Below, piece by piece: positions 1 to 64,000 of a stretch of DNA of 64,000 bases. The stretch is from the NCBI RefSeq assembly GCF_000969885.1, contig NZ_CP009501.1, forward strand, positions 2,432,908 to 2,496,907, in the 5' to 3' direction. The translations under genes and the position numbers were made by a program. The first letter of the stretch is position 1. Each line of letters starts with the position of its first letter. This DNA is from Methanosarcina thermophila TM-1. Its GTDB lineage: Archaea; Halobacteriota; Methanosarcinia; Methanosarcinales; Methanosarcinaceae. The notes beneath the pieces were generated by a model. That model searched no databases, was not told the DNA's origin, and worked only from the letters and a program-made list of their open reading frames with translations.

Positions 1-384
1 AAGCCCAACAGGAGCACAATTCCAGTTTTTCAGCGTTGGGGCTTCAAACGTATTTGGGTAGTTCATTGTCCAGAAAATTCCCATGGTATCAATAACAAAG
101 GATGCAAGCCTTCTCTTAATATCCGGCTCAAGAAGAGAAAGTTCTTCAAGTAAGCAGCCCATAGTGTAGGATTTCCCATACCCTCTTTTACCGCAGATCA
201 AAACAACATGAGGTTTCAAGGCATCGAGATAAACGGCAGCCCCTCTGGAATGATCCAGTGCCATGTAATTTCCAATGGAGAGCAAACCTTTTCCGGGATT
301 CTCTTCATTTCCGAGCACATGCAAAGTCCCGGCAACCTTCCCCCCAAAAGTAGGTCTGAGCTGTTTGTTTTCGACTTTCTGCAT
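1..384 (-). CDS. HerA/DUF87-type P-loop ATPase, N-terminal part (runs off window)
   Basis: Only the first 128 codons lie in the window; the frame is open to base 1. The product shows a beta-rich N-terminal stretch and a Walker A motif, GKRGYGKS, at about residues 65-72. It is followed by a conserved-looking segment (SFVIDTMGIFWTMNYP) after the P-loop. This arrangement is typical of archaeal HerA-like (DUF87) hexameric ATPases, which act as DNA translocases or in end processing; the specific role cannot be read from the fragment. The start is the ATG at 384. No strong ribosome site is visible in front of it. The Walker A motif is seen directly; family membership is inferred. Confidence 0.75.
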   Translation of the reverse strand, partial: MQKVENKQLRPTFGGKVAGTLHVLGNEENPGKGLLSIGNYMALDHSRGAAVYLDALKPHVVLICGKRGYGKSYTMGCLLEELSLLEPDIKRRLASFVIDTMGIFWTMNYPNTFEAPTLKNWNCAPVGL

Positions 385-511
385 CAGACAGTATCGGACT
401 GAAAACTATTTAAAATAATTTGTTTTGAAGTAATAAAATAAAACTAAACTTTTAAACCCTTACGATCTGATTAAAAACTATTGAATTGAAACCGTTGTGC
501 TACAACCCTTT

Positions 512-600
512 TACGAAAAAAGCTTGATCGCAAGCTTTTTAGAAAAAAGTTTGATCAAAAACCTTTTCTCAAAAGGCTTTGAGAAGGTTTGTGAAAAACT
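512..600 (-). repeat. Dispersed palindromic repeat, copy A, downstream of purP
   Basis: A run of nested palindromes built on GATCAA, AAGCTT and AAAAGG lies just after the purP stop. Read on the minus strand, roughly 46 bases match copy C (57985-58065) with only a few differences, including the shared word TTTTTGATCAAAC and a shared TTGCG(A/C)TCAAGC. It can fold into several hairpins and may act as a transcript end or RNA stabiliser. It is one of three related elements in this window, all just past a stop codon. Confidence 0.65.
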
Positions 601-620
601 CTTGTGTTCAGGGTATTTGT

Positions 621-1691
621 TCAGGATATTATCTGATCCAGCTGGTTGGTCTCGATAGCTATTTTGATTTCCCGAGCGATTCTCCTTCCAGTTGAGAGGT
701 TTTCTTCCATCAGATCCGAATAAGGTGAGCCTGAAATGTAAAGGTTTGTTCCTGCAACAATTCTAGCCGAGATCTCAAAGACCTTAATCTCAAGTTCATC
801 TGTAAAGACCGTCTCAAGGCAGAAAGCTCCTATCATCCCTCCAAAAAGATCCAGGGATTCTTCAACTACCCGTTCTCCGAGAGAGAAGATGAGGGGTAGT
901 AGGGATTCTCTTGCTACAAGGGGTGCGTTCCCTGTGACCACGTATGTCGGGCGAATGCCTGCTTCTATGAGCTCTTTGGGTGAGCCCAGCCTGAAGATCT
1001 CATCGGCATTGGATTCTACCCTGCGGTCCATGCTAAGTAGTTCAAGGCTGCCCTTGCTTAAAGTGTATCCTTCGTTTCTGATAGGTGAGTAGAAATAATG
1101 CAGGTAATAGCGGGTTCCAGTAATGAATTCCTGAATTGTATATTTCTGGGAGCGGTCTATGAGTTCATTGAATTCCTCATAAGTTTTTGCGACGAAGAAA
1201 CCTTTTCCGCCCTTTGCTCCGTCATACTTAACCATTACAGGTCCATTGATATCGCGAGGGTCGTCAATTTTCTTGGGCATGTGGATACCTGCTCCAAGTA
1301 GCCACTCCCGCTCTTTGTTCCTGTCCGACTCCCATTCGAGCACAGCCCGGTTTCCGAAAGTAGGCACAGTCAGCTCTGCAAAATTTTCCGTGCCGAGATA
1401 AGCAACGAATGAGCCATGTGGAATAATAATAGTGTTTTTCTTTCTGAGTTCCTCAGCCTTATTCATTATATCGGCATAGTTATCGACAATAAGGTACTCA
1501 TCAGGTTTTGCTTTGGGAAAAGCTTCATAAAACTTGGGAGGTTTGCCAACGCAGATTCCCAGAGTTCTGAAGCCTTCTTTTCGAGCTCCATCAAAGATTT
1601 GAAGGCTTGAGTGAGAACAGACTGTCGCAATTGTGATGTTTTCTAAATCGTAATCTTTCAGAAATTCCAGAATCTGCTGTTTTGTTATCAT
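621..1691 (-). CDS. purP: PurP, formate-dependent FAICAR synthetase
   Basis: A 356-residue ATP-grasp ligase that makes FAICAR from AICAR, formate and ATP. This is the archaeal replacement for the formyl-folate step of purine synthesis. The N-terminus (TIATVCSHSSLQIFDGARKE) is the PurP nucleotide-binding signature. The ATP-grasp core follows, with VKYDGAKGGKGFF at about 153-165 and a C-terminal FEISARIVAGTN metal/ATP segment. Length matches the family. The start is the ATG at 1691. The gene stands alone, diverging from the winged-helix gene at 1885, and is followed by palindromic repeat copy A. Confidence 0.95.
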   Translation of the reverse strand: MITKQQILEFLKDYDLENITIATVCSHSSLQIFDGARKEGFRTLGICVGKPPKFYEAFPKAKPDEYLIVDNYADIMNKAEELRKKNTIIIPHGSFVAYLGTENFAELTVPTFGNRAVLEWESDRNKEREWLLGAGIHMPKKIDDPRDINGPVMVKYDGAKGGKGFFVAKTYEEFNELIDRSQKYTIQEFITGTRYYLHYFYSPIRNEGYTLSKGSLELLSMDRRVESNADEIFRLGSPKELIEAGIRPTYVVTGNAPLVARESLLPLIFSLGERVVEESLDLFGGMIGAFCLETVFTDELEIKVFEISARIVAGTNLYISGSPYSDLMEENLSTGRRIAREIKIAIETNQLDQIIS

Positions 1692-1884
1692 GATTGGTAC
1701 CAGCGAAAATTTAGATTAGAATACACAATCTTATATTTAAGTTTAAGGTCCAGATTCTATATATAAACATAGTGGCGCATGTATAATTATATACAAAATA
1801 AAAGTTTATATTAAGATTCACATAAACTAGAGTATGTACTGATTAAAAAAATAGGTAAATTTTTAATCAAGGAAGTAATTATGG

Positions 1885-2811
1885 ATGGGCTTTATGGATG
1901 GGCTTGAAAATCAAAACGATTTGACGGATGCGAGGGAACCCCCACAGGGGTTAGATACGGTTGAGCAGGGAGGCAGGATACTTGTTCTCCCGGTAAATGG
2001 GGAATCTAGAAAAATAACTCAAGTTCTTTCCAATGAAACATCATTAAAAATCCTGGAGTTACTCGGGAAAGAAAGCATGTCTGCAACCAAAATTGCAGAG
2101 GAATTGAAGCTTCCCCTTACTACTGTCAAGTATAATCTTGACTCTCTTGTTGAATCCGGTCTTATAAAAGTAAAACAAATAAAATGGAGTCAGAAAGGAC
2201 GACAAATAAAGATATATGAATCAGTGGAAAAACTGATTGTGCTCGTCCCTTCGAAAAGCCCTATTGACAGGCTCTCTATAATAAGCCTGCTTCAAAAATA
2301 CATCGGGGTAGTAGGAGCTGCCTTCTTTGCAGCTGCAGGGATAGAGTATTTTTCAGCGTATATGCAGGCAAAGAGGGTCATTGATGCGACTGCACCTCTA
2401 ATAATGGGGACAATGGAGGTACCCAGTGAACCTTCTCTGGATCATACAGCTATGGAAGTAAATGAAAGTAGCAATATAAGCCCTAAAATAGCTATCGACC
2501 GGCAAATACCCGAAAATGGAGCCTTAAATGCAAGTTCAAGGGCTCTGGAATCTGGGACAGGAAATATCTCTTCCGGACTGGAAACCCGCCCAATTGAGGA
2601 AGTTGCTGAAGTTCCCGTATCCATGTCAGATGGTTTGGATTCTGTCCAGGGAATTCCCTCTATCCCGCCTGAAGGGTTACCTAACGCAGGCGTTTACGGG
2701 CTTTATGATACGCTTTCTCTTCACCCCGGAGTCTGGTTCTTTTTTGGATGTCTTTTTATAGTAGTCGTGCTGATTGTAAAAGAAGTCTATTATAAGAAGA
2801 AAGTCAGGTAG
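1885..2811 (+). CDS. Membrane-tethered winged-helix (ArsR-like) transcription regulator
   Basis: A 308-residue protein. Residues about 45-120 form an ArsR-type winged helix: a helical start (SNETSLKILELLGKE), a recognition helix region (ATKIAEELKLPLTTVKYNL) and a wing ending in KIYESVEKLIVLVPS. Two hydrophobic segments follow, at about 136-156 (GVVGAAFFAAAGIEYF) and 283-303 (VWFFFGCLFIVVVLIV). They are separated by a low-complexity acidic/Ser-rich stretch of about 125 residues that would be extracytoplasmic. The topology suggests a one-component sensor tethered to the membrane; the signal is unknown. GGAAG at 1871-1875 fits the ATG at 1885 better than the in-frame ATG at 1894. truA begins 8 nt after the stop, so the two are probably co-transcribed. 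Confidence 0.8.
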   Translation: MGFMDGLENQNDLTDAREPPQGLDTVEQGGRILVLPVNGESRKITQVLSNETSLKILELLGKESMSATKIAEELKLPLTTVKYNLDSLVESGLIKVKQIKWSQKGRQIKIYESVEKLIVLVPSKSPIDRLSIISLLQKYIGVVGAAFFAAAGIEYFSAYMQAKRVIDATAPLIMGTMEVPSEPSLDHTAMEVNESSNISPKIAIDRQIPENGALNASSRALESGTGNISSGLETRPIEEVAEVPVSMSDGLDSVQGIPSIPPEGLPNAGVYGLYDTLSLHPGVWFFFGCLFIVVVLIVKEVYYKKKVR

Positions 2812-2819
2812 AGATTCTT

Positions 2820-3629
2820 ATGAGAGTCGCTTTAAAACTTGCATACATAGGCACCGGGTTTCACGGCTCCCAGCTCCAGCCCAACGTCGAGACCGTAGAG
2901 GGAGCACTCTTCAAGGCTCTCCGGAATCTCGGGATTATAGAAAGCCCTAAATCTGCGAATTACACCTGCGCAGGCAGGACTGATGCCGGGGTTCATGCCC
3001 TTGAACAGGTTGTTGCTTTTGATACGGACAAGCCGGAACTGGCAATCCCAAGGATCATAAATTCCGAGCTCCCTCCGACAATCTGGGCATGGGCTCACGC
3101 GGAAGTGCCCCGGAGCTTTGATGCCAGGAGAGATGCAGTTTCCAGACATTACCGATACGTGATGGTTGGGAAAGAGTACGATATTTCCAGAATTCGGGAA
3201 GCTTCGAAATTGCTGCTGGGCACCCATGATTTTGAAAATTTTTCTCGAACCAACGGAGAAAAAAGTACAATTCGAACCATAGAAAGGATCAATGTCCGCG
3301 TAGATGGAGATCTTATAAAGATCGATGTTGTTGGAAATAGTTTTCTCTGGAATATGGTCCGGAAAATCGTAACCGCCCTTTCCATGATAGGAAAAGGGGT
3401 ACGTGACAACGACTGGCTGCTCCAGATGCTTAATCCGGATATTTATGAAGAAGGGATTGAACCGGCTCCTGCCTATGGATTGACTCTTCTGAAAGTGAAC
3501 TATAATGAGGAAATGGGATGGATTGAAGACAATTATTCTATCAGGAGAGCAAGCGAGCTGAACCAGAAGCATATCCTCAGGCACAGGGTTATGGCAGAAG
3601 TACTGGAAGAACTGATCTCTCACGAGTAA
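2820..3629 (+). CDS. truA: TruA, tRNA pseudouridine(38-40) synthase
   Basis: A 269-residue TruA. It converts U38-U40 in the tRNA anticodon stem-loop to pseudouridine. The catalytic block CAGRTDAGVHA lies at residues 50-60, with the nucleophile Asp55. The usual later blocks are present: the SRHYRY segment and GNSFLWNMVRKIV. The start ATG sits 8 nt after the membrane-tethered regulator, on the same strand. A perfect 13-bp hairpin at 3707-3738 follows and could end the transcript before the convergent tRNA methylase gene. Confidence 0.95.
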   Translation: MRVALKLAYIGTGFHGSQLQPNVETVEGALFKALRNLGIIESPKSANYTCAGRTDAGVHALEQVVAFDTDKPELAIPRIINSELPPTIWAWAHAEVPRSFDARRDAVSRHYRYVMVGKEYDISRIREASKLLLGTHDFENFSRTNGEKSTIRTIERINVRVDGDLIKIDVVGNSFLWNMVRKIVTALSMIGKGVRDNDWLLQMLNPDIYEEGIEPAPAYGLTLLKVNYNEEMGWIEDNYSIRRASELNQKHILRHRVMAEVLEELISHE

Positions 3630-3706
3630 ATTTCTACTTTAATTTTTTTAGGAATTACTCAATTGGATCAATAAATCAATATGCTTTTAACCTTCAGCAT
3701 TTTTAA

Positions 3707-3738
3707 AAACACATTAGACTGCAATGTCTAATGTGTTT
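3707..3738. terminator. 13-bp perfect hairpin between convergent truA and trmG10
   Basis: AAACACATTAGAC (3707-3719) pairs perfectly with GTCTAATGTGTTT (3726-3738) around a 6-nt loop. It ends in a T-rich stretch on both strands. Its position between two convergent tRNA-modification genes suits a bidirectional transcript end. The structure is seen; the function is inferred. Confidence 0.55.
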
Positions 3739-3804
3739 GATTTTGTACTTCAAGTGCGCAAGTCCTATTTTTTAAAGTCCTATTTTTTAATTTCATCCTT
3801 TATT

Positions 3805-3882
3805 CTCACTTCTCATTTACTCTCGTTTTTCTCACTTCTCATTTACTCTCGGTCTTCTCACTTCTCGTTTACTCTCGGCTTT
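3805..3882. repeat. 26-bp tandem repeat, three copies, covering the trmG10 stop codon
   Basis: Three head-to-tail units start at 3805, 3831 and 3857, each built on CTCACTTCTC(A/G)TTTACTCTCG. On the minus strand the third unit contains the last codons and TAA stop of the G10 methylase gene. The two downstream units repeat that end, each with its own CGAGAGTAAA. The units differ at only a few bases, so the expansion is recent or maintained. Confidence 0.9.
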
Positions 3883-4951
3883 TATTTTCATTCTTCAATT
3901 CTTCTGAAAAATTGTCTTTCTGAAAGATGGTTATAATCCGGGTAAGGCTTCTATGAACTCTCTGAGCATAGATATTAAGAACCTTAAGCCCTACTTTTTC
4001 CCCATATTCCGATGCAGGTTTATCCGAGACTACAACTGCAATACCTCCAGGCTTAAGTACACGCTCGATTTCTTCAAGGGCGCAGGAATAAAGTCCTTCC
4101 AGAGATTCGGCAAGGATTGCTGCCGATCTGCCGTATGGAGGGTCTGTAACAACTGCATCTATTGTGGCTTCTTTAAGCGGCATCCTGCAGGCATCTCCTT
4201 CCATCAGGGCGTAATCCAGTTTGAAGGCTTCAAGGTTCATGCGGGCACCCATAACCAGCTTTTCCTGGGCATCGATTCCTATAACCCTTGCTCCCACAAG
4301 CCCTGCTTCAATAAGAATCCCTGCAGTGCCGCAAAAGGGATCCAGAATAAGTCCACCGGACTTTATTCCTGACAGGTTTATGAGGGCACGTGCAACTCTC
4401 GGCATAAGCACACCAGGATGGAAAAAAGGTTTATTCTGGGGAGTTCTGGCTTCATAGGCACTTCTATCGATAGAGGAGAGAAGGGTTCCGAGCACAGCCT
4501 TTTCACTCAGAATTACCCTGAATTCCACGTCAGGGTTTTTCAGGTTTGCCCTGAAGCCTTTCCTGTAAATGCATCCTCCGATCTTCCGTTCCAGAAATTC
4601 CCCCGGAAAATCCACATGATGTTTGATTCGCTTCGCTCTGACCACAAAGCTCTGTCCTTCTTTTATATAGCCTGACGAATCAAAGGCTTCTGCAAGTTTC
4701 AGGATTGCGTCCGGAGTATTTTCAGTAATTCCTACAACTTTCAGGATATGGTGGGTCATTGCTAGCCTGTCGGTTATCGTACCAGTGAGGATTTTTTCCA
4801 CATTTTCTGCATTGCCGGCTATCTCCACTACAAGGCACTGGTCAATTGATGTGTGAGGCCGGAAATCAAGCCCCTCGATTTTGAGACAGGCAAAGACTTC
4901 GGCAGCAGGCAGTTCTTCATGTTCTCCAGAGAGCTCAAAAGCGTATAACAT
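3869..4951 (-). CDS. trmG10: tRNA (guanine10-N2)-dimethyltransferase (Trm-G10)
   Basis: A 360-residue THUMP-MTase. It methylates N2 of G10 in the D-stem of tRNA, using AdoMet. A THUMP-like N-terminal half (about 1-150) leads to a Rossmann methyltransferase. That domain has an AdoMet loop DPFCGTAG at 204-211 and the N-methylase catalytic motif DPPYG at 270-274. Length and order match archaeal Trm-G10. The start is the ATG at 4951. The last codons sit in a three-copy 26-bp tandem repeat that continues downstream of the stop. The C-terminal tail (about 15 Lys/Glu/Asn-rich residues) beyond the methylase fold may therefore be variable. Confidence 0.93.
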   Translation of the reverse strand: MLYAFELSGEHEELPAAEVFACLKIEGLDFRPHTSIDQCLVVEIAGNAENVEKILTGTITDRLAMTHHILKVVGITENTPDAILKLAEAFDSSGYIKEGQSFVVRAKRIKHHVDFPGEFLERKIGGCIYRKGFRANLKNPDVEFRVILSEKAVLGTLLSSIDRSAYEARTPQNKPFFHPGVLMPRVARALINLSGIKSGGLILDPFCGTAGILIEAGLVGARVIGIDAQEKLVMGARMNLEAFKLDYALMEGDACRMPLKEATIDAVVTDPPYGRSAAILAESLEGLYSCALEEIERVLKPGGIAVVVSDKPASEYGEKVGLKVLNIYAQRVHRSLTRIITIFQKDNFSEELKNENKSRE

Positions 4952-5270
4952 TAGTGATCCAGAATATGTTGATGGTTATAATTCGACTAGCATTAGTAAC
5001 ATGCAGTGATGATATAAATGTAAAATGCCCTGAGTGAAATGTGAGAGTAGTTATTAAAAGTAACTACAATAAAGTAAATTATTATAAAGTAAATTATAAA
5101 TAAGTTTCAGGATTTTTGAAGTGCCAAAAGAGTGTAAACATTCACGTTAAAATATATTCTGCGAAATAAAGTGGTAGCTCTTGAAGCTCTACCTGAATGG
5201 GTTGAGTCAAAAGTAATCTTTCTTAAAACACTATTTTTTAAAATCTTATTTCCTTAGAATATTATTTTCC
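4952..5270. other. Intergenic region upstream of trmG10
   Basis: 319 bases with no supportable gene. It is AT-rich and must contain the trmG10 promoter. On the minus strand, the stretch after the DUF1805 gene stop repeats a loose TAAGGAAA-T motif (5225-5275). I see no RNA gene or mobile element. Confidence 0.6.
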
Positions 5271-5558
5271 TTAAAACATTTTTTCTAGAGCTTCTTTGCC
5301 AGTCATTCCGGGTTCTATTCCAAGTTCTCTGGCAAACCGGGTTACTTCAACGACCTGGGCTTTAAGCATATCTTCAAAACTCTGTACGCCTTTTACTTTC
5401 GCTGCTGTGTCCCCAAGTGTCTCTGCAGCATTTATATTCAGGTATCCGCACATCAGGAAGCCTTTTTCTGCTCTTATAACCAGAAGAGGGTATTTTTGCA
5501 TCTCAAAGCTGAGACCAAGAGCACACCCATTATCAAGCCGAATCTGTTCGATAAGCAT
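5271..5558 (-). CDS. DUF1805 (YunC-like) protein
   Basis: A 95-residue protein matching the DUF1805/YunC fold family found in archaea and Bacillus. It has a short N-terminal strand, a conserved segment PLLVIRAEKGFLMCGYLNI, and a NINAAETLGDTAAKV helix. The family's biochemical role is not established. I chose the ATG at 5558. A TTG at 5579 would add seven residues (MKFILKN) and lies only 7 nt after the stop of the upstream secreted-protein gene. The two genes are probably co-transcribed. Confidence 0.8.
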   Translation of the reverse strand: MLIEQIRLDNGCALGLSFEMQKYPLLVIRAEKGFLMCGYLNINAAETLGDTAAKVKGVQSFEDMLKAQVVEVTRFARELGIEPGMTGKEALEKMF

Positions 5559-5585
5559 ATTTTTCAGAATAAATTTCAAGCCAGA

Positions 5586-6395
5586 TTAACTTTTTGGACT
5601 TGAACAAAACCACGCAAAGTTGTCTTTGGAAGATCCAAAGAGTTTCCAGGATTTTACGGTTTCTCCAGCAGTTCCGGTTTTATTTTTATTGTCTTGGTCT
5701 TCTTTTCCTGTACTCTGCTCTGCGCTTCCTTTTCTGTCCTCTAATATGGCTTTAGAGCTTTCATCCAAAATCCAGAGGGTTATATTCTTTTGTGAGCTGA
5801 AGTTGCCTCTAAGCACTGTAAGGTTATTTTCAAAATTCTGACTTTTGTTATCCAGCCCCTCGATCCTTTCTACTTTGAGACCCGCAGGCAAAGTTATTGT
5901 AACACTGGAGTTTGGAGCGCCCATAAACCAGACACGTGTGCCCTCCCCTACCTCTTTCTCGAAAGTATAACTTACAAGGGCAGAATTAGTAATTGACGAG
6001 TTTTTTTCAACTTTGCCCAGAGCTTCTTCTGAGAGCCAGAAATCAACATCTGTAACTTTAACCAGTTCTGAACTATCATTAAGTTTCACATCAGGTTTGG
6101 TTTTTAATACCTCTCTTGCCCGATTTCTGAGAATATTTTCTGCTTTCTGGATCTCCCATGCATTGACAAAGTTATCATTATTTCCAGCTTGCATGTCTAT
6201 GAAATTTCTGAAAAGGATGGCTTTATTGCCTGCAATTTGTTCATGGTACTCCCAGGTCATTCCATTCCTTTCCAGTGTGATGTTATTGCTGGATGCAAGA
6301 GCAGCAGCACAGGGTTCTGCCAGAAAAGCTGATATTAAGGAAGATATTAACAAAAAAGCGGTTAGAGAAAAAATATATGCTCTCAAGGCTTTCAA
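5586..6395 (-). CDS. Secreted protein of unknown function (DUF4897-like)
   Basis: 269 residues. A signal peptide occupies about 1-32 (hydrophobic AFLLISSLISAFLAEPCAAA). A beta-rich extracellular body follows, then a hydrophilic C-terminal segment rich in Lys/Glu/Thr. There is no clear anchor at the end. The overall pattern resembles the DUF4897 family annotated in Methanosarcina; that assignment is tentative. The start appears to be the TTG at 6395, because no in-frame ATG precedes the signal peptide. It lies just upstream of the DUF1805 gene on the same strand. Confidence 0.65.
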   Translation of the reverse strand: MKALRAYIFSLTAFLLISSLISAFLAEPCAAALASSNNITLERNGMTWEYHEQIAGNKAILFRNFIDMQAGNNDNFVNAWEIQKAENILRNRAREVLKTKPDVKLNDSSELVKVTDVDFWLSEEALGKVEKNSSITNSALVSYTFEKEVGEGTRVWFMGAPNSSVTITLPAGLKVERIEGLDNKSQNFENNLTVLRGNFSSQKNITLWILDESSKAILEDRKGSAEQSTGKEDQDNKNKTGTAGETVKSWKLFGSSKDNFAWFCSSPKS

Positions 6396-6554
6396 CTCAT
6401 ATCTTCTTTAGTTTTTTTACTTTTTAACCTTTATATTACCTTTATATTCTTTCTCTTATTTCTCATTTTTATTAAGTTTTCTCTTTATCCCATTTTTCCT
6501 TTACTTTCAGATTCTATGTGACTTCATCTTCATTTTTACTTTATCTTCCAAGAT

Positions 6555-7445
6555 TTACTTTGTTATGACTTCGCAGCCGTCCTGGGTTATTATTATAGTA
6601 TGTTCAGCCTGGGCTACAAGCCCACCTGCGCTCTCAAGAAGCACGGGATAGGAGTGAAGAATTCCAGCCTTTTCAAGCTGGATCAGGGCGAATTCCAGTC
6701 TATCAGACTCAAGCCAGCGCTTTGCAAAAGGTAATTCCCTGTATTCTTCAATCTGTTTCAGGACATTTCTGACTGCGGGCATACGGACCGGCTTTTTTCT
6801 TATCAGGCTGTATATCTCTGCCCAGTTTCCGTCATGGACAGAGCCTGCTCCATTCGTTGCAAAGGGCTCAATCGCAAGCACGTCTCCTTCTCTTAGAACT
6901 GCTCCTCCTTCCACACGCCGGTTAGGTACGACAGGTCCGTCGTGAGCCTCATACTGGGAAAGCCCATGACCTGTCAGGTTCGTTATCGGGTTCAGGTTAT
7001 AGCTGCGAATACTTTCCTCTATTGCAGCTCCGAGTTCTCCTGTTGTAACCCCTGGTTTTGCAAGGTCAATAGCTGCAGCAAGAGCATCCTCTGCAGCTTT
7101 TAAGATATCGGGATTTCCTGATAGGTCGACAGTTACAGCCGAATCTGCAATATACCCATCAACATGGACTCCTAGGTCCAGTTTGACCATATCTTTTCCA
7201 AAAATATCGGTATCTCCTGCCTTGGGGGTTGCATGTGCAGCCTCCTGATTTCTTGAGATATTACAAGGAAAAGCAGGCTTGCCCCCAAGCTCTATAGTCC
7301 GATTTTCAACAAATTCTGCAACTTGCAGCAGAGTGTTTCCTACCCTGATCATCTCTACGGCTTCATCCCTGACAATTTTCAGGATCCTGCCTGCTTCCCT
7401 GTATTTCTCAAGAATCTCTTGCTTATTGTGCACATTATCGGTCAT
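6555..7445 (-). CDS. map: Methionine aminopeptidase, type II
   Basis: A 296-residue M24 metallopeptidase. It removes the initiator Met from new proteins and uses two divalent metals. The five expected ligands are visible: Asp90, Asp101, His160 (in TGHG), Glu193 (in IEPF) and Glu281 (in EHT). The type II insertion of about 60 residues lies between Glu193 and Glu281, as in the Pyrococcus enzyme. The start is the ATG at 7445. It lies on the same strand as the Xaa-Pro peptidase gene but is separated from it by a repeat-rich gap, so it probably has its own promoter. Confidence 0.95.
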   Translation of the reverse strand: MTDNVHNKQEILEKYREAGRILKIVRDEAVEMIRVGNTLLQVAEFVENRTIELGGKPAFPCNISRNQEAAHATPKAGDTDIFGKDMVKLDLGVHVDGYIADSAVTVDLSGNPDILKAAEDALAAAIDLAKPGVTTGELGAAIEESIRSYNLNPITNLTGHGLSQYEAHDGPVVPNRRVEGGAVLREGDVLAIEPFATNGAGSVHDGNWAEIYSLIRKKPVRMPAVRNVLKQIEEYRELPFAKRWLESDRLEFALIQLEKAGILHSYPVLLESAGGLVAQAEHTIIITQDGCEVITK

Positions 7446-7474
7446 ATTAACCCCTTATAGGATAATTTATTGGG

Positions 7475-7617
7475 ATTTTACTGGATTTACTGAATTTTAC
7501 TGATTTTACTGAAATTACTGGAATTATTAAGTGATCTTATTACAACCTTATTAGAACGTACAAGAAGTACCTGGATCACTGAAATTACTGCAACCTTACT
7601 GAACCTTACTGAGACCT
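7475..7617. repeat. Degenerate TTTACTG(A/G) repeats
   Basis: The gap between the two peptidase genes contains about five imperfect 9-11 bp units of TTTACTGGA/TTTACTGAA at 7475-7530. Three to four related CTTACTGA units lie at 7578-7617. The period is loose, so slippage during replication is the simplest origin. It sits in the map promoter region. Confidence 0.65.
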
Positions 7618-7706
7618 TATAAATGATCCCGTTTGAGCTGGTTCATATTCTCAAACGGATATAAATGGAATAATAAGCAAAATAATATCTTTAAATTGTA
7701 AATTTG

Positions 7707-8876
7707 TTATAATACAAATCTCTTTTCTAGCCCTGTAAGGTTCTGACATCCATTTTCAGTAACCAGAACCATATCTTCGAGTCGTATTCCTCCGATTTCA
7801 GGATAGTACAGCCCAGGTTCGATAGTAATTACATTGCCTGCCTCAAGTAGAGCCTCGTTTTCTCCTACCGATGGAAGCTCATGTATATCGAGCCCAACCC
7901 CATGTCCTGTCGAATGGATAAACCCGACCTTTGATCCGCTTTTGTATGTATCGTAACCATGCTCTTCAAAGAGGTCGCAGACGGCATTATGCACATCGGC
8001 TACCTTCACTCCCGGTTTGACCATCTCAAACGCTTTTTTCTGTGCTGCAAGCACGGTTTCGTACATTTTTTTGAGTTCTTCTGAAGCTTCTCCATACAAA
8101 ACTGTACGGGTCATATCTGCAAAATAGCGTTTTTTCTTGCTTCGAGGGAAAATATCAAGGATAATCGGGGCATTTGCCTTCAACGGACCGTCTGTAGTAC
8201 CGTGCGGGTTTGCCGTATCCTTGCCACACGAGACAATGGTCTCTTCGGCTTCACACCTGTAATCAAGCAGGGTATGATCTATGACTGAGAGCACTTTAGC
8301 CCCTGTCAGCACCTCACCATTGTGATAGAGTAAACCTTCTCTCTCTTCTGCTCCTGCTATCAGGGCTATTGCAGCTTCCATAGCCTTTTCTCCAGCCATC
8401 TGGGCATACTTTATGGCTTCAACTTCTTCCGGTTTTTTCAAGCTTCTCATTTTTCTGAACGGGCTTTTTATAGGCACTATGGTAAAACCTGCTTCAGTCA
8501 GGAAATTTGTGTAGAATGTTGGAAAATCGTAAGGTACTGCAGCTTTCTTAATCCTTTCTCCTGCAAGCAGTTCGGATATACAGGCTGCATAAGCGATAGA
8601 GGAATCTTTTTTTTCCTTCATCTTCTCCCGATAGCCCAGATCCTGCAAAGTTTTTATTACTGAAACTCTCGATTCGATTTCTGCTCTTCCTTTTTCCATG
8701 TCCGAGATCAAAAGTATCTCTTCGCCTGATTCTGTTTGCAGGTACGCGAAATCGTCGGAAGCCAGGAAATGGGTCACGTAGTAAATATCGGAATTATGTA
8801 AGTTCCCTGTCATAAGATACGCATCAGTTCTTGCTTCTTCAAGGGCATTTTTTATGCTGAATTCTGGTTCTGTCAT
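7707..8876 (-). CDS. M24 Xaa-Pro dipeptidase/aminopeptidase P family
   Basis: A 389-residue two-domain peptidase that cleaves bonds next to proline. The N-terminal creatinase-like domain spans about 1-140. The C-terminal pita-bread domain has the metal ligands: Asp pair in ILDIFPRSKKKRYFADMTRT, His in STGHGVG, Glu in TIEPGLYY and Glu in RLEDMV. The start is the ATG at 8876. The unknown gene at 8888-9547 ends 11 nt upstream, so the pair is probably one transcript. Whether it acts on dipeptides or longer peptides cannot be told. Confidence 0.9.
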   Translation of the reverse strand: MTEPEFSIKNALEEARTDAYLMTGNLHNSDIYYVTHFLASDDFAYLQTESGEEILLISDMEKGRAEIESRVSVIKTLQDLGYREKMKEKKDSSIAYAACISELLAGERIKKAAVPYDFPTFYTNFLTEAGFTIVPIKSPFRKMRSLKKPEEVEAIKYAQMAGEKAMEAAIALIAGAEEREGLLYHNGEVLTGAKVLSVIDHTLLDYRCEAEETIVSCGKDTANPHGTTDGPLKANAPIILDIFPRSKKKRYFADMTRTVLYGEASEELKKMYETVLAAQKKAFEMVKPGVKVADVHNAVCDLFEEHGYDTYKSGSKVGFIHSTGHGVGLDIHELPSVGENEALLEAGNVITIEPGLYYPEIGGIRLEDMVLVTENGCQNLTGLEKRFVL

Positions 8877-8887
8877 GCAAGGTATTT

Positions 8888-9547
8888 TTAGCTTCTGTGC
8901 ATAAAGGTCTTGTCGTCAGGGTTTTTTCCTTCTACTTTTAACATTTCCTGCTTCATTTCATGATTCAGAATAAAAAACTCCTCACACAACTCAAAATAGC
9001 GATCAAGGGAAGCTGTCATCTCATCCGATAATCTGAGAAAACATACATACTTTCTTTTTCCTCTCTCTTTTACCCATCCTTCTTGTTCAGGCTCCTCTTC
9101 TCTCAGTTTCCAGAAAACTTCTGTGGCGCAACCAAGTATTAATCGAATGCTTGAGATCAGCTGCTTTCGAATTTTCTCTTTTTTAAATTCCATGTAATCC
9201 CTGGAAATGTCCGGCTGAATCAGGGCATTTCTATGAATCCAGTAATCGTCGCGGTTGAGATGAATTTTCACAATATCTGAAACTTTGAGGGACAGCTCGT
9301 TCGGATCTAATTTTGATTTATCGGGTTTCACATTATCGAATCTTAGATTCTCAGGAAAAGCTGAGCTCTCAGGAGAGCACACAGCCATTTCAATTTCTCT
9401 TTGAATCCACTCAGAGACAAACTGTTTGGTAGCTTCAATAAAAGCGAGAGCTTCTACCTCCATTCTTTCTCGGGTGGCTTCTAATCTCTCACGTATATGG
9501 TTTAATTTTTCCTCGGAATCGTCAGGAGTAACAACTTCAATTCTCAT
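8888..9547 (-). CDS. Conserved hypothetical, helical protein upstream of Xaa-Pro peptidase
   Basis: 219 residues from the ATG at 9547. A TTG at 9583 would add a basic 12-residue leader. I do not recognise the family. The N-terminus starts with a strand (MRIEVVTPDD) followed by a long charged helix (EEKLNHIRERLEATRERMEVE) likely to form a coiled coil. Another helical pair lies at the C-terminus. There is no signal peptide or membrane segment, so it is cytoplasmic. It is translationally close to the downstream peptidase gene. Confidence 0.7.
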   Translation of the reverse strand: MRIEVVTPDDSEEKLNHIRERLEATRERMEVEALAFIEATKQFVSEWIQREIEMAVCSPESSAFPENLRFDNVKPDKSKLDPNELSLKVSDIVKIHLNRDDYWIHRNALIQPDISRDYMEFKKEKIRKQLISSIRLILGCATEVFWKLREEEPEQEGWVKERGKRKYVCFLRLSDEMTASLDRYFELCEEFFILNHEMKQEMLKVEGKNPDDKTFMHRS

Positions 9548-9698
9548 CCTGCATTCTCTCACTTTTACTTTCTTTGCTTGCAAAATACAGTTAATCTTTG
9601 CCGCTGCAGAATTATGAATTTATGGATCTCAACGAAAAAACAATAAGTCTAGAAGCATAACTTTGAACTGAATTCTACTGGATAAATTGAAAGGATGA

Positions 9699-10649
9699 TT
9701 ATATCAGGGATATTTTAATGGGCTCTGTAGAAATCCTTAATTTAATCCATAATAATTGTATTACTTTTTTGTTTATATTATAGACTATTAGTTTAACTTT
9801 TACTTCTTTTACTTGATTTCTAACCTTTCTTGCTCTTAATGTTTCTCCAAATTTTCTTTTTACAACAGATATTATTGTCTCTACTATATTCCTTCTATTG
9901 TATTTGATCTTATCAAAGTCTTTGTTTAATTGTTTTCTATATTTTCCGTTTATTCTCTTTCTTTTTCTTTCTCTCAAAGGTACTATTGAATCTGCTTTTA
10001 TCTCTTCTCTTATTAGAGTATGAATTTCTTCGGAATCATATCCTTTATCCATCACATAACATTGAGACTTTCTTGACTTGTTTGATTGTCTTATCAGAGT
10101 CTTTGCATGCTTGACATCATGATCTGTTTTTTGGCTAATTTTCCATCCTAATATTACTTTTTTAATAGTGTCTACTGATATTGAAGTTTTAAGGAAGCTC
10201 CTTCGGAGCTTCCCTGTTCTCTTAGAATAATAATGACTTGCATAAGAACTCGTAAATCCTGTTGCATCAATTGCCGTAATGAGAACTTTTTCTCCATGTG
10301 AGTAAAATAGTTTTAGAGTTTTTGACAAAATTAGGTTAAACAATGAAGAGGGAATTCTGGACACAAACTTTTGAAGAGTAGTGTAATGAGGAACCTTATC
10401 AAGGTCAAGTTTTTCCTTTATACTGTTCATGAGGTCAACAAGTTCTACAAAGTCACGGTAGTCTGTACTTATATACTCCTTCAATAAAACAAGAACAAGA
10501 AGCTGATGTTGAGTATAAACACGTTTGGAATATTTGCAGGAGTAAAGGTTCAGTCTGGAAGACTGAACCGTTTTAAGACTGAGATCAATAAATTTAATAT
10601 ACTTATTTGATGACAATAGCAATTGCTCCTTTGTTTTTTGTGTGGACAA
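9699..10649 (-). CDS. IS5-like DDE transposase
   Basis: A 316-residue transposase with an N-terminal helical DNA-binding region and a DDE catalytic core. The first Asp is in ITAIDATGF, the second in [11 protein letters not shown], and the Glu in [17 protein letters not shown]. That makes it IS5/IS1182-like. It starts at a TTG (10649); a nearby ATG at 10665 is out of frame. The reading frame has no stop inside the element. It passes through the terminal inverted repeat and ends at a TAA in host DNA, so the last seven residues (PIKISLI) are partly host-coded. The frame is otherwise intact, and the element has perfect ends, so it may be recently active. Confidence 0.9.
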
Positions 10650-10728
10650 AAAAATTAAGGAGCATTTTTACAATTTTATTTTTATAATTTTTGGGTAAAA
10701 ACAGAATTTAGAGGATTTCTACAGAGCC
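9721..10728. mobile_element. 1,008-bp insertion sequence with 16-bp perfect inverted ends and 8-bp target duplication
   Basis: GGCTCTGTAGAAATCC at 9721-9736 is the exact reverse complement of 10713-10728. One further base pair also matches. The flanks are identical 8-mers, TTTTAATG, at 9713-9720 and 10729-10736. This is direct evidence for insertion with target duplication. The element carries one transposase gene on the minus strand and no passenger genes. It lies between the unknown gene at 8888-9547 and tRNA-Asp and does not interrupt a recognisable gene. Confidence 0.93.
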
Positions 10729-10823
10729 TTTTAATGTTGAATTTTAAAATTAGGAATATTAAACAGATTTATTAAACAAATTTCTAAAAATATATAAAGA
10801 GTTAACAAAACAAAAAAAAGAAA

Positions 10824-10896
10824 CGTCCGGACCGGGATTCGAACCCGAGTCGGAGCCTCGACAGGGCTCCATGATAGGCCCCTACACTATCCGGAC
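10824..10896 (-). tRNA. tRNA-Asp (anticodon GTC)
   Basis: A full cloverleaf: acceptor GTCCGGA paired with TCCGGAC, anticodon stem GAGCC/GGCTC around loop CTGTCGA (anticodon GTC), and T-loop TTCGAAT. Discriminator base is G73, as expected for archaeal tRNA-Asp. CCA is not encoded. No intron. Confidence 0.95.
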
Positions 10897-11009
10897 ACTT
10901 CGGTCTCTTTTGTTGTCGTTTTTTACTCGCGTTGCGAGCAAATCTTAAATGCCTTTTTAATATATAAATGTTCCCGTCGAAATCTTTCGATTCTGGTAAA
11001 TGTTTCAGG

Positions 11010-11125
11010 TCCCGCCTCCCAGACTCGAACCGGGGACATCGCGGTGCCTGCGCGGAAATGTACGGGTAAATTTACCCGCACGAGCCGAACTACAGCCGCG
11101 CACTCTACCACTGAGTTAAGGCGGG
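11010..11125 (-). tRNA. tRNA-Tyr (anticodon GTA) with a 44-nt intron
   Basis: Acceptor CCCGCCT pairs with AGGCGGG and the discriminator is A73. C1-G72 plus A73 is the archaeal tyrosine identity set. The anticodon stem CGCGG/CCGCG encloses CTGTAG-A, giving anticodon GTA. A 44-nt intron (11046-11089) follows position 37, the canonical archaeal site. It contains an internal GCGGGTAAATTTACCCG hairpin. Its removal requires the splicing endonuclease and rejoining by RtcB, encoded at 39.6 kb. Confidence 0.93.
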
Positions 11126-11337
11126 ACGATGTATATTGATCCAGTGCTGCACTGCTAGAGTGCACCAAATCATATATGATGATGGTATATATGTTTTTCG
11201 CTAGGTGCGGGCTATATCCTCAATTTTGTGCAATTTCTATAAGTGAGCTAATGCCATAACCCTCAACTCTAAAAAATGGATCCCCCTCAGAATAAGTATT
11301 TTTATTGAGTACAACAGTTATAACGAGGATTTATGAA

Positions 11338-11355
11338 AAGAACCTGAAGGTTCTT
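11338..11355 (-). terminator. Hairpin downstream of AdoMet synthetase gene
   Basis: AAGAACCT-GA-AGGTTCTT forms an 8-bp perfect stem with a 2-nt spacer, about 20 nt past the AdoMet synthetase stop. It is followed on the minus strand by a T-containing stretch. A transcript end is the simplest reading. Confidence 0.45.
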
Positions 11356-11375
11356 CTCAGTAGCATATGCTTTAC

Positions 11376-12572
11376 TTAGAAAGTGCTCAGTTCTCCTTTA
11401 ATTACCATTTCGGTAATCTTCGTCACATTGGAAAGCCAGTCATCCATAACAGCTTCGGCTTCGGCTTTGATCTTATCAAAAGAAGTGCCTTCCTTCGGGA
11501 TGATCTGTGCACTTGCAACAAGCGGCTGGTCAATTGGTTTTCCTATCTGGGAAAGCAGCCTGATATAAACATCCTGGATATCCGGAACCTGCTTTACAAT
11601 ATCTTGAGCCATCTGGTTCGAGAGGAGGTTGTAGATTTTACCTATATGGTTAATAGGGTTCTTCCCGCTTGTTGCTTCCATGCTCATAGGCCTGTTTGGC
11701 GTGATCAGCCCGTTACAGCGGTTTCCGCGCCCAACAGAACCGTCATCTCCCATTTCAGCTGAGGTACCTGTAACTGTGAGGAAGATACATTTCGTTTTCA
11801 GATTATCTCCGGTATTAATGAAAACCTTTACATTACGTTCAGTATACCGAGTCGCGAGTTCCTCGACATATGTTTTCATTTCCTGGGTCATGTTTATATA
11901 GCTATCCAGGTCGTCAATGTATCTCCCGATCATGCCGCTGCAAATTGTAAGGGTTATATCATCTCCATCCCTGAGCCCCATAACCTTTGTATCTTCTCCG
12001 ATTGCAGGCATGCGTGATTTAAGGTCTGTGAGCAGTTGTCTTTCGGTGTTGTATACAATATTTTCAAGCTCAGAAAAAGGAGCATGTCCGACCCCGAACG
12101 AGGTGTCATTTGCAACTGGAACCCTGTCCCTTTGGAAGACGTCCCTGAGGTCTGATGACCCTGTCCCGAGTTTGCAGTCCATGATAACATCTCTTTCGAG
12201 ATCCATGTTTACAATGGTATTCTTAAGATATTTTCTGGCAGCTTGAAGGGCGACAGACTCGGTAGCAAGCTCAACCCCTTCGAATTCCTTTGTTGCCCTG
12301 CCCACAAGCAGTATGTATATGGGCTGCAGGACCTCTCCACCCCCGAACCTTGGGCTAGACCTCCCGGCTACAATTTGGGTTTCGTCAGTGTTATGGTGAA
12401 GTACAGTTCCACATTTATTTATATATTCCCTGCATAGTGCGCGACTCACGGCTTCAGCCAGTCCGTCCGATATGCTGTCAGGATGCCCTATCCCTTTGCG
12501 TTCTACAAGCTCTATCCGCTGCTTCTCAATAGGGGTCTGGAAGAGCTCTTCCACTTTAATATTTCGGGCCAT
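11376..12572 (-). CDS. mat: Archaeal S-adenosylmethionine synthetase
   Basis: A 398-residue archaeal-type methionine adenosyltransferase that makes AdoMet from Met and ATP. It has the archaeal motifs [20 protein letters not shown] (start of ATP site), [25 protein letters not shown] and [20 protein letters not shown]. The archaeal class is distant from the bacterial MetK, and length fits. The start is the ATG at 12572. It diverges from hisG across a 504-bp region. Its product supplies the tRNA G10 methylase and the radical SAM protein in this window. Confidence 0.96.
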
Positions 12573-13076
12573 TTGAATCCTCTTTTTTCAAAATCGGTAA
12601 TAGTTTTATTAGATAAAAGTTGATGTCATTGGTTTATTATTTTTCGGTTAGTTATGTCATCAGTATGCTGCTGTCAGCACTCTGTTTAAATTGATTCCTG
12701 CTCTGTTATGAAACTAATAATTTTATACATGAATATTATATATGACTCGAAAGTTAGCTTCTATTAAATTGCTAGGACTATATAATTTTTCCCAAATTCT
12801 AATTACTGAAAGTAATATATCCCCTCCTAAAACTACTTTTTTATTTTTCAAGTTAAAAATTACCAGGTTTGTTTAAAAGTTACCAGCTTTGCTCTTTGAA
12901 TTAATTAATAATGAACAGGCTTTTTATCTATGAATCTGCCTTTCTCAATGGAAAACTTCTATCTGATCTTACCGTGAAGTCTATATTATACTGAAGTATT
13001 CTGGATAAACGCTTTTATTTGGAAAAGTTCACCCGGGAAAAGTTTTCATACTGATTACTTATAGAGGACATAATAG
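12573..13076. other. Divergent promoter region, mat / hisG
   Basis: 504 bases, AT-rich, with no supportable gene. It must hold the promoters for mat (minus) and hisG (plus). A direct near-repeat, AAAATTACCAGGTTTG / AAAGTTACCAGCTTTG, lies at about 12855-12893. I see no operator that I can name. Confidence 0.6.
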
Positions 13077-13946
13077 ATGATTCGCATTGCAATACCCAAT
13101 AAAGGACGCCTTTACGAACCCACAATCTCCATTTTCAAGGATGCAGGGCTCCCAATCAGTGGAGGAGCCGAAAGTCGAAGACTCTTTGCAAAAACTCCAG
13201 ACCCAGATATCCATATCCTCTTTGCCAGGGCGGCTGACATACCTGAATACGTACAGGACGGAGCTGCAGATGTCGGTATTACAGGATTGGATCTTATTAT
13301 GGAAAGGGGTGCAAAGGTTGAAACCCTTCTGGATCTGAAATTTGGAAAGGCGAGCCTTGTTCTGGCTGTCCCTGAAGATTCGGATCTCCAGAAAGCTCAG
13401 GACCTTGAAGGCAAAAAGATTGCAACCGAGTTTCCGGGAATCACAAGCCAGTATTTTGAAAGGCTTGGAGTTAACGTTGAAATCATAAAGGTCAGCGGAG
13501 CCTGTGAGATGACCCCTCATGTCGGAATTGCCGATGCTATTGTGGACATCTCAAGTTCAGGAACAACTCTGTTGATAAACCACTTAAAGGCTATTGATAC
13601 AGTCTTTTCTTCCACAGTCTACATGATTGCAAATAAGGAAAGCCTCAAAGCAAAAGACAAAATCCTGGATATAAAAACTGCACTGGAAAGTGTGCTCAAT
13701 GCGAAACAGCGGCGTTATCTTATGATGAATGTTCCTGAGGCTTCCCTTGAAGCAGTAAAAGAGGTCCTGCCAGGGATGTCAGGCCCAACAGTTATGAAGG
13801 TTGAGCCCGGCAAATTGTCCGAAGAATCCATTCTTGCAGTTCATGCTGTTGTGGACGCAGACCTTATTTTTACTATTGTAAATAAGTTAAAGAAAATTGG
13901 TGCACGGGACATCCTTGTCGTACCTATCGAGAGGATAATGCCCTGA
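13077..13946 (+). CDS. hisG: HisG, ATP phosphoribosyltransferase (long form)
   Basis: 289 residues. It starts histidine synthesis by joining ATP and PRPP. The type II periplasmic-binding-like catalytic domain has the motifs IAIPNKGRLYEP, GAADVGITGLDL and DISSSGTTL. At about 215-289 there is a C-terminal ferredoxin-like domain, the long-form regulatory domain for feedback by histidine, so no HisZ is needed. It begins a hisG-hisA-hisB cluster with 60-80 nt gaps. Confidence 0.96.
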   Translation: MIRIAIPNKGRLYEPTISIFKDAGLPISGGAESRRLFAKTPDPDIHILFARAADIPEYVQDGAADVGITGLDLIMERGAKVETLLDLKFGKASLVLAVPEDSDLQKAQDLEGKKIATEFPGITSQYFERLGVNVEIIKVSGACEMTPHVGIADAIVDISSSGTTLLINHLKAIDTVFSSTVYMIANKESLKAKDKILDIKTALESVLNAKQRRYLMMNVPEASLEAVKEVLPGMSGPTVMKVEPGKLSEESILAVHAVVDADLIFTIVNKLKKIGARDILVVPIERIMP

Positions 13947-14024
13947 AAGGGAAATAGGCGTGGAAAAATAAGAAAAGATAAGCAAAGGAGATTTCCTCAA
14001 AACTTGCCGGAGATGCTGGTTTAT

Positions 14025-14762
14025 ATGGTTTTTGAAGTGATTCCTGCCGTAGATATGCGGGGTGGAAAGTGCGTTCAGCTTGTTCAGGGAGTTCCGGGCA
14101 GTGAGATTGTATCTCTCGATGATCCTCTTGAAGTTGCCCTTGACTGGGTCCGAAAAGGAGCAAAGACCTTGCACCTTGTAGATCTGGATGGAGCAATTGA
14201 AGGGAAACGCAAAAACGCTCCTATAATTGAGAAAATAGTCCACACATGCCGGGAGAAAGGGGTGCGGATTCAGGTTGGAGGAGGTATTAGAAGCTTTGAG
14301 GATGCATCTGCTCTTCTTCAACTGGGGGTCTCAAGGGTTATTCTCGGAACTGCTGCACTTCAGAACCCGGAACTTGTAAAAAGGCTTTCCAGTGCCTTTG
14401 GAAATGAATGCATAACTGTTGCCTTGGATGCAAAAAATGGGAAAATCTCGATCAAAGGCTGGACTGAAGAATGTGCATATACTCCCATGGAAATGGGCAG
14501 AAAGTTTGAAGAACTGGGCGCAGGCAGCTTGCTTTTTACAAATATAGATACTGAAGGCCTTATGCAGGGAATAAATCCTGCCCCTACAAAAGAGCTTGTC
14601 GAATCTGTCAGTATTCCCGTAATCGCATCTGGAGGGGTAAGTTCTTTGCAAGATCTGAAGATTCTAAAGAAGATCGGGGCGGCAGGAGTCGTCATAGGCA
14701 GTGCTCTCTATACAGGCAGGTTCACGCTTGAGGCTGCAATTGAAGCAGTTCTGCATGAGTGA
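14025..14762 (+). CDS. hisA: HisA, ProFAR isomerase
   Basis: A 245-residue (beta-alpha)8 barrel that isomerises ProFAR to PRFAR, the fourth step of histidine synthesis. It has the half-barrel phosphate-binding repeats: IQVGGGIRSFEDA in the first half and IASGGVSSLQDL in the second. The acid/base residues sit in FEVIPAVDMRGGKCVQL and LFTNIDTEGL. I chose the ATG at 14025 because it begins at the conserved MVFEVIPAVD and follows GGAG at 14009-14012. Upstream TTG (14004) and ATG (14013) are in frame but would add non-family residues. Confidence 0.95.
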   Translation: MVFEVIPAVDMRGGKCVQLVQGVPGSEIVSLDDPLEVALDWVRKGAKTLHLVDLDGAIEGKRKNAPIIEKIVHTCREKGVRIQVGGGIRSFEDASALLQLGVSRVILGTAALQNPELVKRLSSAFGNECITVALDAKNGKISIKGWTEECAYTPMEMGRKFEELGAGSLLFTNIDTEGLMQGINPAPTKELVESVSIPVIASGGVSSLQDLKILKKIGAAGVVIGSALYTGRFTLEAAIEAVLHE

Positions 14763-14808
14763 GACAAGGTACAAAGCTTTTATAAATTTAAAGAGAATGT
14801 GATGCTGT

Positions 14809-15384
14809 ATGAGAACAGGCAGAATGTCCCGCAAGACAAAAGAAACCGACATCCAGCTTGAACTGAACCTTGATGGCACAGGAATTGCCGATGTCAACAC
14901 AGGAATCGGGTTTTTTGACCATATGCTTATCTCTTTTGCTAAGCATGCGGAATTTGACCTTAAGGTGCATGCGGATGGCGACCTGTATGTGGATGAGCAT
15001 CACCTGATAGAAGACACAGCGATAGTCCTCGGAAAAGTGCTTGCAGATGCGCTTGGAGATATGACAGGAATTGCCCGTTTTGGGGAAGCCAGAATCCCAA
15101 TGGACGAAGCCCTTGCCGAGGTTGCCCTGGATATAGGCGGGCGCAGCTATCTCGTCCTGAACGCCGAGTTTTCAGCGCCTCAGGTTGGACAATTCAGTAC
15201 CCAGCTAGTAAAACACTTCTTTGAAGCACTTGCCTCAAATGCGAAAATTACCATCCATGCAAGTGTCTATGGCGATAATGACCATCACAAGATCGAGGCA
15301 CTCTTCAAAGCTTTTGCCTATGCCATGAAACGGGCTGTAAAGGTCGAGGGTAAAGAGGTAAAGAGCACCAAAGGACTTCTGTAA
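14809..15384 (+). CDS. hisB: HisB, imidazoleglycerol-phosphate dehydratase
   Basis: A 191-residue IGP dehydratase, seventh step of histidine synthesis, Mn-dependent. The two duplicated metal-binding motifs are present: [14 protein letters not shown] in the first half and [14 protein letters not shown] in the second. [12 protein letters not shown] and DIGGRSYLV also fit. There is no fused phosphatase domain, as is usual for archaea. It is the last gene of the his cluster here. Palindromic repeat copy B begins two nt after the stop. Confidence 0.96.
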
Positions 15385-15385
15385 C

Positions 15386-15472
15386 GCAAGCCTTTTGAAA
15401 AAAGGCTTGAGCGAAAACCCCGAGCAACGGCGTGGTCAAGCGGCGCAACAGTTGGTAATAAACCGGAGCAAC
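15386..15472 (+). repeat. Dispersed palindromic repeat, copy B, downstream of hisB
   Basis: A hairpin (CCTTTTGAAAAAAGG with flanking GCTT complement) is followed by a GC-rich core at 15427-15472. The 46-base core matches the reverse complement of 57927-57972 at 38 of 46 positions. The shared block ACGGCGTGGTCAAG is exact. Together with the preceding CCTTTTGAAAAAAGG the similarity spans about 80 bases. GC-rich composition is unlike the local intergenic DNA. Confidence 0.8.
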
Positions 15473-15775
15473 AATTTTGGTCAAGTGGCAAAAAACCTGC
15501 GCTCAGGCTGACTGATTAATAATAAAGATGCTATGCTAAGTTTAAAAGAACCAATTTACAAATGCAAGGGCAACTCTTTCCTCCTTTTCTCATTTATATC
15601 GCTTAGTTGAGTTAGGCAAAAGGCATACTTTTGGAATTTAACTCAATATATGTTTTGGTTGATTCCACTTGTTCAGACGCATATTTTTTTCGTTGTTGCT
15701 GGCTCAAAGGAGAGGGCAAACGTACATTTTTATTCCGGGAAATTAATTTTATGGATAGAATTTGGGGGGAATGAA
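15473..15775. other. Intergenic region upstream of flavodoxin-fold oxidoreductase
   Basis: 303 bases without a supportable gene. The first 40 bases repeat fragments of copy B (GGTCAAGTGG, GAGCAACAATTTTGG). The rest is AT-rich and must hold the promoter of the oxidoreductase gene. An in-frame ATG at 15650 would extend that protein by 42 residues that do not fit its family. Confidence 0.55.
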
Positions 15776-16417
15776 ATGAAAGTTCTTTATGTTTATGCAC
15801 ACCCGGAACCGAAATCTTTTAACGGCGCTTTAAAGGATACAGCCCTTGCTGCCCTGCAGGAGAAGGGGCACGAAGTAAAGCTCTCTGACCTGTACGCAAT
15901 GAAATTTCATCCTGTCCTGAAACCTTCAGACTTTCCAGAAAGGAAAAATCTTGAGGTCTTCAACCCTTTTCTGGAGGCTATAAAAGCAGTAAAGACAGGA
16001 GCCTTTTCACCCGATATTAAGGAGGAGATGGAAAAAGTAAAATGGGCTGACCTTCTGATTTTTCAGTTTCCTATTTATTTTACGGCTATGCCTGCCATTA
16101 TGAAAGGCTGGATTGACCGTGTTCTGGCACCTGGGTTCGGGTTTGACCCGGTTACCAATAGTGCATACGATACCGGTCTCTTCAAGGGGAAGTCTGCAAT
16201 GCTTGTTGCAACAACAGGGGCTCCGAAGGAACTGTATTCCGAAGGAGGCGCGCATGGCGACCTTAACAGACATCTCGAATCAATAACACACTGTGTTTTT
16301 GAATTTATGGGAATGAAGGTGCTCCCATCATACATAATTTATGAAGTGAGCAGCATGTCCAGAGAAAGAGGGGCTGAAGAGCTGGAAAAGTATAAACAGA
16401 GACTGCTTGAACTTTGA
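15776..16417 (+). CDS. NAD(P)H:quinone oxidoreductase-like flavodoxin-fold protein
   Basis: A 213-residue flavodoxin-fold protein of the NQO1/MdaB/KefF group that binds FMN or FAD and reduces quinones or other acceptors with NAD(P)H. The FMN-phosphate loop is VYAHPEPKSFNGAL near the N-terminus. WADLLIFQFPIYFTAMPAIMKGW and MLVATTGAPKELY follow. A strong GGGGGGA at 15764-15770 sets the ATG at 15776 and excludes the longer frame. In Methanosarcina the physiological acceptor, perhaps methanophenazine, is unknown. It stands alone. Confidence 0.88.
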   Translation: MKVLYVYAHPEPKSFNGALKDTALAALQEKGHEVKLSDLYAMKFHPVLKPSDFPERKNLEVFNPFLEAIKAVKTGAFSPDIKEEMEKVKWADLLIFQFPIYFTAMPAIMKGWIDRVLAPGFGFDPVTNSAYDTGLFKGKSAMLVATTGAPKELYSEGGAHGDLNRHLESITHCVFEFMGMKVLPSYIIYEVSSMSRERGAEELEKYKQRLLEL

Positions 16418-16572
16418 TTCAGGTAAAGAGTCTTCAAGTTTTAATATTCAATTTTGATTAATTTTAAATGAAAAAAATTAATATTTCTTGTTTTTTCCCT
16501 GTTTGCTTTCTTCTGTTTACTCTTTAATTTTTAATTTTATTCTTTATTTCCTGCTGGCGGTTCTATATTATT

Positions 16573-17256
16573 TTATTTGCCTGCATGCTGTACAATAATT
16601 CTTTTTTCAACAAGAATATTCCTGCTTTTGCTGTCAATAATTCTAAGAAGAATTTCAGAATCCGCTTTGAAGCCATAATTATCGGAAGTGTTACTATCTC
16701 CATCCACACTTACTTTCACACTGGAATTAACATATTTTGAGCTATCTTGCCCACACAGGATCAATTTCTCTCCAATAGTCCAGAAGCCGTCTTCAAGAGT
16801 TGCACTGTTTCGGCTAACGTATGTATTGTTTTTCTTTTCGGGACTCAAATTCTCGTAAAAAACCTCTGTATCTCCTTCAACACGAGTTCCTCCGTTTCCA
16901 ACATCCCCCTGGTAAGAGTTTCCGTATCCTGAAATCTTTATGGAAGTGGTACTGAGAGGAAGAGCATCGCCTCCTTCGTGCATAAGCACAATCTTATTTT
17001 CTTCAAGTGTGACTCTCTTTGTAGTCGGACCGACTCCATATAGTCCCCCTTTGCAGGATTCAACAGTAATTCTTGCCATGGGAGTTTGAGAATTTGCGTC
17101 TTCTCCAACACTGTTAAAGATAATGCCAGAAATTGCACCTGCAAGTACAATCAGAATAAGCAGCATAAGGAGGGAACCAACAACAGGGGTTATAGCCTCT
17201 GATGCTGATCCAGATGAATAGAATTGCTTACAAGAAATTTTTCCCCACGCTTTCAT
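16573..17256 (-). CDS. Archaeal type IV pilin-like secreted protein
   Basis: 227 residues. The N-terminus has the archaeal class III signal: a short basic/polar leader, then SEAITPVVGSLLMLLILIVLAGAISGIIF. That resembles the AVSPVIG-plus-hydrophobic-helix signature cut by EppA/PibD prepilin peptidase. The remainder is a beta-rich extracellular domain with Cys residues at CKGG and LCGQ. It may build a pilus or sit on the cell surface. The neighbouring lipoprotein gene is on the same strand, 94 nt upstream. Confidence 0.85.
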   Translation of the reverse strand: MKAWGKISCKQFYSSGSASEAITPVVGSLLMLLILIVLAGAISGIIFNSVGEDANSQTPMARITVESCKGGLYGVGPTTKRVTLEENKIVLMHEGGDALPLSTTSIKISGYGNSYQGDVGNGGTRVEGDTEVFYENLSPEKKNNTYVSRNSATLEDGFWTIGEKLILCGQDSSKYVNSSVKVSVDGDSNTSDNYGFKADSEILLRIIDSKSRNILVEKRIIVQHAGK

Positions 17257-17350
17257 TAGTAATAGATGGGATAAACTGTAATAAATACTTTATTAAGTTT
17301 ACTGGAAAAAGGAATTTACTAAGAAAAGTTTGGAGGGAATTTCTCCTGAA

Positions 17351-18205
17351 TTATTTTCTTCTCCGCTGTCTCTGGTAATACTCCTTTTCGAGCTCGAAAA
17401 TCCCTCGAACCGATTCAAGTTCTTTTTTGCTTTTAGCATAATTCAAAAGCACAAGAGCAACTCCGCAGAGCAGAGCTATAATTGCAATAGAGAAATATAG
17501 GGGTGCCGATTTGGTATAGTACTTAACCTGAATAGCTTCCTCCCGCTCTCCCATCTTCGAGGAAATCCACAGGAGGGTTTGCCTTCCTTTTTCATCAAAG
17601 GTTACATTCGCAGGCTCGGGCCTGGCTATCCCGAATACCCTGTTGCCAGTGACATATCCCTCTGGAAGTACCACACGGATGAATTCGGAATCGGGTTTCA
17701 GGACCGCAAAGCCCCGGGTTCCCGGAGTTTTGAGCGTATATGCAATAAAACCTGTTACAGGCTCTTCGAACTCCAGGTTTACAACTTTCATATTCCGGCT
17801 AATTTCCTGAGTCATGTTATAATTCAGATCTGAAGTTTCATTTCTGCGTGATAGTTCTTCAAAAGTTTGCGGGGTTGCTGTGGTCTCATTAGCAGGCTCT
17901 GCAAGCAATACAAAATCCTGAATCGGATCCTCTTCGCGACCACCGCCCAGGGTTTCAGGGGGATAAATCTCAAGCTTGCTGGTATTTACTGCGATATGTA
18001 CAACCTGCACCTTCGTATTATTTTCCAGCAGATAGTACGTGGTTGTGTTTGCAAGCGTTTGATTGCCCGATTCGTTCAGGAAAACCTCAAATTCGTAATT
18101 AGAAATATTGCCATCATTCGGGACAATATCCTTTTTTTGGTCTATACAACCCAATACTAAGACCACCAGCAGGGCAAGGAACATAAACACAATTTTCGTT
18201 TTCAT
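17351..18205 (-). CDS. Membrane-anchored lipoprotein, DUF5803-like
   Basis: 284 residues from the ATG at 18205. A lipobox-like end of signal, VVLVLGC, puts the lipid-modified Cys at about residue 20. The body is an extracellular beta-rich domain with many Asn-X-Ser/Thr sequons. A transmembrane helix near 235-258 (YFSIAIIALLCGVALVLLNYA) leads to a basic cytoplasmic tail ending in RQRRRK. This layout resembles the DUF5803 proteins of haloarchaea; the match is tentative and the role unknown. A TTG at 18217 with GGGAG upstream is an alternative start. Confidence 0.7.
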   Translation of the reverse strand: MKTKIVFMFLALLVVLVLGCIDQKKDIVPNDGNISNYEFEVFLNESGNQTLANTTTYYLLENNTKVQVVHIAVNTSKLEIYPPETLGGGREEDPIQDFVLLAEPANETTATPQTFEELSRRNETSDLNYNMTQEISRNMKVVNLEFEEPVTGFIAYTLKTPGTRGFAVLKPDSEFIRVVLPEGYVTGNRVFGIARPEPANVTFDEKGRQTLLWISSKMGEREEAIQVKYYTKSAPLYFSIAIIALLCGVALVLLNYAKSKKELESVRGIFELEKEYYQRQRRRK

Positions 18206-18423
18206 TCTCACAGACAAGTTCTCCCTTGAGCTTGAAGCAATCTCTTTTCAGCCTGCAGCAAATTACTTTTCTTCCAGATAAATCCTGTGCAGGGTCAGGG
18301 ACAGGTTAATATTTATCCTATGCTTCCTCTTCTTAATAAACAGCACGGATAGACATCTCTAATAAATATGACAGAAAGCTCACTTTCCTGAATAAAAAGA
18401 CAAGCCTGGAAGGCAGCAAAAAT

Positions 18424-18681
18424 TCAAATATTAGATTTTCCGGAAGAGTTAAGGAATCTTTCCACCATAGCCCAGTCAATTTTCTTTATATACTTTGCCT
18501 GTAGCTTGGAAACATAAAGAATATTACTACCAATCAGGATTTTAAGGTCTGAAGGCTTGGGATCGGCTGTACCCAGTGGAAGAAGTACAGGTCCCTCAGG
18601 GGATGTAGATAATCTGAAATCCTGCCCGCTCTTTCTTATATAGGCTCTCACCTTTTCATCAATTGCAAACGATGGAATCAT
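18424..18681 (-). CDS. Small conserved hypothetical protein
   Basis: 85 residues from the ATG at 18681; a TTG at 18696 would add five. I do not recognise it. It is soluble and mixed alpha/beta with the conserved-looking core GPVLLPLGTADPKPSDLKI and a basic helix near the C-terminus. It diverges from the SRP19 gene. Its codon use and length look like a real gene. Confidence 0.6.
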   Translation of the reverse strand: MIPSFAIDEKVRAYIRKSGQDFRLSTSPEGPVLLPLGTADPKPSDLKILIGSNILYVSKLQAKYIKKIDWAMVERFLNSSGKSNI

Positions 18682-18857
18682 ATTAACACCATTCAAAACT
18701 TGTCCGGGGAAGATAAATAATTACAGGTTACGATATAATAAAACTAAAGATCTGGTAAGCAGGAAAACTATCCTGTCAGACAGGAAAAACTGTCCTGATC
18801 ATAGGAAGTTCCGGGGCAATTTTAAATCGCATGAAAGCAATTTAGGACGAAGATAAT

Positions 18858-19169
18858 ATGATGATGAGAGATAAGGGAAAACTTGTAATCTGGCCAGTAT
18901 ATCTTGACCAGACAAAGTCAAGGAGCAGCGGCAGAATTATCTCCCGGAAAAATGCAATAAAGGAACCGCAACTTAATGAGATAAAAGAAGCAGCCCAGCA
19001 GCTTGGTTTGCATCCTGAAGTAGAGCCTCAAAAAGCCTATCCCAAATCCTGGTGGGAAGTAAGTGGGAGAGTGCTTGTAGACGATAAAGGTCCGAAATCC
19101 GTTATTGCAAAACAGATTGCCTTAACTATAAAAAAGATGAGAAGCCAGCAGAGTCCTGCCAAAACCTGA
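18858..19169 (+). CDS. srp19: SRP19, signal recognition particle 19 kDa subunit
   Basis: A 103-residue archaeal SRP19. It binds helices 6 and 8 of 7S RNA and prepares it for SRP54. The conserved N-terminal VIWPVYLDQTKSRSSGR and the central KAYPKSWWEVSGRVLV match the family. Three consecutive-looking Met codons at the start leave the exact first residue open by one or two positions. It is convergent with the Rpp21 gene. Confidence 0.95.
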   Translation: MMMRDKGKLVIWPVYLDQTKSRSSGRIISRKNAIKEPQLNEIKEAAQQLGLHPEVEPQKAYPKSWWEVSGRVLVDDKGPKSVIAKQIALTIKKMRSQQSPAKT

Positions 19170-19264
19170 TATTAATATTATCTTAATACAAGAAAAAGAG
19201 GGCTTTGAAAGTCCAGAGATAAATAGTCCTGGTGTTTTGGAAATTTCCTATCTGTACTTCAGGC

Positions 19265-19330
19265 AGCCTTTATAAGTCCAGTTAGCCTTTATAAATCCAG
19301 TTAGCCTTTATAAATCCAGTTAGCCTTTAT
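19265..19330. repeat. 19-bp tandem repeat, 3.5 copies, covering the rnp4 stop codon
   Basis: Units start at 19265, 19284, 19303 and 19322 (partial), each AGCCTTTATAA(A/G)TCCAGTT. On the minus strand the last unit contains the final codons and TAA of the Rpp21 gene. The next three units repeat that end downstream. Units differ by one base at most. Confidence 0.9.
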
Positions 19331-19652
19331 TTTTTAGTCTTTTATAGGGATATCTCATTTCTTTTCTGCAGCGCTGGCAGGAAACAACAATATATCCTTC
19401 TTTCAACCTGTAGCGAACATTCTTTCCGGGTACGAGAAAAGTGTAGCAGTGTTTGCAGATTCTGCTTTTGATCTCCCTTGGAATACTTGTCCGGGTTCTC
19501 ATAGAGATATTTCTGATAAGCTGAACATAACGCTCACTGCGTTCAGGGTGTTCTGCATGCTCCCTTTTTGCAAGCTCAAAAAGCCGCCACATGCGCTGGG
19601 TTGCGATAACCTGAATCAGGTTTTTCTGCTGTTTTCTTGCTATTCTGGACAT
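19320..19652 (-). CDS. rnp4: Ribonuclease P protein component 4 (Rpp21)
   Basis: A 110-residue Rpp21. It partners with Rpp29 on the specificity domain of RNase P RNA in 5' end maturation of tRNA. A basic helical N-terminal half leads to a zinc ribbon with Cys66, Cys69, Cys92 and Cys95 in two CxxC knuckles. Length and layout match archaeal Rnp4. The start is the ATG at 19652. The stop codon is within a 19-bp tandem repeat that continues downstream. Confidence 0.94.
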   Translation of the reverse strand: MSRIARKQQKNLIQVIATQRMWRLFELAKREHAEHPERSERYVQLIRNISMRTRTSIPREIKSRICKHCYTFLVPGKNVRYRLKEGYIVVSCQRCRKEMRYPYKRLKNKG

Positions 19653-19717
19653 TGGTAAACCAATCCTGTATCTTCGAGTAGGATCTCGATCTTTGAAGCG
19701 TTTTTAAAAAACCGAAA

Positions 19718-20380
19718 TCAGGATTCAAGAATAATCACATTGATATCAGGATTCTTGCCGCGTACAAGGGTTTTAAACTTTTCGGGATCTCCGTCCGTAA
19801 TTCCAGGTTTCCCATAGTGCATCGGAATTACATCTTTTGGGGAAATGGCTGCAGCCACATTTGCTGCCTCTTCCTCATCCATTGTATATGTCCCTCCTAT
19901 GGGCAAAAGGGCGACATCTGCCTTGATATCTTTCATCTCAGGGAAAAAATCACAGTCTCCTGCATGATAAATCCGGATTCCTCCAAGCTCCACTATATAC
20001 CCTACTCCGAATCCACGTGGATGATAGGGTTTATCGACATTATAAGCCGGAACCACCTCAATCCTGATTCCTTTTATCTCAAGTCCGTCAGCCAGCACAT
20101 CTCCCTCCTCAATCCTTCTTGCATCCCCTTTGAATTGCAGGGATAGATTTTCAGGGATCAGAGTAGTTGAATCCGACCTGCGGACTTTTCGGATATCATC
20201 AGGACTGCAATGATCCGAGTGCTCATGAGTGATCAACAGGATGTCGGCTTTATCTTCAAAAGCAGGTTCTTCACCGAGATCATAAGGATCGATATAAATC
20301 TTTTTTCCATCCCCATCAAGCAGAAAACCGGCGTGACCCAGCCATCGAATATTTACTCTTCCTATCTTTACACTGTTCAT
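19718..20380 (-). CDS. Metal-dependent hydrolase, UPF0173 (metallo-beta-lactamase fold)
   Basis: A 220-residue single-domain metallo-beta-lactamase fold protein of the UPF0173/YtkL group. The dinuclear zinc motif HEHSDH lies at residues 52-57. Further ligands are YHAGDCDF and IPMHYG. The natural substrate is unknown; a lactonase-like or phosphoryl ester activity is possible. It follows the Rpp21 gene on the same strand but likely belongs to a separate transcript. Confidence 0.85.
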   Translation of the reverse strand: MNSVKIGRVNIRWLGHAGFLLDGDGKKIYIDPYDLGEEPAFEDKADILLITHEHSDHCSPDDIRKVRRSDSTTLIPENLSLQFKGDARRIEEGDVLADGLEIKGIRIEVVPAYNVDKPYHPRGFGVGYIVELGGIRIYHAGDCDFFPEMKDIKADVALLPIGGTYTMDEEEAANVAAAISPKDVIPMHYGKPGITDGDPEKFKTLVRGKNPDINVIILES

Positions 20381-20576
20381 CTCATACCCCTACGAACTCC
20401 CTAATTGAGCTTGTGAGAATATTCTAACGAAAGATTATATCAGGACTATTTATAGAAGAATCGTTTTGCGGTTATATTAATAGTATCCGACAATATAGAC
20501 TCTATCTTTTAAGAGGAAAATGTTCATAGAAGCATCACAGGGCTTAAAAAGGTTAGAACACTTGAAAAGCAGCTGA

Positions 20577-21349
20577 TTACCTATCCTTATTAACATAACC
20601 TGGATCAATTACCCTGTCATAGATCATCTTCTGCATATAACACACAATCGGGAGTTTGATTACCACTGCTTCTCTCTTGTCCTCCTGCACGCTGAACTCC
20701 GATTAACTCTTTCCCATCGGCAATCAGAAAAAATTCTTCATTTATACCTGACACCATCAATTATAATATTATCCAGAAAATCCATGAATTCCTCTGTGGT
20801 TTTTTTGAATTCAAAAGGCAGCAAACTGAACCTTTCCGGTTTATCAACAATAACAGTCAGTTTGCAAGTTTTCTCCAGTCTTTTTAGTTCCGGTTCAAAC
20901 TCCTTTAGAAACTCAGGGCTGGACGAGAAAATAATAAGTTCTTCTTTTACTCTGTCCAGGATTTCACGTATTCTGTTCTTTATCCCCCAATCACTCTGGA
21001 TGCACCATACAGGAGAAGTTTTTGGGAGTTCATAGCTCAGTTCATTGAGCTGGTCAAGCGTCTCGATTGCACAATTAATAAATTCGTCTTTTATCTTTCC
21101 GATCACCTCTCTTGGATCGACTGCCCGGAAATAGGTAGGAGATCCCTGCCTTACTTCAAGAAAGCCTTTTTTAGCAAGTACTTTGAGAATTTCATATATT
21201 TTGGCTCTTGGCACATTTGTAAGCTCATGGATCTCACGGGCTGTAGCTTCCCTCAAACTTACAAGCCCAACATAGGCTTTTGCCTCATTTTCGGTTAGCC
21301 CAAGCTTCTCAAGGTTGTGAATTAACTGAGGATTAATTTGTGGAAACAT
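20577..21349 (-). pseudogene. TrmB-family regulator, interrupted by two frameshifts
   Basis: The N-terminal 203 codons read through: an N-terminal winged helix (about 10-75; LTENEAKAYVGLVSLREATA, then the recognition helix NVPRAKIYEILKVL) and most of a PLD-like sensor domain. The frame stops at 20738. One base on (+1), translation resumes as NEEFFLIADGKELIGVQ. Another +1 shift after GVQ resumes as VQEDKREAVVIKLPIVCYMQ and runs to a TAA at 20577-20579. The combined product (about 257 residues) has normal TrmB length. It either lost function recently or contains sequencing errors; the shorter 203-residue form might still bind DNA. It diverges from the RND operon. Confidence 0.75.
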
Positions 21350-21583
21350 TTGTTACCCCTAATGTAACAATAAACTTAAATCTTTTCTGTCTATATACGT
21401 CATAGACCTGAGCTACTTAAAAAATTTGCCTCACATTAAAATAATTATAAGAATGTCTATTTGAATACAGGTTAATAGACCGAATGGGTAAGTAAGCATC
21501 CAACTTAAAGAGAAAAAATATATTGAAGACGTAGCTCAAAGTCCTTAAATCGACTTCATATAAAATTATGAGGGGAATCTACT

Positions 21584-23944
21584 ATTAAAGATACTTTTGA
21601 AAAACTGGGATTTTTCATCCAGAACAATCGTTTTTCTGTACTCCTGATAGCTTTCCTGTTCGTAATAATCTCAACGCAGGGAGCACAGCTAATTGAGATG
21701 AAATCAGGAACAGATACCTTTGTCGGGAAAGACTCTCCTCTCTACCAGGATTATGATCACCTTTATCAGAGTATTTTTCAGACGCGATCTATTGTTATAA
21801 TGGTAGAGGGTAATGAGGTAAAAAGTGCTGATCTGATGAAAGCCGTAGACAGGTTAGAGCATCAGTTACAGGCAACGGACGGGGTGATCGAAACTATAAG
21901 CCCTGCCTCCCTTATCAAACAGGTTAATTATCAGATGACAGGAAGGTATACGCTTCCCGAAACCGATGAAGAAATAAAAGCCATTATAGATGGAAACCCT
22001 GATATTTTCGGTCAGATCATCCCTGACAACACTCATATGCTGATTTCTGTAAATATGGCTGGTTCAGCCAGTGACAAGGCACAGGAAGATATCCTTGTTG
22101 CAACTGAAGATGCTGTATCTTTTGCGGATTTCCCGCCCTCTTACAATATTATTATCACTGGCGATCCAGCATTCAGCATTTCCATGAACTACGAGATGAA
22201 TACCAGTATGGGTTTACTTTTAGGACTTTCAGCTATTTTCATGGTTACAGTATTGCTCCTTGTATTCAGGCATGTCCGCTGGTCTCTTCTCCCTCTGCCT
22301 GTAGTCCTTCTGGGCGTTGTCTATACCTTCGGAGCTATGGGCTATATAGGAATTCCAATGTCCATGGTTTCTATGTCAGCATTCCCTATCCTCATAGGCG
22401 TGGGAATTGACTATGCTATCCAGTTCCATAACAGGCTTGAAGAAGAACTTCAAGAAAAAGGAAATAAAACTGGAGCAGTTATAGAAACCGTAAAACATAC
22501 CGGTCCTGCGGTCCTTATAGCTCTGGCAATGACAGCCCTTGGATTTTTCTCCCTCTTTACATCTACTGTGCCAATGATCCAGGACTTTGGAAAACTGCTA
22601 ATGATAGGCATTTTAATGTGTTATTTCTCTTCCATCTTCGTAGGTGTTGTAACGATTTCCTTATTTGATAAATATTCGGAGAAAAATCCCCTGAGGAAGA
22701 TAGCAAATAAGATAAAACCAGCAAACTCGGGGAAGAAGAAAAAATCTGAAGAAGAAAGCGCGAGCAGCCGTCTTATTGGAAGAACTCTTCAGAAGATTAC
22801 GAATGTGACTATCAAATATAATATTTTAGTACTGGGAATTGCATGCTTGCTCTGTTTTGGTGGTCTCTATCTTGATCAATCCGTACCTATTGAGACTGAC
22901 GTTCAAACCTTCGTACCCCAGGATATGCCTGCCCTTGTGAATCTCAGACATATGGGAGATATCATGGGCGGAGATGATCAATTAAATCTCATCATCAAGG
23001 TGAAGGACACGGCAAACCCGGATGTTCTGAAGTGGATAGACCGTTTTTCCGAACATGAAGTAGCATCCAATGCGCACATTTACAGCGCTACTAGCATAGT
23101 GCCGCTCGTAAAGGAAAGGAATGGAGGTGTAATTCCCGATACCAGCCAGGAAATAAAGAACATCTACTCCCAGATCCCAGAAGCGCAGAAGAATCGCTAC
23201 ATGTACGGAAATAACATGCTTCTCCTTAACTTCAATATAGGGAATGCGGTTGCAGACATCAAGATGACAGGGATTGAAGAGCTTACAAACATTGTAAAGC
23301 AGGACATGCAGTGGATGCCAGCTCCACCAGGAACCACAGTTACAATTACTGGAAACTCGGTCGTGTTTATGGAGGTTCTTACTGCTCTTACCAGCGGAAG
23401 AGTTGCAATGACTTTCTTTGGTCTTCTTCTCGTGTTTGCAGGGCTTCTTGTGGTTTATCGGGATTGGGTGAAAGCACTGGTTCCTGTAATCCCTATGGTA
23501 ATAGTAATAGGCTGGTCAGGCGGAGTCATGAGCTATCTTAATATCGACTATACTCCCATGACAGCAACCCTGGGAGCACTGATTTTAGGGGTCGGGTCCG
23601 AGTATGCTATCCTCATGATGGAACGTTACTTTGAAGAGAAGGATAAAGGAGTTAGTCATATCGAAGCAATCCAGATGGCAAGTTCTAAAATAGGAAGTGC
23701 AATCGTTGCTTCAGGGGCTACGACAGTATTCGGGTTCATGGCCCTGATAGCTTCTCCTTTTCCAATGATTACGGACTTCGGTATGGTTACGGTTATCGAT
23801 ATTGTTCTGGCTCTCCTGGCAACCTTTGTAGTCTTCCCGCCGCTTATGATTACCCTTGATACCTGGCGGGATAGAAGAAAAGGTCTCAGGACGGCAGAAA
23901 AAAGGACTGAAATACAGAAACAAACTCAGGGAGCCGAAATATGA
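21584..23944 (+). CDS. RND/MMPL-family transporter, apparently with an ATT start
   Basis: About 786 residues. Two halves each have one membrane helix, a large extracytoplasmic domain and five helices, as in MMPL/HpnN-type RND proteins. Helix 2 bundles include GVGIDYAIQFHNRLEEEL in the first half and GVGSEYAILMMERYFEEK in the second. An in-frame ATG at 21698 would delete the first helix. The frame is open back to 21572 with no ATG, GTG or TTG, but AGGGGA at 21571-21576 precedes an ATT at 21584 by 7 nt. I take ATT as the start. Substrate unknown; hopanoid or lipid export is a family role. The next gene overlaps by four bases. Confidence 0.85.
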   Translation: MKDTFEKLGFFIQNNRFSVLLIAFLFVIISTQGAQLIEMKSGTDTFVGKDSPLYQDYDHLYQSIFQTRSIVIMVEGNEVKSADLMKAVDRLEHQLQATDGVIETISPASLIKQVNYQMTGRYTLPETDEEIKAIIDGNPDIFGQIIPDNTHMLISVNMAGSASDKAQEDILVATEDAVSFADFPPSYNIIITGDPAFSISMNYEMNTSMGLLLGLSAIFMVTVLLLVFRHVRWSLLPLPVVLLGVVYTFGAMGYIGIPMSMVSMSAFPILIGVGIDYAIQFHNRLEEELQEKGNKTGAVIETVKHTGPAVLIALAMTALGFFSLFTSTVPMIQDFGKLLMIGILMCYFSSIFVGVVTISLFDKYSEKNPLRKIANKIKPANSGKKKKSEEESASSRLIGRTLQKITNVTIKYNILVLGIACLLCFGGLYLDQSVPIETDVQTFVPQDMPALVNLRHMGDIMGGDDQLNLIIKVKDTANPDVLKWIDRFSEHEVASNAHIYSATSIVPLVKERNGGVIPDTSQEIKNIYSQIPEAQKNRYMYGNNMLLLNFNIGNAVADIKMTGIEELTNIVKQDMQWMPAPPGTTVTITGNSVVFMEVLTALTSGRVAMTFFGLLLVFAGLLVVYRDWVKALVPVIPMVIVIGWSGGVMSYLNIDYTPMTATLGALILGVGSEYAILMMERYFEEKDKGVSHIEAIQMASSKIGSAIVASGATTVFGFMALIASPFPMITDFGMVTVIDIVLALLATFVVFPPLMITLDTWRDRRKGLRTAEKRTEIQKQTQGAEI

Positions 23945-25083
23945 GGCTAGTGACCATAAAATTAAGGCAAAAAATGATTAAAAAATTCACTATAGTTACG
24001 TTAATACTATCAATATTATCTATTACTGCATCTCCAGCCCTCGGAAATAACAACGATGAGACTAATTTCCTTATCCCGGAGCATGGCTACACTGTAGACT
24101 ACTACAGAAGTTACGGGGAGCCGGTCATTCGTGCATCAATTATAGGAAATCCCGAACTCAGTAGGGGAGAAACAGCAGACCTGCAGATAACAATAGCTAA
24201 CAGTGGAGTGGTAGAAGGTTTCAAGAGGCTTAACGCAAACCAGAATAGAATTCCAGATTCAACAGAGGAAAAGCTTGCAGAGGCTGAAATGGAAGAAGAA
24301 AAAGGGTGCACGACAGCAAAAAATATTAAAGCTGTCCTTGTGTCAGAAACTGAGTATATTGAAGTCGAACCTGCAACCTGTGTGCAGCACGTGGAAGAAC
24401 TTGAAACAGGTTATACGGCAACCCTCCGCTATACAATAAAAATAGATAGTGATGCACCTGCCGGAAGTTACGAGCTCCTCCTTCCTTTAAATTATCAATA
24501 TCAGGCAAACGTCCGGACTACAACTGCGGATGTAATAAATCTGGGTCTGACGGATACGCAGTATGCAAGAGAGTACAAAACTAAAACCGAAACTCTCAGA
24601 ATACCTATCTCTATAGAAAATAAACCCAGATTAGAAGTAACCAACGTCTCCGGAAATTTAGCTCAGGGGGAGAGTAAAGCCATTGAAATCACCTATAAGA
24701 ACACCGGGGAGAGCGTAGCAAAAGACGCTTTAGCTCGAATTATCGTTATGAGCCCACTGAGTACTGAGAAATCCATAGTGAGGCTTGGAGACATAGAACC
24801 AGGGGAGGAAAAGATCGCCAGGTTCGTGATTTCGGCAGATCAGGACGCCCTTGTGAAGAATTACGGCATAAATAGTGAAATAAAATATATTGATGAAGAT
24901 GGGGAAACCTCCTTTTCAGAAAACATGAAAGTCAATATACACCTTGAAGCTACAGAAAAAAAATTTAGCATAACGGGTGTAGCAGTCATACTGATTGTCC
25001 TTATCGCTCTTTATCAGATCATAAATGTATACCGGAAAAGAAACAAGAATAATGAGAATGCATCAGGTGATTTAAATGAATAA
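23941..25083 (+). CDS. COG1361-type S-layer-like secreted protein
   Basis: 380 residues. A basic leader and hydrophobic signal (TIVTLILSILSITASPALG) lead to a long beta-rich region with two or three CARDB/NEW3-like modules (GNPELSRGETADLQITIANSG; SGNLAQGESKAIEITYKNTGE). A C-terminal transmembrane helix (GVAVILIVLIALYQIINVY) and a basic tail end it. It overlaps the RND gene by 4 nt (ATGA). It is paralogous to the next gene. A periplasmic adaptor or surface partner of the RND pump is inferred from the gene order only. Confidence 0.8.
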   Translation: MRLVTIKLRQKMIKKFTIVTLILSILSITASPALGNNNDETNFLIPEHGYTVDYYRSYGEPVIRASIIGNPELSRGETADLQITIANSGVVEGFKRLNANQNRIPDSTEEKLAEAEMEEEKGCTTAKNIKAVLVSETEYIEVEPATCVQHVEELETGYTATLRYTIKIDSDAPAGSYELLLPLNYQYQANVRTTTADVINLGLTDTQYAREYKTKTETLRIPISIENKPRLEVTNVSGNLAQGESKAIEITYKNTGESVAKDALARIIVMSPLSTEKSIVRLGDIEPGEEKIARFVISADQDALVKNYGINSEIKYIDEDGETSFSENMKVNIHLEATEKKFSITGVAVILIVLIALYQIINVYRKRNKNNENASGDLNE

Positions 25084-26134
25084 AAATGGATTTTTTACTG
25101 CTGTCACAACTCTTCTTGTCCTCTGCTGGGCGATCCTTCCAGCACAAGCAGCTCTACCTAAAAATTTTGATATCAGTGATAATTATTACAACGTATATGG
25201 AGGGCCTGACCTTAGCGCAACACTTATCGGAGATAATGAATTTTCGAGAGGAGATACTGTAACCCTTAATATAGAGCTGATGAATAAAGGCAAAATTGCC
25301 GGCTTTAAAGTTGAAAACGAAGTAGATCTCGGAGATTATGTAGGTGAAATGCTTCAGCAAGCAGAAATGCAGTATGAAGCTCAGGCTACGACAGCAGTAG
25401 GCATCCTTGCAACCCTCAAATCCGAAGACCCTAATATTAAGGTTAAATCAGGGCCACAGCAAGCAGGCACTCTCAGACAGGGTAAACAGAGTGCAAGCCC
25501 AACAAAATTTACGATTGAGATTAACAAAAATGCCTCTGCAGGCACCTATCCGTTAACCCTTGAACTTTCATACCAGTACCAGCACAATGTCCAGGTGGGG
25601 GGAGACGAATTTGACGCCACAACAGGTGTTGTAACTAACAAGGAAGTAGGCATCTGGTATGAAAACAAAACTCAGACACAGACTCTCAATATAAAGGTCA
25701 AAAAAGAGCCTTACTTTGAGGTCACAAACGTGACAGGTGACCTTTACCCTGATGAAGGCGGAATGCTCCGTGTTACTTATAAAAACATTGGCGAAGAGCC
25801 TGCAAAAGATGCTACAGTCAGGATCAGTGCAGCTGATCCCATCAGCACAACTGACGACCAGGCTTATCTTGGAACACTAAACCCTGGAGAAAGTGCTGTT
25901 GCCATTTTCGATATGGATGTAGACGAAACTGCAACCCCGAAGCCTTATTCTCTTAACAGTGAAATTCTCTATGAAGATGCTGACGGACACGATCAGGTCT
26001 CAGATAGTATCAAGATTAATACTGAAGTTCTGCCTGCCAAGGAGAGCCTCCCTGGATATCAGACGGTAACAGGCGTGGCATTTATGGCTCTTGCAGCATT
26101 TTTCGTCATGTTAAGGAAGAAGAGACAGGACTGA
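25076..26134 (+). CDS. COG1361-type S-layer-like protein with PGY-TM-basic C-terminus
   Basis: 352 residues, paralogous to the upstream gene and overlapping it by 8 nt. A signal peptide (TTLLVLCWAILPAQAA) leads to CARDB-like beta modules. The C-terminus runs LPGYQ, then a hydrophobic helix (VAFMALAAFFVML), then RKKRQ. That layout resembles the PGF-CTERM sorting signals read by archaeosortases, but with Tyr for Phe. The three genes appear to be one operon, closed by the hairpin at 26195-26215. Confidence 0.8.
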   Translation: MNKNGFFTAVTTLLVLCWAILPAQAALPKNFDISDNYYNVYGGPDLSATLIGDNEFSRGDTVTLNIELMNKGKIAGFKVENEVDLGDYVGEMLQQAEMQYEAQATTAVGILATLKSEDPNIKVKSGPQQAGTLRQGKQSASPTKFTIEINKNASAGTYPLTLELSYQYQHNVQVGGDEFDATTGVVTNKEVGIWYENKTQTQTLNIKVKKEPYFEVTNVTGDLYPDEGGMLRVTYKNIGEEPAKDATVRISAADPISTTDDQAYLGTLNPGESAVAIFDMDVDETATPKPYSLNSEILYEDADGHDQVSDSIKINTEVLPAKESLPGYQTVTGVAFMALAAFFVMLRKKRQD

Positions 26135-26194
26135 GATTAGTCACCAAAATATTAAAAAGGTTTGAGCTAACAACGTATTCAAAGGTGTATCTAG

Positions 26195-26215
26195 ATAGTC
26201 TTTTTAAAAGACTAT
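26195..26215 (+). terminator. Hairpin after the RND/S-layer operon
   Basis: ATAGTCTTTT-T-AAAAGACTAT is a perfect 10-bp palindrome, 60 nt past the last gene of the operon. A T-containing stretch follows at 26222. A transcript end is likely. Confidence 0.5.
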
Positions 26216-26389
26216 AACCCCTTAATTTTTAGAAATACGCATATTCGGCTTTATAAGTTTGAATTTTTTACTCAAACTGCAAAGCAATCACCTGAATAAT
26301 TCTGAAAATCAAACCTTTTTGAGTATAACCTAATTAATTTTTTTCTGTTACGCCTGTACATTGCGCTTGAAGAGAATGGAGAATAAGAT

Positions 26390-26854
26390 ATGAATGGAAA
26401 TCTGTATAAAAATATAGTAATTGCAACCGATGGGTCAATAAACACCCGTAGAGCTATTTCTTATGGTATTGAGCTTGCGAAACTTAGCGGGGCTACTGTT
26501 TACGCCCTTTATGTAATTGATACCAGATCCACGATTTCCGAGACCTGGACTATTGGCAGGGACATGATATATAACATCATGAAAAGTGATGGAGAGAAGG
26601 CGGTATCTGAAGTTAAGGCGATTGGAGAAGCTTCAGTGGTAGAAGTAAAAGAGGTTGTTTTAGACGGTTGCCCGAGTAGTGAGATTATAAAATTTGCAGA
26701 AAGTATTAATGCTGACCTGATAGTAATGGGTACGCTTGGAGCATCCGGGCTCGAAAGATTTCTGATTGGAAGCGTTGCAGAAAAAGTAGTAAGAGGCTCA
26801 AAAATTCCGGTTCTGGTCGTTCGGGGGAGGAGTAGATCTGAAACCTCCTCTTAA
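26390..26854 (+). CDS. Universal stress protein (UspA-like)
   Basis: A 154-residue single-domain Usp. The ATP-binding signature G-x2-G-x9-G-S is visible as GTLGASGLERFLIGS. The N-terminus (NIVIATDGSINTRRAISYGI) is typical. A GGAG site precedes the ATG at a good distance. Usp proteins respond to stress and bind ATP; the specific role here is unknown. It is convergent with the ModE-like gene, which ends 16 nt away. Confidence 0.93.
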   Translation: MNGNLYKNIVIATDGSINTRRAISYGIELAKLSGATVYALYVIDTRSTISETWTIGRDMIYNIMKSDGEKAVSEVKAIGEASVVEVKEVVLDGCPSSEIIKFAESINADLIVMGTLGASGLERFLIGSVAEKVVRGSKIPVLVVRGRSRSETSS

Positions 26855-26869
26855 ATTATGGTTATAAAT

Positions 26870-27457
26870 TCAGTCGGAACGATCTGGCTCTTTGGAACTG
26901 GCTTTGATTTGCTTTTTTTCACTGACATGTTTTGCAATCATTACCTCGGTGGATTTAATAACTGCATAAACTCTGTCTCCAGGGTTTATATCCAGTTCTT
27001 TTACAGCTTCTTCGGTAACTACTGAGGTTATAATTGAAGGTTCTACTTCAATTGTAATTTTGCTAACAAGCCCGTTTTTTTCCACTTCAAGAACTTTACC
27101 TGCCAACCGATTTCTGGCTGATAACTTAAAACTAATGTTTTCCCAGGATGTTTCATCCTCTAGTGTTTCATTAATAAGCTGTTTACCTGCCTCATACTCT
27201 GCCAGCAACTTTCTACCAAGGTCGGTCAGAAAGGTACCCTGTTCTTTTCCCCCACGCACTGTGATGACAGCGGGTTCGCCAAGAGCCTCATTCATTTTTT
27301 TAAGCATGGTCCAGGCATGTTTATACGAAATTCCGAGTTTCTTGCAGGCTTTACGAAGTGAATGTTCTTCTTCTATTGTCCTCAATAACTCAGCTCTTCC
27401 AGCACCCATAACCGTTTTTCCGCCTTCCGTAAACCAGAGCTTTGTTCTTGCTTTCAT
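26870..27457 (-). CDS. modE: ModE-like molybdate-responsive regulator with TOBE domain
   Basis: 195 residues. The N-terminal winged helix (about 1-110) is ModE/LysR-like, with GAGRAELLRTIEEEHSLRKACKKLG and WTMLKKMNEALGEP. A single TOBE/Mop domain (about 115-180; SARNRLAGKVLEVEKNGLVSKITIEV) would bind molybdate or tungstate. E. coli ModE has two Mop domains; the single domain is common in archaea. It sits next to a broken molybdate/tungstate-binding protein gene on the same strand, and may once have controlled that transporter. Confidence 0.88.
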   Translation of the reverse strand: MKARTKLWFTEGGKTVMGAGRAELLRTIEEEHSLRKACKKLGISYKHAWTMLKKMNEALGEPAVITVRGGKEQGTFLTDLGRKLLAEYEAGKQLINETLEDETSWENISFKLSARNRLAGKVLEVEKNGLVSKITIEVEPSIITSVVTEEAVKELDINPGDRVYAVIKSTEVMIAKHVSEKKQIKASSKEPDRSD

Positions 27458-27612
27458 AGATTTTCACCTTTTACCTGAGCACGTGGACAGAACTTGCCTT
27501 GAACTGGGCATGAGCCTGAATCCCGAGAAAAATATTCATTTCTTCCGCCGATTGCCGGATTATAGGGCGTTAAAGGGAGCGCCTTAGTCAAGTTTCACCC
27601 TGACAAGAGCTC

Positions 27613-27663
27613 CCAGCATCCAGACTTAAGTAACCCTGCCCTGTAGGGAGTTTCTGATGCTGG
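27613..27663. repeat. Nested inverted repeat between modE and the wtpA remnant
   Basis: CCAGCATC(C)AGA at 27613-27623 pairs with TCT-GATGCTGG ending at 27663, with one bulged base. A smaller CCCT/AGGG hairpin sits in the loop. A second inverted repeat (GGCG/CGCC) lies at 27567-27584. Ends of this kind occur in IS200/IS605-type elements, but I see no transposase. It may be a relic. Confidence 0.45.
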
Positions 27664-27798
27664 ATTGTGCAGAAGTTTTACTTAATACTATGTTTTCAGG
27701 TCTCCGGGAGGGGCGTACCTGGTTCTTAACCTCAATATTCCCTGAAGCGTTAATAAATATCTTCCCGGATTTAATTCTCAGAAATCTGCGGTCCGAAT

Positions 27799-28156
<358 letters not shown>

Positions 28157-28592
28157 GGTTATATCGTTTTGAACGTGACAGATATAAGCTTTTTGAGGAA
28201 GAATAACTGCTTTTTCACAATAAAAAAGTAATATTTAGGAAGAAAGGGTAATAAATACCATAAAAATTACTTTAAAACTGCAAAAGGTCTTCAGACATTC
28301 TTATTTTCGATAATTATGGAGTTTAGAGCGGCTAAATGAAAATATTTTTCTATCCGACTGATAGGAGTTAAGGGCAGTTGAATCCAATTAACTTGCTTAA
28401 TGTGAGGGAAATAAGTACATCTTCAAGCAAAGATATTAATAATAATTTGACCAAAGTAAATAATTCATTTATTCATATATTAATAAAGAATATATAAAAG
28501 ATAAAATTTAAGAAAATGAATTAATATCTCAGATATTTCGATAAAAAAAGCTATGCTTGCTTACAATACTAAAGCATTTTGAAGGTTTCTTT
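28157..28592. other. Intergenic region upstream of Na+/solute symporter
   Basis: 436 bases with no supportable gene. AT-rich. The only element I can name is a TATA-like box at 28491-28500. Confidence 0.6.
28491..28500 (+). promoter_or_regulatory. TATA-like box for the symporter gene
   Basis: TATATAAAAG lies 93 nt before the ATG at 28593. It is a good match to the archaeal TBP site and predicts a leader of about 65 nt. No experiment supports it here. Confidence 0.4.
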
Positions 28593-30512
28593 ATGGACGG
28601 TTATAATATTTTCCTTATAATGCTTGCGGTCTACATAGCCGGGCTTGTATCGGTCGGCTGGTATTTTAATAAAAAACAGAAATCTATTACTGACTTCTGG
28701 CTTGCAGGAAGGGGAATAGGACCCTTTCCCCTTGGTTTCTCAGCTGCAGCTTCCTGGCTAACAGCAGGCGGGGTTCTTGCAGTCATCGGGTATTTCATGC
28801 TTCAGGGAATGGGATCTATATGGGCTTTTGTAGCTCCGAATATCATTGCCCTGCTCGTAATCGCAGTGCTTGTGAAAAAGATTAAGAACCTGCCAGCAAT
28901 TACACAACCCGAACTTTTAGAACAGCGCTATGGCAGTATAGTCAGATGGCCTATTGCCCTGATTATCACGGTTGTAATGATTCTCTTTGCAGTTGCCGAT
29001 GTTACAGGGCTTTCCCTGGTATTGCAAACATTTTACGGTCTTGATCCCTTTTATGCCGCAGCCATTGTTGCAATTGCAGTTTCGATTTACGTGACGCTTG
29101 GAGGACTATCTGCAGTTGTCTGGACGGATGTTATCCAGTTTGGCTTTCTCTCCCTTTTCGTAATAGCAATGGCTTTTGTTGCAGTAGGGACTGTGGCAGA
29201 TGGAGGGCTTCAGGTGCCTGCAATAAGCAGTTCCGAACTTTTCGGAAGCTTGCCAGGAGACTGGTGGAATCCTCTTTCAATTGGCCTTCCCATGGTACTA
29301 ATTTTCTGCTTTGCTATCATTCCTGGCTGGATTATTGAGCAGGATCCCTGGCAGAAAGTCTGGGCAGCAAGGGATGCAAAATCTGCCAGTCTTGGAATGA
29401 TTATAGGGTCACTTATGATCACTGTAGTTTTCACGGCATGTGCCGTAATTGCAATAGCCCTCAGTTACATTTTTCCTGATATAGCCGGAATGGGTTTCCC
29501 TGCAGGTATGTCCCTTGCAGAACCCGCACTTTTAGCTTTTGTAAATGAACGTTTTGCCTCTGCACCAGCAGTGATAGCCCTCAGTGCAATAGGACTTGCA
29601 GCTGCTTCCATGTCCTGTGCGGATACATTTTCAACCTCAGGAGCCTCCTGTATCTCTAGGGACATCTACCAAAGGTATATAAAACCAGATGCTACAATGA
29701 AAGAAATGATGCTGGTAAACAGAGCCAGTGTACTGTTTATTATACTCGCTGCAACAGCAGGCTCATTCGTAATCCCCAATATTATTGATGCTATTCACAT
29801 TGCAACTTTCATTGCAAGCTCTTCTTACTTCTTCCCGCTTATGGGAGGCCTGTACTGGAAGCGGGCTACCAAGGAAGGAGCCTTTGCAGGCATGGTAGTT
29901 GGGTTCACTGTTCAGGTAGCCCTTGTAGCTCTGGATCTTATAAAGACTCCACCTCTTGCTCCCAGTTATTTGGAAAGCATTCATCCCGTTCTGATGAGCC
30001 ACGGAGTTATCGTGGGAATGTCTCTCAGTGCAATCGCTTTCTTCTTAGTTTCCTTCATGACAAAACCTTCAAGCAGGGTAAATCTCGCACCCTTTTTTGA
30101 AGAAGAAGCAGAAGAACTTGCCCGCTATGAAGCAAAAGGTATCAATGAAAATGATCCTGAGTACAGAGCTTTCCTCAAAAATCTGAATGAAAAAGTTACA
30201 GGAGAACGTGCTCACCTTCAGCTCAATCTCCGGGCTTCAGGAAGCCTTAGCTGGCACGAACTGGTAGATAAACTTAAAGCGAGTTCTCCAGCCTGGGTTA
30301 CGCCTACAGGACTTGACTCCATATACAGGCTAACTCATGGGGATATGCTTGCCTGTGTAGCAGTTTCCAGGGGAAGCGGAGAGCAAGATATCTGGCTCAA
30401 AGCCGAGCCAAGGCTTGAAACCGTGGGAAGGCAGAAAAGAGAGCTTTTCACCGCCTATGAAGAGCTAAAAAAAGTACTTGGTCAGAAGAATATAAGTCTG
30501 GACTTTTATTAA
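28593..30512 (+). CDS. Na+/solute symporter (SSS family) with C-terminal extension
   Basis: 639 residues. About 13 membrane helices span 1-500. The SSS signature is visible: DFWLAGRGIGPFPLGFSAAA in the N-terminal part and the GSLMITVVFTACAVIAIAL helix later. A soluble tail of about 130 residues follows (charged, with LSWHELVDKLKASSPAWV). The nearest named families are proline or pantothenate permeases, but the solute cannot be read. GAAGG at 28581-28585 fits the ATG at 28593 better than the upstream frame start at 28557. The tail may be regulatory. Confidence 0.85.
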   Translation: MDGYNIFLIMLAVYIAGLVSVGWYFNKKQKSITDFWLAGRGIGPFPLGFSAAASWLTAGGVLAVIGYFMLQGMGSIWAFVAPNIIALLVIAVLVKKIKNLPAITQPELLEQRYGSIVRWPIALIITVVMILFAVADVTGLSLVLQTFYGLDPFYAAAIVAIAVSIYVTLGGLSAVVWTDVIQFGFLSLFVIAMAFVAVGTVADGGLQVPAISSSELFGSLPGDWWNPLSIGLPMVLIFCFAIIPGWIIEQDPWQKVWAARDAKSASLGMIIGSLMITVVFTACAVIAIALSYIFPDIAGMGFPAGMSLAEPALLAFVNERFASAPAVIALSAIGLAAASMSCADTFSTSGASCISRDIYQRYIKPDATMKEMMLVNRASVLFIILAATAGSFVIPNIIDAIHIATFIASSSYFFPLMGGLYWKRATKEGAFAGMVVGFTVQVALVALDLIKTPPLAPSYLESIHPVLMSHGVIVGMSLSAIAFFLVSFMTKPSSRVNLAPFFEEEAEELARYEAKGINENDPEYRAFLKNLNEKVTGERAHLQLNLRASGSLSWHELVDKLKASSPAWVTPTGLDSIYRLTHGDMLACVAVSRGSGEQDIWLKAEPRLETVGRQKRELFTAYEELKKVLGQKNISLDFY

Positions 30513-30538
30513 AACAGGGTTCTAATTGAACCTTGTTT
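30512..30538 (+). terminator. Terminator hairpin between convergent symporter and TIM-barrel genes
   Basis: AAACAGGGTTC pairs with GAACCTTGTTT across a TAATT loop, with one G-U pair. It is followed by a run of T residues. It lies at the symporter stop and before the convergent gene's end at 30559. Confidence 0.6.
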
Positions 30539-30558
30539 ATTTTTTGTAATTTTAGCTT

Positions 30559-31368
30559 TTAAAGTTTAAGTGCGTTTTTAAGAGTTTCTTTCCCGAAATA
30601 GAGATCTTCTAGTGAGAATACCTCAAAATTATAGACTCCTTTGTATCCTGAAAGCAGTTTCAGGACTGTAAAGTCTGCACAGCCCTTTCCTGGAGCCATG
30701 TGTTCATCTCCATCGTATCTTTGCGTCCACTCCCCGCTGTTATCGTGCAGGTGAAGATGAATTATGTGTTTCTGCAGGATCCTGACAAATTCCCTGAGTT
30801 TTTCAGAATTACCTCCGCAGGTAAGGTTTGCATGCCCTATGTCAAAGGTAGCCTTCAAGTATCCGGAATTCACAGTTTCTATTGTCCGAGAAAGCTCCTC
30901 TGCCGTACAGCAAAAATTCGAAGGATCTGTACCTTCTTTGTTCTCAAGACCCAGGATAACTCCGTAATCTTCAGCTACTGAGGCAAGCCTGCTCAGGTTT
31001 TCTATCATAGATGAGAACGATTTTTCCCTATCAGTCCCAATTCTGCCCGGATGCAGTACCACAACTGAGGCTCCAGTCCGGTTTGCAAGTTCAATTGATT
31101 CTTCCATAAGGGCAAATTCTCTCTTGCCCATCTGTGCAGTATCTATCTGGAGAGCAGATGGATATTTTGGATCTGCAGCCCAGTAAGGAGCATGAACTGT
31201 AACTGCAAAATTATAGATTGAAATTTCATCCAGTACCCTGTCAAGCTTTTCTTTTTCAAGTGTCAAACCGTGATAGATCCCAAGTTTGGGAATATACAGC
31301 TCTATAGAATCAACATGTTCTTTTAAATCCCCAGGGGCGCCGGCAAAAGATGAAGCTCCTAAAATCAC
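30559..31368 (-). CDS. Xylose isomerase-like TIM barrel protein
   Basis: A 269-residue AP-endonuclease-2/sugar isomerase TIM barrel. Metal-binding-type residues follow the family pattern: HAPY, VVLHPGRIG, GLENKEG, TFDIGHANL and LHLHDNSG, with a terminal FEVFSLEDL. These proteins act as sugar isomerases or epimerases, or, in endonuclease IV, as DNA repair enzymes. Which one is unclear; lack of the endonuclease IV signature favours an isomerase-like role. The start is a GTG at 31368 with no obvious ribosome site. Confidence 0.8.
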   Translation of the reverse strand: MILGASSFAGAPGDLKEHVDSIELYIPKLGIYHGLTLEKEKLDRVLDEISIYNFAVTVHAPYWAADPKYPSALQIDTAQMGKREFALMEESIELANRTGASVVVLHPGRIGTDREKSFSSMIENLSRLASVAEDYGVILGLENKEGTDPSNFCCTAEELSRTIETVNSGYLKATFDIGHANLTCGGNSEKLREFVRILQKHIIHLHLHDNSGEWTQRYDGDEHMAPGKGCADFTVLKLLSGYKGVYNFEVFSLEDLYFGKETLKNALKL

Positions 31369-32144
31369 GCACTAAGCAAGGAAACTAAATATAAATATCC
31401 TTTTCTGATCCTGCGGTATTCAAACCGCGAGAAATAACTAAGAATAATAGTTTTGATTGAAGCCAGAATTAAAAGCCTGTGAAAATTCCCTCTTTAAGCT
31501 TATTCAGATAATTCCATGCTCATAATGTGAGAAAATTAGTCAACATATTTATATATAATAAGATGTTATACGCACAACAATTTGAAATATTTTATAAAAA
31601 TTCATTTAAAAAGTATATATCCCTTTAATAAATATACTGTCCTCCAGCAAACAAACAGTATTAAATATTTTTTTGCTTATGATACTGGCAACATATAATT
31701 TTTGTACAGCAAATAAATGAAGAAGTTTATACAACTTACTATTTATGAAAACTAATAATATAAAAACAATGTCAGATGAATTTATTAATATAAAAATAGC
31801 AAATATTTTTTAATTAATTGATAAAAAAATCTACTAATTACAATCGGAATCTTTATATTATATTGAATGAAGTAAAATTCTTTTATTTATATAAATATAT
31901 GAATTTGTTTGTTTTACAGCACTCAACATGTCTTATAAAATTGATTGTATATTATATAGTCTTATAATAATATTTTAAAAGCCTACATATTTCGAAAGGT
32001 TTATGAATGATCCTCCCTAATCAAAAAATTAACGCGCGTCATAATCATATTTCTTCGTGATGATATGGCAAACGATTTGAAAAAAATGTACAGCGTTTTT
32101 TGAATCCATTTATTACATATAATAATATTAAAGGAGGAAAATGA
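31369..32144. other. Long AT-rich region upstream of the mtr operon
   Basis: 776 bases without a supportable gene. It is very AT-rich, with many short palindromic A/T stretches. Two TATA-like sites stand out (31548-31558, 31950-31958). Whichever is used, the mtr transcript should have a leader of about 170 to 565 nt. Highly expressed Methanosarcina methanogenesis operons often have long leaders. Confidence 0.65.
31548..31558 (+). promoter_or_regulatory. Candidate TATA box for mtr, distal
   Basis: TTTATATATAA is a perfect archaeal TATA consensus. Transcription would start about 25 nt on, giving a leader near 565 nt before mtrE. A second candidate, ATTATATAG at 31951-31959, would give a leader near 170 nt. 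I cannot decide between them. Confidence 0.35.
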
Positions 32145-33059
32145 ATGGAACCACTCGTAAGCATGGGAGTGCTTGCATTAATTGGAGTGGCTGCGACCAT
32201 TGCAGGTGCATCCGAAGACCTGGAATCGGATATAGGATCGCAGAGTAACCCCAACTCTCAGGTGCAGCTAGCTCCCCAGATGGGATATCCACACAGAATT
32301 TTTAATAAAGCCATTTCAGGTGAACCACCATCCAATGCTTTAATGTGTTCGATTGGTGGAGCCGTTGCAACAGTATTAATAGCTGAATTTACGCTATCTC
32401 CACTCTTTGCACTGGTATTAGGTTCTTTAGTTGCAGCATGCATACATGGTACCTTTGCGGTAACTGCTACAATGGGCAGAGCTGCCAGTCAGAGTAGGTT
32501 CAAGCAGCCGATTTATCTGGATTTAATAAGAAGCCATACCCCGGCGATTATGGGATTTGCATTTATAACGACCTTCTGTGTTCTAGTAGTATCGTATCTG
32601 ATGACCGTTGTACTCGGACACCCCTTCCCGCTAACTATGCTGGCTTTTATCTGGGGTATCACAGTAGGTGCAATCGGATCTTCAACAGGTGACATCCACT
32701 ACGGTGCAGAGCGTGAATTCCAGCAGTTTGAATTCGGTTCAGGATTAAACGCTTCAAACTCAGGAAATATTGTAAGATATGCCGAATCAGGGCTCAGGAA
32801 CGGGTATGATAATTCTTGGTTCTGTTCTAAGTTTGGAGGTCCTGTTACCGGAATTGCTTTTGGTATGACCGTATTCCTGGGAAGCTGGATAACCACTATT
32901 TTTGATCCTTCACAGGGGCTTACTGAAGGTTGGCTCTCTGTTGTTGCAGGTGTCATTATTGTCCTTATATTAATTATCTGGAACTGGAAGATTGAAACAA
33001 AAGCCCGCAACGATTTCGGACCTTATAAACAGGAAAACTCCGAGGAGGCTTCAGCATGA
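32145..33059 (+). CDS. mtrE: MtrE, methyltransferase subunit E
   Basis: A 304-residue membrane subunit, first gene of the operon. MtrE is one of three polytopic subunits, with MtrC and MtrD, that form the Na+-moving core of the methyl-H4SPT:CoM methyltransferase. About six to seven hydrophobic helices are visible, with cytoplasmic loops such as GDIHYGAEREFQQFEFGSGL. AAGGAGG at 32131-32137 sets the start at 32145. Another ATG at 32141 is out of frame. It overlaps mtrD by 4 nt. Confidence 0.97.
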   Translation: MEPLVSMGVLALIGVAATIAGASEDLESDIGSQSNPNSQVQLAPQMGYPHRIFNKAISGEPPSNALMCSIGGAVATVLIAEFTLSPLFALVLGSLVAACIHGTFAVTATMGRAASQSRFKQPIYLDLIRSHTPAIMGFAFITTFCVLVVSYLMTVVLGHPFPLTMLAFIWGITVGAIGSSTGDIHYGAEREFQQFEFGSGLNASNSGNIVRYAESGLRNGYDNSWFCSKFGGPVTGIAFGMTVFLGSWITTIFDPSQGLTEGWLSVVAGVIIVLILIIWNWKIETKARNDFGPYKQENSEEASA

Positions 33060-33808
33060 TTGACGCTATCTTAGGAAATATCCTCTGGATGGTTCTCATT
33101 GTTATTGGTGGCGTTTTGGTCTCCTGGGGTGTCCACTTCGTGCCTGTAGGTGGTGCACCTGCAGCTATGGCTCAGGCGACTGGAGTCGGTACCGGTACAG
33201 TGCAGCTGGCAGCAGGTGCAGGTCTTACAGGGCTTGTCAGTGCCGGGTTTATGATGAACGTAACCGACAACCTTGCCCTGATTGCTGCCTCAGGTGCAGT
33301 AGGAGCAATGATCATGATCGCTGTGACCATGATTGTAGGCACCTGGGTCTATGTTTATGGTGTAGGGGTTGTGCCTTCTTCTGCAAAAGTAAAGTATGAC
33401 CCTATAACAAGATATAGACAGGACCTTTATGTGTCTCAGGGTACTGAGGGTCACGGGATTCCTACTGTCAGTTTTGTGAGTGGAGTCATCGGTGCTGCTC
33501 TTGGTGGGCTCGGAGGGTCCCTGGTTTATTATTCACTCATTGAAGTAGGTGTGAATGCTGGGCTGGAACGTGTCGGAGTCACCACTGCAGTCACAGGGAA
33601 CTCACTTGTTGCACTTGCAGCAATATTTGCAATAGGCATTTTCTTAGTGAACGCTGTAATTCCTTCCTATAACATAGGAGGTACAATTGAAGGGTTCCAT
33701 GATCCGAAATTCAAAAAATGGCCAAAAGCGGTTATTTCTTCCCTCGTAGCTTCAATACTGTGTGCTATTGTGGCTGTAATTGCAATCTCACAGCTTGGAG
33801 GTATTTAA
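33056..33808 (+). CDS. mtrD: MtrD, methyltransferase subunit D
   Basis: A 250-residue polytopic membrane subunit. MtrD has glycine-rich helices (AQATGVGTGTVQLAAGAGLTG; VSGVIGAALGGLGGSLVYY) and a conserved cytoplasmic loop KYDPITRYRQDLYVSQGTEG. With MtrE and MtrC it forms the ion-translocating membrane part. It starts within mtrE (ATGA overlap), which suggests coupled translation. It ends one nt before the mtrC ATG. Confidence 0.97.
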   Translation: MIDAILGNILWMVLIVIGGVLVSWGVHFVPVGGAPAAMAQATGVGTGTVQLAAGAGLTGLVSAGFMMNVTDNLALIAASGAVGAMIMIAVTMIVGTWVYVYGVGVVPSSAKVKYDPITRYRQDLYVSQGTEGHGIPTVSFVSGVIGAALGGLGGSLVYYSLIEVGVNAGLERVGVTTAVTGNSLVALAAIFAIGIFLVNAVIPSYNIGGTIEGFHDPKFKKWPKAVISSLVASILCAIVAVIAISQLGGI

Positions 33809-33809
33809 A

Positions 33810-34613
33810 ATGTCTGTAGGCGGAGCAGGAGGAGAAGCTAAAGGCGGATATCCTCCACAAACAATAATGGCTCTGGGTATAGTTGGCGGGCTTGTCGGAA
33901 TTTACCTGGGTAACTTTGCACCTCCGGCGTATTCCTTCTTTGGAGGAATTGGAGCAATCTGTGCAACGGTCTGGGGTGCTGATGCAGTTCGGCGTGTTGC
34001 AAGCTATGGGCTTGGTACAGGTGTTCCATCAATCGGTATGTTAGCCCTTGGTATGGGTGTTGTAGCAGCTCTATTCGGACTTTCCATAGGAGGCATTGCA
34101 GGACCCATAGTTGCTTTCATTGTGGCAGCAATTATAGGTGCCGTTATTGGTGCCCTTGCAAACAAAGTAATCGGCATGGGTATCCCTATTATGGAACAGG
34201 CAATGGTAGAAATTGCAGGTGCTGGTACTCTTGTAATTCTCGGTCTGAGTGTAGTTATTGCCGGGTCGTTCGAGTATGCTGCAGTTATTGAAAGTGTTAT
34301 TGCAAACGGATACATTGCACTGATCTTTATAATAGGTGGTATGGGAATACTTCATCCTTTCAATGCCAGCCTGGGTCCTGATGAGAAACAGGACAGAACA
34401 CTCATGCTTGCTGTTGAAAAAGGGGCAATCGCATTAGTAATTACAGGTCTTGCGTCTTCTCTGCATGAAGGATTGATGTCAGCTGGCGTAAACATACTTA
34501 TAGGAATTATAATCTGGTATGTTGCCTTCAGCAAACACTACGCGCTTATTAAGAGAGATGCACATGCAGTGGTTGGAACCGGTATGCTTCCAAGTGCGGA
34601 GGAATTGCAATGA
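33810..34613 (+). CDS. mtrC: MtrC, methyltransferase subunit C
   Basis: A 267-residue polytopic membrane subunit. GGAGGT at 33797-33802 fits the ATG at 33810, which lies just past the mtrD stop. The frame is open 30 nt further back, but that extension overlaps mtrD and does not fit the family. Glycine-rich helices and the loop [19 protein letters not shown] are typical. It is part of the Na+-translocating core and overlaps mtrB by 4 nt. Confidence 0.97.
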
Positions 34614-34936
34614 GCATTGTTCGTATAGCTCCCGAGATAAATCTGGTCATGGATACGGATTCTGGAGCCGTCACACAAGAACGGAAAGACTCTATTCAGT
34701 ATTCCATGGAGCCCGTCTTTGAGAGAGTGGACAAACTGGATGCAATTGCAGACGATCTGTTAAATTCACTCTCACCCAGCGCACCACTCCTTAATTCCTG
34801 GCCAGGCCGTGAGCATACCTCCTACATGGCAGGAATTTACGCAAACTCCTTCTATGGAGTTGTTATAGGTCTTGCCTTTGGCGGACTGCTGGCACTAATA
34901 ATATACATTACAAGACTGATGGAAGGGGTGGTGTAA
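34610..34936 (+). CDS. mtrB: MtrB, methyltransferase subunit B
   Basis: A 108-residue subunit with an N-terminal soluble part and one C-terminal helix ([18 protein letters not shown]). Conserved stretches include [15 protein letters not shown] and [20 protein letters not shown]. It stabilises the membrane complex. It overlaps mtrC by 4 nt and is followed at once by mtrA. Confidence 0.97.
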
Positions 34937-34937
34937 A

Positions 34938-35663
34938 ATGGTAGAGAAGAGAGAACCAGCCCCAGGATGGCCTATCCTGAAAGGTGAATATGAAGTAGGC
35001 GATCCCAAGAACTGTGTACTGGTAATTACCTGCGGGTCACACCTTCCCGGAAAGCCAATCCTTGACGCAGGGGCAGCCATAACCGGATCGTGTAAGACCG
35101 AAAACCTCGGTATTGAAAAAGTCGTTGCTCATATTATCTCAAACCCTAACATCAGATATCTGCTTGTGACTGGCTCTGAAGTTAAAGGGCACGTTACCGG
35201 ACAGTCGATGTTAGCCCTCCATGCAAACGGTGTAAAAGAAAACAGGATTGATGGAGCACTAGGGGCAATTCCATATGTGGAAAATCTGAATGCAGCCGCA
35301 ATTGCTCGCTTCCAGGAACAGGTTGAAGCTGTCAATCTGATCGATACCGAAGATATGGGTGTTATCACCGCCAAGGTGAGAGAACTCGCCTCAAAAGATC
35401 CCGGTGCCTTTGATGCAGAACCAATGATTGTGGAAATCAGTGAGGAGGGCGAAGGAGAAGAAGAAGAAGGCGGCGTTGTAAGACCAGTTTCCGGTGAAAT
35501 TGCACTTCTTCGTAGCAGGATGAAGGCAATTGAAGAACGGATGATAAATATAGGGAACTTGAACAAGTTCCACGCAGGAGTTCACGCAGGAAAGATTGAA
35601 GGCGTTATGATAGGGTTGACAGTGACCATATCCCTGCTTGGATTATTACTGCTAGGGAGGTAA
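34938..35663 (+). CDS. mtrA: MtrA, corrinoid-binding methyltransferase subunit A
   Basis: 241 residues. MtrA carries the corrinoid (factor III) that receives the methyl group from MtrH and gives it to coenzyme M. The cobalt-ligating His is His85 in EVKGHVTGQS. The soluble corrinoid domain spans about 1-170. A linker with an acidic run (EEGEGEEEE) leads to a C-terminal anchor helix (GVMIGLTVTISLLGLLLLG). Length matches Methanosarcina MtrA. mtrB ends two nt upstream. Confidence 0.97.
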   Translation: MVEKREPAPGWPILKGEYEVGDPKNCVLVITCGSHLPGKPILDAGAAITGSCKTENLGIEKVVAHIISNPNIRYLLVTGSEVKGHVTGQSMLALHANGVKENRIDGALGAIPYVENLNAAAIARFQEQVEAVNLIDTEDMGVITAKVRELASKDPGAFDAEPMIVEISEEGEGEEEEGGVVRPVSGEIALLRSRMKAIEERMINIGNLNKFHAGVHAGKIEGVMIGLTVTISLLGLLLLGR

Positions 35664-35668
35664 CGTAA

Positions 35669-35884
35669 ATGGCAGAAGAATATGAAAAAGGCGTACCAAT
35701 GGTGCTTGCTCCTCAGATGGGCGCAATTGATGCTACTGTTGAGAGCATTCGATATAGAGCACAATTGATTGCGAGAAACCAGAAGCTGGATTCCGGGGTT
35801 ATGTCTACCGGAGTAATCGGCTTTGCAGCAGGTTTCATCTTTTCACTGCTGATGGTCATTGTACTCCCACTACTGGTCTGGTGA
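35669..35884 (+). CDS. mtrF: MtrF, methyltransferase subunit F
   Basis: A 71-residue single-helix subunit. A soluble N-terminus ([20 protein letters not shown]) resembles the C-terminal part of MtrA-linked sequences. A C-terminal helix ([23 protein letters not shown]) follows. It is small and would be missed by length filters, but its place in the operon is diagnostic. Confidence 0.95.
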
Positions 35885-35897
35885 GAGGTGAGAAAAT

Positions 35898-36116
35898 ATG
35901 GATGGAAAAGCACCAGCAGCGTTTGTAGAGCCAAGCGAGTTTAACGAAGTAATGAAAAGGCTCGATAAGATCGACGAAAAGATCGAGTTTGTCAACAGTG
36001 AAATTGCGCAGAGAATTGGAAAGAAAGTAGGAAGAGATATCGGAATTCTGTACGGCGGAGTTTTGGGCCTGCTGCTCTTCCTGATCTATGTCCAGGTATC
36101 ATCAATGTTCTTATAA
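35898..36116 (+). CDS. mtrG: MtrG, methyltransferase subunit G
   Basis: A 72-residue subunit with a coiled-coil-like segment (EVMKRLDKIDEKIEFVNSEI) and a C-terminal membrane helix (DIGILYGGVLGLLLFLIYVQV). A GAGGTGAG ribosome site precedes the ATG. MtrG helps tie the corrinoid subunits to the membrane core. Confidence 0.95.
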   Translation: MDGKAPAAFVEPSEFNEVMKRLDKIDEKIEFVNSEIAQRIGKKVGRDIGILYGGVLGLLLFLIYVQVSSMFL

Positions 36117-36129
36117 ATGAGGGATCAAA

Positions 36130-37080
36130 ATGTTCAAGTTTGACAAGAAACAGGAAGTTTTTGAAATCGGTGGAGTTAAGTTTGGCGGACAGCCTGGCGA
36201 ATATCCAACCGTATTAGTCAGTACCATGTTCTATGCAAGACACAAGATTGTATCTGACGAGGACAAGGGTATTTTTGACAGAGAAGCCGCAGAAAATCTC
36301 TGGAACACTCAGGTCGCACTGAGCGATGAAACGGGGCTCCCCTATGTAAACCAGATTGTAGGAGAAACCCCTGAAGCAATTAAGCGTTATATCGACTGGT
36401 TCGTTGAGATCGATGACAGGACACCTTTCCTGATTGACTCCTCAGCCGGAAACGTGCGTGCAGCAGCAGCTCAGCACTGTACCGAAATTGGTGTTGCAGA
36501 CAGGGCAATCCACAACTCGATTAACGCAAGTATCGAACAGGAAGAAATCGATGCTCTCACTGACAGCGATGTAACAGCTGCAATCGTTCTGGCTTTCAAC
36601 GCAACTGACCCGACCGTAAAAGGAAAGATAGATATCCTTGAAGTCGGCGGTTCCGGACAAACCAAGGGTATGCTCCAGGTCGCAAAGGAATGTGGAATAA
36701 AGTACCCAATTATCGACGTCGCAGCCATGCCTCTTGGGGCAGGTTCCGGTGCTACTATCCGCTCGATACCCACACTGAAAGCAAGATTCGGGCTGCCAAT
36801 CGGCGGTGGATACCACAACATGGCTTCGGCATGGGACTGGCTCCGCAAATTCAAGAAGACTCAGCCTGATCCAAAGGCAATCTACATGCCTTCAGACATT
36901 GGTACTAACCTTGTAGCCCAGATCGCAGGTTCGGACTATCTGCTCTATGGTCCTATCGAGAACGTCAACCAGATTTTCCCAGCTGTTGCAATGGTCGACA
37001 TCATGCTCGGTGAAACTGCAAAGGAACTTGGCGTCGAGATTGCAGATCTGGCAAACCACCCGGTTACCAAACTGACATAA
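36130..37080 (+). CDS. mtrH: MtrH, methyl-tetrahydrosarcinapterin methyltransferase subunit
   Basis: A 316-residue TIM-barrel methyltransferase that moves the methyl group from methyl-H4SPT to the MtrA corrinoid. It is soluble and shows the family start (MFKFDKKQEVFEIGGVKFGG) and the pterin-binding-like IDSSAGNVRAAAAQHC and VGGSGQTKGMLQVAKE stretches. It is the last gene of the operon, followed by two hairpins. Confidence 0.97.
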   Translation: MFKFDKKQEVFEIGGVKFGGQPGEYPTVLVSTMFYARHKIVSDEDKGIFDREAAENLWNTQVALSDETGLPYVNQIVGETPEAIKRYIDWFVEIDDRTPFLIDSSAGNVRAAAAQHCTEIGVADRAIHNSINASIEQEEIDALTDSDVTAAIVLAFNATDPTVKGKIDILEVGGSGQTKGMLQVAKECGIKYPIIDVAAMPLGAGSGATIRSIPTLKARFGLPIGGGYHNMASAWDWLRKFKKTQPDPKAIYMPSDIGTNLVAQIAGSDYLLYGPIENVNQIFPAVAMVDIMLGETAKELGVEIADLANHPVTKLT

Positions 37081-37101
37081 TCTAATTGAAAAAAACTAAA
37101 A

Positions 37102-37144
37102 GAGTCTCAGGACTCAAAGCAGAGGAAATTTTCCTTTGCTTTTT
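37102..37144 (+). terminator. Two hairpins after mtrH
   Basis: GAGTC-TCAG-GACTC (37102-37115) is a perfect 5-bp hairpin. AAAGCAGAGGAAA pairs with TTTCCTTTGCTTT (to 37144) as a 13-bp stem with one G-U pair. A run of seven T follows. It is a strong intrinsic-type terminator for the mtr operon. Confidence 0.75.
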
Positions 37145-38186
37145 TTATTTTCTAAACCATTGTGGCTTTTTATCAAACACTGGCATTTGTTTTCCTTCCC
37201 CATCTGGCTCTTAGTTTTCATGTATTTCTGCCGAATTTTTAGTTCTAATTAAATACTTTTAGATGTAGTTTCAGGCAAATCGGGAAATTCTGATTTATGC
37301 GAGCCAGAAACCATGCTATAAGTGAACATAAAGAAAAAGACTGAAAAGAAAACGAAAAGAAAATGGTATTAAAAGATCCAGGTTATTTTTTCAGGAGAAA
37401 GCACCTGGCTGGCTAATTACTCCATCTGAGCCTGCCAGGTACATATGAATCCACTCCCAAACTCGCTCTCTGGGACTGTTATCACCTTTGAAGATTGTGA
37501 GTTATCAGAGAAACCGTTATAACCTGTGAATTTTTACTCCTGCACTCAGGCAGGAACCGCATTATTTACTCCCTAATTTACAGTTTTTTGAATGTCAACC
37601 TATGTCTTTGAGATTAAATTAGAGTAGATAATTATAGTCTGGACAAACTGTAAGAAAAGGGCGAAATCAACAATACAATCTTCCAGGTTATAGCAGTCCG
37701 ATTTATATACCAACCCTTTTAATGGACATGTTGTACAGTGTCTTAACATATATATATAAAGAATTGTGAACCAGTGCCATCTGTTTGCGGTTAGTTATCA
37801 AGTTTCTTACTCGATATTAAAAGAAATCTTAATCTAAATTTGAGATTAAGACCATATCTAAAAACTTGTATCGGATCAATTCTGCGGTTTTATAATCATA
37901 TCAATATCATAGATACTTCGGGATTAATAGCTTCTCAGATGGAGTATTTTGGCACCTATGTTAACTCTAATTACTAAGAAATGATACTAAATAGAAAGGT
38001 TTAATATTTGGTAGCACTTACCTGTACTAAACAGGGTTCTAAGTAAAAACTTTTAGATTCACGGAGTCTCATTGTAAAAGCGTTTTTTCGAGCTTTTAAA
38101 CCGGAAGCCGTAAAAAGTCCTGAGCTTACGGTCGCCAAAACGGATCATAGCATAAAGAACCAGGAAACCGGGTATCGGGTGGAAAT
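37145..38186. other. Non-coding kilobase between mtrH and the RHH-like gene
   Basis: 1,042 bases with no supportable protein gene. It contains a strong hairpin at 37403-37440, and CCGTAA...TTACGG shortly before the next gene (38110-38134). The middle is AT-rich with no repeats of note. An unrecognised regulatory RNA is possible. Confidence 0.6.
37403..37440. repeat. Strong 38-nt inverted repeat in the post-mtr region
   Basis: ACCTGGC-T-GGCT pairs with AGCC-T-GCCAGGT around a 14-nt loop, with a single T-T mismatch. It is GC-rich compared with its surroundings. It is not followed by a T run, so it looks less like a terminator and more like an RNA element. Confidence 0.55.
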
Positions 38187-39284
38187 ATGCTGATCAGAAA
38201 AAATATATCCCTGGATGATAAGTATCTTAAAAAGTTACAGCCCCTTCTGGATGCCAATAATGGGAATTTGAGCGCTGCAGTCAGGGATACTATTGAGATT
38301 GCGGATACAGCTCTTACATATCATAAAAGTATTGATGAAGCAATCCGATTTTTAAAAGAAACTCCTTCAAAAGAGGAGTTAAACAATACAATTCAAAGCG
38401 GAGAAAATATCGTTATAAATAGAACAATGCTTGAATGGCTATTCAGGTGTACGAAAGGCAGGCTCACTGATGAAGAGCTTGTTAATGAGCTCATCAATCC
38501 GTTTGAGATTCACGATATGAAGCAGCTTGAAGATCACCTTAATAGGGTTTCAAAAAGCTATCACTGGGCAATTCGGACTTCAATAAAGTGTGAAGATATT
38601 AATAATCCTGAGTCTGCACTGGTAATTCTTTCCAATTCTACTGTACACAGCAGAGACTTTTTTGGTCAACTGGTGGCTCATTTCCTTTCCAAGTGGAAAC
38701 AACTCGATGTTGAGCATGTTTTCAGAAGATCAAACTCCACCCAGATTTCTTTCAGAAAGAACCCCTCTACCTCCTCGAACGAGACTATGCCTGGAATCCT
38801 GAAGCACTTTGGGTACCTTGATGTTTTATGCAGAGAGCTGGATGAAAATACCGAGTTCTGGACTCAGCTCATGTATACTTATAATGTTGAAAGGTTTAAT
38901 CTCGTGACTCTTCATAGGAACCAGTTTGAGGTTTTTGCAGCCGGGGAAGTTCCAAACCCGACAAAGATCCTTGAGCGCTTATGTAAGCAGTCTGTATGTG
39001 ATATGTCCCTTCCGGATTTACTGGTTAATTTCAGGAAAATGTACCTGGCAACTCAACTTGCCAAGAATATAGAGATTTCCCTTGAGCCCGGAAATGAGTC
39101 AGTAACCATCTACCATGATTTCAAAGATGAAAGGGTTATCCGCAATCTTGTTGCATACTTCTCGAACATATTCAGGGAAAAGGGCACACCTTTTGAAACA
39201 TCTTCCTATTCAAGCATGATCGAATTCCGATTCTTTCAGGAACGAAAACAGGATAGTCTGGACTCCCTACCTGATGGAAGATGA
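38187..39284 (+). CDS. Ribbon-helix-helix-like protein, putative regulator downstream of mtr
   Basis: 365 residues. The N-terminus (LIRKNISLDDKYLKKLQPLL, then NNGNLSAAVRDTIEIA) looks like a ribbon-helix-helix DNA-binding fold. The remaining 300 residues are mixed alpha/beta and I cannot place them. There are no membrane segments. GGTGG lies 4 nt before the ATG. It is isolated, with 1.1 kb of non-coding DNA upstream. A role in control of methanogenesis genes is only suggested by the place next to mtr. Confidence 0.7.
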   Translation: MLIRKNISLDDKYLKKLQPLLDANNGNLSAAVRDTIEIADTALTYHKSIDEAIRFLKETPSKEELNNTIQSGENIVINRTMLEWLFRCTKGRLTDEELVNELINPFEIHDMKQLEDHLNRVSKSYHWAIRTSIKCEDINNPESALVILSNSTVHSRDFFGQLVAHFLSKWKQLDVEHVFRRSNSTQISFRKNPSTSSNETMPGILKHFGYLDVLCRELDENTEFWTQLMYTYNVERFNLVTLHRNQFEVFAAGEVPNPTKILERLCKQSVCDMSLPDLLVNFRKMYLATQLAKNIEISLEPGNESVTIYHDFKDERVIRNLVAYFSNIFREKGTPFETSSYSSMIEFRFFQERKQDSLDSLPDGR

Positions 39285-39578
39285 CGGAAGACACTGAATA
39301 ACCTTGAGAGAAAATATTAAGGAATATATACTGAAGAGATCTCTGAAAGAGGATTAATGGGAGGAATATCAGATAGAGAGGTATTAAATAGAGTATTAAA
39401 GAAATATTTAAAGAGATTAAGAAATATTTAAAGAGATAAAGAAATATTTAAAGAGATCAGGGATTAAAAACTTCAGCCTGAGCCAAAGTTTTCCCTAAAT
39501 TTTCGATGTCTGATTCCTGTCATTATATAGCTTACTGCTTTTCGTTATCTAATTCAGCCTTTTGTAACCCCTAATAAT
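39285..39578. other. Repeat-bearing gap between RHH-like gene and rtcB
   Basis: 294 bases. No gene. It contains the 20-bp triplicate at 39401-39460 and half of the 25-bp duplication of the rtcB end. Confidence 0.6.
39401..39460. repeat. 20-bp tandem repeat, three copies
   Basis: GAAATATTTAAAGAGAT(TAA/AAA/CAG) repeats three times at 39401, 39421 and 39441. The first 17 bases of each unit are identical. Confidence 0.9.
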
Positions 39579-39600
39579 TCAGCCTTTTGTAACCCCTAAT
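39551..39600. repeat. 25-bp perfect tandem duplication covering the rtcB stop codon
   Basis: The 25 bases at 39551-39575 are identical to 39576-39600. The second copy encodes, on the minus strand, the last residues of RtcB (LGVTKG) and its TGA. The first copy repeats them beyond the stop. Confidence 0.93.
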
Positions 39601-41081
39601 GGAAGAACTCTTGCGACCTTACGGGCAATGCCAAGTTCATGTACGACATTTACCACCTCACTGCTGGATTTGTATACGCCTGGAGCTTCCTCTGCAAGCA
39701 CTGATGGATGCGTGGCTCTTATCGTAATGCCCTGAGCCTCAAGGTTGTCTTTTATGTTTTGTCCGCGGAATTCTTTCTTTGCATGTGCTCTGCTCATTAC
39801 CCTTCCTGCTCCGTGGCAGGCGCTGCCGAAAGAGATATCCATAGCTTCCTTCGAACCGCATAATATAAAGGATGGAGTTCCCATGCTTCCTGGAATCAAA
39901 ACTGGTTGTCCTACATCCCTGTACACGGTAGGGACTTCAGGATGTCCTGGGGGAAACGCCCTTGTTGCCCCTTTTCTGTGTACATACACCTCTTTTTTCT
40001 TGCCGTCCACGGTATGTTCTTCAAGTTTTGCCACATTATGAGCAACGTCATAAAGCAGGCTCATGCCCAGGTCTTCAGCGTCTATCCCGAATACATTTTC
40101 AAATGATTCCCTTGTCCAGTGCGTGATCATTTGCCGGTTTGCCCACGCATAATTTGCAGCGCACATCATAGCTTTAAAGTAGTTCTGAGCTTCCTTTGAC
40201 TGTGCAGGAGCACAGGCAAGCTGTTTATCAGGAATCTCAATCTTATAGTTCTTTACAGCCTGAGAGAGTTCCTTTAGATAATCAGTACATATCTGATGCC
40301 CTGCACCCCTTGACCCGCAGTGAATCATTACAGTGACCTGACCTTCTTCAAGCCCGAAGGTTGAAGCCATTTCCTGATCATAGATTTTATCGACATACTG
40401 AACCTCAAGGAAATGGTTGCCGCTTCCTAGCGTTCCTAGCTGAGGTCTACCCCGGTTTCTGGCTTTCGTACTTACATAGGAAGGGTCAGCACCTTCCATA
40501 TATCCGTTTGCTTCACAATGTTCAGTATCGGCTTCCACACCATATCCGGCTTCCACAGCCCACTTTGCACCTTCAAGAAAAGCACAGTCAAGCTCCTTAT
40601 CTGAAGCCCTGAACCGACTTTTGGAACCAACACCTGCGGGAATATTTTTAAAAAGCTCATCGGTTAATGTCTTTATGTAAGGAATTACCTCCTCCTTCTG
40701 AAGTTTAGTACGAATTAGCCTTACTCCGCAGTTGATATCAAAACCAACTCCTCCAGGGCTGATGATTCCCTCTTCCGTGTCAAAAGCCGCTACTCCCCCA
40801 ATGGCAAAACCATATCCAAGATGGGCATCAGGCATTGCCATGGAATACTTCTGGATGCCAGGGAGAGTTGCCACATTTGCAATCTGGTCAATAGTCCCGT
40901 GTTCAATCCCAAGGAGTAAGTTTTCAGATACAAACAGGCGCCCTGGAACCCGCATATTAGGGATATGTCCAATAGGGATTTCCCAGCTATTTTCTGAAAG
41001 CTTCCTGACCATATTTCTTATATCCCCCGTCACATGTCCTGTGCTTAATTCTTCAATAGCTATATCTTCGCCTTCTGCCAT
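39579..41081 (-). CDS. rtcB: RtcB, RNA-splicing ligase
   Basis: A 500-residue RtcB. It joins 2',3'-cyclic phosphate and 5'-OH RNA ends with GTP and Mn2+, the ligation step of archaeal tRNA splicing. Conserved motifs include GGVGFDINCGVRLIRT, HCGSRGAGHQI and the guanylylated His region SACHGAGRVMSRAHA near the C-terminus. No intein is present. The start is the ATG at 41081. Archease lies 344 nt upstream on the same strand. Its substrate class, an intron-bearing tRNA-Tyr, is in this window. Confidence 0.96.
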   Translation of the reverse strand: MAEGEDIAIEELSTGHVTGDIRNMVRKLSENSWEIPIGHIPNMRVPGRLFVSENLLLGIEHGTIDQIANVATLPGIQKYSMAMPDAHLGYGFAIGGVAAFDTEEGIISPGGVGFDINCGVRLIRTKLQKEEVIPYIKTLTDELFKNIPAGVGSKSRFRASDKELDCAFLEGAKWAVEAGYGVEADTEHCEANGYMEGADPSYVSTKARNRGRPQLGTLGSGNHFLEVQYVDKIYDQEMASTFGLEEGQVTVMIHCGSRGAGHQICTDYLKELSQAVKNYKIEIPDKQLACAPAQSKEAQNYFKAMMCAANYAWANRQMITHWTRESFENVFGIDAEDLGMSLLYDVAHNVAKLEEHTVDGKKKEVYVHRKGATRAFPPGHPEVPTVYRDVGQPVLIPGSMGTPSFILCGSKEAMDISFGSACHGAGRVMSRAHAKKEFRGQNIKDNLEAQGITIRATHPSVLAEEAPGVYKSSSEVVNVVHELGIARKVARVLPLGVTKG

Positions 41082-41424
41082 GATTTATACTCCCTGCTCC
41101 TCTATGCTTTATGAATATAATTCTGGGATTATTAATTTACCTTCTGTTTCTCAAATTTCTACAAGTTACTTCTGAAACGTAATCAGGATACGCTGTGCAA
41201 GGCTGGATTAAGGTCATACTGATTTCTGGAAACACATGAGATATTATTATTCAATATAACAAAATCGGTCTAAACACGAATGAATGAGTTCAGGACTAGA
41301 TAACTAAACTTGAGACCCTGTAATGCAGAATAGGATAGTAATTCACATACATGAAGCTATGCATAAGGAGAGCTGGAAGAAAAATAGCCAGTTATCGGCA
41401 GATAAGGGAGAAGTTTCTGCTTGC
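41082..41424. other. Gap between archease and rtcB
   Basis: 343 bases, AT-rich, with no supportable gene. It probably carries an rtcB promoter, although archease lies on the same strand just upstream. Confidence 0.55.
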
Positions 41425-41865
41425 TTAAATATCCACAACGACCTGAGCCTTCCAGCCATCGTCGGTTTTTGTTATTTCCAGCTGGTTATAAGTAACAGCT
41501 TTGATTTCGGTCTTAAAGGGATGGCTTTCGGGATAGTATTCTTCACCCACTGCTTGAGCAATTATCGAATATTCACCAGCTTCTTCCTTAATTTTCTCAA
41601 CTTTAAATTCCCTGAAAACAATTTCATCAACTTCAAATATATATAAAAGTTCGGAAAGCCAGTCCACAAGCAGGGATTCAAGGTCAGGTGCTTTGAGAAA
41701 AATTTCTTTTCTGGTTTCTCCAGAGACCTGCTCTGTATCAATCATAACATTGAACATAGCGAGAGCCGAATTCTCAAACACTTCTTCCAGGGACTTCCCA
41801 TAAGCCATGAACTTGATATCTGCAGTATGTTCCAGATATTCATACTGTTTTCCTTGGGACGACAT
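41425..41865 (-). CDS. Archease, RtcB activator
   Basis: A 146-residue archease. It speeds RtcB guanylylation and multiple turnover. The N-terminal HTADIKFMAYG contains the metal-binding Asp, and the family block AMFNVMID is present. I use the ATG at 41865; a TTG at 41871 would add two residues. Finding it on the same strand as rtcB supports a functional pair. Confidence 0.94.
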   Translation of the reverse strand: MSSQGKQYEYLEHTADIKFMAYGKSLEEVFENSALAMFNVMIDTEQVSGETRKEIFLKAPDLESLLVDWLSELLYIFEVDEIVFREFKVEKIKEEAGEYSIIAQAVGEEYYPESHPFKTEIKAVTYNQLEITKTDDGWKAQVVVDI

Positions 41866-41983
41866 AGTCAAGTATTGTGCTCTTGTGTACCTTAAACTAT
41901 TCGCTGCAAAAATCTGCGTTCAGATCAGAAGAAATTTCTAAATCAGGAAAAGCTGGGTTTACGAAATTCTTTAAAAAGTACTT

Positions 41984-42595
41984 TCAGTCTAATTTCTTCC
42001 AGATATAAAGAATTCTCTGAATAGCTGTTATGTGGCTGGTTACAGCAATCAGGATGACAGCCCAGCCAAGGATCGGAAAACCTGCAATAGGGGATGAAAA
42101 GGCAAAGTTTCCGAAAGCTGCAAGAATGACAACTACAAGCCGATCTGCCCTGCCCATTATCCCTCCATAATATCTCCCCAGGTTGAGCGCCTGAGCCTGG
42201 GTTCCTAGATAACTGGTAAGCTGTACTCCCACAATTGCCGCAACTCCAACCTGCCAGGGGACATAATCTGCAAAAAAAATGCTGCAGATTATAAAGACAT
42301 CCGAGTAGCGGTCAATAACGTGATCCAGAAAATCACCTCTGGGAGTAGCCCTATTTGCCTTTCGTGCAATTACCCCGTCAAGAGCGTCAAAAATCGAGTT
42401 AAAGATTACCAGAAAGCCTGCCAGCAGGACGAATTCTCTGGACCCAGGTGAGTAGTAAAAACTGAGACCTGCAAAAAATGCACAGATTAGGGAAGCTATG
42501 GACACTGTATTGGGTGAGACCTCATATCTAACGAAAAATTCTGCCAGTGGTTCGATTACTTTTGAGACAAAAGGTCTCAGGGTATTAAACGTCAT
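41984..42595 (-). CDS. CDP-alcohol phosphatidyltransferase (archaetidylinositol phosphate synthase-like)
   Basis: A 203-residue polytopic membrane enzyme. The full CDP-OH-P motif is present: Asp70, Asp73, Gly74, Ala77-Arg78, Gly87, Asp91 and Asp95. It joins an alcohol, probably inositol 3-phosphate, to CDP-archaeol to make a polar lipid head group. I choose the ATG at 42595 because a TTG at 42652 adds a non-family leader. Which head group is used is not certain. Confidence 0.88.
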   Translation of the reverse strand: MTFNTLRPFVSKVIEPLAEFFVRYEVSPNTVSIASLICAFFAGLSFYYSPGSREFVLLAGFLVIFNSIFDALDGVIARKANRATPRGDFLDHVIDRYSDVFIICSIFFADYVPWQVGVAAIVGVQLTSYLGTQAQALNLGRYYGGIMGRADRLVVVILAAFGNFAFSSPIAGFPILGWAVILIAVTSHITAIQRILYIWKKLD

Positions 42596-42820
42596 GGTAC
42601 TCGAGATTCTTCCTTTAGATGATATCGTAATAGAAAGCCGCCTGAGAAACAAGCATCTTATTTTGTTAAGTATCCCGGTTGGATCTGCTTATTTATATTG
42701 TTTCTGGGTTTACCTATTTTTTATATTTATACTTAAGGCTGTGTGGTTACCCGCTCATTCACTAGATAAGTATACTTATTTTTTTCTTTTTCTCTTATGC
42801 AATCATAAAAGAAACGCGGA

Positions 42821-43408
42821 TCAAACGAGCGTTCGTTTGGTATGCTTATTTTTCTCTGCTGCCGCACGATCGTACAGGTACTTAACTTTACAGGAGTGTT
42901 CAAGCTGCGTGGTTATAACATATGCATCTCCGAGTGTTCTCCCGATTGCAAATGTACCGTGACTGTAAACTATAGCGCCTCTGTATCTTGAGAGTGCGTT
43001 TGCAAGATTCTCTGCAAGCTCGCGGCTGCCTATGCCTCCTCCTACAACCGGGATCTCCCCGAGGAAATACAGCCCTTCGCTGTCCACAGGCATAATTTTT
43101 CCCTCAGGGCCTGCGAGCAGGGATTCTACAACAGAATAAGCAGAATGGGCATGAATAATTGCAAGCGCTGAGGTCTGCCTGTAAATCTCCCTGTGTACGA
43201 CAGCTTCGGAAGATGCAATTATATCAAGGGAGGAAGTGTCCTGAATATCAACCTCAACAACACCGTTTTCTGTAATTTCATCAAGTGCCGCCCCTGTCCG
43301 GGTAATAAGCATCCTGTTTCCAGCCCTGATACTTATATTTCCAAAATTTGACTCGACAAGCCCGTGCTCGACCAGCTTGCGCCCATATTTTGCGATTTCC
43401 TGCCACAT
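42821..43408 (-). CDS. Class II aldolase/fuculose-phosphate aldolase-like protein
   Basis: A 195-residue FucA-like aldolase of the zinc-dependent class II family. Zinc His pairs are in IIHAHSAYS and YSHGTFAIG; the catalytic acid is in SSEAVVHREIY, and the phosphate loop is SNFGNISIR. Cleavage of a sugar phosphate such as L-fuculose 1-phosphate is known for the family; the substrate here may differ. I take the ATG at 43408 (MWQEIAKYG). Upstream in-frame ATG codons, such as 43438, would add a hydrophobic leader that does not fit. Confidence 0.85.
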   Translation of the reverse strand: MWQEIAKYGRKLVEHGLVESNFGNISIRAGNRMLITRTGAALDEITENGVVEVDIQDTSSLDIIASSEAVVHREIYRQTSALAIIHAHSAYSVVESLLAGPEGKIMPVDSEGLYFLGEIPVVGGGIGSRELAENLANALSRYRGAIVYSHGTFAIGRTLGDAYVITTQLEHSCKVKYLYDRAAAEKNKHTKRTLV

Positions 43409-43585
43409 TTTAAGCGGTATATAGACCAAGACCGCCATAAGGTTTATGTACTTATTCTTCTGAAGTCCAGCAAAAAGAAGAAAACAACTCAATTTAAACA
43501 TGACGGAAGGCTTTCGGAAAGGGAAATCCGCCATAAAGTTTATCTGTGAGTATTGTATTTAGATAAAACGCAGTATTTACAGTTT

Positions 43586-43659
43586 GCCTCGTTGGCTCAG
43601 CCCGGTAGAGCGAGTGACTTGTAATCACTAGGTCGCGTGTTCGAATCACGCACGAGGCT
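43586..43659 (+). tRNA. tRNA-Thr (anticodon TGT)
   Basis: 74 nt. Acceptor GCCTCGT pairs with ACGAGGC. The anticodon stem AGTGA/TCACT holds the loop CTTGTAA, anticodon TGT. T-loop TTCGAAT. The discriminator is T73, as in archaeal tRNA-Thr. No intron and no encoded CCA. Confidence 0.95.
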
Positions 43660-43906
43660 TCTTATTAATTTTTTATAATTTTTCTTTTCCTTATCATGTC
43701 TCATCTTTTGACAAATTTCCTTTATCCTTAACGATTATGCCATTCCCCATCTGACTTCTATGCGATTTATTACATTTCCTACACGGCCTTTAAATCTGAA
43801 TTATCTTTGAGGTTTTCTTGCAGTTTACATTTGTGTTCTTTCTTTGAAAATGTTCATATCTTGGCGGACAGACAATTTATTAAATATAGATGATTCTATT
43901 AAATCA

Positions 43907-43968
43907 GGGAAGTTTACTATGAACGAAATTAAAATTGGGGAAGTTTACTATGAACGAGATTAAAATCG
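43907..43968 (+). repeat. 31-bp duplication of the peroxiredoxin start region
   Basis: 43907-43937 and 43938-43968 match at 29 of 31 positions. Each holds a GGGAAG ribosome site, a spacer and ATGAACGA(A/G)ATTAAAAT. The second copy is the gene's start. The first has its own ATG at 43919. Confidence 0.93.
43919..43963 (+). other. Upstream ORF created by the duplication, overlapping the peroxiredoxin start
   Basis: 14 codons plus TAA: the first five residues equal those of the peroxiredoxin (MNEIK), then the frame runs through the duplicated leader into the real start region. It is out of frame with the gene and ends 14 nt inside it. It has the same ribosome site as the gene, so ribosomes could choose either start. 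Confidence 0.6.
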
Positions 43969-44408
43969 TGGATAAAATTCAGGACTTCACATTAAAAGAC
44001 CAGAACCAAAAAGAAGTTCACCTTTACGACTTCGCTGGTAAAAAAGTACTTCTGTCATTTCATCCGCTTGCCTGGACAAGTGTGTGTTCTGAACAGATGA
44101 AATTGCTTGAAAAAAACCACGAGATGTTCGACAGGTTGAACACAGTTGCCTTTGGCATAAGTGTCGATCCCGCGCCATCGAAAAAAGCCTGGGCACGGGA
44201 ACTGGGAATTACGCACATCAGACTTCTTTCGGATTTCTGGCCTCATGGGGAAGTTGCCAGAAAATATGGGATCTTCAGGGAAAAGGAAGGGGTCTCTGAG
44301 AGAGCTAACATAGTTATCGATGAAGATCAGAAAATCATATTTTTCGAAGTATATCCTGTGCGTGAACTTCCTGACATGTCAAAGATCGCAAAAGTTCTGG
44401 AACAGTAA
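43950..44408 (+). CDS. Peroxiredoxin (AhpC/TSA family)
   Basis: A 152-residue peroxiredoxin. The peroxidatic Cys46 sits in AWTSVCSEQM. No other Cys is present, so it is a 1-Cys type that needs an outside thiol. It reduces peroxides; oxygen defence is likely in this strict anaerobe. The TTG at 43935 is an alternative frame start, but the ATG at 43950 has the better GGGGAAG site. The leader has a 31-bp duplication and an overlapping upstream ORF. Confidence 0.92.
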   Translation: MNEIKIVDKIQDFTLKDQNQKEVHLYDFAGKKVLLSFHPLAWTSVCSEQMKLLEKNHEMFDRLNTVAFGISVDPAPSKKAWARELGITHIRLLSDFWPHGEVARKYGIFREKEGVSERANIVIDEDQKIIFFEVYPVRELPDMSKIAKVLEQ

Positions 44409-44512
44409 GAAACAGGGTCCACTCTGAAGAATAAAACAGTAACAGAAAAGTAAGTAATAAGTAACAGGATTATTTCCATCTTTTTATCAAATTTTATTCA
44501 ATTTAATTTAAG

Positions 44513-45457
44513 TCAAGCATTCCTTAATTCTGCGTCGATTCCATCAAAGAGTTGTCTCAGTGCTATGCTGAGCCTGCGTGCCTCCATCTGCCAGATCCTT
44601 TTGCTAACCTGTATATTTCCTCCAGCTTTGACAGCTGCCACCCATGCGTATTTTCTGGCAATTCTCTTGTTATCGGAAGGAGAACGGAAAGCTTTTCCAG
44701 TCTTCTCGTTGCTGTACTTCTCGTTAATAAGGAACTCATATATCTCCTGAACCCTCTCAAGTAGTTCTTTTTCACTTTCAGTGCCCTTTGCTCCAAATAA
44801 AACAAGGTTCCAGAGGCGGAACTGTACCTCATGACGTTCAGTGGAAAGTTTTCTGGAGGCTGAGACTTCCAGCATCTTCCTGAATTCAAGATATATATCC
44901 GTATTTCCGAAACCTGAAGGCAGGATATTCCCAAGCGCGATCATAACATGAATGCACTCGTGAAAAAGAATTCTGGCTATCAGAAATTCAACCCTTTCCT
45001 GCAAGTTCCAGAATTTGCTTACGAGAACCTCATCCCAGAGCTGATAAGGGTTAACAATGATTATGGATCTGTAGGTAATCCTCTTTTCTTTCTGTGAGAC
45101 CAGGCGTTTGGGATAAAGAGTCATTCCCAGCATTTTTCCGAAAAATTGAATCCTGACAGCCAGGTCCCAGCAGCATTCCCATCCTTCTGAGCTTGTACAC
45201 TTTACCCTGTAGTAGTTTCCATCAAAATGAACTTTCTCAAGCAACCGGTACATATCTTTACTGTGTACCCTGATCAATGATTTTACCCTGGACTCACGAT
45301 AGATCCTAAGGTCAAAATAAGGCGCATTCGGGGCAGAAGGAGAGGGTAAGTTACCGGTTAGTGTACTTAGATCCTGGAATCCATAAGCCCACAGCAAATT
45401 TGAGTTGCCGTCCCACACATTGACCTCATTCTCAACTGGCCTGGCTTTCTTTTTCAT
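44513..45457 (-). CDS. Hypothetical zincin-like protein with HExxH motif
   Basis: 314 residues. An HECIH motif at about 166-170 lies in a helix (RILFHECIHVMIALG), as in zinc metallopeptidases. I see no named family. There is no signal peptide, so it is cytoplasmic. GAGGGG precedes the ATG at 45457, which I prefer to the GTG at 45472. The third metal ligand is not obvious, so catalytic activity is unproved. Confidence 0.65.
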   Translation of the reverse strand: MKKKARPVENEVNVWDGNSNLLWAYGFQDLSTLTGNLPSPSAPNAPYFDLRIYRESRVKSLIRVHSKDMYRLLEKVHFDGNYYRVKCTSSEGWECCWDLAVRIQFFGKMLGMTLYPKRLVSQKEKRITYRSIIIVNPYQLWDEVLVSKFWNLQERVEFLIARILFHECIHVMIALGNILPSGFGNTDIYLEFRKMLEVSASRKLSTERHEVQFRLWNLVLFGAKGTESEKELLERVQEIYEFLINEKYSNEKTGKAFRSPSDNKRIARKYAWVAAVKAGGNIQVSKRIWQMEARRLSIALRQLFDGIDAELRNA

Positions 45458-45575
45458 TGAATCCCCTCGCACAAAATGCCCAATAGGATATTATTACTAA
45501 AGATATATAAAAATTGATCAATATGCAGCAAGAGATTGAAATAAAGGTTTATTCTGGCTCAGAAAGGTAGAACTC

Positions 45576-46319
45576 TCATTTATTTTCGCCTTTGTTATTA
45601 AGATATCCACACACTGGACAATTATTTAGCTTTGAGAGTGAAATTTCAGTGAAATTCCCTGAAAGCCCATTCCAGAACAGAAGACGACCATTCAGAAGCT
45701 TCCCCTGACCTGTCAGAAATTTAATTGCCTCATTTGCCTGTATGGCACCGATGATGCCTGGAGTAGCTCCTAAAACCGGAAATACTTCCTTTTTGGAGAT
45801 GCGTGGAAAAATACAGTAAAAGCAGGGGGTTTCCCCAGGTATTATCGTTGTTACCTGTCCGTCATACCCCGTAACTGCCCCATGAATTAAAGGGATCCTT
45901 CTTTTTATGGCAAGCCTGTTAAGCATATGTCTAGTTTCAAGGTTATCAAGTGCATCAACTATAACGTCACACTCAGGAACCAGGACTTCGAGATTTGATT
46001 CGGTAAGCAACTCTGCTATGGTTTCAACTTTAATATCCGGATTCATGGAAAGCAATTTTTCCTTTGCTGACTCTACCTTAAGCCTTCCAATGTCCTTCTC
46101 ATGATGCAGGAACTGCCTGTTTAAATTGCTTGCTTCAACGGTATCAAAATCCGCAAGGATTATTTTTCCGACTCCAGCTATTGCGAGATAGGTGGAAACC
46201 GGACTTCCCAGCCCGCCTACCCCGGCAACAAGTACTCTTGCATTCTTCAATCTTTCCTGCCCTTCTTCTCCAAAAAGAAGGATTTGTCGGCTGTATTTTT
46301 CACGTTCAAAATCATTCAT
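45576..46319 (-). CDS. HesA/MoeB/ThiF-family adenylyltransferase
   Basis: A 247-residue E1-like enzyme that adenylates the C-terminal Gly-Gly of a sulfur-carrier or ubiquitin-like protein (SAMP, MoaD or ThiS). The nucleotide loop is GVGGLGSP at 33-40. The Asp/Arg ATP residues are in DFDTVEASNLNRQFL. Two CxxC zinc knuckles (CFYC and CPVC) are present. It likely serves molybdopterin or thiamine synthesis or tRNA thiolation; the partner is not in the window. Confidence 0.9.
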   Translation of the reverse strand: MNDFEREKYSRQILLFGEEGQERLKNARVLVAGVGGLGSPVSTYLAIAGVGKIILADFDTVEASNLNRQFLHHEKDIGRLKVESAKEKLLSMNPDIKVETIAELLTESNLEVLVPECDVIVDALDNLETRHMLNRLAIKRRIPLIHGAVTGYDGQVTTIIPGETPCFYCIFPRISKKEVFPVLGATPGIIGAIQANEAIKFLTGQGKLLNGRLLFWNGLSGNFTEISLSKLNNCPVCGYLNNKGENK

Positions 46320-46965
46320 GCAAGGACTTCCGGAGTATTTATTAATCTAAGTACTGATTTTAGATCTTGATCAGTTTAAGTATTGATTTTAGATATTGAT
46401 TATTTTAATTATTGATTTTAAATATTGATTAGTTTAGGTATTGTAGTTTAAGAATTGATTAGTTTAGTATTGATTAGTTTAAATATTGATTAGTTTAAGT
46501 ATTGATAGTTTAAATATTGATTAATCTCTGAGTGCGGAGTGACTCAAGATTTTTCTGTTTTATATATGGTTTCCTGTTTTCCGTCAGCAGGAGTACTTTT
46601 GTTTCAGACGAATTTGAGTATTCTCATTGATGAACGACCTTCTAACGCATAACTTCTTTGGGTGGTAAGAGGAAGAACAGGGACTTTAATTTGTTGGATA
46701 CCAGAATGGCGCACGGAATCCAATAAGATCTGGGTTTGAGGATTAAGGCAGAAAGATATATCACTGAGAAGAAACATAACCAGCAGGCATATTGATGGTA
46801 GGGGCAATAATTTTAGAAAAATTAATTAAGGCACGACCCATAAAAATAAAAAGTTCATTTTTAACATTATTTTGACCGACTATTTCAATTCACTGTTGTA
46901 GCAGCTTTCTTGCATACTATAGACAAGATGCTGAAAAAGAAAAATCTTCAAAGGTTCTGGAGTTT
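46320..46965. other. Repeat-rich intergenic region before the MoxR ATPase
   Basis: 646 bases. The first third is the TTGATTAGTTTAA repeat array. The rest is AT-rich without a convincing gene. A 67-codon minus-strand frame at 46604-46807 has no family features and no ribosome site. Confidence 0.6.
46341..46526. repeat. Degenerate TTGATTAGTTTAA tandem array
   Basis: About a dozen imperfect units of 13-20 bp, core (A)TTGATTAGTTTAAGT or TTGATTTTAGAT, run for about 185 bp. The unit length drifts, as in old slippage arrays. Confidence 0.8.
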
Positions 46966-48480
46966 ATGAGAGTTCTTGATTTAAAAAATACAATTCTTAA
47001 TATCAAACAGGAGTTTTCAGAATATTTTAAAGAACGAGATGCTGAAATCAATGGGTCTCTTCTTGCACTCCTTTCCGGTGAACATATCCTCTTACTGGGA
47101 CCTCCCGGGACTGCAAAGACCCTGCTTGCAAACAAAATCTGTGAAACCATTGAAGGGGGGAAATTTTTCCATTATCTTCTGACCCGTTTTTCGACGCCTG
47201 AAGAGGTGTTTGGACCGCTTTCCCTTAAGGCGCTTGAGAGGGACGAGTTCAGCAGGCGGATAGAGGGCTACCTTCCAACTGCCCATATAGCCCTGCTTGA
47301 TGAGATCTTCAAGGCAAACAGCTCCATCTTAAACAGTCTGCTGACTGTGCTAAACGAGAGGAAGTACCATAACGGCAAGGAACTTGTGGATGTGCCTCTT
47401 TTTTCCGTTTTCGGAGCTTCAAATGAGCTGCCTGAAGAAGATGAAAGCCTCGAAGCGCTTTACGACCGTTTTCTGTTCAGGTATAAGGTGGATTATATCC
47501 AGCATGAGGAGAACCTTGAAGATCTTATCTTTAAAAACACCGATGATTTCGTACCCCGTACAAAACTCAGTATAGAAGACATAAAGGAAGTCCAGAAACG
47601 TGCAAGAGATCTACCCGTTGACCCCGAGGTTCGGGCAATTATAAAGGCGCTCAGAAGAGAACTTAAGAACTCCAATATTTTTGTCTCAGATAGGCGCTGG
47701 AAGAAAATTGTGAATATTCTCAGGGTAGCCTCAGTGGTAAACGGGCATTCCAGTGTAAACCGGATGACAGCAGTCCTGCTACAGCACATGCTCTGGGATG
47801 TGCCTGAACAGAGGGAAGCGATCAGGAAGATCATTCTGGATAGAGTTGTGTCAGGGGGAACGGATACAGGCAAATTAAAACTTGATATTCTTGACCTGAA
47901 AAATTCCATCTACAACTGCCTGCAGCAGGAACTCCCAGATCTCGTAACCTGTAACAAATGCTATGAAGAAGACCGCAAGACAACAGGCGGCCTGAAAAGT
48001 TCAAGGTTTTCAGGAGTCAAGATCCAGAGAAACCTCACATTTGACAATGCTCTCGACCTGCTGAAGCATCATACCGAGTTTCCAACTCACACTTACAGCT
48101 TCGGGCTTGACTACAGCAACCTGAACGGTTCACTGAATTTCGAATCCCTGGCAGAGCAATTCCGCAGGAAATACGGATTTGAGTTTAAGATTAGCCTCGA
48201 TTACGGTGATAAGAAACTCTATGAGAAAGAGTACGAAAATCTGGAAGAGAAGGTGAACTATTTCAGAAGGCAGATCCAAGAAGAGGAAAAAGCACTTGAG
48301 GCCACATTAAGGGAAAACATCTGGGTCTCAGAGCAGGACAGCCAGGAAATTCTTATGAAATACCGATCGAAAAACACAGATATTTACGAGATTGTAAGCG
48401 CTTTGAACGAAATTAGGATTCTGCTGGAAAAGCCCAGGATATTTGATGTTGCGGTTGAAAAAGCAGGAGAAGTAGCCTGA
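46966..48480 (+). CDS. RavA-like MoxR-family AAA+ ATPase
   Basis: 504 residues. A MoxR AAA+ module holds the Walker A GPPGTAKT (residues 45-52), Walker B ALLDEIFKAN and the MoxR-type EVFGPLSLKAL insert. A C-terminal helical region of about 200 residues follows, with a charged coiled-coil-like part. Size and layout resemble E. coli RavA, which works with a VWA partner (ViaA) as a chaperone or remodelling machine. The VWA gene follows 97 nt on. A GGAG lies just before the ATG. Confidence 0.88.
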   Translation: MRVLDLKNTILNIKQEFSEYFKERDAEINGSLLALLSGEHILLLGPPGTAKTLLANKICETIEGGKFFHYLLTRFSTPEEVFGPLSLKALERDEFSRRIEGYLPTAHIALLDEIFKANSSILNSLLTVLNERKYHNGKELVDVPLFSVFGASNELPEEDESLEALYDRFLFRYKVDYIQHEENLEDLIFKNTDDFVPRTKLSIEDIKEVQKRARDLPVDPEVRAIIKALRRELKNSNIFVSDRRWKKIVNILRVASVVNGHSSVNRMTAVLLQHMLWDVPEQREAIRKIILDRVVSGGTDTGKLKLDILDLKNSIYNCLQQELPDLVTCNKCYEEDRKTTGGLKSSRFSGVKIQRNLTFDNALDLLKHHTEFPTHTYSFGLDYSNLNGSLNFESLAEQFRRKYGFEFKISLDYGDKKLYEKEYENLEEKVNYFRRQIQEEEKALEATLRENIWVSEQDSQEILMKYRSKNTDIYEIVSALNEIRILLEKPRIFDVAVEKAGEVA

Positions 48481-48577
48481 AATTGATAATTTTTTGAGAA
48501 ACAAAGATAACTGAAATAAAATCTCTAAAAGCTCATGAAAGTCTCTTAAGTAGGGAAATTTTTCGAAAAGGAGAAGT

Positions 48578-50344
48578 ATGCAGGAATTAAAAAATCGAAA
48601 GAAAGGTTTTGAAGGCATTTCCGGGCAAGGCTCATCTCTACCATTTAGCCATGCTTTTAATCCTTCCACAATATTAAATATTGAGCTAAGGGACGTTCTG
48701 GCAACTCCAAGAAGAATTCCGAGGCAAATTAGGGAAGAAATAGCTGAAATCCTTGTTTACGAGCTATTCTTAGAGGATGGATATAAGATAAAAGATGAAA
48801 AGCTCTTTATGAGCAAATTCGGAGCTTTTTATCCGATCCTTCTGGGTTTGAGAGATTTCAGGATCTGGAGCGAAATAAAAGCTCTTGCCGGGACTAATCC
48901 CCTGGCAGGTGTTTTTATCCTTAGAACCCTGCTTGAGGAACTTTTTACACTTCTAGATAATTATGGAGCAAAAGAATCAAAGTTTTCAAAAAAGTCTGCA
49001 AAAACGCTCGAAAGAGGTCTTAATGCTCTAAGAAACCTGATCGATGAAACCCTAACCATATGGGAAAGAAACAGAATAACAAATTCGGAGAATAATTTCC
49101 TGCTGCAAGAAAATCTGAATGTGCCCGCTCAGCAGGCAATTGAAAACGGAAAACCGGAGTACGCTTTTCAGCAGGAAAAATCTATCAAACAGGATAACTC
49201 CTTCAAACCGGAAAACTCCCTTGAAGAAGCGGAATACGAGATCAGAAAAGATCCATATCAAGAGGCTGGAAAAGCTTCAGGGTCAGAGAAACTCGCCTCA
49301 ATGACTCAGAAGTTCATGTCAACAGAAAAGGCAGGAGAGGCACTGGAGTCTGTTATAGAAGAGAGTGTGATTGCAAAGCTTGAAGAGCTTATTCCTGTTC
49401 TTGAAGACCATCTCGAAGTACTCGAGATTCTTTCAATGCTCTTTCCGGGCAGAGCCTGGGATCACTCCTTGAGGGCTCTTCACAGGGAATATTTCGGAAA
49501 CCTTGAGAAATATGCCTCATTTCTCAGGAAGAGTTCCGATCTTCACAAGATTCTTGAACAGGTAGGCAGGATAGAGCTTGAATACGGCTCAAAAAAGATG
49601 AATCTCTCACCGTACAGTAGAAGTGAGGTTCACTCGGTTACCTTTTCAGGTGATATCCGGACGCTGCTGCCGGCAGAAGCCGTAAAGCTGAGAAATCCTC
49701 TCCTGAGGCGTAAATTCTATGCTGATATGCTTGAAGGAAAACTCCTCACGTACCAGTTAAAAGGGGAAAACTGGAATTCAGATACTGCAGGAAAAAAGAG
49801 AAAAGGACCTGTGATCGCTCTGGTAGATACCTCGGCATCAATGCGGGGAATTTCCGAGCGTCTTGCAAAAGCCGTGCTTCTTGCAGTGACAAAAAGAATG
49901 CTGAAGGAAAATAGAGACGTTAAAGTAATCCTCTTTTCCTCGAAGTGGCAGACTGTTGAATTTGAACTTACAAATAAAAAGCGTATGGGCAAAGAGTTTT
50001 TGGAATTTCTAAAATTTACTTTCGGCGGCGGCACCGATTTCAATACTGCACTTCACGCAGGTCTCAGAACTATGAAGAAGGAAAAAGCCTTTGAGGGGGC
50101 TGATCTCCTTTTCATTACCGATGGAATTTCCGAACTTTCAGAAAGGCCACTTATCCGAGAATGGAATGAGATAAAAGCCGCAAGAAGAGCCCGGATATTT
50201 TCCCTGATAATCGGAAACTGCGATGCTGGTGGCTTGGAACAGGTTTCTGATTACACATATCTCGTAAAAAACTCCGAAAATTGGAATGTTGTAGAAAGCC
50301 CTGCAAGTTTTGTGAAAGCTATAAGTAAACCTTACAGGTTTTAA
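48578..50344 (+). CDS. ViaA-like VWA-domain protein, MoxR partner
   Basis: 588 residues. Residues 1-400 are helical and charged. A C-terminal VWA domain has the MIDAS metal site: DTSASM at about 416, Thr in GGGTDFNTA and Asp in FITDGISEL. This matches ViaA/CoxE-type partners of MoxR ATPases. The low-complexity Asn/Glu/Lys segment (about 165-230) is longer than in E. coli ViaA. It is convergent with the 243-residue unknown gene. Confidence 0.88.
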   Translation: MQELKNRKKGFEGISGQGSSLPFSHAFNPSTILNIELRDVLATPRRIPRQIREEIAEILVYELFLEDGYKIKDEKLFMSKFGAFYPILLGLRDFRIWSEIKALAGTNPLAGVFILRTLLEELFTLLDNYGAKESKFSKKSAKTLERGLNALRNLIDETLTIWERNRITNSENNFLLQENLNVPAQQAIENGKPEYAFQQEKSIKQDNSFKPENSLEEAEYEIRKDPYQEAGKASGSEKLASMTQKFMSTEKAGEALESVIEESVIAKLEELIPVLEDHLEVLEILSMLFPGRAWDHSLRALHREYFGNLEKYASFLRKSSDLHKILEQVGRIELEYGSKKMNLSPYSRSEVHSVTFSGDIRTLLPAEAVKLRNPLLRRKFYADMLEGKLLTYQLKGENWNSDTAGKKRKGPVIALVDTSASMRGISERLAKAVLLAVTKRMLKENRDVKVILFSSKWQTVEFELTNKKRMGKEFLEFLKFTFGGGTDFNTALHAGLRTMKKEKAFEGADLLFITDGISELSERPLIREWNEIKAARRARIFSLIIGNCDAGGLEQVSDYTYLVKNSENWNVVESPASFVKAISKPYRF

Positions 50345-50438
50345 TTCCTCTGAGTTTTAATTTCCTGAAAAATTAATTTCATAAGATATCGGATTCCAGA
50401 GTATTTTAGACATCCGTTCTTCATATTTTTGTTATGAT

Positions 50439-51170
50439 TCAGCGCCCTCGCTTGAAAATTTTCTGCAGACCTTCTGCGAAATCCTCCAGGTCTTTTCTTG
50501 CTGGGGTTTGATGCCTGGATATACTCGACATGACCGCAAAAGCTGCCCGTTTACTCCGGCTTGCTCCTTTGAGCAGTCCGATTTCAATCATAGCAATTAT
50601 CAGTTCGGAAATGATTTTGCGGTCTCTTGGACTCAGGTTATTCCATTTTTCATTGAACTTTTTTGAGGAATCCATTATTGATTCTTTACCGCAGGATGCT
50701 ATTGAAGAAGCCATTGAGGAAGCGGTTTTTGAGGCGCTTACTATGTGCTTCCTTCCGTAGGAAGCCATTTCCAGAAAAATTTTGAGAGCATCCTTTGAGA
50801 TTTCTTTTATTCTTGCTCTTTGATTTATAGGGATCTCCTCTCCCGACGCATCCCGGAAATTACTTTCAGAACCTCTGCTTTCCAGAATTTTACGGACTTC
50901 CTCAAAGATCTCTGAAATTTCCTCACGCGATATTGTTCTAAGGTACTCTATGAAATTTTTCAATGTTTCTGAATCAATTGATTCTGAACCCAGTTCCGAA
51001 GATGAATCCGGATTACGGGAAAAATCCTCATCTATCTCAACAAAATCAGCATCAATTATAGGGCTGGACCCAAAAGGAGATTCGTAGAATAAAGCCTTTC
51101 TGGATTCCGATTTCTTCCTTACTCTGAGACCTGCATCTGAAAGCCTGTCAAATACTTTCTCTTTAAGCAA
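50439..51170 (-). CDS. Hypothetical helical protein convergent with the MoxR-VWA pair
   Basis: 243 residues of no recognised family. The middle is Ser/Glu-rich and disordered-looking (SSELGSESIDSETL). The C-terminal half is helical (YGRKHIVSASKTASSMASSI; then KIISELIIAMIEIGLLKGAS) and basic at the end. There is no signal peptide. Its closeness to the MoxR-VWA pair is noted, but it lies on the other strand. Confidence 0.6.
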   Translation of the reverse strand: MLKEKVFDRLSDAGLRVRKKSESRKALFYESPFGSSPIIDADFVEIDEDFSRNPDSSSELGSESIDSETLKNFIEYLRTISREEISEIFEEVRKILESRGSESNFRDASGEEIPINQRARIKEISKDALKIFLEMASYGRKHIVSASKTASSMASSIASCGKESIMDSSKKFNEKWNNLSPRDRKIISELIIAMIEIGLLKGASRSKRAAFAVMSSISRHQTPARKDLEDFAEGLQKIFKRGR

Positions 51171-51591
51171 GAAAAACGCACTCCTTCATGAAAACAAATG
51201 ACTTCCTTCTTAAAACAAAAAATTTTGTTTGCTCGGAGTAATTCGTATTTCAAGTAACTTTAGTATCAACTCGCTGTTACATATATATTAATTTAATTAT
51301 CTCGATCTTAATCCAGTTGATTATTAGTTACTTATAAAAAGCTTAACTTTGAGACATGACACATTTTCTGCTCCTCATTTTACTAAAGTTTAAACTTCCA
51401 TATCTGGCAGACAAAGCTAAAATCAAGATAATAATTAACCAGATTTTAAAAAAATGTATTTTAAAGTATGGAAAATGAAAATAAAGCTTTTTAATCTCTT
51501 TATTTCTTAAGATAACTTCAAATCAATTCGTAGTTTAGGAAATTATTTTATAAGTTCCATGCCTTAGTAAATAATATGCGAGGTAAAAAAT
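51171..51591. other. Divergent AT-rich region
   Basis: 421 bases with no supportable gene, between the 243-residue unknown gene (minus) and the secreted protein (plus). AT-rich promoter DNA; no repeat of note. Confidence 0.55.
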
Positions 51592-52965
51592 ATGAGTATA
51601 CTGGATACTAAGGCATTAAAAGGAATAGTATGTGGGTTTCTTATTATAGCGGGGATTTCGATTGTTTGTGCAGGAGCAGGAAATGGAGATACTGCCGTGA
51701 CTGCAAAAGAAGACGTACAGCCAAAAGTCGGGGTAAGCATTGAATCATCTTCGATTTATATCGCGGATTATTTCCCCGAATTTGAAAAGATCAAGATTGA
51801 TCCGGCTTACAAATACCTGGAACTTGAACCCGGAGACAGTGATAACTTTACCGTAACTGTCGAGAACCGGGACAATAAGACAATTGAGTTAAAACCGGAC
51901 CTTATAATTACTCCTTATACTGAAAATTTCATGGATGAAAACTGGACGATTATAAGTCCCTCTGAGAAGACCCTGAAGCCTGGTGAAAAGCAAGAGTTTC
52001 AGGTAAAAGTTAGCATACCTGAAGACGCCTACCTTGGAAACTATGCTGCACTCATTGCTTTTACGGAAAAGGTGCCTGATAGGGATGTAGCTGGCTATTA
52101 TCCTAATTTCCCGGGCACGATGCAGCTGAATATACAGGTATGGGTCAGGCCTTCAGTCCAGATTCTTACACCTTATGTAAATGACCTTGTGGAAGCCGGG
52201 AAAACTTATACTTACGAAATAAAACTCAGAAATACAGGCGATAAAGACATTGCAATTTCTCCTGAGCTTACCAGAGAGGGAGGTATAATTTACGCTGAAG
52301 ACGTGGTTTCCTCTACAGGAATGCCGAAGCAGACTTTTGGAGATGATGCAATAAGTGTGGAAGCTCCTGAAAAAATAAAAGCCGGAGAGACAGCTGTCAT
52401 CGAACTTACACTTGCAATTCCGGCTGATGCAAAAGGCAGCTACAGCGGCAGTCTTGACCTAAATATTGACGACCCCGGGATTCGTGATTATGAGGAGCTT
52501 GTTTCCCTGAACTTCCGCATCCTGCCGGTTCCTGAAGAGCCTTATGAGAAAATTTTTGAAGCCGAAACCGATGGACCCATCACCCTGGAAATTAAAGCTT
52601 ATCAGTATGGGTACGGTCTTTATACAACCGGAGGAAACAGGGATCTCACGCCTTCCTTTAACGTGAGTCTGATTGACCCTTCAGGAAATGAGGTCACTCC
52701 TACCCTTGTTAACACAAAATACAGCGGCTCGATAAACATAGTGGATGACACATTTTCTCAGCCGCCGTATCCTATCCCATACATAGCCTCAAGAGCTGCA
52801 GGCGGTATGGAGACCTATAACCAGGGGAATTATCAGGGAGGAGCTACAACCTTTGTGAATACCTATTCTGCTCCCGGAGCTGCTGGAGAATGGACACTCT
52901 CAATCCTTCCCAGAAATACTGAGAATTTTGAGTATACAGTGACAATCGGAGCTGCTGAAGAATAA
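51592..52965 (+). CDS. Secreted COG1470-like protein with NEW3/CARDB-type modules
   Basis: 457 residues. A signal peptide (GIVCGFLIIAGISIVCAGA) leads to several Ig-like beta modules: LELEPGDSDNFTVTVENRDN, VEAGKTYTYEIKLRNTGDKD and IKAGETAVIELTLAIPAD. There is no C-terminal membrane anchor. Such modules usually fold on the cell surface. The function is unknown. It is isolated and followed by a repeat region. Confidence 0.78.
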   Translation: MSILDTKALKGIVCGFLIIAGISIVCAGAGNGDTAVTAKEDVQPKVGVSIESSSIYIADYFPEFEKIKIDPAYKYLELEPGDSDNFTVTVENRDNKTIELKPDLIITPYTENFMDENWTIISPSEKTLKPGEKQEFQVKVSIPEDAYLGNYAALIAFTEKVPDRDVAGYYPNFPGTMQLNIQVWVRPSVQILTPYVNDLVEAGKTYTYEIKLRNTGDKDIAISPELTREGGIIYAEDVVSSTGMPKQTFGDDAISVEAPEKIKAGETAVIELTLAIPADAKGSYSGSLDLNIDDPGIRDYEELVSLNFRILPVPEEPYEKIFEAETDGPITLEIKAYQYGYGLYTTGGNRDLTPSFNVSLIDPSGNEVTPTLVNTKYSGSINIVDDTFSQPPYPIPYIASRAAGGMETYNQGNYQGGATTFVNTYSAPGAAGEWTLSILPRNTENFEYTVTIGAAEE

Positions 52966-53595
52966 GCAGCTTCTTGCTTTTTTCTTTTAATTTCAGGCAC
53001 TATTGACAGGATAAGAATTCAGATTTCTATTTAATTCCTGAAAGCATGGAAGTCTCAAATGGTTTTAGGAGCTTTAATAATTTGAGAGCTCAGATCGATT
53101 GAAGATTCTAACAGTTTAGACTTTTGAGACTTTCTCAATCCTCTTTTTTTCTTAATCGTTTAATTATTCTTACTTTTTTACCGCATTTCTGTAATATATA
53201 GAAATATAGCTCAAGAGCAAATATACCTAGAGCCAGAATTCCTAGAGCCAGAGTAACTAGGGTCAGATAACTGAAGAAGCCAGAGTAACTAGAGCCAGAT
53301 AACTGAAGAAGCCAGAGTAACTGAAACCAGAGTAAAACTCAACAACTATTATACTGGTTAATATATAATTTGATTGGGGTACAATTTTCGGGATTCCGGA
53401 AAAAGTAGAATGTACAATGTCAGTGCAGGCATACTTATTCATATAATAAAGATAGTAAACCCGAAGGAATAAAATAGTCTGAGGATAAGATGAAGCTTTC
53501 ATACGATATAGAGAAAATCTATACTCTCAAAGGATAAAGAGAAATTTATAATATCATAATTTTAGTCCCATATTTTTGCTGGAGGTAAGAGATAT
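52966..53595. other. Repeat-bearing region upstream of aconitase
   Basis: 630 bases without a supportable gene. It contains the 32-bp tandem repeat at 53250. The last 100 bases must hold the aconitase promoter. Confidence 0.6.
53250..53335. repeat. 32-bp tandem repeat, about 2.5 copies
   Basis: Units at 53250-53281 and 53282-53313 differ at only two bases (AGAGTAACTAG(G/A)G...). A partial third copy follows, and partial AGAGCCAGA copies lie upstream from 53228. It lies about 280 bases before the aconitase gene. Confidence 0.85.
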
Positions 53596-56400
53596 ATGAG
53601 AGATGGTCCTGACCCGTATGGGGTAAGAGATACTATTGAAACAGCTGCCGGAAGCGCTAGGATCTACAGATTGGGCAAACTGGAAGAAAGGGGTTTTGAG
53701 GGAATTTCCCTGCTCCCTTACTCCATAAGGATACTGCTGGAATCCTTGCTCAGAAATGCGGACACTGAAAAGCGTTTAATAACCGCTGAGGATGTGGAGG
53801 CTCTTGCCCGCTGGAATCCTGAAAATGTAAGTGGTAAGGATATTCCGTTCATTCCGTCAAGGGTAATTATGCAGGACTTCACAGGCGTTCCGGCTGTAGT
53901 AGACCTGGCAGCACTCAGATCGGCAATGCAGCGTCTGGGAGGCGATCCTTCAAAAATAAACCCCGTTATTCCTGTTGATCTTGTCATTGACCATTCCATC
54001 CAGGTTGATTCTTATGGTACGGCTTATTCCCTTGAGGAAAATGAGAAAAAGGAGTTTGAGCGCAACACGGAACGTTATTCCTTCCTGCGCTGGGCACAGA
54101 AAGCCTTTGACAATTTCAGAGTTGTGCCTCCTGGAAGAGGAATCATCCATCAGGTCAATCTTGAATATCTGACCCCTCTTGTGCATCTTAAGGAGGAAAA
54201 TGGGGAGTTATCGGCATTTCCTGATACCCTTGTAGGGACAGACTCCCATACAACAATGATCAATGGGATTGGAGTACTCGGTTGGGGAGTCGGAGGCATA
54301 GAAGCAGAAGCTGTAATGCTCGGACAGCCTTATTATATGCCTGTACCCGAAGTAGTGGGCTTCAAACTCTACGGAAAGCCTGCACAGGGCGTCACTGCTA
54401 CCGATATTGTCCTGACAATCACAAAAATCTTGAGAAAAGAAGGAGTTGTCGGCAAATTCGTGGAATTTTACGGGCCAGGATTAAACTCACTGAGCCTTCC
54501 GGATAGGGCGACAATCTCCAATATGGCTCCGGAATATGGGGCAACCCTTGGATTTTTCCCGCCTGATGCCGAGACTCTCGACTACCTGAGAAGGACGGGC
54601 AGAAGTGAAGAACAGGTTGACCTTGTGAAAAAATATTTGGAAGCCCAGGACCTTCTTTACTCAGTTTACAAGCCAGAGCCTGTATACAGCCGCACCCTGG
54701 AACTTGATTTGAGCACTGTAAAGCCCTGCCTCGCAGGCCCGAAACGTCCACAGGATCAGCTCTTTTTTAACGAAGTACCTGAGAGCTTCCGTGAAATTAT
54801 GCGACAGACCTTCACCCGAAAGAAGGAATCAGGACTTGAACTCTCCAGAGACCCTGCTTACCAGCGCTGGATAGGAGAGGGAGGAACACCTGTAGGAGAA
54901 TCCGAGATTCCTGGCATAGAAGAGGAAATAGTAGAGTCCCCAGAGAATTCTTTCAGGGTAACACATGGTTCTGTAGTAATCGCAGCAATTACTTCCTGTA
55001 CCAATACCTCAAACCCTTCAGTTCTGATAGGAGCAGGGCTGCTCGCAAAAAAGGCTGTCGAAAGGGGACTGCGCGTAAAGCCTTTTGTAAAAACAAGCCT
55101 TTCCCCTGGCTCAAGAGTGGCTACGGAATATCTAAGAGCTGCATGCCTTTTGCCCTATCTTGAAGCCCTTGGTTTCCATCTGGTCGGTTACGGCTGTACA
55201 ACCTGTATAGGAAACAGCGGACCTTTACCTGAAAGCGTTGCTAGAGAAATTCAGGAAAATGATCTTACTGTTGCAGCCGTACTCAGTGGTAACCGAAACT
55301 TCGAAGGGCGGATTAATCCTCTTATAAGAGCGAACTACCTGGCATCTCCGCCTCTTGTTGTCGCTTATGCAATTGCAGGTACTGTGAATATCAACCTTGA
55401 GACTGATCCCCTTGCTTATGATCCCAATGGGCGTCCTGTTTATCTCAGGGATATCTGGCCTTCAGAGGAGGAGATCAGAGAGGTTGAAAAGAACAGTATC
55501 AAACCTTCAATGTTCGAAAAGGAGTATTCTGGTGTTCTGGAAGGTCCAAAGCTCTGGAGAGAACTGGAAGTTCCATCAGGGACCCTTTATGAATGGAATC
55601 CGATGTCCACATATATTCAGGAGCCTCCCTATTTTGTGGATTTCCCGCTTACTTCGCCTTCGCCAGAAGATATAAAGAACGCAAGGGTCCTCGCTCTTTT
55701 CGGAGACAGCATTACCACGGATCATATCTCACCTGCAGGAGACATTCCTGCAGATAGCCCAGCAGGCAGATACCTGATCTCCTGGGGTGTGAGCCCTGAA
55801 GATTTCAATTCCTATGGGTCTCGCAGAGGTAATCACGAGGTTATGATGCGCGGAACCTTTGGGAATATCCGGCTCAGGAATAAGCTCGTGGACAGGGAAG
55901 GAGGCTGGACTTTATATCATCCAAGGAAAGAGGACTTCCCGGAGGAAGCTTGCGGAGGAATCCCTATTTTTGAAGCAGCTATGCTTTATGCAGAAAATAA
56001 TATTCCTCTGATAGTTATTGCAGGAAAGGAATATGGAACAGGCAGTTCCAGAGACTGGGCAGCCAAAGGTACATTCCTGCTCGGGGTAAAAGCCGTTATT
56101 GCCGAATCTTTTGAGCGTATTCACAGAAGCAACCTTGTAGGCATGGGAGTCCTTCCGCTGCAGTTTAAAGAGGGCGAGAATGCCGAGACTCTGGGACTCA
56201 CAGGAAAGGAGAGCTATGATATCCTGGGCATTGAGTATCTGGAGCCTCACGGAGAGCTTACAATAAGGGCAAAAGACGAAAATGGACTAGAGACTCTGTT
56301 CCAGGTAATTGTGAGGCTGGATTCGGCTGTGGAGGTAGAATACTACAGGAACGGCGGGATTTTGCATAAGTTCCTGCGGGATTCGCTGAAGAAAAAATAA
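53596..56400 (+). CDS. acnA: Aconitate hydratase (AcnA-type)
   Basis: A 934-residue aconitase. It isomerises citrate to isocitrate via cis-aconitate. The 4Fe-4S Cys residues are visible: one at about 468 in TSCTNTSNPS and two at about 534 and 537 in GCTTCIGNSG. The active site GTDSHTTMINGIGVLGWGVGG and the domain-4 swivel GDSITTDHISPAG and YGTGSSRDWAAKG are intact. Together with the citrate synthase 400 nt on, it forms the oxidative start of the partial TCA route to 2-oxoglutarate. Confidence 0.96.
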   Translation: MRDGPDPYGVRDTIETAAGSARIYRLGKLEERGFEGISLLPYSIRILLESLLRNADTEKRLITAEDVEALARWNPENVSGKDIPFIPSRVIMQDFTGVPAVVDLAALRSAMQRLGGDPSKINPVIPVDLVIDHSIQVDSYGTAYSLEENEKKEFERNTERYSFLRWAQKAFDNFRVVPPGRGIIHQVNLEYLTPLVHLKEENGELSAFPDTLVGTDSHTTMINGIGVLGWGVGGIEAEAVMLGQPYYMPVPEVVGFKLYGKPAQGVTATDIVLTITKILRKEGVVGKFVEFYGPGLNSLSLPDRATISNMAPEYGATLGFFPPDAETLDYLRRTGRSEEQVDLVKKYLEAQDLLYSVYKPEPVYSRTLELDLSTVKPCLAGPKRPQDQLFFNEVPESFREIMRQTFTRKKESGLELSRDPAYQRWIGEGGTPVGESEIPGIEEEIVESPENSFRVTHGSVVIAAITSCTNTSNPSVLIGAGLLAKKAVERGLRVKPFVKTSLSPGSRVATEYLRAACLLPYLEALGFHLVGYGCTTCIGNSGPLPESVAREIQENDLTVAAVLSGNRNFEGRINPLIRANYLASPPLVVAYAIAGTVNINLETDPLAYDPNGRPVYLRDIWPSEEEIREVEKNSIKPSMFEKEYSGVLEGPKLWRELEVPSGTLYEWNPMSTYIQEPPYFVDFPLTSPSPEDIKNARVLALFGDSITTDHISPAGDIPADSPAGRYLISWGVSPEDFNSYGSRRGNHEVMMRGTFGNIRLRNKLVDREGGWTLYHPRKEDFPEEACGGIPIFEAAMLYAENNIPLIVIAGKEYGTGSSRDWAAKGTFLLGVKAVIAESFERIHRSNLVGMGVLPLQFKEGENAETLGLTGKESYDILGIEYLEPHGELTIRAKDENGLETLFQVIVRLDSAVEVEYYRNGGILHKFLRDSLKKK

Positions 56401-56807
56401 TACGCTGCAATACTAAAATTACACATGGAAAACTTTTTAAAAGGTTTCACAAGCTTTATACAAAGCTTTTTATTTTTTTGAAACCTTTTTTAGTAATAGG
56501 AAACAAAATTATTTTAATCATCTTACTTGTTTTGAGAAAGACAGTGTTCTGAAAATAATAGTTTTAAACTTAATATAACTACGAAATTTAGAGCAGCAGC
56601 TTATTTATGATGGAAAATAATTATAAAGCTCTTGAGATACAATTTCAACAAATTTAATATACTTATTCGATATAATAGGAATGCAGTGTCACCCTATTTT
56701 TGGGTCTTATAAGGCCCTTCGTGTTAGACTCTTCCACGTATAAGCAGAGGATTCCCCAAACTTCAAAGTTTTTTGAAAATCCTCTAGGCATAACTGTGAG
56801 GTAGAAA
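56401..56807. other. Gap between aconitase and citrate synthase
   Basis: 407 bases with no supportable gene. An AAAAGGTTTC...GAAACCTTTT hairpin at 56437-56492 with a T-rich loop follows aconitase and may end its transcript. The rest is AT-rich and probably holds the citrate synthase promoter. Confidence 0.55.
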
Positions 56808-57875
56808 ATGAGTAAAAATATAAGTTTCATTGACGGGTTGGAGGGCATTCTGAAGTACAGGGAGATAGACATTAACCAGCTGGTTGAGCTTCCTTATGAT
56901 GCAGTTTCCTATCTGCTTATCATGGGAGAACTCCCTGGAGATCAGGAACTTGCCGATTATTCAGCCCGCCTGCGTGGGGAACGTGAGATCAACAGGGAGG
57001 CGATTGATGTTATCCGTATGTGCAATTTCAACATTGACTCTATGGAAGCGCTGCGTACAATCGTTTCTTTCATATCACAGTTCGATCCGGATATTAACGA
57101 CAACTCCCCCGAAGGAAATATGAGAAAAGCCATACGGTTAATTGCCAAGATCCCAACCATAGTCGCTGCTTATCATAGAATAGCAAATGGGAAAGAACCG
57201 GTGCCTCCTGATCCCTCTCTCTCCCATGGAGCTAACTTCCTCTACATGATAAGAGGAAGCAAACCAAGTGATTTGGAGGCTGAGGTCATGGAAAAAGACT
57301 TTATCCTCAGCGCCGAACACGAACTAAACGCATCTACTTTTTCTTCAAGAGTTACTGCCTCCACCCTTTCTGACCTCTATTCTGCTGTTGTTTCTGGACT
57401 CTGTACCCTTAAAGGCCCTCTCCATGGAGGGGCAAGGGCAGAAGTTATGGCTATGATTGATGAGATCAGTTCCCCGGAAGACGCAGAAAAATACGTTCTT
57501 GAGAAACTTGCAAAGAAAGAAAAGATCATGGGTTTCGGGCACCGCGTATATAAGACCTATGATCCAAGAGGCGTAGTGTTCAAACAGCTCTCCAGGCAAC
57601 TTGCAGAGGCAAAAGGGAATATGTACTGGTATGAAATTGCCGAAGCAACAGAAAGAACAGTCATTCGCGAGCTTGTAGAAAAAAAAGGCAAGCCAATCTA
57701 CCCCAATGTCGATTTTTATTCGGGAGTTATTTATAAGTATCTGGATATTCCCCCCAAACTTGCAACATCTATATTCGCAATCGGCAGGGTCTCAGGCTGG
57801 ATAGCTCATTGCTTTGACCAATATGAGAAGAAAAAGATCATAAGGCCCAGAGCCTTCATGCTTGATGAATGTTGA
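56808..57875 (+). CDS. Citrate synthase
   Basis: A 355-residue citrate synthase that makes citrate from oxaloacetate and acetyl-CoA. Catalytic residues are His171, His206 (in GPLHGG) and Asp302 (in NVDFYSG); His245 (GFGHRVYK) binds oxaloacetate. Compared with other archaeal enzymes the N-terminus is about 16 residues short. A TAG lies six nt before the ATG, and GAGGT precedes it, so the start is secure. It supplies the aconitase upstream. It is followed by palindromic repeat copy C. Confidence 0.94.
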   Translation: MSKNISFIDGLEGILKYREIDINQLVELPYDAVSYLLIMGELPGDQELADYSARLRGEREINREAIDVIRMCNFNIDSMEALRTIVSFISQFDPDINDNSPEGNMRKAIRLIAKIPTIVAAYHRIANGKEPVPPDPSLSHGANFLYMIRGSKPSDLEAEVMEKDFILSAEHELNASTFSSRVTASTLSDLYSAVVSGLCTLKGPLHGGARAEVMAMIDEISSPEDAEKYVLEKLAKKEKIMGFGHRVYKTYDPRGVVFKQLSRQLAEAKGNMYWYEIAEATERTVIRELVEKKGKPIYPNVDFYSGVIYKYLDIPPKLATSIFAIGRVSGWIAHCFDQYEKKKIIRPRAFMLDEC

Positions 57876-57926
57876 GATAATCTTTTGGTCAAGTGAAATC
57901 GTTCCCTAAACCATTGTACTGCGACC

Positions 57927-58065
57927 GTTGAGCCGGTAGATTCCCAAATGTTGCGTCACTTGACCACGCCGTCACGCCGTTTTCAAAAAACCTTTTTTCA
58001 AAAGGTTTTTGATCAAACTTTTTCCTAAAAAGTTTGCGCTCAAGCAGTTTTTTGAAAAGGCTTGT
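57927..58065 (-). repeat. Dispersed palindromic repeat, copy C, downstream of citrate synthase
   Basis: 57927-57972 is the reverse complement of the GC-rich core of copy B (38 of 46). From 57991 to 58065, palindromic AAAAGG/CCTTTT and TTTTTGATCAAAC stretches match copy A. It therefore joins the cores of A and B and is the longest of the three. Confidence 0.8.
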
Positions 58066-58138
58066 GGGCAAGCAATTTGTTAAATGGTTGTCAGACAAAC
58101 TTTTTATTATCTGACAGCTTTTTGATATCCAGATACCC

Positions 58139-59413
58139 ATGAGTTTTAGAGCTTTTATTGACCAGTTAAAGGAAAATGGAAAACTGGTAGAGATTTCTCA
58201 GCCCGTTTCTCCGAGGTTTGAAGCTTCAAGAATCGCAAAAACCACAAAAGCCCCGGTTCTTTTCCATGATATCTCGGGTTCGAAGGTCATTATGAACCTG
58301 CTTGGATCAAGGGAAGAACTGGCTTCAATGCTAGGAGTTCCTAAAGAAGAAATCATAAAGAGGCTTTCCGAAGTTTCTCCAGAAGGTGAGGTGAGGCTGG
58401 TTTCAGAATCTCCAACCCTTGAGGTTATAGAAGATGAGGTTGACTTGACAAAACTTCCTATCCTTACACATTTTGAAAAAGACGGAGCCCCTTATATAAC
58501 CGCGGGGATTGTAGTTTCCGAGTACGAAGGTACAATTAATGCTTCCATTCACCGCCTTATGCTTGTAGGAAAAGATAAGCTCGCAGCCCGACTGGTTCCT
58601 CCGAGACATACTTATCTACTGTATAAAAAAGCTGCTGAAAAAAGAGAACCTTTACCTGTTGCAATTGTGCTTGGCTGCGACCCTATTATTATTTACGCGA
58701 CCTCAACAAGAGTTCCCGTTGGAAAAGAATTCGAATACGCAGCCGCCCTGAGAGGAGCTCCTGTGGAGCTTTTTGAGTGCTCAAACGGAGTAAAAGTTCC
58801 TCATTCGGAAATCGTGCTTGAGGGTTACATTGATCCAGTGGAAAAGGTTGATGAGGGACCTTTTGTAGACATTACGGGAACCTACGACGTGGTGAGAAAA
58901 GAGCCTGTTATCCATATAACCCGAATTATCCATAGAAAAGACCCGATATACCATGGAATTCTGCCAGCAGGCCCTGAACATCTCCTGATGATGGGGGTGC
59001 CTTATGAGCCAAGAATCTACAGAGCTGTCGGAGAGGTCACTACCGTAAGAAACGTGGTGTTGACAGAAGGAGGATGCTGCTATCTTCATGCAGTCGTTCA
59101 GATCGAGAAGCAGACTGAAGGAGATGGGAAAAATGCAATTATGGCAGCCTTTGCAGCTCACACCAGCCTTAAACATGTGGTAGTTGTGGACGAAGATATA
59201 AATATTTTCGACCCAAATGATGTTGAGTTTGCAATTGCTACGAGAGTCAAAGGGGATATGGATATTCTTATTATTCCTAATGTCCGGGGTAGTTCTCTGG
59301 ACCCGCGAGGAGCTCCTGACGGAACGACCACAAAAGTAGGGATTGATGCAACAAAGGTTCTTACCGAAAAAGAAAATTTTGAAAGGGCGGTAATCCCTGA
59401 AGTTAACGAGTGA
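58139..59413 (+). CDS. UbiD-like decarboxylase, probable anhydromevalonate phosphate decarboxylase
   Basis: A 424-residue UbiD-family enzyme, which uses prenylated FMN. Its family motifs are visible: TAGIVVSEYEGTINASIHRL, LVPPRHTYLLYKKA, VDEGPFVDITGTYD and DEDINIFDPNDVEFAIATR. Immediately downstream lie both subunits of an aconitase-X enzyme. That is the pair described for the archaeal mevalonate route, where phosphomevalonate is dehydrated and then decarboxylated to isopentenyl phosphate. This enzyme would be the decarboxylase. A UbiX-type flavin prenyltransferase is not in the window. Confidence 0.88.
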   Translation: MSFRAFIDQLKENGKLVEISQPVSPRFEASRIAKTTKAPVLFHDISGSKVIMNLLGSREELASMLGVPKEEIIKRLSEVSPEGEVRLVSESPTLEVIEDEVDLTKLPILTHFEKDGAPYITAGIVVSEYEGTINASIHRLMLVGKDKLAARLVPPRHTYLLYKKAAEKREPLPVAIVLGCDPIIIYATSTRVPVGKEFEYAAALRGAPVELFECSNGVKVPHSEIVLEGYIDPVEKVDEGPFVDITGTYDVVRKEPVIHITRIIHRKDPIYHGILPAGPEHLLMMGVPYEPRIYRAVGEVTTVRNVVLTEGGCCYLHAVVQIEKQTEGDGKNAIMAAFAAHTSLKHVVVVDEDINIFDPNDVEFAIATRVKGDMDILIIPNVRGSSLDPRGAPDGTTTKVGIDATKVLTEKENFERAVIPEVNE

Positions 59414-59419
59414 ATCTCA

Positions 59420-60628
59420 ATGTATCTTACAAAAGAAGAAGAACAGATCCTGAATGGTGAAGCAGGGGAGACTCTAAGGCAGGCTATCGGGATTCTGGTG
59501 GCTCTTGGAGATATTTATGGTGCAGACCGTCTCATACCAATCAAAAGCGCACAGATTGCAGGAGTTTCTTATAAAACTATAGGCGACGCAGGTCTTGAAT
59601 GGATTTCAGACCTCCAGGGTAGGGTTAAGGTTCCTGCGATCCTTAACCCTGCAGGGATGGATCTTGAAGACTGGGAAAGGCTAAGGATCTCCCCCGAGTT
59701 TGCAGAAAAACAAAAACTGATTATCCAGACATATGCAAAACTGGGTATTCGCTGCGAATGTACATGCACGCCTTATACCCTTGAGGGCTTTGACACTAGT
59801 TACGGCGATCATCTGGCATGGAGTGAGTCGTCAGCTGTTTCTTATGCAAATTCCGTGCTTGGAGCCAGGACAAACCGTGAAGGAGGACCATCAGCCCTTT
59901 CGGCGGCGCTTCTAGGGAAAACTGCAAATTATGGGCTCCATCTGGACGAAAACCGTGTGCCTGAAATCTCAATTCATGTAGAATTCCCACTTAAAGGATC
60001 GGATTATGGGGCACTCGGATATATAGTCGGTAAACTTGCAGGAAGCAAAGTACCCGTTTTTCATCTCAAAACTACCCCTGACGTAGATGAATTGAAAGCG
60101 CTTGGAGCTGCAATGGCAGCTTCAGGGGCAGTTGCTCTTTACCACGTGGAAGGGGTCACGCCCGAGATTCGCAGGCTGAATTTTGAAGATCCTGAGGAAA
60201 AGATAACTATTGAGAGAAAACAGCTTGATGAGGTTTATGAGACCCTGAATAAAGCTACCAGAGAGCCCGAATTAATAACTATAGGATGCCCTCACTGCTC
60301 GGCAACTGAACTCGAAAAGATAGCCAAACTCCTGAAAGGAAAAACTGTTTCGAAAGAACTCTGGATCTTTACTTCAAGGGAACTTGTAAAACGCTATCCT
60401 GAGTATATAAAGACTATTGAAAAAAGTGGAGCTAAAGTCGTCTGTGATACCTGTATGGTAGTCTCTCCTGCTACCAATCGATATTCCTGTGTTATGGTAA
60501 ACTCAGGAAAAGCTCTTGCTTACGTGCCAGGGATGTGCGGGGCTGAAGCCGTATATGGAAATATGGAGATGTGTATTGAAGAGGCAGTGGGCGGCAACAC
60601 AGCAAAGAAAGAAGGTGGTTCCCATTAA
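59420..60628 (+). CDS. Aconitase X large subunit, probable phosphomevalonate dehydratase large subunit
   Basis: A 402-residue aconitase-X catalytic subunit (DUF521-type). It probably dehydrates (R)-5-phosphomevalonate to trans-anhydromevalonate 5-phosphate. Iron-sulfur-type Cys residues lie in [23 protein letters not shown] and [14 protein letters not shown]. It follows the UbiD homologue by 6 nt and overlaps the small subunit by 14 nt. This tight arrangement supports one enzyme system. Confidence 0.9.
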
Positions 60629-61067
60629 ACTTAAAGGTAGGGCAATTTCCAGAGGATGTGCAAAGGGGGAAGTACTGCTTTCCAGAGACCCTATTTCCTT
60701 CCTTGGAAGTATAGATCCGAAAACCGGGGTCGTAGTTGAGGAAAATCACGCCCTTGAAGGAAAATCAATTCAGGGTAAGGTTCTCGTTTTTCCTCACGGA
60801 AAAGGCTCTACAGTCGGCTCGTATGTTATGTATCAACTGAAAAAAAACGGAACTGCGCCTGCAGCAATAATAAATCTGGAAACTGAACCTATAGTTGCAG
60901 TTGGAGCCATTATTTCCGAAATCCCGCTTGTTGATATGCTCGAAAGAAACCCTTACGAAGTTTTAAATAACGGAGACCTTGTTCTGGTTAACGGAAACGG
61001 AGGATATATTGAACTTCTCAAATCGGAAACTGGTAAAACTGAAATAAATAAGACTGAAAACATGTAA
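60615..61067 (+). CDS. Aconitase X small subunit (swivel), probable phosphomevalonate dehydratase small subunit
   Basis: A 150-residue swivel domain (DUF126-type): [37 protein letters not shown] and [13 protein letters not shown] take the GTG at 60615 as the start, since no in-frame ATG fits; a longer frame from 60516 runs wholly inside the large-subunit gene and is not family-like. The gene overlaps the large subunit by 14 nt. The C-terminal tail ([10 protein letters not shown]) is weakly conserved. Confidence 0.85.
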
Positions 61068-61186
61068 AACTGAGGGCAGGCAAATTAAAAAGTTAATTGC
61101 AAAATGAAAAGTGAGAGTTCAGTTCTAAAAGCTGAATATGAATAAACCCGAATATTAAATCTTAAGCTGGGAGTAGGAACTCCAAA

Positions 61187-62299
61187 ATGAACCGGGAAGA
61201 CCGCAAGAAAGATAGAGGAAAATTCAACGCTGAGGAAACAGTTTCGCGTTTATATCCTTTTATAGTCAGAGTATTTGACGTGTATGAGATCCAGAACTCC
61301 GGAGAAACCCTTTATTTCTACGGAACTCCTAAAGTCGATGCTGAGACTCTCACCGGGGAACTTTGGGAGCCTTTACAACGCTTTGGGTTCGGATGTGTGC
61401 TGAAGTACGAGCTTGGGGAGTATATACTGCAAGTCTCTCCTGAAAAGAAGGCAAAGGAAAAAATCTGGCTAAACCTTGTCCTTTTTATAGCGACCTTTTT
61501 TACAACTATGGTCTGTGGAGCCTGGATGTTTGGAGTGAACCTTGAAGAGGAACCTTTCCAGCTTTTCAAAGGATTATCTTTTACCCTTGCGATAATGGCG
61601 GTTCTCGGTTCCCATGAGATGGCTCACTATGCTATGGCAAGGTATCATGGAATGAAGGCATCCCTTCCGTATTTCATTCCTTTTCCCACTTTCATTGGCA
61701 CTATGGGAGCGGTGATTCGCTACAAAGGACCTGTACCCAGCAGGAAAGCACTTTTCGATGTGGGAGTCGCGGGACCTCTGGCAGGTCTGTTTATGTCAGT
61801 TGCTGTTACTATTATAGGGCTTAACCTTGAGATGCCGGCAGTAGAACCCCTTCCTGGTTCTATGATGTTTGATCTTGGGATGCCCCCCCTTTTTGTATTT
61901 ATCCAGACTCTTGTTGGAGCTACAGGGCAAAATCTGCATCCTGTAGCTTTTGCGGGTTGGGTAGGAATGTTTGTAACCCTACTTAACCTTCTTCCGGCAG
62001 GGCAGCTTGACGGCGGGCACATCCTCAGGGCAATGATGGGAAAAAAAGCTGAAAAAATCTCATTTCTTATGCCGCGTATCCTGTTCCTTACAGGGATTTA
62101 TGTAATTTACTGGCTGAAAGAAGACGGTGTTATATGGATTTTCTGGGCTCTCCTCCTCTGGGTTTTTTCAGCAGCAGGGCATCCTTCCCCTCTGCATGAC
62201 AAAGTAGAACTTGACAAAAAACGCATCCTTCTAGGGATCATTACCTTTATCCTGGGATTTCTTTGCTTTACCCTGATTCCCTTTAAACCGATTTCTTGA
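61187..62299 (+). CDS. Site-2 protease-like M50 membrane metalloprotease
   Basis: A 370-residue membrane peptidase. HEMAH at 143-147 is the HExxH zinc site. NLLPAGQLDGGH provides the third ligand Asp. About seven membrane helices are seen. An N-terminal soluble domain of about 90 residues precedes them. Family members cleave membrane-bound regulators. Its substrate is unknown; the membrane-tethered regulator at 1.9 kb is too far away to infer a link. Confidence 0.88.
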   Translation: MNREDRKKDRGKFNAEETVSRLYPFIVRVFDVYEIQNSGETLYFYGTPKVDAETLTGELWEPLQRFGFGCVLKYELGEYILQVSPEKKAKEKIWLNLVLFIATFFTTMVCGAWMFGVNLEEEPFQLFKGLSFTLAIMAVLGSHEMAHYAMARYHGMKASLPYFIPFPTFIGTMGAVIRYKGPVPSRKALFDVGVAGPLAGLFMSVAVTIIGLNLEMPAVEPLPGSMMFDLGMPPLFVFIQTLVGATGQNLHPVAFAGWVGMFVTLLNLLPAGQLDGGHILRAMMGKKAEKISFLMPRILFLTGIYVIYWLKEDGVIWIFWALLLWVFSAAGHPSPLHDKVELDKKRILLGIITFILGFLCFTLIPFKPIS

Positions 62300-62335
62300 A
62301 AGAAGACCTGAAATTTTAAAAAACGGAGGAAAAAA

Positions 62336-63484
62336 ATGGACATACACTTCCGGTACAACAAGAAGAATTCTTACAGCTTTGCAGTCCTTTCTCCTTTACT
62401 GCCGGAAGCCGATTTTGTAGACAAGCCTGTAAACGGAATAATGATCTACAGTTTTACAACACGCCAGGCAGCAAAAGTTTTCATGGAAGTGAAAAATGCA
62501 GGCACGAATTCAATTTTCATCGCAGGAGGTCCTCACCCATCAGGGGCTCCGGAAGAGACGCTTGAATATTTTGACTATGTTGTGATTGGGGAAGGAGAGG
62601 AAACCCTTCCAGAACTTATAAAAGTAATCCAGGAAAGAAAAAATCCGGGAGAAGTACCTGGCATTGCGTACAGAGATAGAGAAACGGGTTCAGTTGTTAT
62701 AACTCCGAAAAGAGCTTATGCAAATCTTGATTCTTACCCCTGTTTCGACCCTGCGAAACTTCTGGCTCCGATTGAAATTAGCAGGGGATGCCCCTGGGGT
62801 TGCAAGTACTGCCAGACTCCCAGGCTTTTCGGAAGAGAAGTAAGGCACAGAAGCATAGATTCCATTGTAAAAAACGCAAGGCATTATAGTGACCTCCGCT
62901 TTATAGCTTCCAATGCTTTTGGCTACGGAAGTGATGGGATCCATCCAAGGTTTGATAAGGTGGAGAAATTACTCTCGACACTTTATAAACTTCCTGATAA
63001 GAAAATCTTTTTCGGGACGTTCCCTTCTGAGGTGCGTCCGGAATTTGTGACTGATGAGTCGGTTGAACTTGTGAGGACGTACTGCGCAAACAATACACTT
63101 AGCCTTGGGGCTCAGTCCGGCAGTGACCGAATTCTAAAAGAGATTCGAAGAGGACATACCGTGGATGACAGCATTTCAGCAGTTGAGTGCTGCCTGGAGC
63201 ATGAAATTATCCCTGCAGTTGATTTTATCTTCGGCCTTCCCACTGAGACCGAAGAAGATCAGGAAAAAAGCCTTGACCTTGTCCGCTGGATCTGTAAGAA
63301 AGGAGGCACGGTAAGAGCCCATTACTTTACCCCTCTGCCAGGAACTCCATATGAGTCGGCTGTTCCGACAGAGGTTAGCGACCGTGTAAGGCGAGAACTC
63401 GGAAAACTTGCCCTCAGCGGCAAACTCACAGGATACTGGGAAAACCATTCAAAGCCTGAAAAAAAGGTCAAATTAAGGAGATAA
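62336..63484 (+). CDS. B12-binding domain/radical SAM protein (TIGR04013-like)
   Basis: 382 residues. An N-terminal B12-binding-like fold spans about 1-130. A radical SAM domain has the cluster motif C152-x3-C156-x2-C159 (CPWGCKYC). Glycine-rich AdoMet contacts follow. It resembles TIGR04013, seen in methanogens; the reaction is not established. GGAGG lies just before the ATG, and the protease gene ends 37 nt upstream. Confidence 0.85.
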   Translation: MDIHFRYNKKNSYSFAVLSPLLPEADFVDKPVNGIMIYSFTTRQAAKVFMEVKNAGTNSIFIAGGPHPSGAPEETLEYFDYVVIGEGEETLPELIKVIQERKNPGEVPGIAYRDRETGSVVITPKRAYANLDSYPCFDPAKLLAPIEISRGCPWGCKYCQTPRLFGREVRHRSIDSIVKNARHYSDLRFIASNAFGYGSDGIHPRFDKVEKLLSTLYKLPDKKIFFGTFPSEVRPEFVTDESVELVRTYCANNTLSLGAQSGSDRILKEIRRGHTVDDSISAVECCLEHEIIPAVDFIFGLPTETEEDQEKSLDLVRWICKKGGTVRAHYFTPLPGTPYESAVPTEVSDRVRRELGKLALSGKLTGYWENHSKPEKKVKLRR

Positions 63485-63806
63485 GGCTGAAAGTCAGTAT
63501 CTTGAATCAGGGCACCGTCTTTGAAACCAGACCTCATCTCTGATTCGTAAACTGCCTGTAAACGATTTGCACAAGTTATTTATTTTAGAGGTTTCTGCAT
63601 ATGTTGTCTTGCTTTTGATCTGTCAATGATCTGTCAGAATCCTAGCTATCAACTCCATTAACCTGAGTTCGGATTCAGGTTGGTATTTTTCTATTTTTTT
63701 CCAGTTTGTATTATTGTCTTAGGATATGCTTTATTTACTCCTGAATTTTTACTGAATTTATATCTCCCAAATTAATTTACTTGTCTTTCAATTTTTTGAC
63801 CTTGTA

Positions 63807-63889
63807 TTTTCGATTGATCTTATGTTTTTGATCTGTTTTTTTCGATTGATCTTGTGTTTTTGATCTGTTTTTTTTCGATTGATCTTGTA
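63807..63889. repeat. 32-33-bp tandem repeat, about 2.5 copies
   Basis: Copies of CGATTGATCTT(A/G)TGTTTTTG begin at 63811, 63843 and 63876. The third is truncated. The first two differ at one base plus one T in the spacer. Confidence 0.9.
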
Positions 63890-63991
63890 CTACCAGCTGT
63901 TCTTTTAGTCAAACAACATCTCGAGTTCGTTGTAATTTTTTCAGTATAATGTGCAACGTTTTGAGCTTAGGAGGCTCTCATACTGACATAC

Positions 63992-64000
63992 TTATATAAA
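63992..64000 (+). promoter_or_regulatory. TATA-like box at the window edge
   Basis: TTATATAAA matches the archaeal TBP site. It would drive a plus-strand gene beyond the window. Confidence 0.35.

Follow-up and report, generated by a model that had tools for sequence, protein, structure and literature searches.

A predicted operon for the lower branch of the archaeal mevalonate pathway in Methanosarcina thermophila TM-1

Introduction

In Methanosarcina thermophila TM-1, a gene for a UbiD-family decarboxylase is followed directly by genes for the large and swivel subunits of an aconitase X (AcnX). What do these three neighbors do together? We consider it very probable (roughly 0.97) that they make up the lower branch of the archaeal, or anhydromevalonate, mevalonate pathway. 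The evidence comprises gene content, gene order, conserved residues, phylogeny and the genome-wide absence of alternatives; the substrates, the cluster type and the cofactor are carried over from characterized homologs. Together, the large and swivel subunits of AcnX would make up a [4Fe-4S] dehydratase, which would convert mevalonate 5-phosphate to trans-anhydromevalonate 5-phosphate by loss of water. The UbiD homolog, served by prenylated FMN (prFMN) made by UbiX, would decarboxylate this product to isopentenyl phosphate, from which isopentenyl phosphate kinase (IPK) and type 2 isomerase (IDI2) would then produce the IPP and DMAPP that go into membrane lipids.

This route was worked out in Aeropyrum pernix (Hayakawa et al. 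2018, as cited in PMC10040528), and it was reconstituted in E. coli with Methanosarcina mazei genes (Yoshida et al. 2020, as cited in PMC10040528 and PMC9385802). It is given as the Methanosarcina pathway in PMC11816158, and passages of PMC11052028 present AcnX with anhydromevalonate phosphate decarboxylase (AMPD) as the dominant archaeal type. Since the pathway has been published for the same genus, including the M. mazei reconstitution, the finding is already known and the locus is an ordinary member of that system. The preliminary description had called the functional assignment easy to miss. This is still true of the databases, which say "UbiD family decarboxylase" and "DUF126 protein"; as a claim to novelty it amounts to little, given publication in 2018 and 2020. 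For this genome, the assignment means that the isoprenoid route would be the ATP-saving, oxygen-sensitive archaeal one, and the correct gene names follow.

Gene order and spacing

The window is the whole 64-kb stretch of DNA analyzed, positions 2432908-2496907 of a single-contig genome of 3,127,379 bases that is 99.95% complete. It holds the three open reading frames in tandem on the plus strand, in the order UbiD, AcnX large subunit, AcnX swivel subunit, with a palindrome before them:

58091..58114, plus strand: palindrome TCAGA...TCTGA around a TATA-like box, a probable promoter and possible operator (alignment of 15 loci)
58139..59413, plus strand: UbiD-family decarboxylase, predicted AMPD, 424 aa (Pfam, TIGR00148, tree, residues)
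59420..60628, plus strand: aconitase X type IIb large subunit, predicted phosphomevalonate dehydratase large subunit, 402 aa (Pfam, 7CNR match, residues)
60615..61067, plus strand: aconitase X swivel (small) subunit with a GTG start, 150 aa (Pfam, NF003046, 7CNR chain B, A. fulgidus AF0055)

The UbiD stop and the start of the AcnX large subunit are 6 nt apart, and the swivel frame begins inside the large-subunit gene, with an overlap of exactly 14 nt; the ORF coordinates bear out to the base the spacing that the preliminary description had given. For the swivel subunit, the ORF tool chose a TTG start at 60516, which gives a longer frame, but homology runs only from the GTG at 60615 on.

We compared the gene order with that of 16 relatives, namely 14 genomes of the genus or near it and two from other genera of the family. 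All 16 keep the order seen in the window, and the 14-nt overlap is present in most of the genus genomes compared. Only the window and its nearest relative have 6 nt between UbiD and AcnX; in the remaining 13 of 15 loci, the gap measures 10-335 nt. A gap that ranges from 6 to 335 nt among species is not a sign of tight coupling, and we rejected that interpretation of the 6 nt. In family f4 of the class, UbiD and AcnX are distant from each other (about 820 kb in G053, for example); their adjacency is therefore lineage-specific. From the spacing and a shared upstream promoter-like block, we infer that the trio is probably co-transcribed.

The usual Methanosarcina context consists of the aconitase AcnA and citrate synthase 5' of the trio and, in most cases, an M50 protease and a TIGR04013 B12-binding radical SAM protein 3' of it. 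G001 keeps the downstream pair and G016 keeps the protease, and in neither genome does the upstream pair adjoin the trio. We rejected citrate synthase and aconitase as part of the trio unit: they lie 263 nt away, two other genera of the family lack them next to the trio, and three Methanosarcina-group genomes have them displaced. The two genes are adjacent to each other in the window (53596-57875) and occur together in nearly all Methanosarcina genomes compared, not always beside the trio. Elsewhere in the window, a tRNA-Tyr (GTA) gene at 11008-11125 on the minus strand has a 33-nt intron at position 37; it was detected by Rfam, and by ARAGORN only with introns allowed.

The upstream palindrome

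A 24-nt palindrome, consensus TCAGATAATCTTTTTATCATCTGA, lies 25-48 nt upstream of the UbiD start. It is kept in all 15 Methanosarcina-group loci aligned, and the sequence farther upstream is not conserved. With up to 3 mismatches allowed, it occurs once in the genome, and neither the mevalonate kinase (MVK)-IPK region nor the UbiX region has a copy. We therefore rejected it, at that tolerance, as the mark of a wider regulon. Given its conservation in every Methanosarcina-group genome aligned and its single occurrence, the palindrome may be the operator of a putative regulator that tunes the isoprenoid branch, which would place the trio under dedicated control; we regard this as rather doubtful. 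A conserved core promoter with no regulator would account for it just as well.

Between citrate synthase and UbiD, the intergenic stretch 57876-58138 is rich in inverted repeats and folds better than 200 of 200 shuffled sequences (z -4.2). Inverted repeats of a similar kind precede UbiD in several further Methanosarcina.

The UbiD homolog

The UbiD homolog matches the Pfam UbiD N-terminal, middle and C-terminal domains far above cut-off (219 bits for the middle domain) and TIGR00148 with 472 bits. Matches to such general UbiD models, and the shared superfamily, would also suit a decarboxylase that works on an aromatic acid in a menaquinone, ubiquinone or phenol-type route, with the AcnX genes as mere neighbors. 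However, the equivalog cut-offs for the two quinone routes are missed by wide margins, at 187.4 of 495.9 bits for menaquinone and 184.5 of 788 bits for ubiquinone. A search of the complete genome found this UbiD and no other, the gene order is conserved across the family, and the UbiD clade tracks AcnX carriage. We built a tree of 54 UbiDs, of which 46 come from loci or genomes associated with AcnX, seven are further archaeal UbiDs and one is that of E. coli. All 46 AcnX-associated sequences, including that of the window, fall on one side of a branch with 100/100 support, with E. coli UbiD and the seven archaeal UbiDs opposite. Taken together, this makes an aromatic-acid substrate very unlikely.

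The predicted AMPD has N134, R139, H157, E228, E239 and D244 at its prFMN site. We take these positions to match sites of fungal Fdc1 that include N168, R173, H191, E233, E277 and E282. The N, R, E and D at the positions of Fdc1 N168, R173, E277 and E282 are nearly or fully invariant in the archaeal set. The prFMN/metal-site positions of H191 and E233 vary among archaeal homologs outside the methanogens, and both residues are kept in the UbiD of the window.

The AcnX subunits

Both AcnX subunits score far above the Pfam cut-offs, with 530 bits for the large subunit (AcnX) and 127 bits for the swivel subunit (AcnX_swivel_put). The swivel subunit also matches A. fulgidus AF0055 and, with 204 bits, NF003046, a model whose name is still DUF126. 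This is the one AcnX found when the complete genome was searched. The large subunit (domains 1-3) and the swivel (domain 4) are encoded as tandem genes, which is the layout that defines AcnX type IIb. Based on homology to solved relatives, the folds of the trio proteins can be considered settled.

In A. pernix phosphomevalonate dehydratase (PMDh), the cluster is held by Cys122, Cys297 and Cys356, for which the mutants C122A, C297A and C356A were made, and archaeal enzymes are without the third cysteine of type I (PMC10040528). The AcnX of the window has cluster cysteines Cys116, Cys290 and Cys345; V347 occupies site C, so that the third type I cysteine is absent. Cys116, Cys290, Cys345 and Glu136 are invariant in 99 of 99 archaeal AcnX sequences compared, and nearly all of the archaeal AcnX homologs compared have V in place of Cys at site C. 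The window protein thus shares the cluster cysteine set and the conserved glutamate with the A. pernix PMDh/AMPD system (Komeyama et al. 2023, PMC10040528), although that lineage is distant and the likeness was mapped through a motif and an alignment with the T. kodakarensis protein. Both subunits match T. kodakarensis AcnX (PDB 7CNR, 7CNS) over nearly their full length, with 346 bits for the large subunit and 134 bits for the swivel against 7CNR chain B, and its cluster cysteines align with the three of the window. The T. kodakarensis protein differs in that its crystal contains a [3Fe-4S] cluster and no activity was demonstrated for it (PMC10040528). Compared with the PMDh and AMPD of M. mazei, we see the same AcnX pair, UbiD homolog and UbiX, in an order common to all Methanosarcina-group genomes compared; no functional difference is visible, and the UbiD-AcnX spacing is what varies between species.

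A role as hydroxyproline dehydratase, as in bacterial AcnX enzymes, can practically be dismissed: the sole AcnX model that matches in NCBIfam bears that name, but the score is 282.6 of 700 bits, far under the cut-off, the subunits are separate as in type IIb, site C has V and not Cys, and the top solved match is the archaeal 7CNR.

The rest of the pathway in the genome

The anhydromevalonate route would need partners outside the window. Four genes match the flavoprotein family: UbiX, a CoaBC-like fusion (called from length and sequence alone), AfpA and dihydromethanopterin reductase. UbiX lies at 1725100 (1.725 Mb; L020, 6020-6652) and matches TIGR00421 with 251.7 bits. IPK (221 bits) and IDI2 (430 bits) stand directly after MVK at 2.58 Mb, and HMG-CoA reductase is present with 521 bits. 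The five GHMP kinases of the genome are MVK, an archaeal shikimate kinase, two beta-RFAP synthases and a pantoate kinase, the last a best match that stays under the curated cut-off; no phosphomevalonate kinase and no decarboxylase of the mevalonate type is among them. Genome-wide, the diphosphomevalonate decarboxylase (DMD) model gave weak partial matches to GHMP genes and none over cut-off, and the haloarchaeal phosphomevalonate decarboxylase (MvaD) is absent from the genome. As predicted from these matches, the gene set corresponds to the archaeal pathway and to none of the other known variants of the mevalonate route.

The preliminary description had proposed that the trio dehydrates phosphomevalonate and decarboxylates the product to isopentenyl phosphate. 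The single UbiD and AcnX, the UbiX gene, the MVK-IPK-IDI2 cluster, the cysteines and the clade all support this as the probable function. Its expectations also agree with what we found: the UbiD groups with those of AcnX-bearing archaea and misses the quinone cut-offs, UbiX is in the genome, and neither a GHMP-type phosphomevalonate kinase nor a diphospho- or phosphomevalonate decarboxylase is encoded there.

Distribution across the phylum

In a survey of 294 genomes of the phylum, AcnX came up over cut-off in 219 and UbiD was present in 240, and 80 genomes have the haloarchaeal phosphomevalonate decarboxylase. UbiD accompanies AcnX in 218 of the 219 AcnX genomes, the exception (G229) being a draft. 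Nearly every genome has either AcnX or the haloarchaeal decarboxylase: six have both, and a single one, the contaminated assembly G168, has neither. Such near-perfect exclusion cleanly confirms the published pathway at the genomic level.

One genome of family f6 (G071, C21:28607-29795; L060, L063) has a second, divergent AcnX with 34% identity to the window protein. It is apparently split by a stop or a frame change and has its own swivel gene.

Haloarchaea with both routes

The six exceptional genomes, judged to be haloarchaeal by their haloarchaeal decarboxylase content, carry the trio in the order UbiD, AcnX large subunit, AcnX swivel subunit. The list covers haloarchaeal trio loci of these genomes and of relatives taken together:

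Haloarchaeal trio loci: L107, L108, L109, L110; G205, G014, G040, G261 (L087-L090)

The wider neighborhood could be clearly read in two of them (G205 and G014), and in both UbiX follows the trio as a fourth gene. The same operon, which is of a type that DPANN archaea have as well, is found in the relatives Halorhabdus amylolytica, Halorhabdus salina, Halapricum hydrolyticum and a Halodesulfurarchaeum MAG, whose contig stops before the UbiX position. In the AcnX tree, the haloarchaeal proteins group at 100/100 with DPANN MAGs (Aenigmatarchaeota, Diapherotrites) rather than with methanogens from the same phylum as the haloarchaea, the DPANN labels resting on MAGs in which binning could blur them. 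This placement suggests horizontal transfer of a putative self-contained UbiD-AcnX-UbiX cassette involving haloarchaea and DPANN archaea.

Several of these haloarchaeal genera are known to grow anaerobically or by fermentation, conditions that would suit a dehydratase sensitive to oxygen. Both routes have been described on one contig in Hodarchaeales in passages of PMC11052028, which make no mention of haloarchaea with both. Haloarchaea that have both could raise the question of whether an oxygen-sensitive or an oxygen-tolerant route is used according to condition in one cell. In G006 and G040 (around L057/L058), about 1 kb separates AcnX from a gene for phosphomevalonate decarboxylase, so that the two routes stand side by side; these two genomes also hold a second, more distant decarboxylase homolog.
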